A stretch of 64,000 bases of DNA from Actinomycetota bacterium (lineage in GTDB: Bacteria; Actinomycetota; Acidimicrobiia; Acidimicrobiales; JAJPHD01): NCBI GenBank assembly GCA_021325455.1, contig JAJPHD010000010.1:1-64000 (forward strand). Direction: 5' to 3'. Both the position numbers and the translations under genes were made by a program. Below, in pieces: positions 1 through 64,000 of this stretch. The stretch's first letter is position 1, and the number at the start of each line of letters is the position of its first letter. The notes below the pieces were generated by a model. The model was not told the origin of the DNA. It worked only from the letters and a program-made list of their open reading frames with translations, and made no database searches.

Positions 1-121
1 CTGGCCTCCGTGGTCTTGGACCGTCAAGAAGCCCAGAACCGTAGGAGCCATGCGGGGTGTCACCGCGGATGGCCGCTCAACCCACCCACGACAACGTCAG
101 TAGACCCGAAAGAAGGGCGTC

Positions 122-781
122 ATGAACCCGGGCGTGCTGACCGTGCTGCGGGACTTCGTGCCGATCCGGCCACTCACCCGGACCGAGGCCTACCGGATCG
201 CCGAGCTTCAAGCTGCCCGGTTCTTGAAGATCATGCAGGTAAACGAAGTGCCAATCAACGAGCGGATCATTTCGGAGCAGCCGCGATTGCAGGTGCAACG
301 CTTCAGCCCACTGCCGGTATCGGGCGCTACTCAGTGGTCCAACGGTCGCTGGATGATCATCCTGAACGCCAACGAGTCGATCGCCCGGCAGCGCTTCTCA
401 CTGGCACACGAGTTCAAGCACATCATCGACCACCGCTTCATCGACATCCTCTACGCCCGCGTTGCCGAAGATGACCGGGAAGACTTTGTCGAGAGCATCT
501 GCGACTACTTCGCTGGCTGCCTCCTCGTGCCCCGACCCTGGCTGAAGAAGGCTTGGGGCGAAGGCATCCAACGGCCGGCAGACCTGGCTACTCACTTCGG
601 TGTCTCCCAGCAGGCCATCCAGGTCCGGCTCTCCCAAACCGGTCTCACCGGACGCCAGCGTCGTTGCGGACAGACGGCGAGCGACTGGCGCTTGCCCCGA
701 TTCCCCCGAACTGGTACCCCCGAGAGTTACCACCGCCGCGCCCTGGCAGCAGCGGGATCGTCGGAGAAAGGACTTGCATGA
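122..781 (+). CDS. ImmA/IrrE-family metallo-endopeptidase
   Basis: This 219-residue protein carries the zinc-peptidase signature LAHEFKHIIDH near residue 100 (HExxH), followed by a conserved acidic/Asp-Tyr-Phe stretch (ICDYFAGCLLVPRPW) typical of the IrrE/ImmA (DUF955) family. Family members cleave repressors of mobile elements or act in toxin-antitoxin and stress circuits. The ATG at 122 is preceded by a good ribosome site (AAGAAGGGCGTC). The stop TGA overlaps the ATG of the serine recombinase downstream (ATGA), so the two are almost certainly co-translated. An ImmA-like peptidase next to an integrase is the usual control module of an integrative element. The cognate repressor is not in the window; bases 1-121 hold only a short open frame ending in TAG at 101-103 that could be its tail, which cannot be shown. 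Confidence 0.85.
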   Translation: MNPGVLTVLRDFVPIRPLTRTEAYRIAELQAARFLKIMQVNEVPINERIISEQPRLQVQRFSPLPVSGATQWSNGRWMIILNANESIARQRFSLAHEFKHIIDHRFIDILYARVAEDDREDFVESICDYFAGCLLVPRPWLKKAWGEGIQRPADLATHFGVSQQAIQVRLSQTGLTGRQRRCGQTASDWRLPRFPRTGTPESYHRRALAAAGSSEKGLA

Positions 782-2493
782 GCAGCACCGCTTCCTTGCC
801 GAACGAGTTACCGGCGAGCGCGCATCGCTCCAACCAGCGCCGCAAGCTCCCACCTCGCCTAACAACAGTGAACGGTAACTGCCGTGCCGTCATCTACCTA
901 CGGGTATCGACTGCCGGGCAGGTGCACACCGACCGTGATGCCGAGGGCCTATCTATCCCGGCCCAGCGTGAAGCCTGCTACCGGAAGGCCGAGGCCATCG
1001 GAGCCCAGGTCGTCGAGGAGTACGTCGACGCCGGCGAGTCGGCTCGAAAGAGCGACCGGCCAGCGCTTCAGCGGATGCTCAAGCGGCTCTCCGAGGAGGG
1101 CGACGTCGACTACGTCATCGTCCACAAGGTTGACCGTCTCGCACGCAACCGTGCCGATGACGTGACGATCAACCTGGCGATACGCGAGGCCGGCGCCGCG
1201 CTCGTGTCGGTCACTGAGAACATTGACGAGACCCCCTCCGGCACCCTGCTGCACGGCATCATGGCCTCGATCTCGGAGTTCTACAGCAAGAACCTCGCCG
1301 CCGAGGTCAGCAAGGGCATGGACCAGAAGGCCAAGAAGGGCGGTCGGCCCGGCAAGGCCCCGGTCGGGTACCTCAACACCAGGGAGATGGTCGACGGCAA
1401 CGAGCTCAGGACCATCGTCCTCCACCCGGAGCAAGCCGACCACGTGCGCTGGGCGTTCGAGGCCTACGCCACCGGCGACTACACGGTGCGGACCCTGACC
1501 AACGCACTTAAGGAGCGCGGACTACGCACCAGCCGAAGCCATCGCGAACCGCCCAAGCCGATGAGCCCCTCGAAGGTCGCGTACATGCTCCGCAACGTCT
1601 TCTACGTCGGCGTCGTCGAGTGGAAAGGCGAGCAGTACCCCGGCCGTCACGAGCCGCTCGTCACCCCGGAGGTCTGGGGCAAGGTCCAAGAGATCCTCTC
1701 CTCCCGTGACCAGTCCGGTGAACGGCAGCGCCTCCACCAGCACTACCTCAAGGGCACCGTCTTCTGTGCCCGCTGCAAGCGCCGGCTCGGGTTCCTGGTC
1801 GCCACCGGCCGCAACGGCGGCAAGTACGACTACTTCTTCTGCTACGGCAGGCAGGCCAAGAACGGCTGCGACCTGCCGTTCCTCACCACGACCGCCGTCG
1901 AGGAGGCCGTCTCCGACGCCTACGGCGACATCGAGCTCGGCACCGCCCTCAGCGAGGAGGTCCGAGAGAAGCTCCTCGGTGCCCTGAAGCGCTCCACCGC
2001 TGGCCTGGAGCGGGAACGCAAGCGACGAGCTGAACGAGTCAACGACCTCAAGAACCAGCGACGACGCCTCGTGCAGGGGCATCTCGCCGGGGTCATCCCA
2101 ATCGATCTGGTCAAGGAGGAACGGGAGCGGATCGAGGCAGAGCTATACGACGCCGAGAAGCAGCTCCTGGAGACCGCCGTCGACTGGGACACCATCGAGA
2201 CCAACCTCACCCTGGCCATGGGCCTCGTGTCGGACTGCCAGCAGGCCTACCGACGGGGTGGGCCACGGGTGCGGCGACGCTACAACCAGGCCTTCTGGGA
2301 GGCGATCTACGTCGACGTCGATGGGGTCAGTTACGGCAGGTTGGCTGCACCGTTTCACCAGGTGCTACCACCAGAGATCACGGAACGGGTTGAAACAACA
2401 GAAAACCCCGACGCACATCAACGTGGTCGGGGTTTGAGTAAGAACGAATTGGTGGGCGCTGAGGGACTCGAACCCCCGGCCTGGTGGTTGTAA
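778..2493 (+). CDS. Large serine recombinase (integrase) of an integrated element
   Basis: The 571-residue protein has an N-terminal resolvase domain with catalytic serine in YLRVST (about residue 44), the DRLAR helix motif, then the Recombinase domain (GKAPVGY onward), a zinc ribbon near residues 330-365 (FCARCKRRLG and FFCYG...GCDLPF) and a coiled coil at about 405-465. This is the architecture of large serine integrases that insert and excise phages and integrative elements. The start is the ATG at 778, overlapping the stop of the ImmA-like gene. The last codons read through a hairpin and 41 bases of an antisense tRNA-Val gene, giving the tail VGAEGLEPPAWWL, so the C-terminus is set by the attachment site. 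The rest of the element lies left of the window. Confidence 0.93.
   Translation: MSSTASLPNELPASAHRSNQRRKLPPRLTTVNGNCRAVIYLRVSTAGQVHTDRDAEGLSIPAQREACYRKAEAIGAQVVEEYVDAGESARKSDRPALQRMLKRLSEEGDVDYVIVHKVDRLARNRADDVTINLAIREAGAALVSVTENIDETPSGTLLHGIMASISEFYSKNLAAEVSKGMDQKAKKGGRPGKAPVGYLNTREMVDGNELRTIVLHPEQADHVRWAFEAYATGDYTVRTLTNALKERGLRTSRSHREPPKPMSPSKVAYMLRNVFYVGVVEWKGEQYPGRHEPLVTPEVWGKVQEILSSRDQSGERQRLHQHYLKGTVFCARCKRRLGFLVATGRNGGKYDYFFCYGRQAKNGCDLPFLTTTAVEEAVSDAYGDIELGTALSEEVREKLLGALKRSTAGLERERKRRAERVNDLKNQRRRLVQGHLAGVIPIDLVKEERERIEAELYDAEKQLLETAVDWDTIETNLTLAMGLVSDCQQAYRRGGPRVRRRYNQAFWEAIYVDVDGVSYGRLAAPFHQVLPPEITERVETTENPDAHQRGRGLSKNELVGAEGLEPPAWWL
2403..2435 (-). terminator. Hairpin terminator of tRNA-Val(UAC)
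   Basis: A perfect 10-base inverted repeat (AAACCCCGAC at 2403-2412, GTCGGGGTTT at 2426-2435) with a 13-base loop. Read on the minus strand it lies just beyond the tRNA 3' end and is followed by TTTTCTGTTGTTTC, so it looks like an intrinsic terminator for the tRNA. It also sits inside the integrase reading frame and could be part of the recombination site. Confidence 0.7.
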
Positions 2494-2525
2494 GCCACCT
2501 GCTCTGCCACCTGAGCTAAGCGCCC
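2453..2525 (-). tRNA. tRNA-Val (anticodon UAC)
   Basis: The 73-base cloverleaf has acceptor arms GGGCGCT/AGCGCCC, D arm GCTCAGGTGGCAGAGC, anticodon stem GGTGG/CCACC around loop CTTACAA (anticodon UAC), and T loop TTCGAGT. CCA is not encoded. The integrase gene ends inside the 3' half, from the anticodon loop to the discriminator base, which is the usual position of an integration core. Confidence 0.95.
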
Positions 2526-2564
2526 GCCGCTCCTACGGTAGCCATCCGAGGCGTTGCTCCCGCG

Positions 2565-2945
2565 TCAAGGTCGGGGTGACGGGCCGCCCCCATCCGCAGC
2601 GCCTGGCCCGGCGCCGAGGTCGATCTCCGCCTGGCAGCGGCCATCGCAGTCCAGGATGCCGATGTCGTCTATGGCCACCCTGGCCAGCTCCTCCCTGCCG
2701 GCCGCCCGTGACTGCCCGGCCGGGACCTCTCCCCGCACCGAGCTCTGCCAGAGGCCGAGGCCCTCCTGGACCTCGTAGCCGCGGGCCCTCAGGGCACCGA
2801 GCACCCGGCTGGCCTCGGCCTGGGCCTCGGCGAAGGTGTGCCGCCTGACCTGGACCGGGCCCGGCCCCCGCCGACGGCCAGGATCCCCGGCTCCTGCCAC
2901 CAGGGCTCCAGCCAGCGAGATCTCGTAGTGGTGGACCGGCGCCAT
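2565..2945 (-). CDS. Hypothetical protein (126 aa)
   Basis: I do not recognise a family. The protein is 126 residues, with a plausible globular middle (VRRHTFAEAQAEASRVLGAL and WQSSVRGEVPAG) and a Gly/Pro-rich tail. There is no signal peptide or membrane segment. The ATG at 2945 directly follows GGGAG, which is too close for an ideal ribosome site, so the true start may lie slightly inside. The gene lies downstream of the WhiB7-like gene on the same strand, separated by a strong hairpin. Its reading frame avoids stops on a strand where overlapping frames are also open, so its reality is only moderately supported. Confidence 0.45.
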   Translation of the reverse strand: MAPVHHYEISLAGALVAGAGDPGRRRGPGPVQVRRHTFAEAQAEASRVLGALRARGYEVQEGLGLWQSSVRGEVPAGQSRAAGREELARVAIDDIGILDCDGRCQAEIDLGAGPGAADGGGPSPRP

Positions 2946-2970
2946 CTCCCGATCCTGGCACGAACAGGGC

Positions 2971-3016
2971 GATGCCGGCGGGAGCGGGCTCTAAGCCAAC
3001 GCCTCCCGCCGGCATC
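2971..3016 (-). terminator. Strong hairpin after the WhiB7-like gene
   Basis: A perfect 14-base inverted repeat (GATGCCGGCGGGAG at 2971-2984 and its complement at 3003-3016) with an 18-base loop, 76 bases beyond the stop of the WhiB7-like gene. It has no clear U tract, which is common for actinobacterial terminators. Confidence 0.6.
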
Positions 3017-3091
3017 TGGGGGGGTGTCCCACATCTACCCCCTGGGGGGGAATCGAAACAAGTCACTCCCGATTTTCTGGAGATCCTTGCA

Positions 3092-3463
3092 TCAGGCCGT
3101 GAGCTGAGCCCGCTCGGACTTGGGCGGGCGACCCCTCTTGCGCTTGAAGGCCAGCACCTTGCCGTTGGCGAACAGCTGGCCTCCCCACACCCCCCACGGC
3201 TCGCCCCGCTCGAGGGCCCCCGCCAGGCAGGGGGACATGAGCGGGCACCGCTGGCAGACGGCCTTGGCCCGGGCGATGTCATCGAGCTGCTCGGAGAAGA
3301 AGAGGCTCACCATGGTGCCCGCCCCATCCCGGCACCGGGCCTCGGCCCAGGGGTCACCCTCGTCCCCCCGGGCCAAGCCACCCAGAATCTGGCTCAGGCC
3401 CCCGGGCGCCACCCGCTCCCCTCCTGCCGGCCGCCGTGGCCGGCCTTGCTGTTCGGCGAGCAT
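3092..3463 (-). CDS. whiB7: WhiB-family iron-sulfur regulator, WhiB7/WblC-like
   Basis: The protein has 123 residues. Four cysteines (C44, C70, C73, C79; spacing C-x2-C-x5-C) would bind the [4Fe-4S] cluster. They are followed by EPWGVWGGQLF at 88-98, the sigma-A-contacting turn, and by the C-terminal AT-hook KRKRGRPPKSE. The AT-hook and the EPWGVWGG form are characteristic of WhiB7/WblC, the activator of intrinsic antibiotic-resistance genes. The ATG at 3463 has a good ribosome site (AAAGGGGACGGCGAC). Longer upstream in-frame codons exist but cross a hairpin. The leader contains a terminator-like hairpin preceded by a small ORF, as expected for an attenuation-controlled whiB7. Assignment to the WhiB family is secure; the WhiB7 subgroup rests on the motif match. 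Confidence 0.88.
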   Translation of the reverse strand: MLAEQQGRPRRPAGGERVAPGGLSQILGGLARGDEGDPWAEARCRDGAGTMVSLFFSEQLDDIARAKAVCQRCPLMSPCLAGALERGEPWGVWGGQLFANGKVLAFKRKRGRPPKSERAQLTA

Positions 3464-3527
3464 GTCGCCGTCCCCTTTCGTAGTGATCGAGTCTTGTCCT
3501 GCTTGCGTCTCTCCCCGAGAAACAAAG

Positions 3528-3552
3528 AGGCCGCCGGCATAGCCGGCGGCCT
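3528..3552 (-). promoter_or_regulatory. Terminator-like attenuator hairpin in the whiB7 leader
   Basis: An 11-base perfect inverted repeat (AGGCCGCCGGC and its complement, loop ATA) read on the minus strand is followed by a T-rich run (CTTTGTTTCT). It lies 65 bases upstream of the whiB7 ATG and 27 bases downstream of a small ORF. This geometry suits conditional transcription termination coupled to translation of the leader ORF. Confidence 0.6.
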
Positions 3553-3579
3553 GTGGGCCAGTACCTGGAAGATGCTGGA

Positions 3580-3768
3580 CTACCCAGCTCTCGCTCCTCC
3601 AGGTGGGCCCGTCGGCCGCACAGCCGGCCCGTCGATGAGGCGGGTCTTGGCCAGCTGGTTGAAGTTGGTGCGCACCCCGGTGCCGCCGGAGGTCCCGATG
3701 CCGGCCGGAGGCGCGCTCCACCCCATGCTGGCCTTGGCAGTGTCCACCGCCGTCATCCGGTTGAGCAT
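3580..3768 (-). CDS. Small leader ORF upstream of whiB7 (62 aa)
   Basis: A 62-codon ORF starts at the ATG at 3768, preceded by a very strong ribosome site (GGAGAGGAGGGACGCG). It ends 27 bases before the attenuator-like hairpin. The peptide (starting MLNRMTAVDTAKASMG) matches no family I know and has no membrane segment. In Streptomyces and mycobacteria, whiB7/wblC is controlled by a translated upstream ORF whose stalling prevents leader termination, and position and strength here fit that role. It could instead be an independent small protein. Confidence 0.6.
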   Translation of the reverse strand: MLNRMTAVDTAKASMGWSAPPAGIGTSGGTGVRTNFNQLAKTRLIDGPAVRPTGPPGGARAG

Positions 3769-3865
3769 CGCGTCCCTCCTCTCCGGGGGCTTCATCCGCC
3801 GGTGGTCACCGGGGGGCAGGGGCATCTCCCCGCCGCTCCATCCGACCACGGCCCCGGCACCTGAG

Positions 3866-4678
3866 TCAACCCCTTTTTCGGTGCCGCTCGGTGCCCCCGC
3901 CCGGGGACACCCGCTCCCGTTCCCTCGCCTCGACGATCTCGCTGCGACCGGACAGGAGCTGGTCGAGGAGCTCGGCCGTGCCGGCCCCCACCACCGAGCG
4001 GCGCTCCCCGCTGACCCGCACCACCAGGTCCCGGCCCTCGCCGTCCACCACGTGAGCACCGGACTCCTGGCACACCAGCAGGGCACCCAGGTAGTCCCAG
4101 GGCGCCAGTCCCCGCCGGCTCAGGTCCACGAAGCCGTCCAGGCGCCCGTCGGCCACTGCGCACAGCTCCAGCGCCGCCGACCCCAGGGCCCGGTACTGGC
4201 GCCATCCCAGGTGGCGCGAGGGCCAACCGTTCACCCCCACCACGGCCCGGCCCATCTCCCGGCAGACCGATGGCCGCACCGGCCGGCCGTCCCGGCGGGA
4301 GCCTTGCCCCCTGACCGCCTCGTAGCGGGGACCGTCAGGGAGCTGGGCGACCACGGCCGCCAACGGGCCCTTGTCGTCCAGGGCGCAGAGGCTGGTGGCA
4401 TAAAAGGGCAGGCGGCGGGAGGCGTTGGTGGACCCGTCCACCGGGTCCACCACCACCAGCACCGGTCGATCGGGCTCGTGCAGCCCGGACTCCTCACTGA
4501 GGACCCCCAGCCCCGCCCGGTCGAGCACCTCGAGGGCAGCGGCGTCGGCAGCGAGGTCAGAACGGTACTGGCCATCCCTGGTCCCGGCCAGGCCCCAGTC
4601 CTCCAGCCCCCCCAGGGCGCCCGCCACGGCATCGGCCGCAGCATGCAGCACCGAGACGAGGTCGGGGTCCTCCGGCAC
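3866..4678 (-). CDS. Inositol-monophosphatase-family phosphatase (CysQ/IMPase-like)
   Basis: The 270-residue protein shows all metal-binding signatures of the lithium-sensitive phosphatase superfamily: SEES at 61-64, DPVDGSTN at 78-85 and APWDYLG near 192-198. Such enzymes remove phosphate from inositol phosphates or from 3'-phosphoadenosine 5'-phosphate (CysQ); sequence alone does not separate these. The C-terminal 30 residues are basic and divergent. The start is GTG at 4678, with TACGGT six bases upstream and no ribosome site, so the mRNA is probably leaderless. It is divergent from the gene at 4724. Confidence 0.85.
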   Translation of the reverse strand: MPEDPDLVSVLHAAADAVAGALGGLEDWGLAGTRDGQYRSDLAADAAALEVLDRAGLGVLSEESGLHEPDRPVLVVVDPVDGSTNASRRLPFYATSLCALDDKGPLAAVVAQLPDGPRYEAVRGQGSRRDGRPVRPSVCREMGRAVVGVNGWPSRHLGWRQYRALGSAALELCAVADGRLDGFVDLSRRGLAPWDYLGALLVCQESGAHVVDGEGRDLVVRVSGERRSVVGAGTAELLDQLLSGRSEIVEARERERVSPGGGTERHRKRG

Positions 4679-4684
4679 CCGCCC

Positions 4685-4690
4685 ACCGTA
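4685..4690 (-). promoter_or_regulatory. -10 box of leaderless CysQ-like gene
   Basis: TACGGT lies six bases before the GTG at 4678, with no ribosome site between. Confidence 0.55.
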
Positions 4691-4709
4691 GCCCGGGGCC
4701 GCGTAGCGT

Positions 4710-4715
4710 TAGGCT
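4710..4715 (+). promoter_or_regulatory. -10 box of leaderless gene at 4724
   Basis: TAGGCT lies eight bases before the GTG at 4724; no ribosome site is present. Confidence 0.5.
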
Positions 4716-4723
4716 CTGGCGTC

Positions 4724-5284
4724 GTGGCCGTCATCGATGTACCGGGTTACGTGGCCGAGCTCAAGGAGCATGCCGTCGATCACGGGTTCCATGTCCATGA
4801 CGAGCGTCACTTCGTCGAGACCTACTCGCTGCGCCAGGTATGGGAGGTGGACCTCCACCCGGAGGAGGGGTGCGGCGGGCCCATCGACCTCCACCTCTCC
4901 CTGGAGGTGGACCCCCGGGTGCTGCTCTCGTTCGAGGACGCCGTCATGGACCTGCCCGACGACGCCGACCCACCCGATGAGTTCCACTTCCCCCTGGTCT
5001 TCACCTGGGGCCTCCCCCCCCTCCCCGAGGGCCCGGACCTCCTGCGCCTGGCCATCGACCTGGCCGGAGTGGGAGGGATCGAGCTCCCGGTGGAGGTCTC
5101 TGCCATCGACTCCTTCGCCTCCCCCACCGACGCCCCCGAGCGCCGCCTCACCGTGGTGGCCCACCAGCAGGTGTCGCTGGCCCGGGTGCTGGCCGGCGAG
5201 GAGCTGCTGTGCGAGGTCTTCGACCGGTCCCTGGCCGTGAGCCGCTTCCTCCTGGAGCGGGCGCCCGGTTGGCTGCGGAGCTAG
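4724..5284 (+). CDS. Hypothetical protein (186 aa)
   Basis: No family is recognised. The 186-residue protein is acidic and beta-rich in appearance (VWEVDLHP, GPIDLHLSLEVDPRVLLSF, FHFPLVFTWGLPPLP), with a repeated hydrophobic/Asp pattern and no signal peptide or membrane segment, so it is probably cytosolic. The GTG at 4724 is chosen because the recognisable protein begins there and TAGGCT sits at leaderless distance. A much longer upstream open frame through the complementary strand of the CysQ-like and whiB7 genes is an artefact of high G+C. The next gene, a lipoprotein, follows on the same strand after 47 bases. Confidence 0.7.
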   Translation: MAVIDVPGYVAELKEHAVDHGFHVHDERHFVETYSLRQVWEVDLHPEEGCGGPIDLHLSLEVDPRVLLSFEDAVMDLPDDADPPDEFHFPLVFTWGLPPLPEGPDLLRLAIDLAGVGGIELPVEVSAIDSFASPTDAPERRLTVVAHQQVSLARVLAGEELLCEVFDRSLAVSRFLLERAPGWLRS

Positions 5285-5331
5285 AAGCGGCAGGTCCCTT
5301 GCCCTGGGCCAAGGTCGCCCACATCCCTGGC

Positions 5332-5709
5332 GTGCGGGTCTGGTGGCGCCCGATACTGGCTGGCCTGCTCGCCTCGGTGGCGCTCACCGCCTGCGGCTCG
5401 GGCCAGCATGACGCCGAGGCGGCCTGCCGGCACGTGGCCAAGTCCATCGGGATCTACCGGCAGCTGCACCGACCGAGCAACACCCCCCCGCAGGTTCACC
5501 GCATCCTGTCCCGCTCTCTGCACCAGCTCATCCTGGCCGAGCCCCTGGCCGCCCTGGCGGCCACCAAGTCGCAGCGCTGGCAGGCCCTGGCCACCACCTT
5601 GAGCGAGGCCGGCCAGGTGTCCGAGCAGCACCTGGCCGGTGCCTTGGCCCAGCAGTGCGCCACCGTCCACGTGAAGCTGCTGCCACCCGTCCCCCCGGGA
5701 CCCTCCTAA
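5332..5709 (+). CDS. Small predicted lipoprotein (125 aa)
   Basis: The N-terminus is a clear lipoprotein signal: VWWRP, a hydrophobic run ILAGLLASVAL and the lipobox LTAC followed by GSG, so the mature protein would be anchored by its cysteine on the outer face of the membrane. The rest is helical in appearance and rich in Ala, Gln and Leu, without a recognised domain. The GTG at 5332 places the signal peptide correctly; upstream in-frame sequence lacks this character. The gene sits between an unknown cytosolic protein and pyrophosphatase. Confidence 0.7.
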   Translation: MRVWWRPILAGLLASVALTACGSGQHDAEAACRHVAKSIGIYRQLHRPSNTPPQVHRILSRSLHQLILAEPLAALAATKSQRWQALATTLSEAGQVSEQHLAGALAQQCATVHVKLLPPVPPGPS

Positions 5710-5713
5710 CCCC

Positions 5714-5719
5714 TACGAT
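5714..5719 (+). promoter_or_regulatory. -10 box of leaderless ppa
   Basis: TACGAT lies six bases before the ATG at 5726; no ribosome site is present. Confidence 0.55.
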
Positions 5720-5725
5720 CCGGGC

Positions 5726-6205
5726 ATGGAGATTGAGGCGGTCATCGAGATCCCCAAGGGCTCGCGCAACAAGTACGAGTCCAACCATGACGACGGGGCC
5801 ATTTGGCTGGACCGCATGCTCTTCACCGCCACCCAGTACCCCGCCGACTACGGGTTCGTCCCGGGCACCCTGGCCGACGACGGCGATCCGCTGGACGTGC
5901 TGGTGCTGCTGGACGAGCCCACCTTCCCCGGCTGCCACATCCGGGCCCGTCCGGTCGGGATGTTCAGGATGAGGGACGAAAAGGGGGTGGACACCAAGAT
6001 CCTGGCCGTGCCCGCCACCGATCCCCGCTGGCAGGAGATCACCGACCTGGGGGACCTGGCCCCCTTCCTGCTCGACGAGATCCGGCACTTCTTCGAGGTG
6101 TACAAGGACCTCGAGCCGGGCAAGGGGACGAGCATAGAGGGCTGGGCCGACGCCCAGTCCGCCCGCCAGGAGATCGAGAAGGCCCGGGAGGCAGCCGCCC
6201 GCTAG
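5726..6205 (+). CDS. ppa: Inorganic pyrophosphatase (soluble family I)
   Basis: This 159-residue enzyme hydrolyses pyrophosphate to two phosphates in the cytosol and drives biosynthetic reactions forward. Family hallmarks are EIPKGSRNKYE at the N-terminus, the basic/aromatic stretch YPADYGFVPGT and the metal-binding DGDPLDVLV near residue 54, followed by GMFRMRDEKGVDTKI. Length is typical of the bacterial type. The ATG at 5726 has no ribosome site but a TACGAT box six bases upstream, indicating a leaderless transcript. It converges with the cysteine-dioxygenase-like gene, with only 8 bases between stops. Confidence 0.96.
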   Translation: MEIEAVIEIPKGSRNKYESNHDDGAIWLDRMLFTATQYPADYGFVPGTLADDGDPLDVLVLLDEPTFPGCHIRARPVGMFRMRDEKGVDTKILAVPATDPRWQEITDLGDLAPFLLDEIRHFFEVYKDLEPGKGTSIEGWADAQSARQEIEKAREAAAR

Positions 6206-6213
6206 ATGTCCAC

Positions 6214-6807
6214 TCAGGCGATGTCCAGGGGGTCGTAGACCCGCTCGATGCTGGTCCCGACCCGGGAGATGTCCGTCCCGTACACATGGAGGGAGGCGGC
6301 CAGTCCGTCGGTGGGGTTGCTCACCTGGTGGATGTCGGACGGAGGCACGAGGACGGCCAGGCCGCCCGCCTCCCGCACCGCCGCCCCCACCGCATGCAGC
6401 TCCGACCGGCGGACGGCCCTGGTGACCGAGTAACGGGTCTCTGCCTCTGCTCCCTCCGCCACCACCGCCACGCACCAGCACCGATGGTCGTGGATGGGCG
6501 TGGACTGCCCGGGGCCCCACACCAGCCACTCCACCGAGAGGTCCGCCTCCCGGTCCACGTGCACCAGGAACTGCCGGTAGCCGGGGCCCGATGCGGAGAG
6601 GAACGCCGGGTCGGGCCGTAGGCCCTGGCGCACCAGCTCCTGGGCGCAGCGCCCCACCCGTCGTGGCCGCTCGGCCCGGCCGGCCCCCTCCACCGCCCGG
6701 CGGAGAGCCGCCCGGGCCTCGGGAGCCAGGCTGCCCACCAGGGGGCAGACGGGTCGAGGAGCCGCCAGGCCGCCGAACCCGGGGACGGACGGCGATGCGC
6801 TGGCCAC
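6214..6807 (-). CDS. Cysteine-dioxygenase-type cupin enzyme
   Basis: The C-terminal 130 residues match the cysteine dioxygenase family: WGPGQSTPIHDHRCWC provides the two iron-ligand histidines, and HQVSNPTDGLAASLHVYG supplies the third histidine and the second cupin motif. These non-haem iron enzymes oxidise cysteine or related thiols to sulfinates. The N-terminal part is variable and Ala/Arg-rich. A GTG at 6816 is also open, but the GTG at 6807 has TATAGT seven bases upstream, so a leaderless start there is preferred (197 residues). It is a single gene convergent with ppa and is followed by an unrelated membrane pair. The exact thiol substrate cannot be inferred. Confidence 0.78.
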   Translation of the reverse strand: MASASPSVPGFGGLAAPRPVCPLVGSLAPEARAALRRAVEGAGRAERPRRVGRCAQELVRQGLRPDPAFLSASGPGYRQFLVHVDREADLSVEWLVWGPGQSTPIHDHRCWCVAVVAEGAEAETRYSVTRAVRRSELHAVGAAVREAGGLAVLVPPSDIHQVSNPTDGLAASLHVYGTDISRVGTSIERVYDPLDIA

Positions 6808-6814
6808 GCCGCTC

Positions 6815-6820
6815 ACTATA
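6815..6820 (-). promoter_or_regulatory. -10 box of leaderless cysteine-dioxygenase-like gene
   Basis: TATAGT, one mismatch from consensus TATAAT, lies seven bases before the GTG at 6807. Confidence 0.55.
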
Positions 6821-6845
6821 ACGAGACGCCTCTTGGCGGCTCGGC

Positions 6846-7247
6846 CTACGGCTCCTGGTAGCGGGCCACGGAGAAGCCGAACAGCAGTGGTATGTCGACG
6901 GCGAAGAGGGCCAGGGTCAAGGTGATGAGCACGAGGGGGCCACCGCTCACGTGGTCCAGGACGAAGACGTACTCAAGCATTCCGGCGATCACGCCGTAGG
7001 CCACGAGGGCCCACCCTCCCACCAGGAAGAACTTGTCCCAGGCGAACCGCCTGGCCCGGGCCAGGCTGGCCAGGTTGGCCACCATCACTCCCGCGGCCAG
7101 GCCGACCAGCACGGACGGCAAGGTGAGGGGGGGCCGGCGGGGGAGGTAGGAGACGAGGTATATGCCACCGGCGATGACCAGCACCATGGAGGTCACCGCC
7201 AGCTGGGGAACCGGCGGCAGGCCCCGGTCGGCCGCCTTCCTCACCAT
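6846..7247 (-). CDS. Membrane protein, second of a coupled pair (133 aa)
   Basis: The 133-residue protein has about four hydrophobic segments (LAVTSMVLVIAGGIYLVSYL, VLVGLAAGVMVANLAS, FFLVGGWALVAYGVIAGML, PLVLITLTLALFAVDIPLLF). No enzymatic motif or named family is recognised. Its ATG at 7247 overlaps the stop of the upstream membrane gene (ATGGTGA), so the two are translationally coupled and probably form one complex or pathway. It is likely an integral inner-membrane protein of unknown function. Confidence 0.7.
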   Translation of the reverse strand: MVRKAADRGLPPVPQLAVTSMVLVIAGGIYLVSYLPRRPPLTLPSVLVGLAAGVMVANLASLARARRFAWDKFFLVGGWALVAYGVIAGMLEYVFVLDHVSGGPLVLITLTLALFAVDIPLLFGFSVARYQEP

Positions 7248-7846
7248 GTGGCCAGCCTGGTCATGATCACCAAGGTGGCCACCTGCATGAGGCCCGTGAT
7301 CCCGGCCGTGTAGATGAAGCGCCGCATGAGCCGCCCCACCAGGGCGCCGTCGGGCTCTGGCTTGCGCAGCTCGAACAGCACGGCCAGGTTGGCCGGCTCC
7401 AGGATCCCTATGGCGATGACGGCCATGACCCCCACCACCATGAAGGTGGCCACCAGCCACCAGTGCCGGGGGTAGGCGACGGACAGGTCCCCCAGGTGGC
7501 GGGCCAGCTGCCAGCCCGAGGCCAGGGTCACGGTGACCAGGGTGGGCATGATCACCAGCATCTTGGGCATGAACCGCCGCGAGAACTCGACCCGGGCGGG
7601 GACGGGCAAGGCCCCCATCACGGGGCCGACCACCAGCCCCACGAACAGGTCTATGCCGGTCCACAGGGCCCCTCCGGCCACGTGGAAGAAGTCCAGCGCC
7701 CACAGCCTGTTGGTGGCGATGGCCGCGACCAGGAGAGCGAGGACGACAGCCACCAGCGGCAGGCCCCGCACGGGGACGATCGCTGCCGTTGCCCTCCCCT
7801 GGACCCTCTCTACATGGCCGCTGACACCGGGAGCCAGCTCGGTCAT
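7241..7846 (-). CDS. Membrane protein, first of a coupled pair (201 aa)
   Basis: The 201-residue protein has about five membrane segments. The pattern FFHVAGGALWTGIDLFVG, then the matrix of VVGPVMGALP and RRFMPKMLVIMPTLVTVTLASGWQL, resembles DUF2269/CopD-like integral proteins, in which conserved His and Trp residues near membrane faces may bind haem or metal. That family link is tentative. The ATG at 7846 has a good ribosome site (AGGGGGTGCA). It overlaps the following membrane gene by seven bases and is divergent from the LigD-like gene. Confidence 0.72.
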   Translation of the reverse strand: MTELAPGVSGHVERVQGRATAAIVPVRGLPLVAVVLALLVAAIATNRLWALDFFHVAGGALWTGIDLFVGLVVGPVMGALPVPARVEFSRRFMPKMLVIMPTLVTVTLASGWQLARHLGDLSVAYPRHWWLVATFMVVGVMAVIAIGILEPANLAVLFELRKPEPDGALVGRLMRRFIYTAGITGLMQVATLVIMTRLATW

Positions 7847-7891
7847 TGCACCCCCTGTTGCCGCCGGAGAGCATACTCCCCGAGGGCAAGC

Positions 7892-7897
7892 TACGGT
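7892..7897 (+). promoter_or_regulatory. -10 box of leaderless LigD-polymerase gene
   Basis: TACGGT lies six bases before the ATG at 7904, with no ribosome site. Confidence 0.55.
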
Positions 7898-7903
7898 CTG
7901 GTC

Positions 7904-8917
7904 ATGGCGGAAGCCGGTGCCACTCTGGAGGTGGACGGCCACCGGCTCGCCATCAGCCACCCCGACAAGGTGCTGTTCCCCGGCCAAGGCCAGACCAAGT
8001 GGGACCTGGTGACCTACTACCAAGCCGTGGCCGGGCCGTTGCTCGCCGCCATGGGGGGGCGACCCGTCCTCCTCCAGCGCTTCCCCAACGGGGTGGGAGG
8101 GCCGTCCTTCTTCCAGAAGCGGGTGCCCACCACCAGACCCCCCTGGCTCCAGACCGTCACCGTCTCCACCCCCAACGGCACCACCTCGGATGCCCTGGTG
8201 GCCGCCGACCTGGCTCATGTCCTGTGGGCGGTGAACCTGGCCTGCCTGGGGTTCCACGTGTGGCCCTACCGGGCCTCGGACCCCGATCACGCCGACGAGC
8301 TGAGGATCGACCTCGACCCGACCCCTGGGGTCGGACTCCCCATGGTCAAGGAAGCGGCCCGGGAGGTGCGCAAGGTCCTGGAGGAGCTGGGCCTGTTGGG
8401 TCTGCCCAAGACCACGGGGAACAGGGGGATACACGTCTACGTCCGCCTGGAGCCTCGCTGGTCCTCCTATGAGGTGCGCTCGGCTGCCGTGGCCCTGGCC
8501 CGGGAGCTGGAGCGGCGCCGGCCCGACCTGGTGACAGCCGCCTGGTGGAAGGAGGAGCGAGGAGCCCGGGTGTTCGTGGACTTCAACCAGAACGCCCCCC
8601 ACAAGACGGTCTTCGGGGCCTGGTCCGTGCGGGCCCGCCCCGGGGCCCAGGTGTCGACACCCTTCTCCTGGGAGGAGCTGGGGAGCATCGAGCCGGACGA
8701 GCTCACCATGGCCACGGTGCCCAGCCGGCTGGCCCAGCTCGGGGACCCGTGGGCATCCATGCCAGCCCAGTCGCTCGAGCCCCTCCTGGCCTGGCACGAG
8801 AGGGACAGGGCCGCCGGGCTGGCCGACGCTCCTTGGCCTCCCGTGTACCCCAAGATGCCCGGAGAGCCGCCCCGGGTAGCGCCCAGCCGGGCTCGGCCCC
8901 CCGCCAGCCAGGCCTGA
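7904..8917 (+). CDS. LigD-type primase-polymerase (NHEJ polymerase domain protein)
   Basis: This 337-residue protein is a stand-alone LigD polymerase domain of the archaeo-eukaryotic primase fold. Recognisable elements are HPDKVLFPGQGQTKWDLVTYY at the N-terminus, ELRIDLDPTPG with the catalytic aspartates, and GNRGIHVYVRL with the conserved histidine. Such enzymes fill in DNA or RNA ends during Ku-dependent end joining. The ligase and phosphoesterase domains of full LigD are absent, and no ku gene lies in the window. The C-terminal 40 residues are Pro/Arg-rich. The transcript appears leaderless. The gene is divergent from the membrane pair; convergence with a lipoprotein gene leaves a 6-base gap. 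Confidence 0.9.
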   Translation: MAEAGATLEVDGHRLAISHPDKVLFPGQGQTKWDLVTYYQAVAGPLLAAMGGRPVLLQRFPNGVGGPSFFQKRVPTTRPPWLQTVTVSTPNGTTSDALVAADLAHVLWAVNLACLGFHVWPYRASDPDHADELRIDLDPTPGVGLPMVKEAAREVRKVLEELGLLGLPKTTGNRGIHVYVRLEPRWSSYEVRSAAVALARELERRRPDLVTAAWWKEERGARVFVDFNQNAPHKTVFGAWSVRARPGAQVSTPFSWEELGSIEPDELTMATVPSRLAQLGDPWASMPAQSLEPLLAWHERDRAAGLADAPWPPVYPKMPGEPPRVAPSRARPPASQA

Positions 8918-8923
8918 GCCGGG

Positions 8924-9331
8924 TCAGCGAATGCCCGTGTCGCACCGCAGCTCGGCGGTGCTCCACTTGCCGGCGCTGACCACCACGACCTGGGGGGGGC
9001 AACCCCGACCCGGTCCCGGGTAGATGGCCACCACCTCGTAGGTTCCGGGGGGGACGGCCATCTTGAACTGGCCGGACCGGCTGGACCGGGCGCTGGCCAC
9101 CGTGGATCCGCTCCTGCTCACCAGCCGGACCCGGGTGGCCACGGGCCGGGGACGGCAGCGGGGGGCCGCCCTCTCCACCGGGCAGGTCGGGGAGGCCGTC
9201 ACCTTTCCCTGCACGCCTCCTGTCGCCGGCGGACGGCTGGAGGAGGTCGTGGCCCCTCCCACCCGTGCCCCGCAGCCGGAGGCGCCGAGCACCACCGCCA
9301 GCCCGGCCAGGACCAACCGCAACAGCGTCAT
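8924..9331 (-). CDS. Small predicted lipoprotein with carboxypeptidase-regulatory-like fold
   Basis: The 135-residue protein starts with MTLLRLVLAGLAVVLGASGC, a lipoprotein signal with lipobox GASGC. The mature part resembles a small prealbumin-like beta domain (GGVQGKVTASPTCPVE, FKMAVPPGTYEVVAIYPG), as found in carboxypeptidase-regulatory or SpaA-type repeats. It would be anchored outside the membrane. The ATG at 9331 is chosen for the signal peptide; longer frames upstream only add Arg/Pro-rich sequence. Ribosome site is weak. It is divergent from the gene at 9455. Confidence 0.7.
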   Translation of the reverse strand: MTLLRLVLAGLAVVLGASGCGARVGGATTSSSRPPATGGVQGKVTASPTCPVERAAPRCRPRPVATRVRLVSRSGSTVASARSSRSGQFKMAVPPGTYEVVAIYPGPGRGCPPQVVVVSAGKWSTAELRCDTGIR

Positions 9332-9454
9332 GCTGGTTGGACGCCCGCTGGCGAGGAAGGGTTCCCGGAGCCTCTCCGCCAGCCCCCGGCGCCAGGGCCC
9401 GTGGCCCGACCCGGCGGCCGCACGAGACCGAGGGTCACTACGCTGCCAGCAAGG

Positions 9455-9955
9455 ATGGCCAAGCTGAGCCGAGACCGCCAGCGCATAGAGCGGCACTTGG
9501 CCCGCCAGGAGACCGTCCTGGTGCAGAGCCGGGTGCAGTTCGTCGGCAGCGCCTGGAGCACGGGTGTCTTCGCCCCCCAGAACCGGCCCGAGCGGGCCAG
9601 GCGCGAGCGTCCCTGGCGAACCCCGGGCCGGAAGGGCGACCCGGGCACCCTGGGCCAGCGGCTACCCCGGGCCCCGGGGGCGCTGTGGGTCGCCCTCACC
9701 CCCTACCGCCTCCTCGTGGGGCCGGTGCTGGGGCCGCCCGCCGCCCTCCTCTGGGACGTGGAGCGCCGCCAGCTGGGAGGGGTGGAGCCCCGCCCGCGCC
9801 TGCAGATGATGGCCCGCTTCTGGCTGCACTTCGCCGACGACTCCGCCGTGGCCCTTCTCACGGCGCGCCAGCGCACGGTGGACGCCCTGGCCGAGGAGCT
9901 GGGCCATGTCGTCCCCGGCCCGGGCCGGGTCGGGGGCGGGGCGAGTCCCACCTAG
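9455..9955 (+). CDS. Hypothetical protein, possibly PH-like (166 aa)
   Basis: The protein is 166 residues. An N-terminal basic helix (LSRDRQRIERHLARQETVLVQ) is followed by a compact region (ALWVALTPYRLLVGPVLG, RLQMMARFWLHFADDSAVALL) whose strand pattern and VALTPYRLLV resemble bacterial PH-like (GRAM/bPH) domains, ending in a helix RQRTVDALAEEL. That fold assignment is tentative. No membrane segment. The ATG at 9455 is used because AAGG lies just before it and TACGCT lies ten bases upstream; the in-frame ATG at 9401 would lie in low-complexity sequence. Confidence 0.6.
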   Translation: MAKLSRDRQRIERHLARQETVLVQSRVQFVGSAWSTGVFAPQNRPERARRERPWRTPGRKGDPGTLGQRLPRAPGALWVALTPYRLLVGPVLGPPAALLWDVERRQLGGVEPRPRLQMMARFWLHFADDSAVALLTARQRTVDALAEELGHVVPGPGRVGGGASPT

Positions 9956-9972
9956 CCGGGGCACCGGCGGCC

Positions 9973-10194
9973 TCAGGGTCTCTCGTCCACCTCGGTCACA
10001 TACTCCCAGTCGTCCACATGGGCGCTGTGGCGGTGGACGACTATCACCTCCGCCTGCGACTTCGACAGCTCCCGGGCCCGGGCGTCAGCAGAGGCGTCAT
10101 CGCTGAACTCACTGGTCTCCACCTCGGAGCCGTCCGGCTGGGTGAACCTGTACCTCCACATCCTGGCGGGCGGCGAGGGCTGGGTGCCGGTCAT
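9973..10194 (-). CDS. Small hypothetical protein (73 aa)
   Basis: A 73-residue acidic protein (MWRYRFTQPDGSEVETSEFSD, then a helix ARARELSKSQAEVIVVHRHS and WEYVTEVDERP). Its two-strand-helix-strand pattern could be a small alpha/beta domain, but no family is recognised. No signal or membrane segment. The ATG at 10194 is supported by TATGGT eight bases upstream, consistent with leaderless expression. It is convergent with the PH-like candidate with 17 bases between stops. Confidence 0.65.
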   Translation of the reverse strand: MTGTQPSPPARMWRYRFTQPDGSEVETSEFSDDASADARARELSKSQAEVIVVHRHSAHVDDWEYVTEVDERP

Positions 10195-10202
10195 GGCCAC
10201 CC

Positions 10203-10208
10203 ACCATA
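10203..10208 (-). promoter_or_regulatory. -10 box of the 73-residue gene
   Basis: TATGGT lies eight bases before the ATG at 10194. Confidence 0.5.
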
Positions 10209-10256
10209 ACGACCGGGCCTCACCGGCCCGGGCCCGGGCAGGCGGGGCCCGGGGCT

Positions 10257-11153
10257 TCAGCCCGGGGGCCGATGCCGCCGGGCCGAACGCGCCCCGGGCC
10301 CGGACAGTCGGGCTGTCCGCTCCGTGCCCGGCCACGGGCGCGCCCCCCCTGAGCGTCTCCGCAGCGCGACGGGGGAACGGCGGTCGCCGCTCAAGGCCCT
10401 CGCCACCGCGACGTCGTGGGCGGCCTTCTCCGCCGCATCAGCCAAGGGATGGAGCGGCGGCACCTCCCCGCAACGGTGACCCAGAGCGCTGGCCAGCAGG
10501 CGGTCGGCCAGGGCCGGGTTCTTGGGCAGGACCGGACCGTGCAGGTAGGTCCCGATGGCGCCGGCCACCACGCATCCCTCGGTGCCGTCCTCGCCGTTGT
10601 TACCTCTTCCCACCACCACCTCACCCAAGGGCTGCGCTCCGGGGTGGAGGTAGGTCCGGCCCCCGTGGTTCTCGAAGCCCACCAGCTCCATCCCCTCCCG
10701 GCGCACGACAACGTTGCCAACGGCGCGCACCTGCCCGGCGGCCGTGATCGATTCCATCCGGGCCCCGATCTCGGCGGCCCGATGGACCGTATGGGCATCG
10801 AAGATCCCCACCCCCGGCAACCTCGTCCCGTCGGCCGCCAGGTAGAAGTGGCCCAGGAGCTGGTAGCCGGCACACACGGCCAAGAGGGCCACGCCCTCCT
10901 CCACCGCCTGGCGCAGCCCCTCGCCCTTGGTCCCCACCAGGTCCTCGGCCACCAGCCGCTGCTGGGTGTCGGCCCCGCCCCCCATGAGCAGGACATCGAC
11001 TCGGTCCGGGTCCACGGGATCGCCCAGCTCCAGGGGAACCACCTCGGCCTCGATCCCCCTCCGGCGGCTTCTCTCGCAAAGGGTCAGGACGTTTCCCCGG
11101 TCCCCGTACTGGCTCATGACGCTCGGGTACAGGTAGCCGATGGCGATCCTCAT
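10257..11153 (-). CDS. gatD: Lipid II isoglutaminyl synthase, glutaminase subunit
   Basis: The 298-residue protein is a class I glutamine amidotransferase of the CobB/CobQ type: MGGGADTQQ near residue 58, nucleophile C94 in LAVCAGYQLLGHFY, and catalytic histidine about residue 195 in GTYLHGPVLPKNP. It would supply ammonia from glutamine to MurT for amidation of D-glutamate in lipid II. The ATG at 11153 overlaps the murT stop (TGATG), the arrangement known from other Gram-positives. The last 60 residues are a basic Ala/Arg/Pro-rich tail beyond the usual family length (about 240) and may be dispensable. Confidence 0.92.
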   Translation of the reverse strand: MRIAIGYLYPSVMSQYGDRGNVLTLCERSRRRGIEAEVVPLELGDPVDPDRVDVLLMGGGADTQQRLVAEDLVGTKGEGLRQAVEEGVALLAVCAGYQLLGHFYLAADGTRLPGVGIFDAHTVHRAAEIGARMESITAAGQVRAVGNVVVRREGMELVGFENHGGRTYLHPGAQPLGEVVVGRGNNGEDGTEGCVVAGAIGTYLHGPVLPKNPALADRLLASALGHRCGEVPPLHPLADAAEKAAHDVAVARALSGDRRSPVALRRRSGGARPWPGTERTARLSGPGARSARRHRPPG

Positions 11154-12601
11154 CACTCCCCCCTCGCCGCTGCCAGCCCCCTCGGTGCCCCTGCTTCGAC
11201 CCAGAACTCCGGCAGGTGGCCCTGGCGCACCAGGGCCTGGCGCAGGGACCACATGGCGGTGTAGGTGGCCACTACGGCCAACCGCCCTCCCTCCGGGACC
11301 CGGCCCAGCGAGCCCCACAACGCCGCGGCCGGGTCCTCCTCGATGGTGGGGGCCCCGAGCCCGGCGTACTCCACCCGGAGGGCCAGGTCCAAGGCCCTCG
11401 TGCCGGCGCAGGTGACCTGCTCCGGCCGGGGCAGACCCTCGAAGTCCACGTCCCAAATCCAAGAGACGTCCCGCCCGTCCGGTCCGGCATCATTGAGGGC
11501 GAGGAGGAGGTGGGAGCCGTAGCCGGCGCCCTCCAGCCACCGCAGGGTGGCGTTGAAGCCGCTCGGGTTCTTGGCCAGGGCCAGCACCACGTCCCGGCCG
11601 TGCAACCGCAGCTGCTCGGCCCGGCCAAATGCCCCTTGCACCGAGCCCACCGCCGCCACCAGGGACCCCTCGCTCACCCCGAGGGCCTCGGCTCCCGCCA
11701 GAGCGGCCAGGGCGTTGTAGACGTTGTGCAGCCCGGGGAGGGGGACCTGCAGCTGGAGCGCGGGTCGGTCCGCCCCTTCCACCTGGAACCGGCTCCACTC
11801 CGGGCCCAGCTCCACCCGGGCGGCGACCAGGTCGGGCCGGGGCCGAGCCCAGCCGCAGGCCGGGCAGGCGTAGTGGCCGAGATGGGCATAGAAGGTGCCG
11901 GCGTACTCCAGGGGGTGCTCGCAGCCCGGGCAGCGCCTGGCATCGGACGCGTGCTCCATGATGGGCCTCAGGTGCCCGGGGTCCTCGACGCCGAAGGTGA
12001 GGGCCCGGCCAGCCAGCTCCTGGGCCAGGTGCGCCAGGTGCGGATCGTCGGCGTTCACGACCAGGGTGGCCGACGGCGCCAGGAGGCGCAGGCCGGTCGT
12101 CCACAGATGGCGGAGGAAGTCCAGCTCGAAGTACCTGTCGAGCTGGTCCCGAAGGAGGTTGGTGAGAACCACCGCCCGGGGAGCCACCCGGGCCACCACC
12201 TGGGGAAGGGTTCCTTCGTCCAGCTCGAACACCCCGATGCTGCGTTCCGTGAAGCGCGGCCGCCCCCACCTGTCACTTGCCCCTATCAGTGCGGTCACCA
12301 GGCCCCGTGACAGGTTGGAGCCCTCCCGGTTGGCGATGGGCTCGTACCCCTCCAGCCGCAGGGCATCAGCCAGGATCCGGGCTGTGGTGGTCTTGCCGTT
12401 CGTCCCCGACACGGCCACACAGCCGCCGGGGAGAGCCCGGGCGAGGTCTGCCAGCAAGCCGGGGTCGAGACGCTCAGCGAGGTAGCCGGGGACCGTCGTG
12501 CCCCCGCCCTTGCCCAGGGCCCGCGACAGGGCACCGGCGCCGATGCCCAGGTTGACGGCAGTTGCCCTCCTCAGAGCGGCCAGCGACCGGGGGGCGCTCA
12601 T
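11153..12601 (-). CDS. murT: Lipid II isoglutaminyl synthase, Mur-ligase-like subunit
   Basis: The 482-residue protein has the Mur ligase P-loop SGTNGKTT at 65-72, the central domain FELDEGTLPQVV and TNLLRDQLDRYFELD, a four-cysteine zinc ribbon (RCPGCEHPL and YACPACGWARP) inserted in the middle domain as in Staphylococcus MurT, and the C-terminal domain of this family (AKNPSGFNATLRWL). With GatD it amidates the alpha-carboxyl of D-iso-glutamate in the peptidoglycan precursor, at the cytosolic membrane face. The ATG at 12601 overlaps the stop of the methyltransferase (ATGA). Upstream in-frame extension is antisense to nothing but is low complexity and was not used. Confidence 0.94.
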   Translation of the reverse strand: MSAPRSLAALRRATAVNLGIGAGALSRALGKGGGTTVPGYLAERLDPGLLADLARALPGGCVAVSGTNGKTTTARILADALRLEGYEPIANREGSNLSRGLVTALIGASDRWGRPRFTERSIGVFELDEGTLPQVVARVAPRAVVLTNLLRDQLDRYFELDFLRHLWTTGLRLLAPSATLVVNADDPHLAHLAQELAGRALTFGVEDPGHLRPIMEHASDARRCPGCEHPLEYAGTFYAHLGHYACPACGWARPRPDLVAARVELGPEWSRFQVEGADRPALQLQVPLPGLHNVYNALAALAGAEALGVSEGSLVAAVGSVQGAFGRAEQLRLHGRDVVLALAKNPSGFNATLRWLEGAGYGSHLLLALNDAGPDGRDVSWIWDVDFEGLPRPEQVTCAGTRALDLALRVEYAGLGAPTIEEDPAAALWGSLGRVPEGGRLAVVATYTAMWSLRQALVRQGHLPEFWVEAGAPRGLAAARGE

Positions 12602-13575
12602 GGTCCTTGCTTGCGTGCCAGCACCGCCAGCCAGTAGGGCCGGGTCAGGAGCTCGACCAGGTGGCACTGTTGGTCGAAGGGCAGCTGGCTGGCCCGCTGC
12701 GCCAGAGTGGGGCTTCGTATGTGGGCGGTGGGGTCGAGGGGGATGGGGCGATCGTCGTAGTCCGTGAGGGCCAGGACGCTCAGACCCCCCCTCGCCAGGC
12801 CGCTCACCACCTCGTCCAGGCGCAAGGGGCGCTCCCAGACGTGGAGGAACTCGTCCACCACCCAGTCATCGTCGTCCAGGTCCACTGGCGGGGCCGTCTG
12901 GGCGGCCAGGAAGCGGAGGTCGGCCGCGGCCCATTCCCGGACCAGACGGATCTTGTCCTCCAGGTCGAGGCCCTGGCCGAGGGTGCGCACGATCTCCTGC
13001 TGGATGTGGCGCTCCCAGTTGCCGTAGTAGCCGTAGACGCCCAGGCGCAGCACACCGCCCGGCTTGAGCACCCGGGCCAGGGCCAACAGCCCTTCCCCTG
13101 GCTCGGCCAGGTGGTGGATGGTGCCCCAGGAGACCACGTAGTCGAAGGACTCGGTCTCCCCCAGGTCCAGGAGGTCGGCCACGAGCGCCCTGGCGTTGCC
13201 CACTCCCTCCTCGGCGAGGGTGGCGTTGGCCCTCTCCACCGAGGCCTCCGAGAGGTCATAGCCCACCAGCTCCGCCTCGGGGAACTCCAAGGCGTAGTCC
13301 AAGAGCATGAGACCGGTCCCACAGGCCATGTCGCCGAAGCGCCGCCCGGCAGGATCGATACCGAGCCCTTCCAGGTACTGGCGCACGAACCTGGCATGGT
13401 TCCGGTAGGAGTGGCGGCGCTGTGGCGGCGGGAAGGGGTGCGCCCGGTACTGGCCACGCACCCTGGCGGCCACGTCGCGGTGGGCTCCCGGGTGGCCAGC
13501 CGGGGCCGCCGTCCGTTCCCTCTCGTCCGGGACCATCGACCAACCCTGGGCGCTGGGTCCAGGCTCTGCGTCCAT
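12598..13575 (-). CDS. Class I SAM-dependent methyltransferase, first gene of murT-gatD operon
   Basis: The 325-residue protein has motif I GDMACGTG at 81-88, an acidic loop (YDLSEASVERANATL), motif post-II VVSWGTIHHLAEP and LKPGGVLRLGVYG, the classic Rossmann methyltransferase order. A C-terminal region of about 130 residues (DLEDKIRLVREW, VDEFLHVWERPLRLDEV) probably shapes substrate binding. Substrate is unknown. The ATG at 13575 has a strong ribosome site (GGGGAGGACCG). Four-base overlap with murT implies co-translation and suggests, without proving, a cell-envelope substrate. Confidence 0.85.
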   Translation of the reverse strand: MDAEPGPSAQGWSMVPDERERTAAPAGHPGAHRDVAARVRGQYRAHPFPPPQRRHSYRNHARFVRQYLEGLGIDPAGRRFGDMACGTGLMLLDYALEFPEAELVGYDLSEASVERANATLAEEGVGNARALVADLLDLGETESFDYVVSWGTIHHLAEPGEGLLALARVLKPGGVLRLGVYGYYGNWERHIQQEIVRTLGQGLDLEDKIRLVREWAAADLRFLAAQTAPPVDLDDDDWVVDEFLHVWERPLRLDEVVSGLARGGLSVLALTDYDDRPIPLDPTAHIRSPTLAQRASQLPFDQQCHLVELLTRPYWLAVLARKQGP

Positions 13576-13612
13576 CGGTCCTCCCCTTCCAACGAGGTGG
13601 CGGATCGACGCC

Positions 13613-13618
13613 TACGGT
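13613..13618 (+). promoter_or_regulatory. -10 box of leaderless DHA2 transporter
   Basis: TACGGT lies five bases before the ATG at 13624. Confidence 0.5.
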
Positions 13619-13623
13619 AGGGC

Positions 13624-15177
13624 ATGGCTGATGCCATCGTCAGGTCGGCGGGGCCCCCCGAGCAGGCCGGCCTCCGCTATGGCAGCGGGACGGGCCGGTG
13701 GGTGGTGGCCGCCGCCGTGCTCGGCTCGGGGATGGCCAGCCTCGACGCCACCGTGGTCGCCATCGCCCTGCCCACCGTCGGGCGCCAGTTCCACACCGGC
13801 CTGGCCGACCTCCAGTGGGTGGTGACGGCCTACACGCTGACCTTGGCTGGCCTCTTGCTGGTGGGAGGGGGCCTCGGGGACCGCTACGGGCGGCGCCGGG
13901 TCTTTGTCGTGGGGGCGAGCTGGTTCGCCCTGGCCTCGCTGGCCTGTGGCCTCGCCCCCTCGGCCCGGCTGCTGATCCTGGCCCGAGCCCTCCAGGGTGT
14001 GGGGGCAGCCCTGCTCACCCCGGGGAGCCTGGCCATCCTCCAGGCCTCCTTCGTCCCCGAGGACCGGCCCAGGGCCATCGGCGCCTGGTCGGGGCTGAGC
14101 GGGGTGGCCACTGCCGTGGGGCCGTTCCTCGGGGGGTGGTTGATCACCGCCGTGTCCTGGAGGCTCATCTTCTTCATCAACCTGCCCGTGGCCGGCGCCG
14201 TCATCGCTCTGTCGGCCCGGCACGTGCCTGATTCGAAGGACCCGGCCGCCACCGGCCGCCCGGACCTGCTCGGAGCGGCCTTGGTCACGGGCGGGCTGGT
14301 GGGCCTGATCTTCGGCCTCATCCAGGGCCCCGACCTGGGCTGGGCCAGCCCCCCCAGCCTGGCTTCCCTCTCTTGTGGAGCGGCTCTTCTCCCTGCCTTC
14401 GTGGTGGCCGAGGCCCGGGAGGCCCACCCCATGCTGCCCCCCTCGATCTTCCGGTCCCGTCAGTTCTCGGCTGCCAACGCCGTCACCTTCGTGGTCTACG
14501 GAGGCCTTGGCGGAGCCCTCTTCCTCTTGCCCATCGAGCTCCAGCAGGTCTCGGGCTACACCCCGCTAGAGGCAGGGGTCTCCCTCCTTCCGGTCACCAT
14601 CTTGATGCTGGCCCTGTCGTCCCGCTCGGGTGCCCTGGCCGCCCGCATCGGGCCCCGGGCCCAGATGGCCGTGGGACCCCTGCTGGCAGGGGTGGGTTTG
14701 GCCCTGCTCGCCCGCATCGGGCCCTCCGGGGCCTACCTCGCCCAGGTGCTGCCTGGTGTGGCCGTCCTCGGCCTGGGCCTCGCCATCACCGTGGCCCCCC
14801 TCACCTCGACCGTGCTCGCCGCCGCCCCCGGCGGGCACAGTGGTGTGGCCTCGGCGGTGAACAACGACGTGGCCCGCTCGGCCGGGCTCATCGCCGTGGC
14901 CGTCCTGCCCGTGGTGGCCGGCATCACCGGGACCAGCTACCTCCACCCGGCTCAGTTCGGGGCGGGGTTCCGGGTAGCCGTCTGGGCGGCGGCCGGAGCT
15001 TGCGGGGCGGGCGGGATCGTGGCCGCCCTCACCATCCGCAACCCCCCCCGTCGCCATCGGCACCGCCCCGACCGGCACCTCCACTGCCCGCTCGAGGCGC
15101 CCCCCCTGCGGGGAGGAGCCAGCCCTCACCCGCTGCCATCCGCCGGTCACGTGGGCGGGGCGCCCCCTCCCGGCTGA
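13624..15177 (+). CDS. MFS drug exporter, DHA2 (EmrB/QacA) family
   Basis: The 517-residue integral membrane protein shows the 14-segment pattern of the DHA2 family: motif D1-like SLDATVVAIALP in segment 1, LQWVVTAYTLTLAGLLLVGGGLGDRYGRRRVF (motif A) between segments 2 and 3, and motif C-like GLSGVATAVGPFLGGWLI. It probably exports hydrophobic compounds using the proton gradient; the substrate is not predictable. The C-terminal 45 residues are His/Pro/Arg-rich and cytosolic. Start at 13624 is leaderless. It is divergent from the methyltransferase operon, with 48 bases between. Confidence 0.9.
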   Translation: MADAIVRSAGPPEQAGLRYGSGTGRWVVAAAVLGSGMASLDATVVAIALPTVGRQFHTGLADLQWVVTAYTLTLAGLLLVGGGLGDRYGRRRVFVVGASWFALASLACGLAPSARLLILARALQGVGAALLTPGSLAILQASFVPEDRPRAIGAWSGLSGVATAVGPFLGGWLITAVSWRLIFFINLPVAGAVIALSARHVPDSKDPAATGRPDLLGAALVTGGLVGLIFGLIQGPDLGWASPPSLASLSCGAALLPAFVVAEAREAHPMLPPSIFRSRQFSAANAVTFVVYGGLGGALFLLPIELQQVSGYTPLEAGVSLLPVTILMLALSSRSGALAARIGPRAQMAVGPLLAGVGLALLARIGPSGAYLAQVLPGVAVLGLGLAITVAPLTSTVLAAAPGGHSGVASAVNNDVARSAGLIAVAVLPVVAGITGTSYLHPAQFGAGFRVAVWAAAGACGAGGIVAALTIRNPPRRHRHRPDRHLHCPLEAPPLRGGASPHPLPSAGHVGGAPPPG

Positions 15178-15241
15178 CTCGGCTCCCACCCCACCTCCGC
15201 CCTTCGGGCACGGGATGCTGGCCGCCGCCGGCCGAGCGGCG

Positions 15242-15247
15242 TAAGGT
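15242..15247 (+). promoter_or_regulatory. -10 box upstream of pirin gene
   Basis: TAAGGT lies six bases before an ATG at 15254 that opens a 14-residue leader ORF (stop 15296-15298), itself 7 bases ahead of the pirin GTG at 15306. Confidence 0.4.
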
Positions 15248-15305
15248 CGAGCCATGGGCGGTGGCCGCCTCTTCGCCTCGGGCCTCTCAGGGCCGTGAGC
15301 ACCAG

Positions 15306-16241
15306 GTGAGCAGGCTCGATGCCGAGGTGGAGGCCGCAGAGTCCACCCCCTCCCCGGGAGCGGGGGAGCTAACCTCGGCCCGGCCTGCCCAGCTGGGGGA
15401 CCTTGCCGTCCGACGCCTCCTGCCCCTTCGCCACCGCCGGAGCATCGGAGGGTGGTGCTTCGTGGACCACTACGGGCCAGCCTCGGTGGATGCGGGGCCG
15501 GGGATGCAGGTTCCCCCGCATCCCCACATAGGGCTCCAGACCCTCACCTGGCTGTTCGAGGGAGAGGTGATCCACCGGGACAGCCTGGGGAGCGAGAAGG
15601 TGATCCGCCCGGGCCAGCTCAACCTGATGACCGCCGGCAAGGGCGTCGCCCACTCCGAACAGTCGGTGCGGCACCACGGCCCCCGACTCCACGGCCTCCA
15701 GCTCTGGGTGGCTCTTCCCGACCACTCCCGCCGGGTCGATCCCAGCTTCCAGCACCTTCCCGAGCTCCCCCGGACCGAGGTGGGGGGCTTCCAGGCCACC
15801 GTCCTGGCGGGATCCCTGGCCGGGGTGGCCTCGCCGGCACGATCCTGGTCGGAGCTGGTGGGTGCCGAGCTCGAGGCGGTGGGCGACACCATGGGCGAGA
15901 TCCCCCTCCTGCCCACCCATGAGCACGGCGTGGTGCTGGCCCAAGGCCATGCCGTGGTGGCGGGCACCTTCCTCCAGCCGGGCCGGCTGCTCTATCTCGG
16001 GCCGGGCCGGGAGGTCCTCCCCATCTCGGCCCGCACCACCACCCGGCTCCTCCTCTTCGGGGGGCAGCCCCTGGGCGAGCCCCTCCTCATGTGGTGGAAC
16101 TTCGTGGCCCGGACAGGGGAGGAGATCGCTCAGGCGGTGGCGGACTGGAACGCGGGGCGCTTCGGCCCGGTCGCCGGCTACCCCGGACCCCCGCTCGCCG
16201 CTCCGGCTCTGGACCCCGTCAGGCTGGTGGCGCGCTTCTGA
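15306..16241 (+). CDS. Pirin-family cupin protein
   Basis: The protein is about 311 residues with a two-cupin pirin fold. The metal-binding region is visible as GGWCFVDHYGP, then VPPHPHIGLQTLTWLFEGEVIHRDS, QLNLMTAGKGVAHSEQS; the C-terminal half contains GEPLLMWWNFVARTGEEI, a pirin signature. Pirins bind iron and act as redox-sensing cofactors or quercetinase-like enzymes. Start is uncertain: GTG at 15306 is used, but GTG at 15261 (326 residues) is also in frame. A 14-codon leader ORF (15254-15298) lies at leaderless distance from TAAGGT and ends 7 bases before 15306, so translational coupling is possible. It converges with the solute-binding protein gene. Confidence 0.88.
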   Translation: MSRLDAEVEAAESTPSPGAGELTSARPAQLGDLAVRRLLPLRHRRSIGGWCFVDHYGPASVDAGPGMQVPPHPHIGLQTLTWLFEGEVIHRDSLGSEKVIRPGQLNLMTAGKGVAHSEQSVRHHGPRLHGLQLWVALPDHSRRVDPSFQHLPELPRTEVGGFQATVLAGSLAGVASPARSWSELVGAELEAVGDTMGEIPLLPTHEHGVVLAQGHAVVAGTFLQPGRLLYLGPGREVLPISARTTTRLLLFGGQPLGEPLLMWWNFVARTGEEIAQAVADWNAGRFGPVAGYPGPPLAAPALDPVRLVARF

Positions 16242-16256
16242 GGCACCGCACGCCGC

Positions 16257-18059
16257 TCACCTCTTCGTGAAGTACCAGTCCTCCGGGCTGAGGGCGAGGA
16301 AGGCGTTCTGGGGGGTGACCCCGCCCAGGTCCGACTTGATCTCCGACAGGCGGGTGTCCGGGGTCGGCACCCACAGGAGGGGGAGCTGCTTCGCCAGGTA
16401 GTCCTGGTAGCCGTACAGGGGCTTCAAGCTGTTCGAGTGAAGCGACGCCTCTATGTTGCGGTCGTCCACGGGGTTGCTGTAGTGGCCCAGGTTGAGGGCT
16501 CCCCCGCTCTCCAGCAGGCTCTGTCCGGTGGGCACGGCGAAGAAGGAGAAGCCGCCGTACTCGCCGATGTCCCAGGTGTTGCTCGTTCCCATCGTGCCCA
16601 CCACCGTGTTGAAGGGCTGGGAGGCCAAGCTGAGGTCGATGCCGGCCTCTGCCGCATAGGACTTGAGCGATTCGGCTTGGCGTGTGAAGGGGGCATTGCC
16701 GGCCGAGTAGAGGAGCGACAGGGCCAGGCGCTCGCCCTTGGCGATCCCTGCCCCGCACTGCCCCGCCCCCGACCCCGGGCGGGCGCAGGTGTCCACGCCG
16801 TTGGGCCGGACGGTCCAGCCGTGGCTGGCCAGCAGCTTCTTGGCATCGCCCACGCTGAAGGGATAGGGGTTGTGCTTCTCGAACGACGAGGCCAGATCGT
16901 TGGGAGGAGCCGTGGGGACAGGCCCATAGGTGGGGTGGGCGTAGCCGTCGTAGATCTCCCGGATGATGACCGGCTGGTTGACCAGGTGCTGCAGGGCTTG
17001 GCGGATGTACAGCTCGCGCACCAGCGGTCCCGCCGTCTTGCTCTGGAAGTTGTACACCATGTAGTCGATCCCGAAGTCGACCCAGGGAGTCATGCGGTAG
17101 CCCTGGCCCGTGAGGGCAGCCTGCTCCTTCAGGTCCTCGGTGGGCACGAAGCCGACGTCCAGCGACGTCCCCGCCCGGAGCACGCTGAACTCCGAGCTGT
17201 CCGAAGTGAACGGCAGCTCGACGAACCGGGAGAGCCTGGGCTTGTCGGGGCCCGAATAGTGGGGATTGGGAACGAACACCGCCTTGCCATTGGAGTCGTA
17301 CTCGACCAGCTGCCAGGGGCCGTCCACCACCTTCCACAGGGGGTTGGTGCCATAGGTCTTCAGGTTCTTGGCCTGGTTGGTGAGGAAGGTGAAGACCTTC
17401 CTTGCTCCGGCCGCAGTCTCGTCGTAGTTGCCCACCTTGCCCGAAGTCGACTCCTTGTCCCAGGCCTGCTGGGGAAGAGGGGTGATGAGCCCGAGCTGGT
17501 CGTCAGTGAACCACAGCTCGTTGTAGGCGGCGTTCAGGTGGAAGACGACCGTACGGGGGCCCGTCGCCTTGTAGCTGACGACATTGTCGGGGAACTCCCC
17601 CTTCGTATAGCCCCCGAAGTCCGCCTTGTTGGCCTTGACCAGGTTCATGAAGAAGGTCAGGTCTCGGGCCGAGACCGGGGCCCCGTCGGACCACTTGTAG
17701 GGCTTGAGGGTCACGGTGACCGTCTTGCCACCATGGCTGTAGACGATGGAGCTGAACAAGCTCTTCGTCCGGTCGATCCTGATGTTCTCACCCGTTCCTT
17801 CCCACACCAGGGGGCGGTAGAGGAGGTTGAAGAACTGGCGGATGTTGTAGACCGTCGAGTCCACAGCCGGATAGATGGGGAAGATGTAATCGGGAGCAGC
17901 GCCGGGCGTCTCGGCGAAGGTGGCCGTGCCCCCATGGACAGGCTTGCCGACCGAAGCGGATGTGCTGCTCTTGCTTCCTGCCTTTCCTCCCCCACAGGCG
18001 GCCAGCAACCCGACCAGCATGGCCAGAGCAGGCAACACCCTCACCGCAACTCGCCTCAT
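16257..18059 (-). CDS. Family 5 ABC transporter solute-binding lipoprotein
   Basis: The 600-residue protein has a lipoprotein signal with lipobox LLAAC (C22), a Gly/Ser-rich linker, and the SBP_bac_5 fold: GGTATFAETPG, SDGAPVSARDLTFFMNLVKA, DNVVSYKATGPRTVVFHLN, IRQALQHLVNQPVIIREIYDGYAHPTYGPVP. Such proteins bind peptides, nickel or other solutes outside the membrane for an oligopeptide-type ABC importer. No permease or ATPase genes lie nearby, so it is an orphan. The ATG at 18059 follows GAAAGG at 11 bases. A TACTAT box (minus strand) near 18114-18119 could be its -10. It is divergent from the S9 peptidase, which suggests but does not prove a peptide-uptake link. Confidence 0.9.
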   Translation of the reverse strand: MRRVAVRVLPALAMLVGLLAACGGGKAGSKSSTSASVGKPVHGGTATFAETPGAAPDYIFPIYPAVDSTVYNIRQFFNLLYRPLVWEGTGENIRIDRTKSLFSSIVYSHGGKTVTVTLKPYKWSDGAPVSARDLTFFMNLVKANKADFGGYTKGEFPDNVVSYKATGPRTVVFHLNAAYNELWFTDDQLGLITPLPQQAWDKESTSGKVGNYDETAAGARKVFTFLTNQAKNLKTYGTNPLWKVVDGPWQLVEYDSNGKAVFVPNPHYSGPDKPRLSRFVELPFTSDSSEFSVLRAGTSLDVGFVPTEDLKEQAALTGQGYRMTPWVDFGIDYMVYNFQSKTAGPLVRELYIRQALQHLVNQPVIIREIYDGYAHPTYGPVPTAPPNDLASSFEKHNPYPFSVGDAKKLLASHGWTVRPNGVDTCARPGSGAGQCGAGIAKGERLALSLLYSAGNAPFTRQAESLKSYAAEAGIDLSLASQPFNTVVGTMGTSNTWDIGEYGGFSFFAVPTGQSLLESGGALNLGHYSNPVDDRNIEASLHSNSLKPLYGYQDYLAKQLPLLWVPTPDTRLSEIKSDLGGVTPQNAFLALSPEDWYFTKR

Positions 18060-18185
18060 CAGGGGCCCAACCTTTCGCCCCCCCCGAGACAGGCCGATAT
18101 CGTGTCGGCCGGCATAGTACAACCGGCGGGCGCCGAAGCACCGTCACGCCGGTCACGGGCCCGGGAACCCCGGTCCGGCCTGCTC

Positions 18186-18191
18186 TACACT
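18186..18191 (+). promoter_or_regulatory. -10 box of leaderless S9 peptidase gene
   Basis: TACACT lies nine bases before the ATG at 18201. Confidence 0.45.
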
Positions 18192-18200
18192 TGGCTGGCC

Positions 18201-20282
18201 ATGAGCAGCAACCAGGTGACCGGGGCCCGCCACGGCCAGGCCCCCAGACGGCGTGCCCCTGCTACCCGTGGCTTTGCCCCCGAGGACCTCTGGCACCTGA
18301 GAGCGGTGAGCGACCCTCAGGTCTCGCCGGACGGGGCGCGTCTGGCCTTCTGCGTAGGCACGCCGGACCCGGCGACGGATCGCTTGGGTACCGTCATCTG
18401 GGTAGGGCCGGTGGACGGCTCTGAGGAACCCCGCCAGTTCAGCCTGGGCCCCGAGGACTCCAGCCCCCGATGGTCGCCGGACGGGAGGTGGCTGGCCTTC
18501 GTCGCCAGGCGGGGGGAGGCGGCCCAGCTCCATGTAGCACCGCTGGACGGCGGCGAGGCCCGGGCCCTGACCGACGCCTCGCTGGCCGCCTCTCAGCCGG
18601 CCTGGTCGCCCGACAGCAGGCGGCTCGCCTTCGTGGGCAGGCCCGCCCGCCCGCCGGAGCTGAAGGAGCCAGGCTGGGAGGGACGCCCCGCCCCCCGGGT
18701 GGTCACCGGCCTGCGCAGCCGGTTCGACGGGGTCGGCTGGTTCGACGAGCGCAGGTCCCACCTCTTCGTTGTCGATATGGAAGGCGGCGACGTCACCCAG
18801 GTGACGGAGGGGGACTGGGATGACGCCGACCCGGATTGGTCCCCCGACGGCCGGTTCCTGGCCTTCGTGTCCGACCGCTCCCCTACGAGGGCGGACGAGG
18901 AGCACCGGGATGTCTGGGTGGTGCCCGCTCATGGCAGGCGCCGCCCCCGTCGCCTCACCCGGGGCAGAGGGACGGCGTCCTCGCCCCTGTGGTCCCCCGA
19001 CGGGGGCACGATCGCGTACGTGGGCCACGAGCACCCCTCCGGGGACTCGGCCTCCAACACCCACCTCATGGTGGTGGCAGCAGAGGGCCCCACCTCCCCG
19101 CGATCCCTGAGCGCCCCCATGGATCGGCCCGTGTGGGGGCTGGTCCGTCCTCTGGGCGGCACCCATTGCTGGTCCGAGGACGGCCGGGCCGTGTCCTTCC
19201 TCGCTGCCGACCACGGGGCCATAGGCATCTACCGCAGTCACCTCGCCGACCCCGGGCCCACACCTGTCCTGGTCGGCGACCGCCAGATCGTGGCCTTCCA
19301 TGCCAGCCGGGACACCCTGGCCTTCGTAGCTCAATGGCCCTCGGCCTTGCCCGAGGTCTACGTGGCCTCGAGGGACGGGGCCGGCGAGCGCCGCTTCAGC
19401 TCGGCCAACGCCGAACTGGCGTCCCGCTGGCTGGCTCCCGTCCACCGGATCAGCCACCGGGCACCGGACGGGCTGGAGATCGAGTCCTTCGTCATCTACC
19501 CGAGGCAGCGCCAGCGGGGGCGGCCTCTCCCTACCGTGCTCGAGGTCCACGGGGGACCCCACTTCTGGAACCCCCAGGGCCCGTGGCTGGTCCTCTACCA
19601 GTCGCTGGCCGCCGCCGGCTTTGCCGTCCTGCTGCCCAACCCGCGGGGCAGCCAGGGGTACGGCGAGGAGTTCTCCAAGGCGTGCGTAGGGGACTGGGGA
19701 GGCGCAGATTTCGACGACCTCATGGGTGCCGTGGACTCCCTGGTCGAGGAGGGGGTGGCCGACCCCCAGCGGCTCTATGTGGCGGGCTATTCGTACGGCG
19801 GGTTCATGACCAGTTGGGTGGTGGGCCACACCAACCGGTTCGCGGCCGCCTGCGTCTCCGCCCCCGTCACCGACCTGACCAGCTTCTGGGGCACCACCGA
19901 CATACCCAACTTCCTCCACCACGAGCTGGGGTCGGCCCCCTGGGAACGCCCCGACGAGTACACCAAGCGCTCTCCGATCACCTACCTGCCCAGCATCACC
20001 ACCCCGGTCCAGATCTTCCACTGGGAGGGTGACCTGCGCTGTCCGGTGGGCCAAGGCGAGGAGCTGTTCCAGGGCCTGCGCAAGCTGGGCCGCGAGACCG
20101 TGATGGTCCGCTACCCCGGAGGCTTCCACGTGGACCGCTCGCCGGCGGCCGTCGTGGACTTCACCCGCCGCCATCTGGAGTGGTTCCAGCAGCACGTGAA
20201 GGAGGGGCGCACCGCCTCCTCCCCTCCCCCGCCGTCAGCCCGGCCCCCTGCGGGACGGGGCAGGCGGGGGGCCCGGAAGTGA
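18201..20282 (+). CDS. S9-family prolyl-oligopeptidase-type serine peptidase
   Basis: The 693-residue protein combines an N-terminal beta-propeller of WD40/TolB-like blades (repeated WSPDGRWLAFV, WSPDSRRLAFV, WSPDGRFLAFVSD, WSPDGGTIAYV) with a C-terminal alpha/beta-hydrolase peptidase. The triad is visible as S531 in GYSYGGFM, D611 in WEGDLRCPVGQ and H643 in GGFHVDRS. It resembles acylaminoacyl- and dipeptidyl-peptidases that trim short peptides, probably cytosolic since no signal peptide is seen. The last 25 residues are Pro/Arg-rich. The start at 18201 has no ribosome site but a TACACT box. A huge upstream in-frame extension runs antisense through the solute-binding gene and is spurious. 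Confidence 0.93.
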   Translation: MSSNQVTGARHGQAPRRRAPATRGFAPEDLWHLRAVSDPQVSPDGARLAFCVGTPDPATDRLGTVIWVGPVDGSEEPRQFSLGPEDSSPRWSPDGRWLAFVARRGEAAQLHVAPLDGGEARALTDASLAASQPAWSPDSRRLAFVGRPARPPELKEPGWEGRPAPRVVTGLRSRFDGVGWFDERRSHLFVVDMEGGDVTQVTEGDWDDADPDWSPDGRFLAFVSDRSPTRADEEHRDVWVVPAHGRRRPRRLTRGRGTASSPLWSPDGGTIAYVGHEHPSGDSASNTHLMVVAAEGPTSPRSLSAPMDRPVWGLVRPLGGTHCWSEDGRAVSFLAADHGAIGIYRSHLADPGPTPVLVGDRQIVAFHASRDTLAFVAQWPSALPEVYVASRDGAGERRFSSANAELASRWLAPVHRISHRAPDGLEIESFVIYPRQRQRGRPLPTVLEVHGGPHFWNPQGPWLVLYQSLAAAGFAVLLPNPRGSQGYGEEFSKACVGDWGGADFDDLMGAVDSLVEEGVADPQRLYVAGYSYGGFMTSWVVGHTNRFAAACVSAPVTDLTSFWGTTDIPNFLHHELGSAPWERPDEYTKRSPITYLPSITTPVQIFHWEGDLRCPVGQGEELFQGLRKLGRETVMVRYPGGFHVDRSPAAVVDFTRRHLEWFQQHVKEGRTASSPPPPSARPPAGRGRRGARK

Positions 20283-20347
20283 CGTGAGGCTGGAGGCCTG
20301 CCGGGGGGCCGCCCGGTCAAGGAGGGCGACGGCCGCTCGGGAGCGGC

Positions 20348-20479
20348 ATGAGCGAGGTCCAGATGGCTGGGTGGCAGCTTGCCTGTTGTGCGATTTGCAG
20401 ACGCCAGACACGCCACATCGTGGTCAGCCTGAGCCCAAGGGTGCTCCGCTGCCAGGTCTGTGGCACGGCCAGGAACTAG
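20348..20479 (+). CDS. Very small zinc-ribbon protein (43 aa)
   Basis: A 43-codon ORF encodes two CxxC knuckles, CAIC at 13-16 area and CQVC near residue 36, separated by a basic stretch with strand-like RHIVVSLSPRVLR. This C-x2-C/C-x2-C pattern with short spacing is a classic zinc ribbon. The ATG at 20348 follows GGGAG at a suitable distance (GGGAGCGGC); an internal ATG at 20363 is possible. It lies between the S9 peptidase and a stress-type region. Such micro-ribbons often contact RNA polymerase or nucleic acids, but the function here is unknown. Confidence 0.6.
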   Translation: MSEVQMAGWQLACCAICRRQTRHIVVSLSPRVLRCQVCGTARN

Positions 20480-20661
20480 CGACGGGCCGGCGCCGAGCCC
20501 CGGCCACCACCATGGCACTCGGTCCTCGTCGCCACGAGTCCCTTGGCTGGTGAGGCGACAGGTCGCCAGCAGCAGTACCCGAGCGGCTGTGGATCCCTGT
20601 GGTCCTTAGCACGAGCCCGGTCCCGGTGACGAACCGCCGGCCCAGGGCCCTCATCGACAAT

Positions 20662-20676
20662 GGGCCTTTCGGCCCT
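20662..20676 (+). promoter_or_regulatory. DosR/DevR-box-like palindrome
   Basis: GGGCCTTTCGGCCCT matches the mycobacterial DosR box core GGGACTTTAGTCCCT at 12 of 15 positions and lies 66 bases upstream of the membrane protein start at 20743. A second related palindrome lies at 23969-23986. Confidence 0.45.
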
Positions 20677-20742
20677 AACCGCCATACCTCTCGGACAACG
20701 AAGATGCTGCTAGGCAATGCATCACCGAGAGGAGAACCAGGA

Positions 20743-21324
20743 ATGCAACGAAAGGTTTTCGATGTGCTGGCAAGCGCCGGCGGTGCTGTGGTGGTCATCG
20801 CCCTGCTGGTGGCCGGTTCCTTGCTGATGTGGGGTTACAGCTTCGCCAGCTCCAACGTCCACGATCAGCTGGCCATGCAGCAGATCACCTTCCCCGCCAA
20901 GGGCAGCCCCGAGCTGGCGAACCCGAAGATCAGGCCCTACCTCAGCCAGTACGCCGGCAAGCAGCTGACCACCGGGCCCGAGGCCAAGGCCTACGCCGAC
21001 CACTTCATCGCCGTGCACCTGAGCGAGATGCCCTTCGGCGGGGTGTACGCCAAGGCCAGCGCCGCTTCACTGGCCCAGCCCAACAACGCCAAGCTGGCAG
21101 CCCTGGTGCAGACCATCTTCCGGGGGACAACCCTCCGCGGCCTGCTCCTCGAGGCGTACGCCTTCTCGGTGTTCGCCGCCATCGCCCTTTGGTCGGCGGT
21201 CGCCTCGTTCGTGTTGGCCGGGGTGATGGCCATCCTCGTCGGCCTCGGCATCAGGCACTCGCACCGGGTCAGCAGCGAGACCCAGCTGCTGGGGAGGGGC
21301 TCTTCGGTGCCCCGGGCGGCGTGA
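20743..21324 (+). CDS. Two-span membrane protein of stress region (193 aa)
   Basis: The 193-residue protein has an N-terminal membrane segment (GGAVVVIALLVAGSLLMWGY), an extracytoplasmic domain of about 110 residues rich in Ala and Gln (DQLAMQQITFPAKGSPEL, KIRPYLSQYAGKQLTTGPEAKAYADHFI), and a C-terminal pair of hydrophobic segments (FAAIALWSAVASFVLAGVMAILVGLGI). It resembles uncharacterised actinobacterial proteins found near hypoxia or stress genes, though I cannot name a family. The ATG at 20743 has a good site (GAGGAGAACCAGGA). A DosR-like box lies upstream and a strong hairpin follows the stop. Confidence 0.72.
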   Translation: MQRKVFDVLASAGGAVVVIALLVAGSLLMWGYSFASSNVHDQLAMQQITFPAKGSPELANPKIRPYLSQYAGKQLTTGPEAKAYADHFIAVHLSEMPFGGVYAKASAASLAQPNNAKLAALVQTIFRGTTLRGLLLEAYAFSVFAAIALWSAVASFVLAGVMAILVGLGIRHSHRVSSETQLLGRGSSVPRAA

Positions 21325-21349
21325 TCCCTGGGATCGCCTGAGCACCCAG

Positions 21350-21381
21350 GCACCCGGCCGGCCCCAGAGCCGGCCGGGTGC
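21350..21381 (+). terminator. Terminator hairpin after the membrane protein gene
   Basis: A perfect 13-base inverted repeat (GCACCCGGCCGGC at 21350-21362, complement at 21369-21381) with a 6-base loop begins 25 bases after the stop. There is no U tract. Confidence 0.65.
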
Positions 21382-21618
21382 TGGCGCGTCTGGGATCTCG
21401 CGCCGCCACCCCTCCGAGGCGGCAGGCCCTCCACCCGCCGGAGGGCGAAGCTGGTGATGACCGGGCGGGCGATCGCCTTCGGGCTCCCGGCGTGGCGCTT
21501 CTTCCAGTGGGGATGACCTGGTGGGCCAACGCCGAGACGACCGGGGGGTTGGCACCGGTTGCGGCCCAGCCCGCATCAGCAGCGGCAGCCGACAGGGCCC
21601 TCCTCGCCTAGCAACAAA

Positions 21619-22617
21619 TCATGCCGAGGCCCGCTCTTGGTCGCCTTCGTCCTCCAGCAACGAGAAGTAGGCCTCGTCCTCCTGGGAGAAGTGCAGGCGC
21701 AGGATGGCGTCCAGGCCGTAGAGGGTCCGGCGGAGGTCCAAGACGTCCTCCTCCTCCGGGTCGCCGTCCCCGACCTGGTCGAGCAGCCGACCCAGGCTGG
21801 CGATCAAGTGGGCTATCTCTGCGTGCGAGCGACTCATGGTGGCCGTGGCCTCGGTTCCTCCGAGGGACCGGTCGAGAGCTGGGTACAGCTCCTGGTCCTC
21901 GGCCAGCTCGTGTGGCTCCAGTCGTTCGGCCAGGAACCGGTGGGCACTCCTGGCCGCCGCCATCGCCTCGGGAGCTGGTAGCCGCCCCAGGGCATCGGCG
22001 GCTCGCCGCACCTCCTCGAGCCCCGGCTGCAGGTCGTGGTGCTCAGCCCTGAACCGCTGGCCCAGCTGTTGGGCCCGGGCATCAAGCACGGCCCTGCTGC
22101 GGGGAGCCTTCATGGCCCGCAGGGCGTTGAGGATGGCGACGAGGTCTATGGCCTCCTGGGCCAGGGCGCCGAACGTGGCCGGGAGCAATCCTGCCGCAGC
22201 AACCAACATCGCCGCCAGGGAGAGGGCTATCCCGGCCAGCATGCTCTGGGCGGCGATCCGACGAGCTCGCCTGGCCACCTCCATGGCATCGGCGAGGCGG
22301 TCGAGCCGGTCATTGGAGACGACTACGTGGGCCGCCTCGGCGGCCGCCGTGGCCCGGCTGCCCATGGCCACGCCGACGTCGGCCAGAGCCAGAGCCGGGG
22401 CGTCGTTGATGCCGTCACCCACCATGATGGTCGGGCCCAGGTGCCGGGCGAGACGGACAGCGTCCACCTTCTCGGCCGGGCTGCGCTCGGCCAGGATGTC
22501 GTCGAGCCCCAGAGCGGCACCTATGGCGGCTGCCGTCTCCTGGCGGTCCCCCGTGACCATGACCACCCGCTCGGCGCCGGCGGCTCGAAGGCGGCGCACC
22601 ATCCTGGCCGCGTCAGG
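21619..22617 (-). pseudogene. 3' remnant of P1B-type metal ATPase fused to hemerythrin domain
   Basis: About 330 residues remain. They start in the middle of the P domain ([21 protein letters not shown]), keep the conserved MVGDGINDAPALALADVGVAMG motif and the last two membrane helices, and end in a hemerythrin domain with HHE-type ligands (EHHDLQPGLEEV, EPHELAEDQELYP, RSHAEIAHL, HFSQEDEAYF). A C-terminal hemerythrin is a known feature of P1B-5 ATPases (Nia-like). The N-terminal transport helices, ion-site motif and phosphorylated DKTGT loop are all missing, so it cannot pump ions. The 5' side is joined at 22608-22617 to an aceE fragment in another frame. An internal start at 22602 could still express the hemerythrin part. 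Confidence 0.85.
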
Positions 22618-23324
22618 GCCAGCCCGGCCAGGCTCTCAGGCTCGTCCATCTCCCCATCGCCAGCGAAGCACCAGACATTGGAGGAGGTGGTGTCGGCAAT
22701 CCCCCGGTCGGCCAGGTACCGGTTGAAGCGGGCCTGGTAAGCCGCCGCCAGGGGGCCCAGGCCCATGGACACCGTGGGGAACTCCCAGAAGTCGCTGCGC
22801 CGGGGGTGCGGGTAGCTCGGCAGGCCGCCCACGGTCTCCCGGCGAAAGCCGTCCAGGGCCTCCTCGGACAGCCGGCCCTCCAAGAAGGCCCGGGCATATA
22901 GCCCGGGCGAGGCGTGGCCCTGGAAGAAGACCTGATCCCTGCCCGGAGCGGCACCACCCCTGAAGAAGTGATTGAACCCGACCTCGTAGAGGGTGGCGGC
23001 CGAGGCGTAGGTAGCAAGGTGCCCACCCAGGCCGTCGAAGCGCCGGTTGGCCCGAGCCACCATGACGGCGGCGTTCCAGCGCACGTAGTGGCGTATCCTG
23101 GCCTCCAGTGCCTCGTCTCCAGGGAAGGGTGGCTCGGCCTCAGGGGGGATGGTGTTCACGTAGTCGGTGACAAGAGGGGCGTCGAAGGTCAGGCCCGCCG
23201 ACCGGGCCCGTTCCCATACGGGCCCCAGCACGGCGGCAGCCCCCGCCCGGCCCCGAGCCGCGATCAGCTCGTCCACCGACTCCAGCCACTCGTCCCTTTC
23301 CGGAACGTCTTCCAAAGCACCCAT
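22608..23324 (-). pseudogene. aceE: 5' fragment of homodimeric pyruvate dehydrogenase E1
   Basis: The frame encodes about 238 of the roughly 900 residues expected for AceE. It matches the family closely: [89 protein letters not shown], then the start of the thiamine-diphosphate motif [18 protein letters not shown]. The motif is cut after the GDG part, and the frame then runs out of register through an ATPase fragment to a stop at 22521. The ATG at 23324 has an ideal ribosome site (GGAGGTCGTG). The enzyme would be inactive. Either a real deletion fused two genes or the assembly is wrong here. Confidence 0.85.
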
Positions 23325-23445
23325 CACGACCTCCATCTAGTGACGACAGGCCCCCGGAAAGGAGGTGGAAGCGGCGGCCGCCCTCCACCGCCCAGGGCCC
23401 TGGGAGGGGGGCTGCCGCTGACGCCCCGCCCGCCCAGGGGGCTCC

Positions 23446-23937
23446 TCAAGTCCCGCCCCGATGAGGAGAGATGCCAGGGCCTGAGCTCACCAGCCGCCTT
23501 CCCATAACGACCTCGGGGCTGATGGCCAGGCGCCGGGATGGTGGGCCAGGGGCCCAGGAGTCCACCCGGAGGTGCCGGAGGCTCTCGGATCGGTGATCGA
23601 GGGACCTGGAGATGTCGAAGGCAATCCCTCTTACCACCACGCTCCAGCCACTCCGGCCTTCCCGGTCGACCTCGTCGACCTCGAAGGCGACCCACCACTG
23701 GCTGGCATAGGACAGCTTGGTCCCCGCCTCCGTCCGGACCACCACCGACCCGTCGTCGGCCACCGCATAGTTGACGGGGAAGATCTGGGGTCGTCGGTCC
23801 ACGTCCACGGCCAGACGGCCCACCCGCTTGGAGCGCAGGAGGCGCAGGCACTCCTCCCTCGACAGCGCCACCAGGACCGGCCCCCCCTCGCTGGCCTGCA
23901 TATCGCTGGGTTTCTCGGCCTGAACACTCATCATCAT
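23446..23937 (-). CDS. Pyridoxamine-5'-phosphate-oxidase-fold flavin-binding protein
   Basis: The 163-residue protein has the split-barrel pattern of PPOX-like proteins: LSREECLRLLRSKRVGRLAVDVDRRPQIFPVNYAV, then GSVVVRTEAGTKLSYA and WWVAFEVDEVDREGRSGWSVVVRG. Members bind FMN or F420 and several are DosR-regulon proteins in mycobacteria. Three consecutive ATG codons (23937, 23934, 23931) are possible; AAGG lies about 12 bases upstream of the first. A DosR-like palindrome lies 32 bases upstream. The aceE fragment follows on the same strand after 121 bases. Confidence 0.8.
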   Translation of the reverse strand: MMMSVQAEKPSDMQASEGGPVLVALSREECLRLLRSKRVGRLAVDVDRRPQIFPVNYAVADDGSVVVRTEAGTKLSYASQWWVAFEVDEVDREGRSGWSVVVRGIAFDISRSLDHRSESLRHLRVDSWAPGPPSRRLAISPEVVMGRRLVSSGPGISPHRGGT

Positions 23938-23968
23938 CTTGATGATCACCTTCTCGGCGACCACGGAC

Positions 23969-23986
23969 AAGGGCCAAAGGTCCCTT
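23969..23986 (-). promoter_or_regulatory. DosR/DevR-box-like palindrome upstream of PPOX gene
   Basis: AAGGGCCAAAGGTCCCTT on the plus strand reads GGGACCTTTGGCCCT on the minus strand, 12 of 15 matches to the DosR core, 32 bases upstream of the start at 23937. Confidence 0.5.
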
Positions 23987-24212
23987 CGACGCCGGTCCAT
24001 TGGTCGGTGGCCCCTACCCGGACCATCGCGGCGGCGTCATCGAGGGCGAGCGAGACAGGAGAACCCACAACCAGCACCTGTGGTCCTGGCCCGAGAGGTT
24101 GCAGCCGGCCAAGGGCGCCCCTACGGGAAGCTCCGCAGGGTGACCCCGAGGGGTTGCGGGTCCCCGAGGCCCGGCCCGGATGCCAGGCCCAGGCCCGGGC
24201 GGGGGGCTGGGG

Positions 24213-24285
<73 letters not shown>

Positions 24286-24311
24286 CCGACCGCCGCCGGC
24301 GGGCGTCGGAG

Positions 24312-24384
24312 CTCCGGGGGAGAGACTCGAACTCTCAACCAACGGATTAACAGTCCGCTGCTCTGCCGATTGAGCTACCCCGGA
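24312..24384 (-). tRNA. tRNA-Asn (anticodon GUU)
   Basis: Acceptor TCCGGGG/CCCCGGA, D arm GCTCAATCGGCAGAGC, anticodon loop CTGTTAA, T loop TTCGAGT; 73 bases, CCA not encoded. It is 26 bases upstream of the CAU tRNA and probably co-transcribed with it. Confidence 0.95.
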
Positions 24385-24630
24385 TTGGCCGGCTAGGCCC
24401 GGGCCAGCTTAGGGGGAGGCCGGCTCGCCCCTACCCGGCCCGAGGCTGTTGCGCCCTCGGCAACCTGTCCACCCCGTCGAGGCGGACGAGGAGGCCGGGA
24501 CCCGACCTAGCCGGCCCTGCCCACCTCCTCGCCGGTCCCCCTGCACCGGGCACACCACCGTCCGGCAGGCCGCCGGCCGCCCCGGCCTTCCCACTGGCAC
24601 TGCCCAGGCCAGCGGCGCTATGAACCGCCC

Positions 24631-24933
24631 ATGAGCATCAAGACGCGGATGGGCCTGGTGACCGGCTTCGCCCTTGGCTACTACCTGGGGACCAGGGCAG
24701 GCCACCAGCGCCATGAGCAGCTGAACCAGTTGCTGGCCAAGGTCCGCAGCTCGCCGGCAGCAGACATGGCGGCCGAGAAGGCCAGGGCCGTGGCCGGCCT
24801 CAGCTTCGAAAGGGTCAGGGGGTTGATCGAGAACCGCGTGGGCGAGACCCCGGTCGGTCGCCTCCTGGCCGGGCCGAGCGGCCGATGGAGCGACGCTCCT
24901 CCCGGCCCTCCCGCCCCGCCCCCGACGGAGTGA
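24631..24933 (+). CDS. Small YtxH-like protein (100 aa)
   Basis: The 100-residue protein starts with MSIKTRMGLVTGFALGYYLG, a short hydrophobic glycine-zipper-like segment reminiscent of YtxH-type proteins, followed by a soluble helix (RHEQLNQLLAKVRSS, EKARAVAGLSFERVRGLI) and a Pro-rich tail. It is probably membrane-associated with unknown function. No good ribosome site precedes the ATG at 24631; a 4-codon ORF (ATGAACCGCCCATGA) overlaps the start by ATGA. The preceding 246 bases after tRNA-Asn contain no other gene. Confidence 0.6.
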   Translation: MSIKTRMGLVTGFALGYYLGTRAGHQRHEQLNQLLAKVRSSPAADMAAEKARAVAGLSFERVRGLIENRVGETPVGRLLAGPSGRWSDAPPGPPAPPPTE

Positions 24934-25021
24934 CCGCCCCCCCGCCAGCCGGCCTCCGCCGCGGCCGGCGCCCGTAGCGACGTCGGGCGGGAGGACGGCT
25001 CCCATTCCGCCCCGAGAGGGC

Positions 25022-26506
25022 TCAAGCCTCCTCGAGGTAGTCCCGCAGGGGCTGGCCGCGCATGGGGTGACGGAGCTTGGCCAGGGTCTTGGACTCGATC
25101 TGGCGGACGCGCTCCCGGGTCACCCCGAACACCCGGCCGACCTCCTCCAGGGTGCGCACCTGCCCGTCGTCGAGTCCGAACCGCAGGCGCACCACCTCCT
25201 GCTCCCGCTCCGACAGCTGCGAGAGCGCCTTCTTCACAGCCTGGTTGAGGAGTGTGCGGGCAGCGGCATCGGCAGGCACCGTGGCCCCGGGGTCCTCGAT
25301 CACGTCCGACAGGCTGAAGTCCTCGTGGTCCCCTATGGGCTGGTCTATCGATATCGTCTCGTGGTTCAGCCTCAGGATCTCGCGCACCCGATCGGGTGGT
25401 AGGTCCGCTGCCACGGCCAGCTCCTCGAGCGTGGGCTCGCGGCCCAGGTCCTGGACCATCTGGCGCTGGGCACGGACGACCCGGTTGAGGACCTCGATCA
25501 TGTGAGCGGGTATGCGTATCGTCCGGGCCTGGTCGGCGATGGCCCGGGTGATGGCCTGACGGATCCACCAGGTGGCATAGGTGGAGAACTTGAACCCCCT
25601 CGTGTAATCGAACTTCTCGACGGCGCGAATGAGCCCCAGGTTTCCTTCCTGGATCAGGTCCAGGAAGGCCAGTCCGCGGTTGCGGTAGCGCTTGGCGATG
25701 GAGACGACCAGGCGGAGGTTGGCCTCTATCAGGACCTCCTTGGCCTTCAGCCCCTCCGCCACCAGGCGTTCGCGCCGCTCAAGGGCAGCGGCAGGCACCG
25801 GGGCGGGGTTGTAGCGGTCCTCGAGGAGGACGATCTCCTCCGCGGCCTTGATGCCGGCCTCGACCTGCTGGGCCAGGGCCACCTCCATGGCCGGCGCCAG
25901 CAGGGGGACCTTGCCTATCTCCTTCAGATAGGTGTGGACAGGGTCACTAGAAAGGGACCGCTCGGCCTCCCTCTCCTCGGGACGGAGGACCTGGCCAGCC
26001 CTCGCCCTCGAGGAAGAGCTCCGGCCAATGGATGGGGCCGCCGAAGGGGCGCGACCGGGCCTCGTCCCCCCTCCCGGGCGGGTGGCAGGGGCCTCGTCGA
26101 GCAGGACGCCCGACGGCACCGGCTCAGCCCATCCGGGTCCCGGCGGCGCCGGGGCCCCCGAGCCCGGAGCCCCTCCAGAGCGGGGGGACCCCAGAGGAGA
26201 AGGGACCGGGTGCGGCCGGTCGGAGACCGGAGGCGGTGAGGGCCCACCGACAAGGGGGCCACCATCGCCCCCCTCCGGAGCGCTGGCCAGGGGCTCCTGC
26301 ATGCCCAGGTCTTCCCGGTACTCGATGCCCTCGGCCCGGACGCGAGCCACCACGGCGTCGATCAGCTCAGTGCTTAAGTCCACCGACTCAAGGACGGCCA
26401 CGATCTCGTCCTGTGTCAGCAGGCCCACACGCCGGCCCCTGGCCAGGAGGAGGGCGAGCTTCTCCTCTGGCACACCCTCCGGCGTGGCGGGCGGCACCCC
26501 CGTCAT
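25022..26506 (-). CDS. sigA: Primary RNA polymerase sigma factor
   Basis: The 494-residue protein is the housekeeping sigma-70 factor. Region 1.1 is at the N-terminus ([27 protein letters not shown]), followed by a long acidic/Pro-rich spacer, region 1.2 ([16 protein letters not shown]), region 2 ([30 protein letters not shown] and [20 protein letters not shown]), region 3 ([13 protein letters not shown]) and region 4 with the helix-turn-helix [20 protein letters not shown]. It directs recognition of -10/-35 promoters. The ATG at 26506 overlaps the stop of dnaG (ATGA), the ancestral dnaG-rpoD macromolecular synthesis arrangement. Confidence 0.97.
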
Positions 26507-28650
26507 GGCTCCTCCCTGGCCCTTTCCCCCAGCCAGGCTAGCAAGCGGCTGGTGGCACCGCCGGCGGCAGCGGGATCACGGCGGATCTCGTCGATGGCGA
26601 GCCGCAGCCATACCGTGGTGGGGGCCAGCTCGCTGAGGCGTTCCTCGGACAGGCGGGCCTCGGCCTCCAGCTGGGCCAGCCTGCTCGCCCCCGACGCCGC
26701 CACCAACCGGGGAACCTCCACGGCCGGGTCGGCGTCCGTCTCGTCCACCGCCAGCCGGCCGAGGAGGTCGGCCACTTCCCGCCCTGAGCTCTCCATGGCC
26801 TCGTGCAGGGTGGCCGACCGGGCCAGCGCCACGAAGGCGGCCCGGCAGACGGGGTCGGCAAAGAGGAATGCCTCGAGGTGGTCCGCCACGTCCTGGGGAC
26901 GCTGGATGGCCAGGCGGAGAACCTCGAGCTCGAGGCGGTCACGGCCCCTGGTCGGGTCCCCCCCGGTGCCAGGCCCCCCTCCGGCAGCCGGGGCCGGCCC
27001 GGTCCTCCCCGTCGCTCCCCCTTCCCGGAGGCGGGCTGCCGCTGCTGAGCCCGAGGCATCCCGGGCGCCTGCTCGCACCGGGCCAGGAGGTTTGCCCATC
27101 GGGCGGGAAGAGCCGGGGGTGCCCGGCTGGGCCGCCGGGAACGGGACCTGGCTCCCCCCCGGGCCTGCCGGCGCCAGCGGCCGGCGTCCTGCCCCGCCGG
27201 GGCCGTCCGGCCGCCTCGGCACCACCCCGCCCCCCTCGGGCCCGCCTGCCGTAGCGTGGCGGGGGCTCGACGCCTTGGCCCCCCCCGGGCGCCCCTGCCT
27301 CCTGATCCTCTCCAGCAGGGGGCGCAGCCGGTCGGGCTCCAAGCGGCATCTCCCCGCCACCTCCATGACGTACTGGTCCCGCACCAGCTCGTTGGGGTGC
27401 TCAGCCACGACCGACAGGGCGGCCTCGGCCGCCCTCGCCCGTCCCTCCGGGGTGGCCAGGTTGGCAGCGGACAGCACCCGGTCGACCCTGAAGGCGAGGA
27501 AGGGGCGAGCCTCACCAACGGCCCGGACCAGAGCGCCGGGGTCCCGGCGACCGAGGTCGGCCGGATCGGTGCCGGCGGGGAGGGCGGCCACGGCGATGTC
27601 CAGCTCGTGACGGCTCTCCCACTCGTAGAAGCGTTCGGCCGCGGCCTGGCCGGCCCGGTCGGCGTCATAGGCGAGCACGATGCGGCGGGCGAAGTTGCGG
27701 AGGAGGACGAAGTGCTCCTCGGCCAGGGCGGTGCCGCAGGTGGCCACGGCGCGAGGAAGGCCGGCCTCGAACATGGCGATCACGTCCGTGTAGCCCTCGC
27801 AGACCACCGCCTCCCCCGACTTGACTATGTCGGCCTTGGCCCAGTTCAAACCGTAGAGGGTCCGGCGCTTGGAGTAGAGGAGGGTGTCAGGGGAGTTCTT
27901 GTACTTGGGCCCAGGGGGGCTCCCCGTGCTGGTGGAGCCGGGACCCGAGCCGAGGGGGTGAGCACCGGCCCCTTTGCCAGCGCCGCCTCCCGCCCCCGGG
28001 AGGATCCGGCCCCCGAGCGCTATGGCCCTGCCGGCCACGTCGAAGATCGGGAACACCACCCGGGCCCGCAGGAAGTCCTGCTGGCGCCCAGCCCGGTTGA
28101 CAAAGCCCAGGCCGGCGTCCCGGATCACGTCTGGGCTCAGGTGGAGTGCCCGGCAGAGGGCGTCCCAGTCATCGGGAGCCCACCCCAGACGGAACCGGCG
28201 GACCGTGTCCGAGCCGTACCCGCGTGAGCGCAGGTAATGGCGGGCCGGCCCGGCATCATCGTGGGACAGGAGCCGGTCGTGGTACCAGGCCACGGCGGCC
28301 TCCATGGCCGACAGAAGGGCGGCTCGGCGCTTGCTCCTCTCGCTGGCAGGGCGGTCGTCACGGTGGAGCTCGATGCCGGCCCGCTCGGCCAGGAGCTCTA
28401 CCGCTCCCACGAAGTCCAGGTGCTCCACCTCCCGGACGAAGGTGATGGCATCCCCCGAGGCCCCGCATCCGAAGCAGTGGTAGACGCCCAGCTCCTGGTT
28501 CACGCTGAAGGAAGGGGTCCTCTCGGCGTGGAAGGGGCACCTCCCCACCCACCGGCGCCCCTGGCGCCGCAGGGCGACATGGTCCCCGACCAGCCCTACC
28601 AGGTCCGTCGCCGCCCTCACGGCGGCCACCTCCTCGCCGGCGAGCGCCAC
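26503..28650 (-). CDS. dnaG: DNA primase
   Basis: The 715-residue enzyme makes RNA primers at replication forks. An N-terminal CHC2-type zinc domain ([30 protein letters not shown]), the RNA-polymerase basic motif region ([18 protein letters not shown]), and the Toprim domain ([38 protein letters not shown]) are visible. Two oddities are a Gly/Ser/Pro-rich insertion of about 28 residues between GGRIL and KYKNSPDT (near 27910-28000) and a long Gly/Pro/Arg linker before the C-terminal helicase-binding domain. The GTG at 28650, with TACGGT six bases upstream, is chosen over a longer low-complexity extension. Confidence 0.95.
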
Positions 28651-28656
28651 GGTAGG

Positions 28657-28662
28657 ACCGTA
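28657..28662 (-). promoter_or_regulatory. -10 box of leaderless dnaG-sigA operon
   Basis: TACGGT lies six bases before the dnaG GTG at 28650. Confidence 0.55.
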
Positions 28663-28807
28663 CCCGCCTCGGGGAGGCTGGCCGGCGGGAAGCCGAGGTG
28701 GGGCCGCCCGGCGGGGAGCTAAGGAGGAGCCGGCCGGCGGGGACCCGAGGGGATCGCCCAACCGTGGCCCCCGGCCCGCCCCGACCCCCGACGCAGGCCG
28801 GGGACCG

Positions 28808-31468
28808 TCAGCCCGAGGCGTCCTCCTCCGCCATGTCCAGCACGGCCTGGGCCGCGGCCAGCCGGGCAATGGGGACGCGGAAGGGCGAGCAGCTCACGTA
28901 GTCCAGGCCGGCGCGGGCGAACACGCCTATGGAGGCCGGGTCTCCGCCGTGCTCCCCGCAGACACCCACCTTGAGGTCCGGCCTGGTGGCCCGGCCCCGC
29001 TGCACGCCGATGCGGACCAGCTCCCCGACGCCGGCGGGATCCACCGTGTGGAAGGGGTTGGCCGGCAGCAGCCCCTGGTCCAGGTAGGCGGACATCATGC
29101 GCCCCTCGACGTCGTCACGGGAGAACCCGAACGTCATCTGGGTGAGGTCATTGGTCCCGAAGGAGAAGAACTCCGCCTCCTCTGCTATCTCGCCCGCGAG
29201 CAGAGCGGCCCTCGGAGTCTCGATCATGGTGCCGAACAGCACGTCGATACGGCCCTCATCGCCCGCGTCCTCCCCCAGGACCGAGGCTATGGCGTCCCTG
29301 ACCCAGGAGTGGGCGAGGGCCAGCTCCGCCTTCGAGACGGTCAAGGGGATCATGACCTCGATGACGGGGTGACCACCGGCTCCAGCCCGCTGCACCGCGG
29401 CCTCCATCAGGGCCCGGACCTGCATGGCGTAGAGGCCGGGGCGCACCACGCCGAGGCGCACCCCTCGGGTCCCGAGCATGGGGTTGTCCTCCTGCCAGGA
29501 CCGGGCCGCCTCGTAGAGGCGGCGCTCCTCGTCGGAGAGCCCGGTCGTGGCGTCCTTCACCGCCAGCTCCTCGGTATCGGGCAGGAACTCGTGCAGGGGA
29601 GGGTCGAGGAGGCGGACCGTCACCGGCAGGCCGTCCATGGCCTCGAGTATCGACAGGAAGTCCTGGCGCTGGACCTCCCTCAGCTCCTCCAGGGCGGCCT
29701 CTTCCTCTTCCTCGCTCTGGGCCAGGATCATGCGCCGCACGACGGGCAGCCTGTCCTCGCCCAGGAACATGTGCTCCGTCCTGACCAACCCGATCCCCTC
29801 GGCCCCGAACTGGCGGGCATTGGCAGCGTCGGGCCCGTTGTCGGCGTTGGCCCTCACCCCGAGCTTGCCCGCCCGGAAATCGTCGGCCCAGGAAAGGAGC
29901 TTCTCGAGCTCGGGGGGTGGCTTGGCCGCTGTCAGCTTGACCTCGCCCACCACCACCTCGCCGGTGGTCCCGTCGATCGAGATCACGTCCCCCTCGGACA
30001 CGGTCCGGCCGTTCACGGTGAAGCGCTTGCCCGCTATGCGCACGGCCTCCGCCCCCACCACGGCCGGCTTGCCCCATCCCCGGGCGACGACGGCGGCATG
30101 GCTGACCAGGCCCCCCCGGGAGGTGAGGACGCCCTCGGCAGCCATCATCCCCTTCACGTCCTCGGGGGAGGTCTCGGGGCGGACCAGGATCACCTTCTCA
30201 CCCCGCTCATGGGCCGCCACGGCGTCATCGGCCGAGAAGTAGGCCCGTCCCACGGCGGCACCGGGGCTGGCCCCCAGGCCCTTGGCCGCCACCTCCAGGT
30301 CCTGGTCGGGGGCGAACTGGGGGTGCAGGACCTGGTCCAGATGGCCCTCGTCGATGCGGCGCACCGCTTCCTCGTGGCTCAGGCGGATGGCCGGGTCGTC
30401 CACCATGTCCACGGCCATGCGCAGGGCCGCCCGCCCGGTCCGCTTGCCCACCCTGGTCTGCAGCATCCACAGCTTGCCCTGCTCGATGGTGAACTCGGTG
30501 TCGCACATGTCCCGGAAGTGGTGCTCCAGCCGGGCAAAGATGTCCATCAGCTCGCCGTATATCGCCGGGAACCTCTTCTCCAGGGCGGCCAGGGGCTCCG
30601 TGTTGCGGATCCCGGCCACGACGTCCTCGCCCTGGGCATTGACGAGGAAGTCGCCATAGGCACCCTGCTCCCCCGTGGCCGGGTCCCTGGTGAAGCCCAC
30701 CCCCGTACCCGAGTTGTCGTCGCGGTTGCCGAACACCATGGCCTGGACGTTCACCGCCGTACCCAGGTCGTGGGGTATGTGCTCCCGCTCCCGGTAGGCG
30801 ACGGCCCTCGGGCTGTTCCAGGACCGGAACACGGCATCGATGGCCCCTCGCAGCTGCTCCCCGGGGTCCTGGGGGAACTCCCTGCCAGTGTGCTCCCTCA
30901 CGAGGCCCTTGTAGGACGAAACGACCTCCTGCAACGCCTTGACCGGTACCTCGGCGTCGGACTTGGCTCCCGCCCGCTCCCTGGCGTCGTCGAACACGCG
31001 GTCCAGGGCCTCGCCGTCCATCCCCAAGACGATGCGCCCGTACATGGCGATGAAGCGGCGGTACGAGTCGTAGGCGAAGCGCTCGTCGCTCGTCTGCTTG
31101 GCCAGGCCCGCCACCGACTCGTCGTTCAGACCGAGGTTGAGGACCGTGTCCATCATCCCCGGCATCGAGAACTTGGCCCCCGACCGGACGCTCACGAGGA
31201 GGGGGTCGTCAGGGTCCCCCAGCGTCTTGCCCATGGCCTTCTCCAGGCGCTGGCGAGCCTCGGCCACCTGTTCCTCCAGCCCCTCCGGCCAGTGTCCCTC
31301 CTCGATGACCGCCCGGCAGGCGGCGGTGGTGATGGTGAAGCCGGGCGGGACGGGCAACCCCAGCACCGACGTCATCTCGGCCAGGTTGGCCCCCTTGCCA
31401 CCCAGGTCATCCTTCAGCTCCATAGGAGGCCGGGGATGGTGATGGTCGAAATCGAACACGTACTGCAT
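28808..31468 (-). CDS. ppdK: Pyruvate, phosphate dikinase
   Basis: The 886-residue enzyme interconverts pyruvate, ATP and phosphate with phosphoenolpyruvate, AMP and pyrophosphate. The ATP-grasp nucleotide domain starts with KGANLAEMTSVLGLPVPPGF and includes VRSGAKFSMPGMMDT. The swivelling domain holds the phosphorylated histidine in SRGGLVSHAAVVARGWGKP, and the C-terminal PEP/pyruvate barrel includes SFGTNDLTQMTFGFSRDD and GVCGEHGGDP. Length matches the family. The ATG at 31468 is favoured by GGAGGCGTG; the GTG one codon upstream lies within that site. It lies between glyS and dnaG; pyrophosphatase elsewhere in the window would pull the PEP-forming direction. Confidence 0.97.
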   Translation of the reverse strand: MQYVFDFDHHHPRPPMELKDDLGGKGANLAEMTSVLGLPVPPGFTITTAACRAVIEEGHWPEGLEEQVAEARQRLEKAMGKTLGDPDDPLLVSVRSGAKFSMPGMMDTVLNLGLNDESVAGLAKQTSDERFAYDSYRRFIAMYGRIVLGMDGEALDRVFDDARERAGAKSDAEVPVKALQEVVSSYKGLVREHTGREFPQDPGEQLRGAIDAVFRSWNSPRAVAYREREHIPHDLGTAVNVQAMVFGNRDDNSGTGVGFTRDPATGEQGAYGDFLVNAQGEDVVAGIRNTEPLAALEKRFPAIYGELMDIFARLEHHFRDMCDTEFTIEQGKLWMLQTRVGKRTGRAALRMAVDMVDDPAIRLSHEEAVRRIDEGHLDQVLHPQFAPDQDLEVAAKGLGASPGAAVGRAYFSADDAVAAHERGEKVILVRPETSPEDVKGMMAAEGVLTSRGGLVSHAAVVARGWGKPAVVGAEAVRIAGKRFTVNGRTVSEGDVISIDGTTGEVVVGEVKLTAAKPPPELEKLLSWADDFRAGKLGVRANADNGPDAANARQFGAEGIGLVRTEHMFLGEDRLPVVRRMILAQSEEEEEAALEELREVQRQDFLSILEAMDGLPVTVRLLDPPLHEFLPDTEELAVKDATTGLSDEERRLYEAARSWQEDNPMLGTRGVRLGVVRPGLYAMQVRALMEAAVQRAGAGGHPVIEVMIPLTVSKAELALAHSWVRDAIASVLGEDAGDEGRIDVLFGTMIETPRAALLAGEIAEEAEFFSFGTNDLTQMTFGFSRDDVEGRMMSAYLDQGLLPANPFHTVDPAGVGELVRIGVQRGRATRPDLKVGVCGEHGGDPASIGVFARAGLDYVSCSPFRVPIARLAAAQAVLDMAEEDASG

Positions 31469-31507
31469 CACGCCTCCTGACCACTTACGCCTCTCTTGGC
31501 CCCGAGC

Positions 31508-32809
31508 CTATGACAGGCGCGAACCCAGCTCGTCCACCAGGGCCCCGACAGCCACCCTCACCTGCTCGGTCGAGTCACGCTCCCGGATGGTGACGGCACG
31601 GTCCTCCAGGGAGTCGAAGTCAACGGTCACGCACCAGGGTGTCCCGATCTCGTCCTGGCGGCGGTAACGCCGGCCGATGGCCTGGGTCTCGTCGTAATCG
31701 CACATCCAGTGGGGCTGCAGCAGGTGGAGCACCTCCCGGGCCAGCGGCCTCAGGGACTCGTTCCGGGACAGGGGCAGCACGGCCACCTGGTAGGGGGCCA
31801 GGCGCTGGTCCAGGCGCAGCACGGTCCGCTTCTCCCCCGACACCACGTCCTCGTCGTAGGCGGCGAGCAGGAAGGCCATCATGGCCCGGGTGGCACCCGC
31901 CGCCGGCTCGATCACATGAGGCACGTACCGCTCGCCGCTGCCCTGGTCGAAGTACTCGAGGCGCTGGCCGCTCTGGACGGAATGGGCGTTGAGGTCGTAG
32001 TCAGTACGGTTGGCGATGCCCTCCAGCTCCCCCCAGCCCCACGGGAAGGCGAACTCCACGTCGTAGGTGCCCTTGGAGTAGTGCGACAGCTCCTCGGGGC
32101 TGTGGGCCCGCAGCCGGAGCTTGTCTTCGGCTATGCCCAGGTCCCGATACCAGTTCAGCCGCTCGGTGCACCAGTAGTCCAGCCACTTGGGCCCCTCGTC
32201 GGGCGGGACGAAGAACTCCAGCTCCATCTGCTCGAACTCCCTGGTCCTGAAGACGAAGTTCCCGGGAGTGATCTCGTTGCGGAAGGACTTGCCGATCTGG
32301 GCGATCCCGAAAGGGGGCCGCTTGCGGGAGGTCTGGAGCACGTTCAGGAAGTTCACGAACATCCCCTGAGCCGTCTCGGGGCGCAGGTAGGCGGCGCTGG
32401 CGTCGTCCTCCACAGGGCCCACGAAGGTCTTGAACATGAGGTTGAACGCCCGGGCCTCGGTGAGGTCGTGTGAACCGCAGTTGGGGCAGGTGTCCCCGAT
32501 CTCGTCCGCCCGCCAGCGCTCCTTGCAGCGCCGGCAGTCCACCAGAGGGTCGGTGAAGGTGGCGAGGTGGCCCGAGGCCTCCCAGATCCTCGGGCTGGAG
32601 AGTATGGCGGCGTCGATGCCCACCACGTCGTCGCGCAGCTGCACCATGGAGCGCCACCACTGGCCCTTCACGTTGCGGAGCATGAGAACGCCGAGAGGCC
32701 CGTAGTCGTAGGTGGACCGGAAGCCGCCATAGATCTCGGCCGAGGGGAAGATGAACCCCCGCCGCTTGCAGAGGTTCACCACCTTCTCCATCACGTCCTC
32801 GGGGGGCAT
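31508..32809 (-). CDS. glyS: Glycyl-tRNA synthetase (homodimeric class II)
   Basis: The 433-residue enzyme charges tRNA-Gly. It has the GlyRS N-terminal signature [15 protein letters not shown] with YDYGPLG, a zinc-type CRRCKERW...CPNCGS insertion, class II motif 2 [25 protein letters not shown] and motif 3 [11 protein letters not shown], and the C-terminal anticodon-binding domain ([13 protein letters not shown] onward). Length fits the alpha-2 type. The ATG at 32809 has no ribosome site but TAGTCT seven bases upstream, so leaderless expression is likely. It is 54 bases downstream of recO. Confidence 0.97.
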
Positions 32810-32816
32810 CAGCCGG

Positions 32817-32822
32817 AGACTA
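32817..32822 (-). promoter_or_regulatory. -10 box of leaderless glyS
   Basis: TAGTCT lies seven bases before the ATG at 32809. Confidence 0.5.
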
Positions 32823-32863
32823 CTGGGCGAGGGAAGGGCTCCCTCGAGACGGCGGGGGGCTTG

Positions 32864-33601
32864 CTACCCGAGGACCCTGAGCGTCCGGAGGCGCCGCTCC
32901 AGGTGGGCCTCCATGGCCACCGAGGCCAGGTGCTCGACCTCAGCGGTGAGGGGCGAGGCTGCCGGGAGCTCTCTCATGGCCCCCCCCAGGTCCCCGGCCA
33001 GGATCTGGCCCACCACCTTCAGCGCCTCGGGGCTGGCGGGCACCCCACGCCGGCATGACCGGCAGAGGGCGCCCCCCTCCGCCATGTCGAAGGCCACCAG
33101 GACGGGGGCGCCACCCGGCCCGGCGCCCGGGGTCCCGCAGCGGGCACAGGCGTCAACCATGGGGGCCGACCCCTCCAGAGCCAGGACCTTCCACAAGAAC
33201 CCCGCCACGAGCAGGGGGGAGTCCCGCTCCGCCATGGCCCGGAGCGCCCCCACCAGCATCCGGTAGAGGGCCGGGTCGGCGTGGCCCTCCTGGGCCACCT
33301 GGTCCACCACCTCCAGCAGGCTGGTGGCCCGGGCCAGGCGGTCGAGGTTCTCGCGCAGGGGCCTCCAGTGGTCAAGCACCTCGGCCTGGGTGACCACATC
33401 CAGCTCACGGCCCTCCCAGCAGAGGAGGGAGACATGGCTCAAGGGCTCGAGCCGTCCCCCCCAGCGGCTCTTGGTGCGCCTCACCCCCTTGGCCACGGCC
33501 CGGACCTTCCCCCGACCGGCGGTGGCCAGGACCACTATGCGGTCGGCCTCCCCGAGCCGGTATGAGCGGAGCACGACACCGCGGTCCCGGTAAAGGCCCA
33601 T
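32864..33601 (-). CDS. recO: DNA repair protein RecO
   Basis: The 245-residue protein mediates RecA loading in the RecFOR recombinational repair pathway. The N-terminal OB fold (GVVLRSYRLGEADRIVVLATAGRGKVRAVAKGVRRTKSRWGGRLEP), the helical middle and a zinc finger (CARCGTPG and GGALCRSCRRG, near residues 152-185) match the family. The ATG at 33601 has GGAGG seven bases upstream. It follows a 55-residue membrane protein and uppS on the same strand, an order common in Actinobacteria. Confidence 0.95.
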   Translation of the reverse strand: MGLYRDRGVVLRSYRLGEADRIVVLATAGRGKVRAVAKGVRRTKSRWGGRLEPLSHVSLLCWEGRELDVVTQAEVLDHWRPLRENLDRLARATSLLEVVDQVAQEGHADPALYRMLVGALRAMAERDSPLLVAGFLWKVLALEGSAPMVDACARCGTPGAGPGGAPVLVAFDMAEGGALCRSCRRGVPASPEALKVVGQILAGDLGGAMRELPAASPLTAEVEHLASVAMEAHLERRLRTLRVLG

Positions 33602-33625
33602 GGCCGGCCTCCGGCCCCTTCGGGC

Positions 33626-33793
33626 TCAGCGCCGCCGGGTGGCCCTGGTGCCGCCGTGCATGGCCATCACCGTCATGACGCCCGCCACGACCAGGATCAC
33701 GAAGGCCGCCTGGAACCCGATCACAGCCAGGAAGATGAGCAGTCCCAGCAGGGCGGCGACAACAGCCGCCATCACCGGCACGACGGGGCTCAC
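33626..33793 (-). CDS. Small membrane protein between uppS and recO (55 aa)
   Basis: A 55-residue protein dominated by two hydrophobic segments (VMAAVVAALLGLLIFLAVIG and QAAFVILVVAGVMTVMAM), with a basic tail GGTRATRRR, probably a helical hairpin in the inner membrane. The GTG at 33793 overlaps the uppS stop (GTGA), so translation is coupled. No family is recognised. The longer frame upstream (to 33916) overlaps uppS and is not credible. Confidence 0.7.
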   Translation of the reverse strand: MSPVVPVMAAVVAALLGLLIFLAVIGFQAAFVILVVAGVMTVMAMHGGTRATRRR

Positions 33794-34548
33794 CGCCGGC
33801 CGGCCTCGATCCGGCGAGAGTGCCCGGCGGCCCCCACCACCCCTCCGTAGCGCCGGCTGCGGCCCTGGTACTCCCGTACTGCCTGAGCCAGGTGGTCCCG
33901 ACGGAAGTCCGGCCACAGCACGTCCATGAACACCAGCTCACTGTAGGCCAGCTCCCACAGGAGGAAGTTGGAGATCCGGTACTCGCCCGAGGTGCGCACC
34001 ACGAGGTCGGGGTCGGGCATGTCCGGGAAGTACAGGCGGGAGCGAATGGCTCTCTCATCGACCCGGTCGGCCCTCACCCCATCCTCGACCAGCCGGCGCA
34101 CGGCGTCCACGATCTCCGCCCGCCCCCCGTAGTTGAACGCCAGGGTCAAGGTCATCCGACGGTTGCCTGCGGTCATGGCGACGGACTCGTCCATGCGCCG
34201 GAGCACCCGTCTCGGGACACGCCAGTCCCGCCGGCCGGCGAAGCGGATCCGTACCCCCTTGGCGTGCATCTCGTCCCGGCGACGGAGCAGGAGGCTCTCG
34301 TTGAAGTGCATGAGGAAGCGAACCTCGTCGGCGGGCCTCCTCCAGTTCTCGGTCGAGAAGGCGTAGACGGTCAGCCAGCCCACCCCCAGCTCCAGGGCCC
34401 CCTCCACCGCCTCCAGCAGAGCCTCCTCGCCGGCAACGTGACCCTCGGTCCGAGGAAGGCCGCGGGCGGCCGCCCACCGGCCGTTGCCGTCCATCACGCA
34501 GGCGATATGGACCGGTACGCGGGCTAGGTCGATGCCTTCGAGGTCCAC
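33790..34548 (-). CDS. uppS: Isoprenyl transferase (undecaprenyl diphosphate synthase type)
   Basis: The 252-residue cis-prenyltransferase condenses isopentenyl diphosphate to the polyprenyl lipid carrier used for wall synthesis. Motifs: HIACVMDGNGRWAAARGLPRTEGH with the catalytic aspartate, VYAFSTENWRRP, FNYGGRAEIVDA, and the C-terminal PDLVVRTSGEYRISNFLLWE and DVLWPDF. Product length cannot be read from sequence. Start is GTG at 34548 with TAGCGT eight bases upstream and no ribosome site. It is followed by a coupled 55-residue membrane protein and recO. Confidence 0.96.
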   Translation of the reverse strand: MDLEGIDLARVPVHIACVMDGNGRWAAARGLPRTEGHVAGEEALLEAVEGALELGVGWLTVYAFSTENWRRPADEVRFLMHFNESLLLRRRDEMHAKGVRIRFAGRRDWRVPRRVLRRMDESVAMTAGNRRMTLTLAFNYGGRAEIVDAVRRLVEDGVRADRVDERAIRSRLYFPDMPDPDLVVRTSGEYRISNFLLWELAYSELVFMDVLWPDFRRDHLAQAVREYQGRSRRYGGVVGAAGHSRRIEAGRR

Positions 34549-34556
34549 GTTCCCCG

Positions 34557-34562
34557 ACGCTA
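34557..34562 (-). promoter_or_regulatory. -10 box of leaderless uppS
   Basis: TAGCGT lies eight bases before the GTG at 34548. Confidence 0.5.
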
Positions 34563-34577
34563 CCGCCTCGGCCGCCC

Positions 34578-35510
34578 TCAGAGGAGTTGGGGTACCACGG
34601 CCGAGGCGATGAGGCGCAGGTGGTCCAGGTCGGTGAGGTCGAGGATCTGCAGGTACACCGTTGCCGCCCCGGCCTCTCCATAGGCCCGGAGCCGCTCGGC
34701 CACCTCCTCGGGGACCCCCGTGGCTCCGTTCTGACGTAACTCGCCCTCCTCCCTGCCGATGGCCGCCGCCCTCCGGGCCACCTCGACCTTGTCGGCCCCG
34801 CAGCAGACCACGACCGCCGCCGAGCGACCCACCGTGCCCGGGTCACGGCCGGCCTCCTCGCAGGCCCGGGTGACCCGGTCGAACTGGGCCCGGCACTCCT
34901 CCACGGGCCGGAAGGCCAGGTTGTACTCGTCGGCAAAGCGCGCCGCCAGGGCCGGCGTGCGCCTGGGCCCCCTGCCGCCCACGATCACCGGTGGGTGCGG
35001 GCTCTGGACCGGCTTGGGCAGGGCAGGGCAGTCGGCCAGCCGGTAGTGGCGGCCCGACCAGGAGAAGGTCTGGCCCTCGGGGGTGGCCCACAGGCCGGTC
35101 ACGATGGACAGCTGCTCCTCCAGGCGGTCGAAGCGCTCCTCCACGGGGGGAAACGGGATGCCGTAGGCCCGGTGCTCCTCCTCGAACCATCCGGTCCCCA
35201 GCCCCATCTCCACCCTCCCTCCGCTCATGGCGTCGACCTCGGCCACGCTCACCGCCAGGGGTCCGGGCAGGCGGAAGGTGGCCGAGGTCACCAGCGTGCC
35301 CAAGCGGATGGAGGAGGTGTCGCGAGCCAAGCCGGCCAGGGTCACCCAGGCATCGGTGGGGCCGGGACGGGGGTCACCCGGCCCCATGCGCAGGTAGTGG
35401 TCAGAGCGGAAGAAGGCGTCGAACCCGCACTCCTCCGCCACTTCGGCCACCGCCAGCAGCTGGTCGTAGGACGCGCCCTGCTGGGGCTCGGTGAAGATCC
35501 GCACGCGCAT
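34578..35510 (-). CDS. LLM-class (luciferase-like) F420-type oxidoreductase
   Basis: The 310-residue TIM-barrel protein has the luciferase-like monooxygenase pattern: YDQLLAVAEVAEECGFDAFFRSDHYL, LGTLVTSATFRLPGPLAVSVAEVDAMSGGRVEMGLGTGW and PVIVGGRGPRRTPALAARFADEYNL. In Actinobacteria such proteins usually use coenzyme F420 to reduce or oxidise small molecules, but FMN members exist and no substrate can be assigned. The ATG at 35510 is preceded by GGGGACC. It is 29 bases upstream of uppS and divergent from the DinG-type helicase. Confidence 0.88.
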   Translation of the reverse strand: MRVRIFTEPQQGASYDQLLAVAEVAEECGFDAFFRSDHYLRMGPGDPRPGPTDAWVTLAGLARDTSSIRLGTLVTSATFRLPGPLAVSVAEVDAMSGGRVEMGLGTGWFEEEHRAYGIPFPPVEERFDRLEEQLSIVTGLWATPEGQTFSWSGRHYRLADCPALPKPVQSPHPPVIVGGRGPRRTPALAARFADEYNLAFRPVEECRAQFDRVTRACEEAGRDPGTVGRSAAVVVCCGADKVEVARRAAAIGREEGELRQNGATGVPEEVAERLRAYGEAGAATVYLQILDLTDLDHLRLIASAVVPQLL

Positions 35511-35562
35511 GGTCCCCGTCTACCACGGCTGCCCGGCATGGGCCCACCCCGGGCCAGGGGGG

Positions 35563-35568
35563 TAGGGT
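35563..35568 (+). promoter_or_regulatory. -10 box of leaderless DinG-type helicase gene
   Basis: TAGGGT lies nine bases before the GTG at 35578. Confidence 0.45.
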
Positions 35569-35577
35569 CACGCCGCG

Positions 35578-37545
35578 GTGGCCGGCGCTCGCCCTGACCA
35601 GATCGCCGCCGCCCTGGCGCGGGCCACGCGGGGCCTGCCCGGAGGGGGCGAGGACCGCCCCGGGCAGGTGGAGATGGCAAGGGCCGTGCACCGAGCCATC
35701 CGGGCCCGGCGCCACCTGGTGGTGCAGGCGGGGACAGGCACCGGCAAGAGCCTGGCCTACCTGGTGCCGGCCATCCTCTCCCGACAGCGGGTCGTGGTGG
35801 CCACCGCCACCAAGGCCCTTCAGGACCAGCTGGCCGCCCGTGACCTGCCCTTCCTGCGGGAGCGCCTGGGCGTGCGGTTCAGCTTCGCCATCCTCAAGGG
35901 CAGGGCCAACTACCTCTGCCGACAGAAGGCGGCAGAGGTGGTTGACCACCGGGGCCAGCCCGAGGCCCCCGCAGCGGGCCCCCTCGGAACGGAGGTGCGC
36001 CGCCTGCTCGCCTGGTCCGAGGGGTCCTCGACCGGGGACCGCTCGGACCTGCCGTTCGAGCCCAGCTCCCGGGCCTGGTCCCTCCTCAGCGCCACCTCCA
36101 CCGAGTGCCCGGGGCGATACCGCTGCCCGGCCGGGGACCAGTGCTTTGCCGAGGGGGCCCGGGACCGGGCTGCTACGGCGGACGTGGTGGTGGTCAACAC
36201 CCACCTGTACGTGGCCCACCTGGCCAGCGACAGGCCCCTCCTCCCCGAGCACGGCCTCGTCGTGTTCGACGAGGCCCACGAGCTGGAGGACATCGCCACC
36301 ACCGGGCTGGGGCTCGAGGCCAGCGGTGCCCAGCTGCGCTCCCTGGCCCGGTCGGCCCGGCCCCTGCTGGGGCAGCGGGAAGCCGGGCCGGCCCAGTCGG
36401 TGGAGGAGGCAGGGGCGACCCTGGACGAGGTCCTCGCCCCGCTGGCCGGCCGGCGCCTGGCCCCCGGCCTCGGTGAGCCGGTGACGAGAGCCCTGGCTCT
36501 GGCCACCGAGCGGGTGCGCAGGCTCACCGCCGCCCTGCGCCGGCCGGCGCAGGGCGCCCTCGAGCTCGACGAGGTGCCCCTGGCCGACCCGGCCCGGAGC
36601 CGGGCCCTTCTCCTGGCAGGGAGCGTGGCCAACGCCCTGGCCGGCGTGAGCAGCCCCGGGCCCGACCAGGTGGCCTGGGTGGAGGAGCGCGCCGGTGGGC
36701 CGCCGGTCCTGCGGGTGGCACCGGTGGAGGTGGGACCTCTGCTGGCCGACAGGCTCTGGGGCGGCCTCACGGCCATCCTGACCAGCGCCACCATCCCCCC
36801 CGGGCTCGCTGACCGCCTGGGGTTGCCGCCTGGACGGCGGGACGAGGCGGACGTGGGAAGCCCCTTCCCGTACGCCACCAATGCGCTCCTCTACTGCGCC
36901 GCCCACCTGCCCGACCGGCGGAGACCGGAGTCCGGGGCAGCGGCCCATGACGAGCTCGTGAGGCTGGTCCGGGCTGCGGGGGGCCGGACGCTCGCCCTCT
37001 TCACCAGCTGGCACGGGATGCAAGCGGCAGCCGCCGCCGTGAGGGAGAAGGTCCCATTTCGGATACTGACCCAGGACGAGCTGCCCAAGCCGGCTCTCCT
37101 GGCCGCCTTCGCCTCCGAGGAGTCGGCCTGCCTCTTCGCCACGATGGGGTTCTGGCAGGGGGTCGACCTGCCCGGGCCGACACTGTCGCTGGTGGTGATC
37201 GACCGCCTCCCCTTCCCCCGCCCCGACGACCCGGTCATGCAGGCCAGGAGGGAGCGGGTGGGCCCCGGCTCCTTCCGCCTCGTGGACCTGCCCCGGGCCG
37301 CCATGCTGCTGGCCCAGGGAGCGGGGCGCCTGATCCGCTCCAGCGAGGACAGGGGCGTGGTGGCCGTCCTGGACCGGCGCCTGGCCCGGGCCAGCTACCG
37401 CTGGGACCTGGTGAACGCCCTGCCTCCCATGGCCCGGACCCGCCATCGGAGCGAGGTGGAAGGCTTCCTGGCCCAGGCGCTGGCAGCCGGCAGGGCCAGG
37501 GGAGGGCCCGGGCCAGAGGAGGGTGCAGGCCAACCAGCCCCTTGA
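35578..37545 (+). CDS. DinG/XPD-type ATP-dependent DNA helicase
   Basis: The 655-residue superfamily 2 helicase has Walker A VQAGTGTGKSLAYLVPA near residue 50, motif Ia VVATATKALQDQL, an iron-sulfur cysteine set (NYLCRQ, then ECPGRYRCPAGDQCF), the DEAH box VVFDEAHELED, and C-terminal motifs LFTSWHGMQ, GFWQGVDLPG and QGAGRLIRS. These define the iron-sulfur-containing DinG/YoaA group, which unwinds DNA with 5'-3' polarity during repair or R-loop removal. The GTG at 35578 is used. The last 30 residues are low complexity. It converges with the gtrA-like gene (29 bases apart). Confidence 0.94.
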   Translation: MAGARPDQIAAALARATRGLPGGGEDRPGQVEMARAVHRAIRARRHLVVQAGTGTGKSLAYLVPAILSRQRVVVATATKALQDQLAARDLPFLRERLGVRFSFAILKGRANYLCRQKAAEVVDHRGQPEAPAAGPLGTEVRRLLAWSEGSSTGDRSDLPFEPSSRAWSLLSATSTECPGRYRCPAGDQCFAEGARDRAATADVVVVNTHLYVAHLASDRPLLPEHGLVVFDEAHELEDIATTGLGLEASGAQLRSLARSARPLLGQREAGPAQSVEEAGATLDEVLAPLAGRRLAPGLGEPVTRALALATERVRRLTAALRRPAQGALELDEVPLADPARSRALLLAGSVANALAGVSSPGPDQVAWVEERAGGPPVLRVAPVEVGPLLADRLWGGLTAILTSATIPPGLADRLGLPPGRRDEADVGSPFPYATNALLYCAAHLPDRRRPESGAAAHDELVRLVRAAGGRTLALFTSWHGMQAAAAAVREKVPFRILTQDELPKPALLAAFASEESACLFATMGFWQGVDLPGPTLSLVVIDRLPFPRPDDPVMQARRERVGPGSFRLVDLPRAAMLLAQGAGRLIRSSEDRGVVAVLDRRLARASYRWDLVNALPPMARTRHRSEVEGFLAQALAAGRARGGPGPEEGAGQPAP

Positions 37546-37574
37546 GGGCGCACCCGCCCCGGCCCGGCAGCCGC

Positions 37575-38141
37575 CTAGCCGGGGTCCGCCGCTCCCCCCA
37601 CCGGTTCGGCGGCGGGGCGGAAGACCGCCCATTTCATGACGATGAAGCTCACTGCCGAGGCGGTCAGCACGGCCGTGGCCTTGGCCACGTTGTTCGCCGC
37701 GTACACCGAGAGCAGCTTGTAGGCGTTGAGGATCACGGTCACCAGGGCCAGCGCCACGTTGTTCACGAGGATGTTGAGCCCGGACTGGAGGGTGTAGAGC
37801 AGCCGCTGGCGGCGGGCTGCCCGGCCGCGTCGGGCGGCGTGGCCCCGGAAGGTCCACCTGCTGTTCCACCGGTAGCTGTTGGCCAGGGCGCAGAAGACGG
37901 CCACGGTGTTGTAGGCGACGAGCTGGGCGGCGTCACGGGTGGGTGCCAGCCACACGAGGAGGTCGAACACCCCGAAGTCCACCAGGGCGTTGGTCCCGCC
38001 CACCACGGCGAAGCGCCCGATCTGGCCCAGCAGCGAGTGCGGCCGGGCAGGCTGGTCATGAGCGGCCCGCCGTCGCCGCCACGACCTCCAGCCTCCTCGC
38101 CCGGAGGCCAGCCTTCCCCAGGTGAGGAGAACGGTGCCCAC
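37575..38141 (-). CDS. GtrA-family membrane protein
   Basis: The 188-residue protein contains four hydrophobic segments in GtrA order: GRFAVVGGTNALVDFGVFDLLVWL, AYNTVAVFCALANSYRWNSRWTF, GLNILVNNVALALVTVIL and NVAKATAVLTASAVSFIVMKWAVF. GtrA proteins are thought to flip or move polyprenyl-linked sugars in cell-surface glycan pathways. GTG at 38141 is chosen as the first start after the upstream glycosyltransferase; AGGGGG lies upstream. The adjacent GT4 glycosyltransferase is a plausible functional partner. Confidence 0.85.
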   Translation of the reverse strand: MGTVLLTWGRLASGRGGWRSWRRRRAAHDQPARPHSLLGQIGRFAVVGGTNALVDFGVFDLLVWLAPTRDAAQLVAYNTVAVFCALANSYRWNSRWTFRGHAARRGRAARRQRLLYTLQSGLNILVNNVALALVTVILNAYKLLSVYAANNVAKATAVLTASAVSFIVMKWAVFRPAAEPVGGAADPG

Positions 38142-38182
38142 CAGCGCGGAAAGCCCCCTCGGGGGAGGCTGGTCGGCTCGGC

Positions 38183-39298
38183 TCAGCCGGCCCGGGCCGC
38201 GGCTATCCCGTCCTGGTAGTGGCCGAGGAGCCCGGCTGTCGCCACCGGCCAGGTGTAGGGGTCCACGCTGGCCCGCAGGCTGGCCATCCGCTCGCATGGG
38301 TCGGTCGAGTCCAGGAGCTCCTCCACCAGCTTGGGGACCAACTCGGGGCATTCGGCGGGGAACAGCCGACTGGCCGGGCAACTGCTCAACACCTCCCTGC
38401 TGGCCGGGGTCTCGGCGGCCACGATGGGGACGCCGCTGGCCATGGCCTCGAATATGACCAGGCCCAGCGTCTCGGTCGTCGAGGGGAACACGAAGACATC
38501 GGCTGAAGCGTACGCGTCTGCGAGGGCTGAGCCGTGCAACGGACCCGTGAAGGTCACAGACGATCCCTGCAGCCTGGCCCTGAGAGCCTCCTCTCCGGGC
38601 CCCTCCCCCACCAGCACCAGGTGGACTCCGGGCGTGGCAGCCAAGGGTTCCAGCCGGTGCAGGCCTTTCTCGGGACCCAGCCGGCCCACGTAGAGGGCCA
38701 CCACATCGTCGGGGCCCACGCCCAGCCGGGCCCTCGAGCCGGGCCGGCGCCCCGGGTGGAAGAGGTCCGCATCCACTCCTGGCCCCCACAGCCGCGGAGC
38801 CCGTATCCCATGGGCACGCAAGACCCGCTGGGCGGCCCCGGAGGTGGCCAGGTTGACCTGGGCCCGGTTGTGGAGGGTCCTCACCACCCACCACAGCTGG
38901 CGGCTGGCCCAGCCCAGGCGGTAGAAGGCAGCGTACTTCGGCACGTCGGTGTGGTAGGAGGCGACGAGGGGGAGGCCCAGGACCTCCGACGCCGTGACCC
39001 CCGCTATGCCCAGAAAGATCGGGTTGACGACATGCACCACGTCGGGTCGGAACTCCCGCAGCCAGCGGACGACGCCAGGCATGGGCCAACCCCACGGCTT
39101 CCCGCCGTAGATGAACGGCACGCTCACCGTGGGGACGCCCCTCACGGTTGCCCCCTCGAAGTCTCCACTGCCTCCCCTCGGGGCGATGATGAGCACCTCG
39201 TGGTCCAGGCGGCGGAGCTCACGCACCGTGGCCGCCAGGCGCGTAACCACGCCGTTTATGGACGGCAGCCACACCTCGGTGACAAGGGCCACCCTCAC
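38183..39298 (-). CDS. Glycosyltransferase family 4 (mannosyltransferase-like)
   Basis: The 371-residue GT-B enzyme begins MRVALVTEVWLPSINGVVTR, like GDP-mannose-dependent MgtA/PimB-type transferases, with SYHTDVPKYAAFY, the donor-binding VALYVGRLGPEKGLHRL, and the C-terminal E-x7-E motif region FVFPSTTETLGLVIFEAMASGVPIVA. It would transfer a sugar from a nucleotide donor to a lipid or glycan at the membrane. The specific sugar is not proven. The GTG at 39298 has a GAGGAG site. A much longer frame reaching into era is spurious. The gtrA-like gene follows after 41 bases. Confidence 0.9.
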   Translation of the reverse strand: MRVALVTEVWLPSINGVVTRLAATVRELRRLDHEVLIIAPRGGSGDFEGATVRGVPTVSVPFIYGGKPWGWPMPGVVRWLREFRPDVVHVVNPIFLGIAGVTASEVLGLPLVASYHTDVPKYAAFYRLGWASRQLWWVVRTLHNRAQVNLATSGAAQRVLRAHGIRAPRLWGPGVDADLFHPGRRPGSRARLGVGPDDVVALYVGRLGPEKGLHRLEPLAATPGVHLVLVGEGPGEEALRARLQGSSVTFTGPLHGSALADAYASADVFVFPSTTETLGLVIFEAMASGVPIVAAETPASREVLSSCPASRLFPAECPELVPKLVEELLDSTDPCERMASLRASVDPYTWPVATAGLLGHYQDGIAAARAG

Positions 39299-39366
39299 CG
39301 GAGCTCCTCGGGGGGGACGTCGTAGGGCTTGCTCAGATGCATGGGAAGGCTCCAGGGAGTGCCCAC

Positions 39367-40221
39367 TCAGCCTATCGCCGTGTCCCCGTACCCGAGCACC
39401 GCCAGCTCCCGGGAGCGCCGCTGCCAGTTGCGGTCCACCTTGACGAACAGCTCGAGATAGGCGCCCGGCTCGAGCTGGGACCGTACCGCCGTGCCCACCG
39501 CCTTGAGGTTCCTCCCCCCTCGCCCGATCACGATCCCCTTCTGGGACTCCCGCTCCACCAGGATCTCGCACCGGATGCGGGGCCATTCCCACTCCGTCAC
39601 CCGGCAGGCGACGGAGTGGGGCAGCTCGTCCTCGACCAGGGCCAGAACCTGCTCCCTCACCAGCTCGGCTACCCACCACGCCTCGGGCACGTCGGCCACC
39701 GTGCCCGGCGGATAGTACGCCGGCCCCTCCGGCATCCGGTCGACCACCGCCTGGACCAGGGCATCGACCCCTTCCCCGGTGAGAGCCGAGACGGGGAAGT
39801 ACTCCGCCAGCCCGAGCCCGGACGCCGCCTCGAGCTGGGACAGGACGCGGCCCCGGCCGACGAGGTCCACCTTGTTGAGGGCCACCAGGGCGTGCGGGCC
39901 GGCCCTCTCGGCCACCAGCCGGTCGCCCTTGCCCACGCCGCCCAGGGCGTCCAGCACCACCACGGTGGCGTCCACCTGGGCCAGGGCCCCGACGGCAGCC
40001 CGGTTGAGCTGCTCTCCGAGCAGGGTCCTGGGCTTGTGGATGCCCGGGGTGTCCACCCACACCACCTGGGCACCGGGTCGGTTGAGCACCCCCCGTATCT
40101 GGGCCCTCGTGGTGTTGGGCTTGTCGGAGACAATCGAGACCTTGGTGCCCAGGATGCTGTTCAAGAGGGTGGACTTGCCGACATTGGGGCGGCCCAGGAT
40201 GGTGGCGAAGCCCGACCTCAT
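39367..40221 (-). CDS. era: GTPase Era
   Basis: The 284-residue GTPase assists 16S rRNA maturation and small-subunit assembly. G1 GRPNVGKS, G2 TTRAQIRG, G3 DTPG, G4 NKVD and the C-terminal KH domain (CEILVERESQKGIVIGRGGRNLKAVG) are all present. The ATG at 40221 overlaps the stop of the CNNM-type gene (ATGA). Together with phoH and ybeY upstream, this is the conserved ribosome-maturation operon. Confidence 0.97.
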   Translation of the reverse strand: MRSGFATILGRPNVGKSTLLNSILGTKVSIVSDKPNTTRAQIRGVLNRPGAQVVWVDTPGIHKPRTLLGEQLNRAAVGALAQVDATVVVLDALGGVGKGDRLVAERAGPHALVALNKVDLVGRGRVLSQLEAASGLGLAEYFPVSALTGEGVDALVQAVVDRMPEGPAYYPPGTVADVPEAWWVAELVREQVLALVEDELPHSVACRVTEWEWPRIRCEILVERESQKGIVIGRGGRNLKAVGTAVRSQLEPGAYLELFVKVDRNWQRRSRELAVLGYGDTAIG

Positions 40222-41564
40222 CCCTCCCCCACCGAAGCCTCTCCGGCCTCGGCCTCCCCGCCGGGCTCAGGCTCCAGCTTGGCTATCCGGACCCTCCCTA
40301 TGCGCCGACCCTGCACCCTCTCGGCGACCAGACGGTGGCCGTCGGCCTCCACCGCCTCACCCTCGCTGGCCATGTGGCCGAGCAGGCTCAACATCAGCCC
40401 GCCCACCGTGTCCCAGTCCCCTTCGGGCAGGTCGGCATGAAGCAGCTCGTTCACCTCGTCCATCGGCATGCGGGCGTTGACCCGGTACTCGCCGTTGGCG
40501 AGCGGCACCACCACCGGTTCCTCCACGTCGAACTCGTCGACTATCTCCCCCACCAGCTCCTCGATCAGGTCCTCCAGGGTCACCAGGCCGGCCGTCCCCC
40601 CGTACTCGTCGACGACCAGGGCCATGTGGAACTTCTGGTCCTGCATCTCGCGCATCAGCTCGGAGACCCGCTTGGTCTCGGGCACGAAATGGGCCGGCCG
40701 CACCAGGCCCCGGACCTCGTCGTCCCGGTGCCCCTCCCGGTCGGCTCTCATGAGGTCCTTGGTGTACGCCACCCCCACGATGTCGTCGATGCTCTGGTCG
40801 TACACCGGGATCCGGCTGTAGCCGGCGCCCATGGCCACCTCGATGACCTCCCCCACCCTGTCGCTGGCCTTCACAGCCACCATGTCGGGGCGGGGCACCA
40901 TCACCTCGCGCACCACCGTGTCACCGAACGAGATGATCGAGTGGATGAGGGCGGCCTCCTCGGTCTCGATCACCGCCTCCTCCTGGGCCACGTCGGCCAG
41001 GGCCAGGAGCTCCTGCTCGGTCACGTACGGGCCCCGGCGGTGGGCACCTCCCCGCAGGAAGACATTGGCCAGCCCTATGAGAGCTCCGGCCAGCAGCCGC
41101 ACGGGCGGGAAGCGCGTCACCGCCGTCACGATGGGGGCCGAGAAGAGGGCGGCCCGGGACGGATGCTGGATGGCCCAGTTCTTGGGGATGGCCTCCCCCA
41201 GGACGAAGATGACCACCACCTCGAAGACGATGCCGACGAAGACCCCGATGGCCCCGAACAGGTGCTCGGCAACCACGCCGACCAGGCTGGCGGCCACCAG
41301 CTGGCAGACCAGCTCGAGAAGCAGGACCGGGTTGAGGAAGCGCTCGGGCCTCTCCATCAGGCGCACGAGCATCCCCGCCCCCCGCCGTCCCTCGTCGCGC
41401 AGCCCCCGGGCCCGGGCCTGACTGGTGCGGGTCAGGCTGGTCTCGGCCAGGGCCAGGAAGGCGGAGGCGATGATGAGCAGGACGATGGCGGCTATGAGGC
41501 CCGAGTCGACGGGCCTCAGCCCTGTTATGTGAGCGAGCAGCTCGGCTGCCTGTGGGGGTCTCAC
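40218..41564 (-). CDS. CNNM/CorC-type (hemolysin family) transporter protein
   Basis: The 448-residue protein has an N-terminal DUF21 membrane domain with about four helices (LIAAIVLLIIASAFLALAETSLTR, LLLELVCQLVAASLVGVVAEHLF, GVFVGIVFEVVVIFVLGEAIPK), paired CBS domains (MVPRPDMVAVKASDRV and HMALVVDEYGGTAGLVTLEDLIEELVGEI) and a C-terminal CorC/HlyC transporter-associated domain. Homologues export or regulate magnesium or cobalt. The GTG at 41564 overlaps the ybeY stop (GTGA) and its own stop overlaps era. The C-terminus is Glu/Gly-rich. Confidence 0.93.
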   Translation of the reverse strand: MRPPQAAELLAHITGLRPVDSGLIAAIVLLIIASAFLALAETSLTRTSQARARGLRDEGRRGAGMLVRLMERPERFLNPVLLLELVCQLVAASLVGVVAEHLFGAIGVFVGIVFEVVVIFVLGEAIPKNWAIQHPSRAALFSAPIVTAVTRFPPVRLLAGALIGLANVFLRGGAHRRGPYVTEQELLALADVAQEEAVIETEEAALIHSIISFGDTVVREVMVPRPDMVAVKASDRVGEVIEVAMGAGYSRIPVYDQSIDDIVGVAYTKDLMRADREGHRDDEVRGLVRPAHFVPETKRVSELMREMQDQKFHMALVVDEYGGTAGLVTLEDLIEELVGEIVDEFDVEEPVVVPLANGEYRVNARMPMDEVNELLHADLPEGDWDTVGGLMLSLLGHMASEGEAVEADGHRLVAERVQGRRIGRVRIAKLEPEPGGEAEAGEASVGEG

Positions 41565-42220
41565 CGGCCCGCGGGCGGAGCGGTCCCGGGGCCTCCTGCC
41601 CGTGGCTCCTCGCTATCCGCCGCCGGTCCCGGGCCCCCGGCCCGCGGGCCCTGGCCCCCCTCTCCCGCCGGCCCGGGAAGCGGGCCGGGGTGGCGGTGGT
41701 AGCGGTCGAGGAGCTCCCGCTCACGGGCCTCCATGGCCTCCGCCTCGGCTTCGTCCTCGTGGTCCATGCCCTGCAGGTGGAGGAGGCCATGGACAACGAG
41801 CAAGGCCAGCTCGTCCTCGTAGCGGGTGGCTGCGCCGTCCCCGCCCGTGCCCCGGTCGGTGCTGGCATTGGCTTGCCTCCAGGCCACCTCAGGGCAGATG
41901 ACGACGTCCCCCAGGAGCAGGGGCAGGTCCTCGGGCTCGGCGGGCACCCAGCCCGGCCCCGGTCCACCGGCGTCCGGGGAGCGCCCCCCGGTGGGCGGCT
42001 CGTCCTCGATGGGGAAGGCCAGGACGTCGGTGGGGCCCCTCCGCCCCAGGAAGCGCTGGTTGAGGCGGGCCATGGCCGCCTCGTCCACGAACAGGAGGGA
42101 GACCTCGACATCCCCCCTCACCTCCTCGGCTTCCAGCACCGCCTCGGCCAGGCGGGCCCAGCGCTCCACCTCTACAGGGCGGTCCGATTGCTCGTCGGCG
42201 GCAAAGACGTCGATGCTCAT
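41561..42220 (-). CDS. ybeY: Endoribonuclease YbeY (rRNA maturation factor)
   Basis: The zinc-binding motif HGLLHLQGMDHEDEAEAEAM near residues 140-160 defines YbeY, a metal-dependent RNase for 16S rRNA processing and ribosome quality control; PTDVLAFPIED is also conserved. At 219 residues it is longer than the usual 150-170: there is a loop insertion after LAFPIEDE and a Gly/Pro-rich C-terminal tail of about 45 residues. The ATG at 42220 overlaps the phoH stop (ATGA). Confidence 0.95.
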   Translation of the reverse strand: MSIDVFAADEQSDRPVEVERWARLAEAVLEAEEVRGDVEVSLLFVDEAAMARLNQRFLGRRGPTDVLAFPIEDEPPTGGRSPDAGGPGPGWVPAEPEDLPLLLGDVVICPEVAWRQANASTDRGTGGDGAATRYEDELALLVVHGLLHLQGMDHEDEAEAEAMEARERELLDRYHRHPGPLPGPAGEGGQGPRAGGPGPAADSEEPRAGGPGTAPPAGR

Positions 42221-43209
42221 CTGAGGGGGGCGGGAGCGGCGCCCTTCAGCCGTCCGGCGCCGGTTGGCGACCCGGCCTGCTCGTAGGCCGAGACGATGTC
42301 GGCCACGATGCGGTGGCGGACGACATCCCGCTGCGTGAGGTGGACGAAGGACAGACCCTCTATCCCCGAAAGGATGTCCTCCAGGCCGACCAGGCCTGAC
42401 CGTCCCCCGGCCACGTCCACCTGGGTGACATCCCCGGTGACCACCACCTTGGAGCCGAAGCCGATCCGGGTGAGGAACATCTTCATCTGCTCGGGGGTGG
42501 TGTTCTGCGCCTCGTCCAGGATGATGAAGCTGGCGTTAAGGGTGCGGCCGCGCATGAAGGCGAGGGGCGCGACCTCGATGGTCCCCCGGTCCATCAGCCT
42601 CTGCATGGCCTCCGGGTCGAGCAGGTCGTACAGAGCGTCGTACAGCGGCCGCAGGTAGGGGTCCACCTTGGCCATCAGGTCACCGGGAAGGAATCCCAGC
42701 CGCTCGCCGGCCTCCACCGCCGGCCGGGTGAGGATGATGCGGTTCACCTCCTTGGCCTGCAGGGCCTGGACCGCAGCGGCGACAGCCAGGTACGACTTGC
42801 CGGTACCGGCGGGCCCGATGGCAAAGGTGACGACGTTGCGTGACATGGCGTCGGTGTAGCGACGCTGGCCCACGGTCTTGGGCCGGATGCTCCGGCCCCG
42901 GGCCGAGCGCAGCACCTCCACCGTGAGGACCTCCGAGGGCCGCTCGTTGGCCTTCACCATCTCGATGGTGCGCCCCACGTTGGCGGCATCCAGCCCATGG
43001 CCCTGCTCCAGCAGGAGGACCAGCTCCTCGAACAGCCGGCCCACCCGCTCCGCCTCGTCCCCGTCCACCGTGATCTCGTTTCCCCGGACGTGGATCCGGG
43101 TGCCCCCGAACGCGCCTTCCACCAAGCGCAGCAGCTCATCGCGCTGGCCAAGCAGGCCCACCATGAGATGGTTACCGGGGACGAGGATCTTTACCTGGGT
43201 CGATGACAC
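42217..43209 (-). CDS. phoH: PhoH-like ATPase
   Basis: The 330-residue protein has an N-terminal KH-like region (LVEGAFGGTRIHVRGNEITVDGDE) and a PhoH P-loop domain with Walker A GPAGTGKSYLA and Walker B FIILDEAQNTTPEQMKMFLTR. It is linked to RNA metabolism and is regularly found upstream of ybeY. The GTG at 43209 begins the recognisable protein; no stronger start exists upstream. It heads the four-gene phoH-ybeY-CNNM-era operon, with 4-base overlaps at every junction. Confidence 0.94.
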   Translation of the reverse strand: MSSTQVKILVPGNHLMVGLLGQRDELLRLVEGAFGGTRIHVRGNEITVDGDEAERVGRLFEELVLLLEQGHGLDAANVGRTIEMVKANERPSEVLTVEVLRSARGRSIRPKTVGQRRYTDAMSRNVVTFAIGPAGTGKSYLAVAAAVQALQAKEVNRIILTRPAVEAGERLGFLPGDLMAKVDPYLRPLYDALYDLLDPEAMQRLMDRGTIEVAPLAFMRGRTLNASFIILDEAQNTTPEQMKMFLTRIGFGSKVVVTGDVTQVDVAGGRSGLVGLEDILSGIEGLSFVHLTQRDVVRHRIVADIVSAYEQAGSPTGAGRLKGAAPAPLR

Positions 43210-43286
43210 AGCTGTCGGCAGACGAGGCTAGCAGCGGCCGGGCCCGGGAGGGGCGGACCCCGCTCCCCGGACCCCCGGCCCGGACG

Positions 43287-43643
43287 TCAGCGCCGGACCA
43301 GGCGCTTGCCGCTGGGTGAGGTCCCCGAGGTGTAGGGCATCCCGTAGTAGTCGTAGATCTTGGCCTCCTCGTCCGCCGGCAGCTCGGCCCCGGCCTGGAT
43401 GGTGGGGGCGTTCTTGACCACGGACTTGGCATGCCTCACGACCAGGTAGTTCTTCCCCACGGCGGCCCCGTCGAAGGGAACGAAGGCCAGGCTGTGGCCG
43501 AGGAAGCCCATCTTCACGGCCAGGAAGGCGGGCTCGTCGGTCTCCACGTCGTAGTAGATCTCCTCCAGCCGGCCCACCTTGTCCCCCCCGGGATCGACCA
43601 CGTCCTCGCCCTTCCACTGGCTGATGTCGTCGATGGTGGCCAT
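43287..43643 (-). CDS. PRC-barrel domain protein
   Basis: The 118-residue protein matches the PRC-barrel fold: ISQWKGEDVVDPGGDKVGRLEEIYYDVETDEPAFLAVKMG, followed by LAFVPFDGAAVGKNYLVVRHAKSVVKNAPTIQ. PRC-barrel proteins act in RNA processing (RimM) or photosynthetic reaction-centre assembly; stand-alone actinobacterial copies with YDYYG tails are of unknown role, often stress-related. The ATG at 43643 has an ideal GGAGGTCC site. It is divergent from the MetE-like gene. Confidence 0.88.
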   Translation of the reverse strand: MATIDDISQWKGEDVVDPGGDKVGRLEEIYYDVETDEPAFLAVKMGFLGHSLAFVPFDGAAVGKNYLVVRHAKSVVKNAPTIQAGAELPADEEAKIYDYYGMPYTSGTSPSGKRLVRR

Positions 43644-43757
43644 GGACCTCCGCTCCTGTGCCTTGCAACCTGGCCATAGGGTAGCCACACCGGGCCCGGG
43701 GGGACCCTGGGGGGCCATGCCACCCGGTCAGCCGCCCCTGCCCGGGCCCAGGCCTCC

Positions 43758-43763
43758 TAGCGT
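43758..43763 (+). promoter_or_regulatory. -10 box of leaderless MetE-like gene
   Basis: TAGCGT lies seven bases before the GTG at 43771. Confidence 0.5.
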
Positions 43764-43770
43764 CCGGAGC

Positions 43771-44877
43771 GTGATCCGCCACCACTCCGACCACGTGGGC
43801 AGCCTCCTCAGGCCCCCCGAGCTGCTGGAGGCCAGGCAGGCCCTGGCCGCCGGCCGGCTGGCTGCACCGGCGTTCAAGGCCTTGGAGGACGAGGCGGTAG
43901 CAGGCGCCATCGCCCTCCAGGAGGAGGCGGGTTGTGAGGTGGTGACGGACGGAGAGCTGCGACGGGAGTCGTTCCAGAGCGAGCTGGCGGCGGCAGTGGG
44001 AGGCATCGAGGGCGCCGGCTTGGACGCCTGGCTCTGGGGATCCTGGCACTCCGACGAGCTGGGGGACAGGGCCCTGCCCCGCCCCCCCGGGCTGGCCGTG
44101 GTCGCCCCCCTCAGGCGCCAGCGGAGCCTGGCTGCGGAGGAGTTCACCTTCCTGCGTTGCCACACCACCCGAACCCCCAAGGTCACGCTGCCGAGCCCCA
44201 GCCTGTTCGCCAACCTGTGGGACCCCGAGCGCTCCACTGCCGCCTATCCGAGCTTCGACCGCTTCATGGAGGACGTGGCGGGCGTGCTGGTGGACGAGGT
44301 CCGGGAGCTGGCCCGCCTCGGGGCCACGTACATACAGCTCGACGCCCCCCAGTACCCGCTGCTCATCGACCCGGCGTGGAGGTCCTTCTACGAGGCGAGG
44401 GGCTGGCCGGGGGAGAGCTGGCTCCGCTACGGGGTCGACCTGGACAACTCCGTCATCGACGCCGCCCCGGGGGTGACCTTCGGGGTCCATCTCTGCCGGG
44501 GCAACCAGGGCTCCCGCTGGCTGGTCAGTGGCGGGTACGAGGAGGTCGCCCAGCCCATCTTCGGGATGGTCCACGCCCATCGCCTGCTCCTGGAGTACGA
44601 CGACCCCCGTTCGGGCGGCTTCGAGCCGCTGCGCTTCGTCCCCGAGGACAAGCAGGTCATCCTGGGCCTGGTCACCACCAAGAGTGGACGCCAGGAGCGA
44701 GACGACGAGCTGGAGGCCCGGGTCATGCAGGCGGCCCGCTTCGTCGGCCTGGAGCGCCTCGGGCTCGGGACGCAATGCGGCTTCTCCAGCTCGGTCGTGG
44801 GCAACGCCGTGACCGTGGAGGACGAGAGGGCCAAGCTGTCCACCATCTCCAGGGTGGCGGCGCGCATCTGGGGCTGA
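43771..44877 (+). CDS. Cobalamin-independent methionine-synthase-like protein
   Basis: The 368-residue protein corresponds to the C-terminal catalytic barrel of Met[59 protein letters not shown], and [11 protein letters not shown] with [11 protein letters not shown] supplying likely zinc ligands (His, Cys, Glu, Cys). It lacks the N-terminal half of full MetE, as in archaeal-type and xenobiotic-linked members, so the methyl donor and acceptor are not certain. Start GTG at 43771 is leaderless. It converges with the MFS gene. Confidence 0.85.
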
Positions 44878-44941
44878 AGCCCGACCGCCATCCGGCCCCC
44901 CGGTGCTCGCCTCCCCGAGGGGCCACCCCGGGGGTCCGTGC

Positions 44942-46318
44942 TCAGGTGGACACCTGCTCCAGCGCCAGGCGGCTGGCCGCCGGGCCGGCCAGGGCCAGCA
45001 GGCCGGCGAGGAGGCCGGTGACCCCGATGATGGCGAAGCCGGCGAAGAAGGACAGGTCGGCCACCCAGATGGGAAGCACGACAGCACCCAGGGCGCCTCC
45101 GAGGTGTCCGATCCCGTCGCTGAAGGCGAAGCCCGTAGCCCTGGCCCGGGTGGGGAAGCTCTCCGCCGTGAAGGTGTAGGCCGCCTGCAGGTAGCTGCCG
45201 AGGGCGAAGGAGGCGAGGAACGACCCCCCTATCACCACGCCCTCGTTGACCGACGAGCCCACGAGGAGCATCCCCACCAGCCAGACCACCGTGGAAGCGG
45301 CAACGAGGCGCTTTCGCTCGAAGGAGTCGGCTGCCCAGGCCATCACCGCTGCGCCGACGGGGTAGCCGATGGCTCCTATGGCCAGGTAGAGGATGCCGGC
45401 GCTCAGGCCATGGGCCTTGTAGAGCTGGGCGGCGTCCCCCAAGAAGCCGTAGTTGCCGATGTACCACAGGAACCACATCGGTATGAACACGGCCAGGCGG
45501 GAGGAGTAGGGCCGGCGGAACAGGAACCGCACGGGGAAGCCCCGCGTGGAGACGTCCACCTGGGCGGGCCGGGGCGGGGGCAGCGTGATGCCCCGGCGCC
45601 GTACCGTCTCCTCCATCCTGGCCACGATGCCCTCCGCCTCGCCCAGGCGCCCGTGGAGGACCAGCCACCGGGGCGACTCGGGCAGCTCGAAGCGAGCAGC
45701 CAGGCCGATGACGGCTATGACACCGCCGATCACGAACAGGTAGCGCCATCCGTTGTGGAGGTGGGGGACCAGGCCCAGGGCCACGAAGGGCGTCACCGCC
45801 TGGCCGATGATCCCGATCAGGAAGGTGAAGACCGATATGCGCCCCCGCCGGGCCGCCGGGGACAGCTCGCCCACATAGGTGGATACGAGGTTGAGGTCGG
45901 CACCGACTCCCATCCCGGTTATGAAGCGGAAGAGCGTCAGAGTCACGATCCCCTGCGAGGCGGCGTCGCCAAAGGAGCCGACGGCGGTCAGCAGGATAGT
46001 GACCAGGAGCAGCCGGAACCGGCCGTAGCGGTCAGCGAGGGTCCCGATGGCAAGCGACCCCACGATGTAGCCGATGAGCCCGATGGCCAGGGCGGCAAAG
46101 AGGCTCTCGGCGCTGGAGAGGTGGAACTGGGTGTTGATGGCAGGGATGGCGAAGCCGATGTCGGTGATGTCGTAGAAGGTGAAGAAGTAGCCGACACCGA
46201 TGATGGCAAGGTACGTCCAGGGCAGCGACCAGGTCGGTATCCGGTCCTGGCGGGCCAGGATGTCCGTGCCGCGGTCGCCGAGCGAGCGATCCCCTGGGCC
46301 AGGGTGGGTACGGGCCAT
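44942..46318 (-). CDS. MFS transporter, sugar/metabolite-proton symporter type
   Basis: The 458-residue protein has 12 hydrophobic segments and the sugar-porter signatures: [16 protein letters not shown] between helices 2 and 3, [57 protein letters not shown], and [23 protein letters not shown]. It resembles the AAHS/metabolite:H+ symporter group for aromatic acids or other organic acids more than hexose carriers. The ATG at 46318 begins the usual cytosolic N-terminus. It is divergent from gcvP with 75 bases between. Confidence 0.9.
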
Positions 46319-46378
46319 GCCCAACCCTCTACCCCCCAGAGCCTGGCGCGCCAACCGGGAGAAGGCGCCACCAGCAGC

Positions 46379-46384
46379 TATCCT
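46379..46384 (+). promoter_or_regulatory. -10 box of leaderless gcvP
   Basis: TATCCT lies nine bases before the GTG at 46394. Confidence 0.45.
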
Positions 46385-46393
46385 GGCCGGGAC

Positions 46394-49261
<2,868 letters not shown>

Positions 49262-49287
49262 GGAGGGAGTAAGCGGCCACTCCGATC

Positions 49288-49319
49288 CCGCCGAGGGGCT
49301 GCTGCCCGCCCCTCGGCGG
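49288..49319 (+). terminator. Hairpin terminator between gcvP and SDR gene
   Basis: A perfect 12-base inverted repeat (CCGCCGAGGGGC at 49288-49299, complement at 49308-49319) with an 8-base loop between convergent genes; it could serve both strands. Confidence 0.65.
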
Positions 49320-49400
49320 AGGCATCCCGGATTGGGTACCGAGCTCGGGCGGAGGGGGCATGGACCCTTAGGTGTAGCTGGCCACCCCCGAGGCCATCTC

Positions 49401-50168
49401 TCAGAGGGGCGTCACGTAGGCGGCGTGGATGCCCCCGTCGGCGAGGAGGGCGGTGGCGGTGATGAAGGAGGAGTCGTCGGAGGCGAGGAACGCAGCCACG
49501 GCGGCAATCTCCTCCGGAGAGCCGAAGCGCCCCATCGGCACATGCACCAAGCGGCGGGCAGCCTGCTCGGGGTCCTTGGCGAACAGCTCGTGCAGGAGGG
49601 GGGTGGCCACCGGGCCCGGGCAGAGGGCGTTCACCCTCACCCCTTGGCGGGCAAACTGGACCCCGAGCTCGCGGGATAGGGCCAGCACGCCCCCCTTCGA
49701 GGCGGTGTAGGAGACCTGGCTGGTGGCCGCGCCCATGACCGAGACGAACGAGGCCGTGTTGATGACCGAACCTCCCCCACCCTCCACCAGGTGGGGGATG
49801 CCGTACTTGCAGCACAGGTACACCGAGGTCAGGTTCACTTCCTGGACCCGGTGCCAGGTTTGGAGGTCGGTATCGAGGATGGAGGTGTCCTCGGGGGGGG
49901 AGATTCCCGCGTTGTTGAAGCAGACGTCGAGGCGCCCATAGCGCTCCAGGGCCTCCCCGTACATCGCCTGGACATCGCCTGGCGAGGTCACATCGGCCCT
50001 CACGAAGTGGCCGCCCACCTCCCCGGCGACCGCCTTTCCTTCGGCCTCGTCCAGGTCGGCCACCACGACCAGGGCCCCCTCTTCGGCAAACCGGCGGGAG
50101 CTGGCCCGGCCGATCCCGCTGGCGGCACCGGTGATGACGGCCACCCTGCCCTGCAGGCGGCCGCTCAT
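49401..50168 (-). CDS. Short-chain dehydrogenase/reductase of amine-catabolic unit
   Basis: The 255-residue classical SDR has the cofactor motif TGAASGIG near residue 14, an Asp at the end of strand 2 (VVADLDEA, favouring NAD), the NNAGIS motif, catalytic Ser/Tyr/Lys in NTASFVSVMG and SYTASKGG, and the C-terminal NALCPGPVATPL. The ATG at 50168 overlaps the aldehyde dehydrogenase stop (ATGA). It is the last gene of a four-gene operon after permease, glutamine-synthetase-like ligase and aldehyde dehydrogenase, so it probably oxidises an alcohol intermediate in the same pathway; that is inference. Confidence 0.92.
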   Translation of the reverse strand: MSGRLQGRVAVITGAASGIGRASSRRFAEEGALVVVADLDEAEGKAVAGEVGGHFVRADVTSPGDVQAMYGEALERYGRLDVCFNNAGISPPEDTSILDTDLQTWHRVQEVNLTSVYLCCKYGIPHLVEGGGGSVINTASFVSVMGAATSQVSYTASKGGVLALSRELGVQFARQGVRVNALCPGPVATPLLHELFAKDPEQAARRLVHVPMGRFGSPEEIAAVAAFLASDDSSFITATALLADGGIHAAYVTPL

Positions 50169-51529
50169 GAGCCTCCTTCCGTGGAGATGAAGACGTTCTT
50201 CAGGTCGGTGAAGGCGTCAGGGGCGTCCGGCCCCAGTTCCCGGCCCAGGCCGGACTGCTTGAAGCCCCCGAAGGGGGTCCAGTACCTGACCGAGGTGTGC
50301 GAGTTGACCGAGAGGTTGCCGGCCTCCACGGCCCGCGCCACCCGCAGGGCCCTTCCCAGGTTCTCGGTCCAGATCGATCCCGATAGCCCGTACAAGGTGT
50401 CGTTGGCCATACGTACGGCATCCTCCTCCTCGTCGAACCCGGCCACTACCAGCACGGGGCCGAATATCTCCTCCCTCATCGCCCGGTCCTCGGGAGGGAC
50501 GGGAGCCAGCACAGTAGGCGGGAACCAATAGCCAGGCCCGGCAGGAACCTGTCCCCTTATGACGACCGGCACCCCCTCGGGGACGTAGGAGGCCACCTTC
50601 TCCCGCTGTGACGAGCTGATCAGTGGGCCCATCTGGGAGGACTCCTCGGCCGGATCGGCCACCCGCACGCCCAGCACGGCCGGTTCGAGGAGAGCTAGGA
50701 ACTCCTCCAGCACGCTGCGCTGCACCAGGATGCGGGATCGAGCGCAGCAGTCCTGTCCGGCGTTGTCGAAAGCCGCCATGGGGGCGCTGGCCGCAGCCCG
50801 ACCCAGGTCGGCGTCGGCGAAGACGATGTTGGCCGACTTCCCACCCAACTCCAAGGTCAGCCTCTTCACCTGATCGGCACAGCCGGCCATGACCCGCTTC
50901 CCCACCTCGGTTGAGCCCGTGAAACAGACCTTGCGCACGGCTGGGTGGGTGACCAGACGCCAGCCCACCACCGAGCCCCGCCCCGCCACCACCTCGAGCA
51001 CCCCTTCTGGCAGCCCCGCCTCCAGGGCCAGCTCACCCAGGCGGAGAGCGGTGAGGGGTGTCAGCTCGGCCGGCTTCACCACCGCGGTGTTGCCCGCCGC
51101 CAGGGCCGGGGCCAGGCCCCAGGAGGCGATGGGCATGGGGAAGTTCCAGGGCACTATCACCCCCACCACGCCCAGCGGCTCGGGGAAGGTGAGGTCGATC
51201 CCGCCCGGCACGGGGATCTGCCGGCCCGAGAGCCGCTCCGGCGCCCCTGAGTAGTAAAGGAGGACGTCCCTCACGTTGCCGGCCTCCCACCTGGCGTTAG
51301 AGATGGTATGGCCGGCGTTGGCCACCTCCAGGCGCGCCAGCTCCTCGAGGTGGCCGTCCACCTCTTCGGCGAAACGCCGGAGAAGGCGCGCCCGGTCGGC
51401 AGGAGCCATCTGCCTCCAGGCGGGAAAGGCCGCTGCCGCCCTGGCGATGGCCATGTCGGCTTCCTCCTCCGAGGCCAGCGCAACGGTAGCAACGACCTCT
51501 TCGGTGGCAGGGTTGAGGACAGCGCTCAC
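50165..51529 (-). CDS. NAD(P)-dependent aldehyde dehydrogenase
   Basis: The 454-residue enzyme has the ALDH pattern: VIVPWNFPMPIASWGLAPALAAGNTAVVKPAE, catalytic Glu in LTLELGGKSANIVFADAD, nucleophilic Cys in NAGQDCCARSRI, and EEIFGPVLVVAGFDEEEDAVRMANDTLYGLSGSIWT. It resembles the gamma-aminobutyraldehyde/PuuC-type branch. The GTG at 51529 overlaps the stop of the glutamine-synthetase-like gene (GTGA). In this operon it probably oxidises a gamma-glutamyl or amino aldehyde. Confidence 0.93.
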   Translation of the reverse strand: MSAVLNPATEEVVATVALASEEEADMAIARAAAAFPAWRQMAPADRARLLRRFAEEVDGHLEELARLEVANAGHTISNARWEAGNVRDVLLYYSGAPERLSGRQIPVPGGIDLTFPEPLGVVGVIVPWNFPMPIASWGLAPALAAGNTAVVKPAELTPLTALRLGELALEAGLPEGVLEVVAGRGSVVGWRLVTHPAVRKVCFTGSTEVGKRVMAGCADQVKRLTLELGGKSANIVFADADLGRAAASAPMAAFDNAGQDCCARSRILVQRSVLEEFLALLEPAVLGVRVADPAEESSQMGPLISSSQREKVASYVPEGVPVVIRGQVPAGPGYWFPPTVLAPVPPEDRAMREEIFGPVLVVAGFDEEEDAVRMANDTLYGLSGSIWTENLGRALRVARAVEAGNLSVNSHTSVRYWTPFGGFKQSGLGRELGPDAPDAFTDLKNVFISTEGGS

Positions 51530-52920
51530 AGCCTCTCGAACCCCCGGAACCGCTCCCAGTCCGTCACGGCAGCATCGAAGCTCTCCACCTCGACCCTGGC
51601 CATGTTCACGTAGTGGTCGACCACCTCGTCACCGAAGGCCGACCGGGCCATGGAGCTCTTGGCAAAGCGCTCCATGGCCTCCCGAAGGGTTGTCGGGACC
51701 CGCGGGTAGTCACCCCGGTAGGCGTTTCCCCGGGCCTCCGGCTCAAGGGTCAGGCCCTCCTCCACTCCGTGGATGCCAGCGGCTATCAGCGCGGCGAGCG
51801 CCAGGTACGGGTTCACATCTCCGCCGGGGACCCGGTTCTCCATGCGGAGCGAGGGTCCGTGCCCCACCACCCGCAAGGCACAGGTCCGGTTGTCCCGGCC
51901 CCAGGCCACCGCCGTCGGGGCAAATGATCCGGCTACATAGCGCTTGTAGGAGTTGATGTTGGGGGCGAGGAGCAAGGTCAGCTCCGGGAGAGTCGCCAAC
52001 TGGCCGGCCAAGAAGCGCTCGAAGGTGGGCGAGAAGCAGCTCCCGTCCCGCCCGGCCAGCACAGGCCGGTCCTCGGCGTCACGGAGGGAGAGATGGATAT
52101 GGCAGGAGTTCCCCTCTCGCTCGTCGACCTTGGGCATGAAGGTGAGCGACATCCCCTCCTGGGCCGCGATCTCCTTGGCTCCGCACTTGTAGACGACGTG
52201 GTTGTCAGCGGTGGTAAGGGCATCGGCGTAGCGGAAGGCGATCTCGTGCTGGCCCCGGTTGCACTCACCCTTTGCCGATTCCACCACCAGGCCGGCACCA
52301 GCCATCCCGTTGCGGATCCGGCGCAGGAGCGGCTCGACCCGGGCGGTGCCGAGAACCGAGTAGTCCACGTTGTACTGGTTGGCCGGGTTGAGGCCACGGT
52401 ACCCCCTCCGCCATGCCTCCTCGTAGGTATCCCGGAAGACCATGAACTCGAGCTCGGTCCCCGCCAGGGCCGTCCAGCCATGACGGGCGAGGGCCTTCAC
52501 CTGGCGTTGCAGGACCTGGCGGGGAGAGGCCGTCACTGGGGAGCCGTCCTCCCAGGTCACGTCGGCCAGGCACAGGGCCGTAGCCTCCTGCCAGGGGATG
52601 AGCCGGAGAGTGGCCAGGTCGGGACGGAGGCGGAAGTCCCCGTACCCGCGCTCCCAGCTGGCCATGGCATAGCCATCCACGGTGGCCATGTCCACGTCGA
52701 CGGCGAGCAGGTAGTTGCAGGCCTCCGCACCCTCTTCGACCACATGGTCCAAGAAGTGCCGAGCATGGTAGCGCTTTCCTTGCAGGCGGCCCTGCATGTC
52801 GGTCATGGCGAGAACGACAGTGTCCACGTGCCCGCTTGCCACCAGGTCGCGAAGCTGGTCGAGGGCCAGAGGCGCCTGAGGGCCCGAAGTGGGTGGCCAG
52901 ACCTGGGACGGCGCTGTCAA
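51526..52920 (-). CDS. Glutamine-synthetase-family gamma-glutamyl-amine ligase (GlnA3/GlnA4/PuuA-like)
   Basis: The 464-residue protein keeps GS catalytic motifs (AGTELEFMVFRDTY, ECNRGQHEIAFRYADALTTADNHVVYK, MPKVDEREGNSCHIHLSL, NINSYKRYVAGSFAPTAVAWGRDNRTCALRV, ENRVPGGDVNPYLALAALIAAG). N-terminal VDTVVLAMTDMQGRLQGKRYHA is typical of GlnA-like enzymes that glutamylate polyamines or ethanolamine rather than ammonia. A TTG start at 52920 overlapping the permease stop (TTGA) is proposed, since no ATG or GTG precedes the conserved start; this is unusual. Its permease, aldehyde dehydrogenase and SDR neighbours support a catabolic gamma-glutamylation role. Confidence 0.88.
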   Translation of the reverse strand: MTAPSQVWPPTSGPQAPLALDQLRDLVASGHVDTVVLAMTDMQGRLQGKRYHARHFLDHVVEEGAEACNYLLAVDVDMATVDGYAMASWERGYGDFRLRPDLATLRLIPWQEATALCLADVTWEDGSPVTASPRQVLQRQVKALARHGWTALAGTELEFMVFRDTYEEAWRRGYRGLNPANQYNVDYSVLGTARVEPLLRRIRNGMAGAGLVVESAKGECNRGQHEIAFRYADALTTADNHVVYKCGAKEIAAQEGMSLTFMPKVDEREGNSCHIHLSLRDAEDRPVLAGRDGSCFSPTFERFLAGQLATLPELTLLLAPNINSYKRYVAGSFAPTAVAWGRDNRTCALRVVGHGPSLRMENRVPGGDVNPYLALAALIAAGIHGVEEGLTLEPEARGNAYRGDYPRVPTTLREAMERFAKSSMARSAFGDEVVDHYVNMARVEVESFDAAVTDWERFRGFERL

Positions 52921-54464
52921 GCCAGTTGCTCCAACTCCCGCTCGATGGCAGACAGCTCCTCCGGCGTGCCCTGCACCTTGGGGCCGGTGAACCACTTCCG
53001 GGCCGACACTCCCCACCACAGAGCGGCACCGCCCAGCACGATGGCAAAGACTATGGGGGTGTAGTTCAAGGTCTTGAAGGTGACAGGAGAAACCGCCGGC
53101 AACATGAAGAGGACGATGATAACCCCTCCCCAGATGGTGGCCACTATGCCCACCGGCTTGCTCCACCGACCCAGGTGCCAGGGACCCGGTTCGAAGCTCT
53201 TGCCCCGCAGGAGCCGGAGGAACACAGGGGTGACGTAGGCGGCATAGAGCCCTATCGTGGCTATGGAGGTGACGGCCGCGTAGGCCACGGCGCTGCCCAG
53301 GTAGGGGACAGAGAGGATGAAAGCCCCCACCGCCCCGAACCACACGGCGTTGGTCGGCGTACGTGTCCGCTTGTTGATGCGGTGCCAGAATCCCGAGAAG
53401 GGGACCGCTCCGTCCCGGGAGAAGGCGTAGATCATCCGGGAGTTGGCCGTGACCGAGCACATCCCGCAATAGAACTGGGCCACGTTGGCGATTATCAGCA
53501 GGGCTACCGCCATCTTCACACCAACGGCATCGAGGAAGATCTGGGCCGGCGGCACCCCCGTGGGCGAGGAGAGCTCCTTGCTGTAGTTCTGGATGGCGAA
53601 GGTGACCCCGAGGAGCAGCACCCAACCGGCCACCAGCGACACCAGGATCGAGCGCACGATGCCCCGTGGGCCGGCGATCGCCGCGCTGCGGGTCTCCTCG
53701 GACATGTGCGCCGAGGCGTCATAGCCGGTGAAGGTGTACTGGGCGTTGAGCAGGCCCAGGAAGAAGACGTAGGGCACGGCGCCCCAGCCGGTGAAGTTCT
53801 TGAAGCTGAGGAACACGAACGAGGCCGGCTGGTGGTGGGTCGGCACGAAGATCAGCACCGCCACGATGATGATGACGCCGAGGATGTGCCACCACACGCT
53901 GAGGTTGGAGAGGAACGCCACCAGCCGGATCCCATAGGTGTTGAGCAGGCCGTGTAGGAACAGGATCCCGGCCAGCAGCTCGATCGTATGGGCCGGCGTG
54001 GCCGCGAACCCGGTGAGGATCTCCAGCCAAGCGTTGAGGAACAGGGCGCAGCCGAAATCGATGCCCGCCGTCACCGCTACCTGGCCGATCAGGTTGAACC
54101 AGCCCGTGAACCACGACCATGCCGGGCCGTGCCTCGGGGACAGGCGCGCCGCCCAGTAGTAGAGGCCTCCTGCCGTGGGGTAGCTCGAGCACACCTCGGC
54201 CATGCCCAAGCCGATGATGGTGACGAGGCCACCGACGATGAGCCAGCCCCAGATGATGGCCATGGGACCACCCGTGGACATGCCGTACCCATACAGCGTC
54301 AGGCACCCCGACAGGATCGAGATGATGGTGAAGGACACCGCGAAGTTCGAGAAGCCCGACATTCGCCGGCGGAGCTCCTGGGCGTACCCCAGCTCGTGGA
54401 GCCGCATGGCGTCGGCATCCGCCACCGGCTCCCCCACGCCAACTGCCTCCGAACGGAGTTCCAC
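52917..54464 (-). CDS. APC-superfamily amino acid/amine permease
   Basis: The 515-residue protein has about 12 membrane segments and the consensus start of the amino acid/GABA/choline transporter group: LHELGYAQELRRRMSGFSNFAVSFTIISILSGCLTLYGYGM, then MAEVCSSYPTAGGLYYWAARLSP and TGYDASAHMSEETRSAAIAGPRGI. It imports an amine or amino acid. The GTG at 54464 begins the conserved N-terminus. It is the first gene of the operon, read from a near-consensus promoter at 54563-54590 with a 5' leader of about 90 bases containing a hairpin. Confidence 0.93.
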   Translation of the reverse strand: MELRSEAVGVGEPVADADAMRLHELGYAQELRRRMSGFSNFAVSFTIISILSGCLTLYGYGMSTGGPMAIIWGWLIVGGLVTIIGLGMAEVCSSYPTAGGLYYWAARLSPRHGPAWSWFTGWFNLIGQVAVTAGIDFGCALFLNAWLEILTGFAATPAHTIELLAGILFLHGLLNTYGIRLVAFLSNLSVWWHILGVIIIVAVLIFVPTHHQPASFVFLSFKNFTGWGAVPYVFFLGLLNAQYTFTGYDASAHMSEETRSAAIAGPRGIVRSILVSLVAGWVLLLGVTFAIQNYSKELSSPTGVPPAQIFLDAVGVKMAVALLIIANVAQFYCGMCSVTANSRMIYAFSRDGAVPFSGFWHRINKRTRTPTNAVWFGAVGAFILSVPYLGSAVAYAAVTSIATIGLYAAYVTPVFLRLLRGKSFEPGPWHLGRWSKPVGIVATIWGGVIIVLFMLPAVSPVTFKTLNYTPIVFAIVLGGAALWWGVSARKWFTGPKVQGTPEELSAIERELEQLA

Positions 54465-54485
54465 TTTCGTCCCCCTCGCTGTGCA

Positions 54486-54510
54486 GCGGGCGGCCGCTGG
54501 CGCCGCCCGC
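54486..54510 (-). promoter_or_regulatory. Leader hairpin of the permease operon
   Basis: A perfect 9-base inverted repeat (GCGGGCGGC at 54486-54494, complement at 54502-54510) lies in the transcribed leader, 22 bases before the permease start. It could affect translation or be an operator; no terminator U tract. Confidence 0.4.
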
Positions 54511-54562
54511 CAGTGGCCACCACCGTGACCACCACTAAAGGACTGTTTTCACCCCTATTGGG

Positions 54563-54590
54563 ATAGTACTCCTGTGGAAGCGGGTGTCAA
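54563..54590 (-). promoter_or_regulatory. Sigma-A promoter of permease-GS-ALDH-SDR operon
   Basis: On the minus strand a perfect -35 TTGACA (54585-54590) and -10 TACTAT (54563-54568) are separated by 16 bases, predicting initiation near 54556. A nearby CCCAATAGGGG inverted repeat just downstream of the -10 may be an operator for the adjacent FadR-type regulator. Confidence 0.7.
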
Positions 54591-54629
54591 GGGTGGCCGC
54601 CGCCCTGGGACTTGCCCGGACGGGGGAAG

Positions 54630-55361
54630 CTAGGCGAGGAAGCCACGGAGCAGGGCAGCGGTGCCTTCGAGGTGGTCGAGCATGGCCTTTCGAGCCCCGC
54701 CCGGGTCCCCGGCCAGGATGCACTCGACAATGGCGCGATGCTGGCGGTTGGCGTGCGCCAGGTTGGGCTCGAGGAGGGGTATGGCGTCCAGGAAGTCGTT
54801 CACCTTGACCCTGACATCGGCCACGGCCCGCAACAGGGAGACCGAGCCAGCCAGCTCGGCCACGGCGAGGTGCAGGCGGGAGTCGGTCTGGCGGTAGGAA
54901 TGGAGGCCAGCGGTGCTGCTCTCCTCCAGGTGAGAGCGCAGCCGGGCCCTCTCCCGGGAGGAGAGGGCCCGCCCGGCGGCCAGCTCGGCGGCGCCGGGCT
55001 CGACCACGCGACGGAAGGCCAGGGCGTCCTCGAGGGCGCCACCGGGCGGCGCGCTGCGCCGGCGGGGCCTGGTGGGCCGGGCCAGGGGCCGGTAGGTGAC
55101 GAAGGTGCCACCGTAGCGACCCCGACGGGACACGACGAAACCGGCGTCCTGCAACGCCCGGATGGCCTCACGAAGGGTCACCCGGCTGACGTTCAGCCGG
55201 GCCGCCAGCTCCCTCTCGGGGGGAAGCCTCTCCCCGTCACCCACCACGCCCAGCTTTATGGCCTGCAGGATGCGCTCCACGGCCTCCTCGAAGGCGTTGC
55301 CCGTCTTCACGGGGCGGAGAACGGCATCGGTGGCCGCCACGGCCTCCGCCAGCGGGGTCAA
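54630..55361 (-). CDS. FadR-subfamily GntR transcriptional regulator
   Basis: The 243-residue protein has an N-terminal winged helix with the GntR signature GERLPPERELAARLNVSRVTLREAIRALQDAGFV and a C-terminal FCD ligand-binding domain with metal-ligand pattern (LEDALAFRRVVEPGAAELAA, DSRLHLAVAELAGS, HRAIVECILAGD). It probably represses the adjacent permease operon until the substrate or a conjugate is present. The TTG at 55361 is preceded by a perfect AGGAGG site (spacing 4); an upstream TTG at 55391 is less likely. Confidence 0.9.
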   Translation of the reverse strand: MTPLAEAVAATDAVLRPVKTGNAFEEAVERILQAIKLGVVGDGERLPPERELAARLNVSRVTLREAIRALQDAGFVVSRRGRYGGTFVTYRPLARPTRPRRRSAPPGGALEDALAFRRVVEPGAAELAAGRALSSRERARLRSHLEESSTAGLHSYRQTDSRLHLAVAELAGSVSLLRAVADVRVKVNDFLDAIPLLEPNLAHANRQHRAIVECILAGDPGGARKAMLDHLEGTAALLRGFLA

Positions 55362-55458
55362 GCTGCCTCCTCTCGCTCGTGAAAGGACCAACCCTGGGGC
55401 ATTGGAGGCATGCTAGGCCGGCCTTGTCAAGAGGCCGGGCCGCCAGCGAGCCACCCAG

Positions 55459-55464
55459 TACCAT
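55459..55464 (+). promoter_or_regulatory. -10 box of leaderless EamA transporter gene
   Basis: TACCAT lies eight bases before the GTG at 55473. Confidence 0.45.
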
Positions 55465-55472
55465 CCCGGGAG

Positions 55473-56342
55473 GTGCCCGGCGCGTCGGTCCACGAGGGAC
55501 TCCCCCTCGCCGTGGCCTTGGCCGTGCTGGCCTCGGCTGTCCTGCATGCCTCGTGGAACGCCCTGGCCAAGTCGGTCCCGGACCAACTGGCCGGCTTCGT
55601 GGGGATCGGGCTGGGCAGCAGCGCACTGGCCATCCTGGTCGCCCTGGTCGCTCCCGCCCCGGCCAGGACGGCCTGGCCGTACCTGGGGGCCTCCCTGATG
55701 GTCCATGTCGGCTACCAGGCCATGCTCCTCAACTCCTACCGGACCGGGGACCTGGTCCAGGCCTACCCGGTGGCTCGGGGGACCGCCCCGGTCCTGGTGG
55801 CGGTGCTCGCCCTCCCGGCCGTGGGCGAGGGCCTGAACGGCCCCCAGATCGTGGGCGTGGTGGCCGTGGCCGGCGGCCTCGTGGGCCTCGCCGACCTCCG
55901 GCGCCTCCGGGAGAGCCGCTCCCCGGCCCTGGCCTTCGCCTTCGCCACCGCCCTCTGCATCGCCACCTACTCGATCCTCGACGGGGTGGGGGTACGGCAC
56001 TCCGGGACACCGGTCGGCTATGTCTCGTGGCTGATGGCTGCCGAAGGCCTTCCCATACCGCTCTATGCAGCCGCCTTCCACCGTGGGCGCCTGGCAACGA
56101 CCCCGCCGGCGATCTGGGCCCGCACCGCCCTCGGGGGGGTTATGTCGCTCGTGGCCTACGGGGTCGTGGTGTGGGCCCAGGACCGGGCCCCCCTGGCAGC
56201 GGTGTCGGCGCTTCGGGAGACCGGGGTCCTGGTGGCCGTGGTCATCGGGGCCGTCGCCTTGAAGGAGCCGCTCGGGCGGCGCCGCCTGCTCGCCGCCGCC
56301 CTGGTGGCGACCGGGGCGGCGCTGGTCACGGCGGGACCGTGA
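55473..56342 (+). CDS. EamA-family (DMT) transporter
   Basis: The 289-residue protein has ten hydrophobic segments arranged as two EamA repeats, with LHASWNALAKSVPDQ at the first helix, LNSYRTGDLVQAYPVARGTAPVLVAVLALPAVGEGL closing repeat one, and VSALRETGVLVAVVIGAVALKEPLGRRRLLAAALVATGAAL closing repeat two. DMT carriers export or import small metabolites and amino acids. The GTG at 55473 is used; an ATG at 55410 in frame would add a Pro-rich stretch. Eleven bases separate its stop from the P1 aminopeptidase start, so they form an operon. Confidence 0.88.
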   Translation: MPGASVHEGLPLAVALAVLASAVLHASWNALAKSVPDQLAGFVGIGLGSSALAILVALVAPAPARTAWPYLGASLMVHVGYQAMLLNSYRTGDLVQAYPVARGTAPVLVAVLALPAVGEGLNGPQIVGVVAVAGGLVGLADLRRLRESRSPALAFAFATALCIATYSILDGVGVRHSGTPVGYVSWLMAAEGLPIPLYAAAFHRGRLATTPPAIWARTALGGVMSLVAYGVVVWAQDRAPLAAVSALRETGVLVAVVIGAVALKEPLGRRRLLAAALVATGAALVTAGP

Positions 56343-56353
56343 AGGAGGTACGC

Positions 56354-57445
56354 ATGAGGCTGAGGGACCTCGGACTGGCTATCGGGCTCGGCCGCCCCGG
56401 AGCCCACAATGCCATCACCGACGTAGCGGGAGTGAGGGTGGGCCACACCACCCTCATCGAGGGCACGGGCCGCCTCGTGGTGGGCCGAGGCCCGGTCCGC
56501 ACCGGGGTGACGGTCGTGGTGCCCCACGAGGGCCAGGTGTGGGAGCAACCGGTCTTCGCCGGCTGCCACCGGCTCAACGGCAACGGTGAGCTCACCGGCC
56601 TGGAGTGGGTGCGGGAGTCGGGCCTCCTCACCTCGCCCATCGGGCTCACCAACACCCACAGCGTGGGGGTGGTGAGGGACGCCCTGGTCCGGGCCGAGGT
56701 CCGTCACCGGCCCGCAGGAGAGTTGTTCTGGGGGCTTCCCGTCGTCGGCGAGACCTGGGACGGACTGCTCAACGACATCAACGGCTTCCACGTCACCGCT
56801 GACCACCTGGACCAGGCCCTGGACGCCGCCTGCTCCGGACCGGTGCCCGAAGGGGCCGTGGGGTCCGGGACGGGGATGGTCTGTCACGGCTTCAAGGGAG
56901 GGATCGGGACTGCCTCACGGGTAGTTGGCCAGGAGAGCGGTGGCTACACCGTAGGCGTGCTGGTCCAGGCCAACCACGGGCGGAGGGAGAGGCTCTCGGT
57001 GGACGGTGTCCCCGTGGGCCGGGCCATCCCCGCCAGCGAGGTGCCCGTGCCAGGCTCGGCCCCCGGGGCCGGGTCCATCATCGTGGTGGTGGCCACCGAT
57101 GCCCCCCTCCTCCCCCACCAGTGCACCCGGCTGGCCCAGAGGGCCGGCCTGGGCGTGGCCCGGACGGGAGGGGTGGGTGAGCACACCAGCGGGGACCTGT
57201 TCCTTTGCTTCTCCACCGCCAACCGGCGGGTGCCCGTCGACGGGCTCACCCGGCAGGCCGAGGTCCTGGTCGACGAGCACATCACCCCCTTGTTCGACGC
57301 CACCGTGGAAGCGACGGAGGAGGCCATCGTGAACTGCCTCCTGGCGGCAGACACCATGGTCGGGCGGGACGGGATCACGGCCTACGGGCTGGACCCGGCC
57401 CGGCTGCAGGAGGTCATGGCCCACCACCGGTCCCAGGGCCAATAG
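56354..57445 (+). CDS. P1-family L-aminopeptidase/D-esterase (DmpA-like)
   Basis: The 363-residue protein matches DmpA/BapA Ntn-hydrolases: HNAITDVAGVRVGHTTLIEG, TGVTVVVPHEG, FAGCHRLNGNGELTGLEWVRESGLLTSPIGLTNTHSVGVVRD, GSGTGMVCHGFKGGIGTASRVV and YTVGVLVQANHGRRE. Family members autocleave into two chains and release N-terminal residues, including beta-alanine or D-amino acids, from small peptides and amides. The ATG at 56354 has a perfect AAGGAGGTACGC site. Pairing with a DMT carrier suggests uptake or export of the substrate or product. Confidence 0.93.
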   Translation: MRLRDLGLAIGLGRPGAHNAITDVAGVRVGHTTLIEGTGRLVVGRGPVRTGVTVVVPHEGQVWEQPVFAGCHRLNGNGELTGLEWVRESGLLTSPIGLTNTHSVGVVRDALVRAEVRHRPAGELFWGLPVVGETWDGLLNDINGFHVTADHLDQALDAACSGPVPEGAVGSGTGMVCHGFKGGIGTASRVVGQESGGYTVGVLVQANHGRRERLSVDGVPVGRAIPASEVPVPGSAPGAGSIIVVVATDAPLLPHQCTRLAQRAGLGVARTGGVGEHTSGDLFLCFSTANRRVPVDGLTRQAEVLVDEHITPLFDATVEATEEAIVNCLLAADTMVGRDGITAYGLDPARLQEVMAHHRSQGQ

Positions 57446-57512
57446 GCCGGGCGACCCACACGCCCCTCCCTCCGTGGCCGGGGCGACCACCCCCGCCGGG
57501 CCGCCCGTCCCG

Positions 57513-58313
57513 TCAGACGCGTGCGGTGTCGCTCCGGAAGCGCCAGACTGCCCCCGCCACGAAGACCACCAACCACGCCACCAGGTTGGCGAGCCAGGAC
57601 CAATGGAACCCCACCCGGGTGAGGGGGTCGTGCACGATCTGGTTGAGCCCGTAGAGCGGCGTGTAGGAGGCCATCCTGCGCAGCGAGGGGGAGAACTGGC
57701 TGAGCGGGATAAAGAGCCCCCCTCCGAACGAGAACAGCATCAGGATGAACCCGATGACCTGCATGACGTTCTCGGAGGGGAGGAGGTAGCCGAGGAAGAG
57801 GCCGAAGGCGGCGAACAGCAGCGAGCCCACCCACACGGCCAGGGCCGTGCCCACCCAGACGACGAGGGGCATGGAGGGCTTGTGGGTGAGCAGGCCCACG
57901 ACATAGACCACCGCCACCGACCCGCCCCCGAGCACCAGGGAGGTCAGCATCTTGGTGGCGATGTAGGCGAGGGGCGTGAGGGGAGTTATCCGCAGCTGGC
58001 GGCTCCAGCCTGCCGCTCGCTCGATCGAGACCATGGCGCCACCGCTGGTCGTGGCCAGCACCGCCCCGTACAGGGCCATGGAAATGAGGACCGAAGCGGA
58101 GACGTTGCCGCTGCCAACCCGCAGGTTTGCATAGGCCGAGTTCAGGCCGAAGATCAGGAAGAACACGGAGGGCACGACCACGGTGAAGATAAGGGTCCGC
58201 CGGTTGCGCAGCAGGCGGCGGACCTCGAGGCGGACCAGGCCGGCCCGCAGCCCCCCCAGGGGAAGTGTGGGCCGGGCGGGCCCGGTCACGGCGCCCACAG
58301 GGGACGAGGTCAC
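57513..58313 (-). CDS. ABC-2-type exporter permease
   Basis: The 266-residue protein has six membrane segments in ABC-2 order (NRRTLIFTVVVPSVFFLIFGL, VLISMALYGAVLATTSGGAMVSIERAAGWSRQLRITPL, LGGGSVAVVYVVGLL, GSLLFAAFGLFLGYLLP, VIGFILMLFSFGGGLFIPLS, LANLVAWLVVFVAGAVW). It partners the ATPase encoded upstream, whose stop it overlaps (GTGA at 58310-58313). Drug, antibiotic or lipid export is typical; the substrate is unknown. Confidence 0.92.
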   Translation of the reverse strand: MTSSPVGAVTGPARPTLPLGGLRAGLVRLEVRRLLRNRRTLIFTVVVPSVFFLIFGLNSAYANLRVGSGNVSASVLISMALYGAVLATTSGGAMVSIERAAGWSRQLRITPLTPLAYIATKMLTSLVLGGGSVAVVYVVGLLTHKPSMPLVVWVGTALAVWVGSLLFAAFGLFLGYLLPSENVMQVIGFILMLFSFGGGLFIPLSQFSPSLRRMASYTPLYGLNQIVHDPLTRVGFHWSWLANLVAWLVVFVAGAVWRFRSDTARV

Positions 58314-59332
58314 CGGGCCACCTCGCCCCGAGCAGGGACGCCCCTCTCCTCCGGGTGCGCCCGCTCCTCCCCTGCTCCCCTCTCGGGGCCGCCGTCACCT
58401 TCGGCCGCTCCGTGCTCGTCCCCGGTGAGCGCCACGAAGGCCTCCTCCAGGCCACGGGCGGTTATCTCGAGGTCGTGGGCCTCGGTCTCGGTGAGGAGGT
58501 AGCGGGCCACCCCGTCGGTGTCCTCGGCCCGGACGATCACGGTGTCGCCGCGCACCTCGATGCCCTCCACTCCCGGGAGCCGCCCCAGCCGAGAAGGGTC
58601 GGCCCCCGGCCAGGTGGCGCGGACCGTCCGTCCCGACACCATGGCCTTCACCTGGGCCGCCGTCCCGTCCGCCACAATCTCACCCCGGCGCAGGAGGACG
58701 ATCCGGTCGGCATAGGCGTCGGCCTCTTCCAGGTAGTGGGTGGCGAACACGATGGTGCGCCCCAGGGAGGCGTCCTGGCGGATGGCGGCCCAGAAGTCCC
58801 TCCGGCCCTCCACGTCCATCCCCTGGGTCGGCTCGTCCAGTATGAGGAGCTCGGGGTCAGGCAGGAGGGCCATGGCGAAGCGGAGCCGTTGCTGCTCACC
58901 GCCCGAGCACCGGCCCACTCGCCGGCTGGCGAGGTCGGATAGGCCTGCCCGCTCCATGACCTCTTCCATCGGTCGGGTCCGGGGGAAAAGGAGGGACGTG
59001 TACTCCACCGTCTCGGCCACGGTCAGGTCCTTGAGCAAGCCGCCGTTCTGCAGGACGGCCGACACCAGGCCGTGGCGAACGGCAGCTCCGGGAGCCATGC
59101 CGAAGACACGCACGGACCCGAGTGTGGGGCGGGACAGGCCGAGGACCATGTCGATGGTCGTGGTCTTCCCGGCCCCGTTGGGACCCAGGTAGGCGACGAT
59201 CTCCCCCGGACTGATGGCCAGGTCGATGCCCCGCACGGCCTCCACCGGGCCGAAGTGCTTGTGCACGTTGCGCAGCTCGACGGCCAGTGGCTCGGTGGCC
59301 CCGCCTGCCACGGCGGAGACGTCAGCTGTCAC
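58310..59332 (-). CDS. ABC exporter ATP-binding protein (DrrA-like)
   Basis: The 340-residue ATPase has Walker A YLGPNGAGKTTTIDM near residue 45, the Q loop AVLQNGGLL, signature RCSGGEQQRLRFAM, Walker B LLILDEPTQGMD and the H-loop VFATHYLEEAD. A C-terminal domain (ATWPGADPSRLGRLPGVEGIEV) matches the DrrA-type regulatory extension, followed by a Glu/Gly-rich tail. GTG at 59332 is chosen as the start of the conserved N-terminus; longer frames upstream cross a Pro-rich gap. It is coupled to the ABC-2 permease. Confidence 0.93.
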   Translation of the reverse strand: MTADVSAVAGGATEPLAVELRNVHKHFGPVEAVRGIDLAISPGEIVAYLGPNGAGKTTTIDMVLGLSRPTLGSVRVFGMAPGAAVRHGLVSAVLQNGGLLKDLTVAETVEYTSLLFPRTRPMEEVMERAGLSDLASRRVGRCSGGEQQRLRFAMALLPDPELLILDEPTQGMDVEGRRDFWAAIRQDASLGRTIVFATHYLEEADAYADRIVLLRRGEIVADGTAAQVKAMVSGRTVRATWPGADPSRLGRLPGVEGIEVRGDTVIVRAEDTDGVARYLLTETEAHDLEITARGLEEAFVALTGDEHGAAEGDGGPERGAGEERAHPEERGVPARGEVAR

Positions 59333-59643
59333 AGCAGCCGCCGCTAGCCACGGGGTGCCGGCCCCCCGGGCAGGGCCAGGGGACCCGGATCCCCTTGCTC
59401 CGCCGCCTCGGCCATGATGACTGCCACCCCCTCCCATCCCACCTGGGCCAACGGTTGGTGACGGACACTCTACCTCCCCTTGGAGGGGGATGGTCGCCGC
59501 CGCCCTGAGGGCTTGGTGCCCCCTCGCTCCTCGCCGTCCCGGGCCCGGAACTTTCCGCCTCACTCCTTGCGGTCCCGGGCCCGGAACTTTCCCCCTCCCG
59601 CCCTTCGTCCAAGGCCCCGGACCGACGTTGCAAGGAGGGGACG
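59333..59643. other. Intergenic region between ABC exporter and SIMPL gene
   Basis: These 311 bases hold no credible gene. They contain tandem ECF-like promoter repeats at 59536-59592, a CCCC/GGGG-rich inverted repeat near 59474-59490 and the divergent starts of the flanking genes. Confidence 0.6.
59536..59592 (+). promoter_or_regulatory. Tandem direct repeats resembling ECF sigma promoters
   Basis: A 21-base unit occurs exactly twice (59536-59556 and 59572-59592), 36 bases apart. Each contains GGGCCCGGAACTTTCC, with the GGAAC -35 core of ECF sigma factors. Eighteen bases after each GGAAC comes CGGTCC or CGTCC (59606-59610). The second copy would start transcription about 25 bases before the SIMPL gene. 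Confidence 0.5.
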
Positions 59644-60510
59644 ATGGGGCCGAGCCGAGGTGCGATGGGGCTGGTGGTGCTGGGGAGCCTGGTGGCCGGC
59701 GGTACGGGCCTTCACCTCTCGGCCCCGGCCAGCCTGGGTGGCCGGGCCGGCGCGCCGGTCAGCGCCCGGGGCCGAGCGGCTGCCCCCGGGCACGACCGGG
59801 CCTCGGGCCGCCGCCGGTCGCCTCCGGGCGTCCGAGGCGCCGGCAGGGCGAGCGACCCGGGTGGAGGAGGCTCCCGATCCTGTCAGGGGGCAGGCACCAT
59901 CACCGTGACCGGGACGGGGTCGGCGACAGGGATGCCGGACCGCCTGAGCATGACCCTCGGCGTCCAGACCCAGTCCTCCTCGGCCAGCGCCGCCCTGGCC
60001 CGGGACAACCGCGAGACCCGGGCGCTGATCGGGGTCCTGGAGCAGGCCGGCGTGGCCTCCCCCCACATCCAGACCACGGGCCTGGAGCTCAACCCTGCCT
60101 ACGACAGCTCGGGCAACGTCACCGGCTACCAGGCGTCTGACCAGGTCACGGCCACTCTCAGCCATCTGGAGGGGGCGGGGACCCTCATCGACGACGCCGC
60201 ATCCAAGGTGGGCAACGACATCACCTTCTCGGGTCTTTCCTTCTCGGTGAGCAACCCGGTGGCTCTCGGGTTCGTTGCCCGCCAGCGGGCCGTGAGGGCG
60301 GCAGCAGAGGACGCCAAGGCCATCGCCAGCGCGGCGGGCGTGCGCCTCGGGCCACTGTGCTCCGCCACCGACGACGGGGCCTCCCAGTCACCGCCGCCCA
60401 TCGCCCCCAACCTCCCCGCCGCGGTCGCGGCCCGGGCGGCCCCGGCACCGGTGCAGCCGGGCCAGCAGAGCGTGAGCGCCCGGGTGACCCTGGTCTATCG
60501 GACAGGCTGA
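59644..60510 (+). CDS. SIMPL-domain (DUF541) secreted or envelope protein
   Basis: The 288-residue protein has an N-terminal hydrophobic stretch (AMGLVVLGSLVAGGTGLHLSAP), a long Gly/Ala/Arg-rich linker, and the SIMPL domain beginning TITVTGTGSATGMPDRLSMTLGVQTQSSSASAALARDNRETRALIGVLEQAGV, ending in QSVSARVTLVYRTG. The domain is widespread, often envelope- or stress-linked, without a settled activity. The ATG at 59644 has a perfect AAGGAGGGGACG site. Likely driven by the tandem ECF-like repeats upstream. Confidence 0.85.
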   Translation: MGPSRGAMGLVVLGSLVAGGTGLHLSAPASLGGRAGAPVSARGRAAAPGHDRASGRRRSPPGVRGAGRASDPGGGGSRSCQGAGTITVTGTGSATGMPDRLSMTLGVQTQSSSASAALARDNRETRALIGVLEQAGVASPHIQTTGLELNPAYDSSGNVTGYQASDQVTATLSHLEGAGTLIDDAASKVGNDITFSGLSFSVSNPVALGFVARQRAVRAAAEDAKAIASAAGVRLGPLCSATDDGASQSPPPIAPNLPAAVAARAAPAPVQPGQQSVSARVTLVYRTG

Positions 60511-60600
60511 GCCGTCCGAGCCGGTGGGGGGCCGGCGCATCTCCCCGGTGGCGGCCATCGGGCACCCTCCCTGCGCCGGGCCCCGTCCGCCCCCGGGGGC

Positions 60601-60606
60601 TACCTT
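60601..60606 (+). promoter_or_regulatory. -10 box of leaderless VOC-TPR gene
   Basis: TACCTT lies seven bases before the GTG at 60614. Confidence 0.45.
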
Positions 60607-60613
60607 CGCCACC

Positions 60614-61504
60614 GTGGAGATCAGATGCCTCGGGTGGCTAGGGACCAGGACCGAGCGGGCCGAGGAGCTGGCCGAGTTCTACACCCAGGTCCTGGGCCTC
60701 CCCCTCGTGCACCACGAAGCTGGGTTCTGGGTGTTCGCCCTCCCCGACGGTCACCATGTGGAGGTGTTCTCCCCCGCCTACCCCGGCAAGGACCACTTCA
60801 CCACCGGGCCGGTGGTGGGCTTCGGCGTGGGGGACCTCGCTTCAGCGGTCGTGGAGCTGCGCCGGGCTGGCGTGGCTCTGGTGGGCGAGGCAGGACCGAC
60901 CTGGCAGCACTTCCGGGCACCCGACGGCAACCTCTACGAGCTGGTCGCCGACCCCCCGGCCCCCGGGCTCGAGGCTGCCCATGGCAGCGCCCTGGAGCGG
61001 GGCCTGGCCCTGCGGGAGGAGGGACGCCTGCTCTCGGCCCGGCGGGAGCTGCAGCGGGCCACGGAGGAGGACCCTCGAGACGCCGAGGCGTGGTACTGGC
61101 TGGCGGTGACGGAGGACAACCTCGGGATGGAGGGGTCAGCCATCCCCTCGTACCGGCGGGCCCTGGCGTTGGGGTGCACCGACCGGGCCGGCGCCCACGC
61201 CTACCTGGCCAGCTCGCTGCAGAAGACCTGGCGGGCGACCGAGGCACTGGCCGAGTCGGAGCGAGCCCGGCAGCTTCGCCCCCACGATCCCCTGGTGGCC
61301 TTCATCCATGCCAACGTGCTGGCCGACCTGGGCCAGCACTCCGAGGCAGAGGCCCACTACCGGGAGGCCTTGGCCCTGGACCCCGCCTTCGCCCCGGCAT
61401 GGCACGGCCTGGGTCAGCTGCTCGCCTACCTGGGGCGCCTGGACGAGGCCCGGGAGGCCTACGACCTGGCCTACGAGCGGGGCCTCGACCCCGGGCAAAG
61501 CTGA
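60614..61504 (+). CDS. VOC (glyoxalase-like) domain fused to TPR repeats
   Basis: The 296-residue protein joins two domains. Residues 1-115 are a vicinal-oxygen-chelate half-barrel pair (RAEELAEFYTQVLGLPLVHHEAGFWVFALPDGHHVEVFSP and VVGFGVGDLASAVVELRRAGVALVGEAGPTWQHFRAPDGNLYELV), with His/Glu positions for a metal. Residues 125-296 are about four TPR units (AEAWYWLAVTEDNLGMEGSAIPSYRRALALG, AGAHAYLASSLQKTWRATEALAESERARQL, LVAFIHANVLADLGQHSEAEAHYREALALDP, APAWHGLGQLLAYLGRLDEAREAYDLAYERG). This fusion is unusual. The GTG at 60614 is leaderless. Function is unknown; the TPR part should bind a protein partner. Confidence 0.85.
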   Translation: MEIRCLGWLGTRTERAEELAEFYTQVLGLPLVHHEAGFWVFALPDGHHVEVFSPAYPGKDHFTTGPVVGFGVGDLASAVVELRRAGVALVGEAGPTWQHFRAPDGNLYELVADPPAPGLEAAHGSALERGLALREEGRLLSARRELQRATEEDPRDAEAWYWLAVTEDNLGMEGSAIPSYRRALALGCTDRAGAHAYLASSLQKTWRATEALAESERARQLRPHDPLVAFIHANVLADLGQHSEAEAHYREALALDPAFAPAWHGLGQLLAYLGRLDEAREAYDLAYERGLDPGQS

Positions 61505-61634
61505 GAGGGCGGCGCCTGGCTCCTCGGCGGCGCTTGGCCCCTCGCCGCCAGACCGCGCATCTCGCCAGGCTCCCGGGCCTGGGGCAACCGACCCCCCCCA
61601 GCGCCAACCAACGGGGGGCGCCGGTGGCTGTCGG

Positions 61635-61708
61635 TGGGCGCTACAGGACTTGAACCTGTGGCCTCAGCCGTGTGAAGGCTGCGCTCTAACCAACTGAGCT
61701 AAGCGCCC
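61635..61708 (-). tRNA. tRNA-Val (anticodon CAC)
   Basis: The 74-base cloverleaf has acceptor GGGCGCT/AGCGCCC identical to the other tRNA-Val in the window, D arm GCTCAGTTGGTTAGAGC, anticodon stem CAGCC/GGCTG with loop TTCACAC (anticodon CAC), and T loop TTCAAGT. CCA is not encoded. Confidence 0.95.
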
Positions 61709-61753
61709 CGATGCGCACCACTCTATCCACCCCGCTCCAGCCTCGCTCCCACC

Positions 61754-61759
61754 TAACCT
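61754..61759 (+). promoter_or_regulatory. -10 box of leaderless SDR gene
   Basis: TAACCT lies seven bases before the ATG at 61767. Confidence 0.5.
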
Positions 61760-61766
61760 CGCCCCC

Positions 61767-62576
61767 ATGGAGCTCCAAGGCAAGGTGGCGGTCGTCACTG
61801 GCGGGGCAAGCGGTATCGGCAGGGCCCTGTGCCAGCGGTTCGCCGCCGCGGGGGCCCGAGCCGTGGTGGTGGCCGACCTGGACGCACCCGGGGCCGAGGC
61901 GGTGGCCGCCGACCTCTCCAGGCACGGAACCCGCGGCATCCCCGTCCGTGCCGATGTCAGCCTCCCGCCCGACATCGCGGCCATGGTCGAGGTCGCCGAG
62001 CGGGAGGGCGGCCCCATCGACCTCCTGTGCTGCAACGCGGGCATCGCCATAGGCGGCGGGCCCGAGACCCCCGACGAGGACTGGCAGCGCATCTGGGAGG
62101 TCAACGTGATGGCTCATGTGCGTGCCGTGCGGGCCGTGCTCCCCGCCATGCTCGACAGAGGCCACGGCTACCTCCTGCACACGGCGTCGGCCGCCGGCCT
62201 GCTCACCAACCTGGGCGCCGCTCCCTACACCGTGACCAAGCACGCCGTGGTGGCGCTGGCCGAGTGGCTCTCTGTCACCTATGCCGACGCCGGCATCAAG
62301 GTCTCCTGCCTGTGCCCTCAGGGCGTCAACACCCCCATGCTCAGGGACGCCCTTGCCAGCCAAGGGATAGCCGGGGCCGCCGTACGGGCGGCCGGTGACG
62401 TCCTGGAGCCCGAGCAGGTGGCCGAGGCCACCGTCGCCGGCCTGCGGGACGAGCGGTTCCTGATCCTCCCCCATCCTCAGGTAGCCGATCTCATGGTGCG
62501 ACGAGCCGCCCAGATGGGTCCCTGGCTGGACAGCCTTCGCCGTCTGCAGGCCCGGTTGAGCGGGGCCGGATCGTGA
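61767..62576 (+). CDS. Short-chain dehydrogenase/reductase
   Basis: The 269-residue classical SDR has TGGASGIG near residue 12, VVADLD after strand 2 (NAD-type aspartate), CNAGIAIGGG, catalytic Ser in LHTASAAGLL and YTVTKHA with Tyr and Lys, and SCLCPQGVNTPML. Substrate unknown. The ATG at 61767 is leaderless (TAACCT). Its stop overlaps the start of the RibD-C-type gene (GTGA), so the two form an operon. Confidence 0.92.
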   Translation: MELQGKVAVVTGGASGIGRALCQRFAAAGARAVVVADLDAPGAEAVAADLSRHGTRGIPVRADVSLPPDIAAMVEVAEREGGPIDLLCCNAGIAIGGGPETPDEDWQRIWEVNVMAHVRAVRAVLPAMLDRGHGYLLHTASAAGLLTNLGAAPYTVTKHAVVALAEWLSVTYADAGIKVSCLCPQGVNTPMLRDALASQGIAGAAVRAAGDVLEPEQVAEATVAGLRDERFLILPHPQVADLMVRRAAQMGPWLDSLRRLQARLSGAGS

Positions 62577-63394
62577 GCCCCATGAGCGAGGAGAGCGCCG
62601 GGAGCCGACCAGCGGTCCAGCGGGTGTTCCCCCCGGGAGCCGGGCAGGTGGACCTGGGCGCAGCGTACGCCCTACCACCGCCCACGACGGGCTCGGCCGT
62701 CCACGTCCGGGCCAACTTCGTCACCGGCCTGGACGGGGCCACGACCATCGCCGGCCGGTCCGGTCCCCTGTCGGGCCCGGCCGACCGGGCCGTGTTCTCC
62801 ACCTTGAGATCTCTTTGCGATGTGGTCCTGGTCGGCGCCGGCACCGTGCGCCAGGAGGGCTATGGCCCGGCCCGCCCCTCGGAGGCTCGTCAGTCGCTCC
62901 GCCGGGGCCTCGGGCTGGCAGCCATCCCTCCCATCGCCGTGGTGAGCCGCTCCCTGCAACTGGACCTCGACTCACCCTTCTTCACCGAGGCCAGAGCCCG
63001 GCCCATCCTCTTCACCACCGAGGTCACGCCCAAGGAGCGGAGGATGGCGGCCAGCCAGCGAGCCGAGGTGGTGGTGGCCGGGGCCCGGACGGTTGACCCC
63101 GACCAGGCCCTCGCGGCCCTGGCCGCCAGGGGGCTCACCAGGGTCCTGTGCGAGGGGGGGCCGACCCTGTTCGGCCACCTGCTGGCCGCGGCCAGGGTGG
63201 ACGAGCTGTGCCTCTCCCTGAGCCCCACGGTGGCCGGGCCGACCAGCCACCACCTCGTGGTCCCTCCGGCCCGAAGCGGTCGCTGGCCGGTCGAGCTCGA
63301 GCTCGTGCACATTCTCACCGACGGGGCCAGCCTCTTCCTTCGCTACCGGCGGCGGGGACCCCAGCAGGAACCGGGGGGCACGACCCGTCCCTAG
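62573..63394 (+). CDS. RibD C-terminal-type pyrimidine reductase family protein
   Basis: The 273-residue protein matches the RibD_C/dihydrofolate-reductase-like fold: VRANFVTGLDGATTIAGRSGPLSGPADRAVFSTLRSLCDVVLVGAGTVRQEGYGPA, PPIAVVSRSLQLDL, and TRVLCEGGPTLFGHLLAAARVDELCLSLSPTVAG. Members reduce riboflavin-pathway pyrimidines with NADPH or act as generic reductases. The GTG at 62573 overlaps the SDR stop; an ATG at 62582 is an alternative. Its TAG stop overlaps the stop of the convergent PHP gene (CTAG). Confidence 0.88.
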   Translation: MSPMSEESAGSRPAVQRVFPPGAGQVDLGAAYALPPPTTGSAVHVRANFVTGLDGATTIAGRSGPLSGPADRAVFSTLRSLCDVVLVGAGTVRQEGYGPARPSEARQSLRRGLGLAAIPPIAVVSRSLQLDLDSPFFTEARARPILFTTEVTPKERRMAASQRAEVVVAGARTVDPDQALAALAARGLTRVLCEGGPTLFGHLLAAARVDELCLSLSPTVAGPTSHHLVVPPARSGRWPVELELVHILTDGASLFLRYRRRGPQQEPGGTTRP

Positions 63395-64000
63395 CCCGGA
63401 CCCGCCACCTTTCCCTGCTCCCGGTGGCCCCTGGTCCAGGCCAGCAGCTCCTCCACGGGCCACGTGTTCGCCACCTGGCCTACAGACGAAGGCCCGAGCC
63501 CGCACTCGGCCACCCGGGCACAGCCCCAGGCCTGCCAGCCGAGCTGACCGGGGGCATGGGCGTCGGTGTCCACGGTGAGGAAGCACTTCGCCGCCACCGC
63601 CTCCCTCAGCAGCCGGCGGGGCGGGTCCAGGCGGTCTGGGCGGCAGTTGACCTCGATGGCCTTGCCCAGCTCAGCGGCCACCGAGAAGACCTCCCCGGGA
63701 TCGAACTCGGACTCCGGCCGGCCCCGGTGCCCGGCGGGGGCCAGGCGCCGCCCGGTGCAGTGCCCGAGGACGTCGACCGCCGGGTGGTGGAGGGCGGCGA
63801 CCATCCGCCTCGTCATGGCGTCCCTCTCCATGCGCAGCTTGGAGTGGACGCTCGCCACCACCAGGTCGAGGCTCCTCAGGAGGTCCTCCTCCTGGTCCAG
63901 GGAGCCGTCCTCCAAGATGTCCACCTCTATCCCGCGCAGCAGGCGGAATGGTGCCAGCTCCTCCCCCAGCCGGTCCACCACCTCCATCTGCCGGCGCAAC
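63391..64000 (-). CDS. PHP-domain phosphoesterase, C-terminal part (cut by window edge)
   Basis: The 203 visible residues match the C-terminal half of a PHP metal-dependent hydrolase: LLRGIEVDILEDGSLDQEEDLLRSLDLVVASVHSKLRM, AVDVLGHCTGRRLAP, AIEVNCRPDRLDPP, FLTVDTDAHAPGQLGWQAWGCARVAECG and VANTWPVEELLAW. This order and the NTWPVEELL ending resemble the PHP domain of bacterial PolX-type polymerases and stand-alone YcdX-like phosphatases. Whether a polymerase domain precedes it cannot be seen. Confidence 0.9.
   Translation of the reverse strand, partial: LRRQMEVVDRLGEELAPFRLLRGIEVDILEDGSLDQEEDLLRSLDLVVASVHSKLRMERDAMTRRMVAALHHPAVDVLGHCTGRRLAPAGHRGRPESEFDPGEVFSVAAELGKAIEVNCRPDRLDPPRRLLREAVAAKCFLTVDTDAHAPGQLGWQAWGCARVAECGLGPSSVGQVANTWPVEELLAWTRGHREQGKVAGPG

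Follow-up and report, generated by a model that had tools for sequence, protein, structure and literature searches.

A uORF attenuator predicted upstream of whiB7 in the Acidimicrobiales, with leader peptides of broad amino acid content

The 64,000-nucleotide stretch of Acidimicrobiales DNA analyzed here, which we call the window, carries a whiB-like gene preceded by a short upstream open reading frame (uORF) and a GC-rich hairpin. What does this leader do, and does the content of its peptide matter? A preliminary description had listed, on the minus strand, a ribosome site, a 62-codon ORF, 27 bases, an 11-bp hairpin with a T-rich run, and a whiB7-like gene with its own ribosome site, an order that we confirmed base for base. 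The uORF (3580 to 3768, stop codon TAG at 3582-3580) encodes a putative leader peptide, is preceded by the ribosome site AGGAGG (3775 to 3780), and has G+C contents of.63,.68, and.85 at its three codon positions. It is followed by the 27-nt spacer (3579-3553) and an intrinsic terminator hairpin (3528 to 3552; 11 bp including 10 G-C pairs, loop of 3, −24.4 kcal/mol) with the T-rich tail CTTTGTTTCT (3518 to 3527). The hairpin ends 64 nt before the start of the downstream gene (3092 to 3463, minus strand, 123 codons), whose ribosome site is GAAAGGGG (3472 to 3479). A terminator scan of 2.5 kb returned three sites versus 0.3 expected from shuffled sequence; one is the leader hairpin, and the remaining two, which overlap, lie within whiB7 on the plus strand. 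An Rfam search found no family at threshold for the window leader. Two features were absent from the preliminary description: an antiterminator (3619-3606 with 3559-3546) and a promoter (3879-3840).

The downstream gene is a WhiB7 (WblC) ortholog, as judged by its four cysteines, a G-V/I-WGG motif, and an RGRP AT-hook, the last two retained in alignments as EPWGVWGG and KRGRPPK. It matches the Pfam family Whib (E = 2.7e−15), and its top PDB match is WhiB7 (7kif, E = 2.8e−17), which we take to be the Mycobacterium tuberculosis protein, followed by WhiB3 (7e−9), WhiB1, and WhiB4. An NCBIfam search with the same protein gave no match. Within the window's order, 182 of 298 genomes had a WhiB7 match at E ≤ 1e−22, and the closest named WhiB7 loci are titled mostly Acidimicrobiia, Acidimicrobiales, Ilumatobacteraceae, or only Actinomycetota. 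Some genomes (e.g., G006 and G133) contain two or three whiB7 copies; at locus L034 of G006, the better-matching copy has no uORF-terminator leader, and a neighboring copy has one. Elsewhere in the window, positions 122-2525 look like the end of an integrated element, with genes for an ImmA/IrrE-type peptidase (122-781, plus strand) and a large serine recombinase (553-2493, plus strand; Resolvase, Recombinase, and zinc ribbon domains), the 3′ end of the latter overlapping a tRNA-Val gene (2450-2525, minus strand). A 126-codon ORF directly downstream of whiB7 on the same strand (2565-2945) has no Pfam or NCBIfam match, and a scan for ABC transporters returned 51 matches, nothing specific.

Conservation of the hairpin and uORF in the whiB7 leaders of relatives, which the preliminary description had proposed as a check, was found across the order. 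The sample comprised 138 regions upstream of whiB7 from 137 loci, and the layout was defined as an ORF of at least 20 codons followed, 15 to 40 nt after its stop, by a hairpin and T-rich tail. This layout occurs in 122 of the 138 regions, with actual stop-to-hairpin distances of 19 to 34 nt, versus 16.6% of 2,440 trials in which the ORF rule was applied to random anchors in the same regions. The uORF starts were picked mechanically; a ribosome site of at least 4 matching bases precedes 93 of the 122, while the other 29 score below 4, and some of the picks (e.g., L058 and L083) must be incorrect. The 16 remaining regions fall outside the layout rule partly for technical reasons: L096, L022, and L105 have a core hairpin nearby, L122 and L133 have a more distant one, L103 is cut short, and the other 10 contain none by a stricter pattern, although L108 among these shows one in another scan. 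The terminator 5′ arm reads GGCCGCCGG in 66 of the 122 leaders, GGCCGYCGG in 95, and GCCGYYGG in 112. Within the last 13 uORF codons, 106 of 122 leaders encode R or W followed by P or L, which at the RNA level is GGCY, complementary to the terminator 5′ arm.

The suspected antiterminator pairing was found as well, with compensatory changes, by RNAalifold, covariation, and codon-shuffle folding. In the window, its 5′ strand is GCGGCC-GAC-GGGCC (3606 to 3619, minus strand, codons V-R-P-T-G-P) and its 3′ strand is GGCCC-ACA-GGCCGC (3546 to 3559, minus strand), composed of spacer and part of the terminator 5′ arm; the full hairpin is centered on the uORF stop at about −47 kcal/mol. Comparative and folding evidence predicts that the antiterminator is mutually exclusive with the terminator. 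A second pairing block follows the core after 3 bases and is GGGCC/GGCCC in one subtype or GGAG/CUCC in the other, the two subtypes having been sorted by eye. With an ungapped-arm model, the core was paired in 104 of 121 leaders (L135 was skipped) and in one reading phase in 93 of those 104, counts that favor the model because the motif position was taken as the best pairing. Outer pairs 3 and 4 interchange between G-C and A-U (44/30) and between C-G and G-C (33/26). When pairs were swapped one by one, only 47 of 104 leaders had a pairing of their own that outscored 90% or more of the swaps.

A MAFFT alignment of 60 mixed leaders failed to align the two antiterminator subtypes correctly and was dropped; the covariance model, the pair counts, and RNAalifold therefore cover 31 type I leaders only. 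From these, with the terminator 3′ arm removed, RNAalifold recovered a 12-bp antiterminator helix unaided, with 94.6% paired cells and 17 changed on both sides. Covariation in these 31 leaders was.246 compared to.167 in shuffles (0/500) and at most.111 when the alignment was slid, while the number of pairs with changes on both sides was not unusual (56/500 shuffles). Across both subtypes, strands from the same leader paired better than the average for strands exchanged between distant leaders in 110 of 122 cases, a figure that fell to only 74 of 122 once the terminator core was left out. The native sequence folded at an energy lower than the mean of codon-shuffled uORF tails, which preserve peptide composition, in 121 of 122 leaders (mean z of −3.6; window z of −5.3), and the mean probability that the 5′ arm pairs with the uORF was.76 for a leader's own tail,.67 for swapped tails, and.56 for codon-shuffled tails. 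Under strict filters and at E ≤ 0.01, a covariance model (R1) detected 16 of 59 relatives; coordinate comparison puts each of these hits next to whiB7. The model misses most type II leaders.

A promoter-like pattern recurs upstream of the uORF, for example, GAAAAT-N3-TTGACG-N17/18-TCGGAT. Its candidate parts in the window, all on the minus strand, are an A-rich box of the WhiB7/WblC type, GAAAAA (3874 to 3879), at the position of the relatives' box; a −35 element, TTGACT (3864 to 3869), overlapping the end of an inositol-phosphatase-like gene; and, after an 18-nt spacer, a −10-like TCGGAT (3840 to 3845). This −10 is a weak match to TANNNT, and the form T..GAT is frequent in the 60 relatives displayed. 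For the 121 of 122 leaders with a long enough region, the best promoter score exceeded the shuffled mean in 119, A/T4-N2..6-TTGAC was present upstream of the uORF in 107 (versus 0.5% of shuffles), and TTGAC occurred in 112 (versus 7.7%). The published WblC motif, as given in excerpts of PMC7157823, is GAAAWY located 3 nt upstream of the −35, compared to which the window has GAAAAA and a 4-nt gap. A general promoter scan of 2500-5000 found no sigma-70-like site and missed the candidate leader promoter, too. The exact pattern matched the bacterium's own genome once, at the window site, its reversed control also matched once, and no regulon can be derived. The predicted transcription start, placed from the −10, is about 370 nt upstream of whiB7; for mycobacteria, excerpts of PMC4128351 put it about 350 nt upstream, with a uORF and a terminator-like stem-loop in between.

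The translation-coupled attenuation suggested in the preliminary description is thus supported by the layout, the compensatory pairing, the stability of the fold, and the upstream promoter across the order, and we estimate a probability of about 0.92 that the window carries a uORF attenuator of the whiB7/wblC type. In the proposed mechanism, the promoter upstream of the uORF would be activated by WhiB7 itself, and a ribosome would translate the 62-codon uORF as RNA polymerase transcribes the leader. A ribosome reaching the stop codon would sit in the middle of the long hairpin, so that the antiterminator would be blocked, the 11-bp terminator would form, and whiB7 would not be reached. If the ribosome stalled earlier, because of a drug or a missing charged tRNA, the last uORF codons would pair with the spacer and the terminator 5′ arm as these emerged; the terminator would then come too late, and whiB7 would be transcribed. 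We infer the kinetics, direction, and inducers of the switch, the latter two from the whiB7/wblC literature.

Folding calculations covered successive states of the leader. With the terminator 3′ arm not yet made, all 122 leaders had the 5′ arm paired to the uORF at P >.5; with the RNA covered to 12 nt past the stop, the terminator formed at P >.5, again in all 122. In the complete leader at equilibrium, the terminator was favored (mean P =.87), and the antiterminator was ahead in only six of 122 leaders, the window not among them. Since the terminator wins at equilibrium, the switch must be kinetic and rely on the order of synthesis, on which classical attenuators likewise depend. The 5′ strand of the window antiterminator is positioned 24-37 nt upstream of the stop codon, partly beyond the footprint of a terminating ribosome.

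A plainer explanation of the hairpin would be that it merely ends an upstream operon, consisting of the inositol-phosphatase-like gene and a small protein gene, and that whiB7 has its own promoter farther downstream. The upstream gene is indeed on the same strand and ends at 3866, about 100 nt before the uORF. However, a relative of it is present in only 32 of 122 stretches, many of which extend no more than about 900 nt upstream, whereas the leader remains linked to whiB7, and a plain terminator has no need to pair with the preceding ORF. The box-TTGAC pattern is found before the uORF (107/121) and never between the terminator and whiB7 (0/122), and the scan that missed the proposed promoter offered no sigma-70-like site downstream either, which together make this explanation very improbable. 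Alternatively, the uORF could encode a functional small protein, with the RNA pairing being secondary. A coding-like G+C content at third codon positions (.80 versus.61/.59) and the ribosome sites would fit, as would loose motifs noted by eye in part of the type I leaders, such as W..KP..G near the start. Yet uORF bodies hardly align between families (11% of 780 pairs exceed the 95th percentile of shuffles), substitutions in 22 closer pairs are distributed almost evenly over codon positions 3, 2, and 1 (314/267/251), and the recurring R/W-P/L tail (106/122) tracks the RNA motif GGCY. The window peptide, which the preliminary description did not recognize, likewise has no match in Pfam or NCBIfam; it is unrecognizable because uORF sequence is hardly conserved. 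A small protein as the main product is therefore scarcely credible to us.

For the attenuator, this leaves the amino acid content of the uORFs, which is broader than expected. Composition was analyzed in uORF bodies, i.e., without the start and the last 13 codons, of at least 30 aa (n = 113; 9 of 122 were shorter). A body contains on average 17.8 amino acid types compared to 16.3 expected from pooled composition (0/500) and 15.4 from a per-uORF base-composition null (0/40), while slices of window proteins deviate in the other direction (15.2 observed versus 15.8 expected, 278 slices). Tryptophan occurs once in 83 bodies, not at all in 20, and at least twice in 10; cysteine is single in 71 and tyrosine in 74. 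The places of these single copies are spread along the body (standard deviation of.26-.28 of its length, with.29 for a uniform distribution). Counts of Trp, Cys, Met, and Tyr are under-dispersed, whereas those of Ala, Ser, and Thr are not. The uORF frame gave a z of +11.5 (+6.7 with one leader per family) versus −2.7 to +3.8 for the other five frames, the highest of which was one reverse frame.

Homologous positions also lower dispersion, as in WhiB7 itself (pooled z of 8-9), so a column-specific null is required. Under a column-frequency null, WhiB7 dropped to z values of −0.1 (25 residues) and 0.8 (30 residues), whereas the last 35 body residues of the uORFs gave 9.2 (all, n = 106), 7.0 and 5.7 (the two subtypes, n = 28 and 78), and 5.6 (one per family, n = 36). 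In a position-free test on 40 families, a rare residue that is single in one uORF and absent from the corresponding place in another was present elsewhere in that second uORF in.750 of cases versus.638 expected, an excess of.112 compared to −.040 ±.023 in 60 simulations; close pairs showed little excess (.70 versus.65, n = 436). By region, z was 8.7 in the last 30 codons of the body, 0.4 in the first 30, 2.2 in the first 40, and 1.3 in the 13-codon tail. The excess is located in the 25-40 codons before the antiterminator strand, which is where a stalled ribosome would leave that strand free. A held-out set of 71 named loci yielded 31 new uORFs after 32 near-duplicates and 8 loci without a usable leader were removed; the 23 that were long enough gave z values of 4.5 (body), 4.2 (last 30), 1.6 (first 30), and 2.3 (tails), and all 23 contained Trp. 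Among named relatives, the cultured Ilumatobacter nonamiensis (L194) has the leader layout, and its uORF includes all 20 types. These tests treat related uORFs as independent, and z therefore overstates certainty, but the family-level and held-out subsets agree. The window peptide has 16 of the 20 types (Cys, Glu, His, and Tyr are missing), no more than expected by chance (P =.90). Glutamate is missing from 44 of 113 bodies. Relative to window proteins, uORF bodies contain less Glu (.25-fold), Leu (.50-fold), and Asp (.55-fold) and more Thr and Asn (2.6-fold each), a depletion and enrichment that exceed what an amino acid census alone explains.

Leaders outside the order were compared in the same way. 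The labels "Streptomyces-like" and "Mycobacterium-like" used here were assigned by us on reading the material, not taken from records; the WhiB7 of one such locus (L164) closely matches that of 7kif. A uORF, a spacer, and a terminator are found in Streptomyces-like, Mycobacterium-like, and other Actinomycetota leaders, including those of the named Micrococcales Oerskovia, Cellulomonas, Cellulosimicrobium, and Sanguibacter, while the Brachybacterium hairpin (L235) is doubtful and no terminator was found in L237. Of 92 scored leaders, 91 had the 5′ arm paired to the uORF at P >.5; the scored set is mostly close to the window's group and probably includes a few wrong hairpins (L224, L226, and L235). 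A further search of the phylum that started from another WhiB7 gave largely the same genomes, and its results were left out. Seven of the 99 identifiers were not scored: L189 (short), L208, L210, L213, L223, and L229 (no uORF), and L237 (no terminator). The uORFs from outside the order (n = 44) contain 17.4 types versus 16.1 expected (standard deviation of.20); ten of them are closely similar Streptomyces-like sequences, and a few repeat one genome. For this set, no uORF was found in L261, L262, and L271, and no terminator in L237. All 20 types are present in 9 of 10 Streptomyces-like uORFs and in three uORFs from other genera of the Mycobacterium-like family, and five uORFs of only 37-40 aa from another family lack just 1-3 types. 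Six Mycobacterium-like uORFs (L263, L265, L268, L269, L270, and L275) are rich in Ala (26-37%), with 2-6 types missing, which agrees with the alanine sensing reportedly observed for mycobacterial whiB7.

On balance, we lean slightly toward the view that the peptides encoded by whiB7 leaders in this order, and probably in a large part of the Actinomycetota, are census peptides: selection would maintain about one codon for most amino acids, placed anywhere within the 25-40 codons upstream of the antiterminator strand, so that a shortage of nearly any charged tRNA, or a stalled ribosome, would derepress whiB7. The census may serve to sense uncharged tRNAs. Mycobacterium-like leaders would then have been narrowed toward alanine, and the window uORF would be an ordinary or eroded case. 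A search of titles and the starts of abstracts found no description of a census-type leader peptide, nor of starvation or alanine codons for the whiB7 uORF, although Lee et al. 2022 may mention them. As far as searched, a family-level census appears to be new.

The main competitor to a census of charged tRNAs holds that broad content reflects contexts for drug-induced stalling, or a lack of protein constraint. Chloramphenicol and linezolid stall ribosomes after Ala, Ser, or Thr, residues that are enriched in uORF bodies, and any diverse peptide offers many stall contexts. But base composition alone yields 15.4 types rather than 17.8, the other frames remain far below the uORF frame (−2.7 to +3.8 versus +11.5), under-dispersion affects Trp, Cys, Met, and Tyr and not Ala, Ser, and Thr, and the excess is in the late body (z of 8.7), not in the 30 opening codons (0.4) and not in the tail (1.3). 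We therefore consider this alternative possible though rather unlikely. The RNA logic described here is identical to that of a classical attenuator responding to a single amino acid (trp, his, or ilv type, or alanine as in mycobacterial whiB7), and Ala and Thr are 1.3- and 2.6-fold above the window-protein background. Inspection of the window uORF and the printed uORFs revealed no run of one residue, rare residues occur about once each across the order, and the Ala-rich uORFs observed are the six of one genus-level group, presumably Mycobacterium, which makes a single-residue sensor improbable for the window.

The window element belongs to the known whiB7/wblC attenuator of Streptomyces and mycobacteria. 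The wblC leader of Streptomyces coelicolor and the whiB7 leader of mycobacteria are reportedly the subject of a study by Lee, Lee, and Roe (2022, Mol Microbiol 117:179). Excerpts of PMC11550727, PMC13393426, and PMC12121999 report uORF attenuation in both groups, with the uORF, Rho-independent terminator, antiterminator, positive autoregulation (which we infer for the window), and downstream whiB7 in common with the leader described here. Pairing of the uORF to the terminator is shared with both Streptomyces-like and Mycobacterium-like leaders. In contrast, the window's order has a different leader sequence, an unrelated peptide, and two antiterminator subtypes, and its uORFs are less Ala-rich than the Mycobacterium-like ones. 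Like toiL of Escherichia coli topAI, where, per excerpts of PMC12121999, one uORF answers several classes of ribosome-targeting drugs by stalling at various sites, the whiB7 leader relies on a single uORF; unlike toiL, which unmasks the topAI ribosome site, it controls a Rho-independent terminator. As in the trp, his, and M. tuberculosis ilvB1 attenuators described in excerpts of PMC13236596, the translating ribosome would select the antiterminator or the terminator, but those leaders carry cognate codons, whereas the whiB7 family has about one of each rare amino acid.

The whiB7 attenuator, known experimentally in Streptomyces and mycobacteria, is now placed in the Acidimicrobiia. This is a deep-branching class of the phylum, which suggests that the coupling of ribosome stalling to intrinsic resistance is old. 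Excerpts of a 2025 paper call the response of whiB7 to amino acid starvation intriguing and state that antibiotic stalling in its uORF had not been tested (PMC12121999). If true, the census would explain how one leader senses shortages of many amino acids, and it would predict the codon through which each starvation acts.
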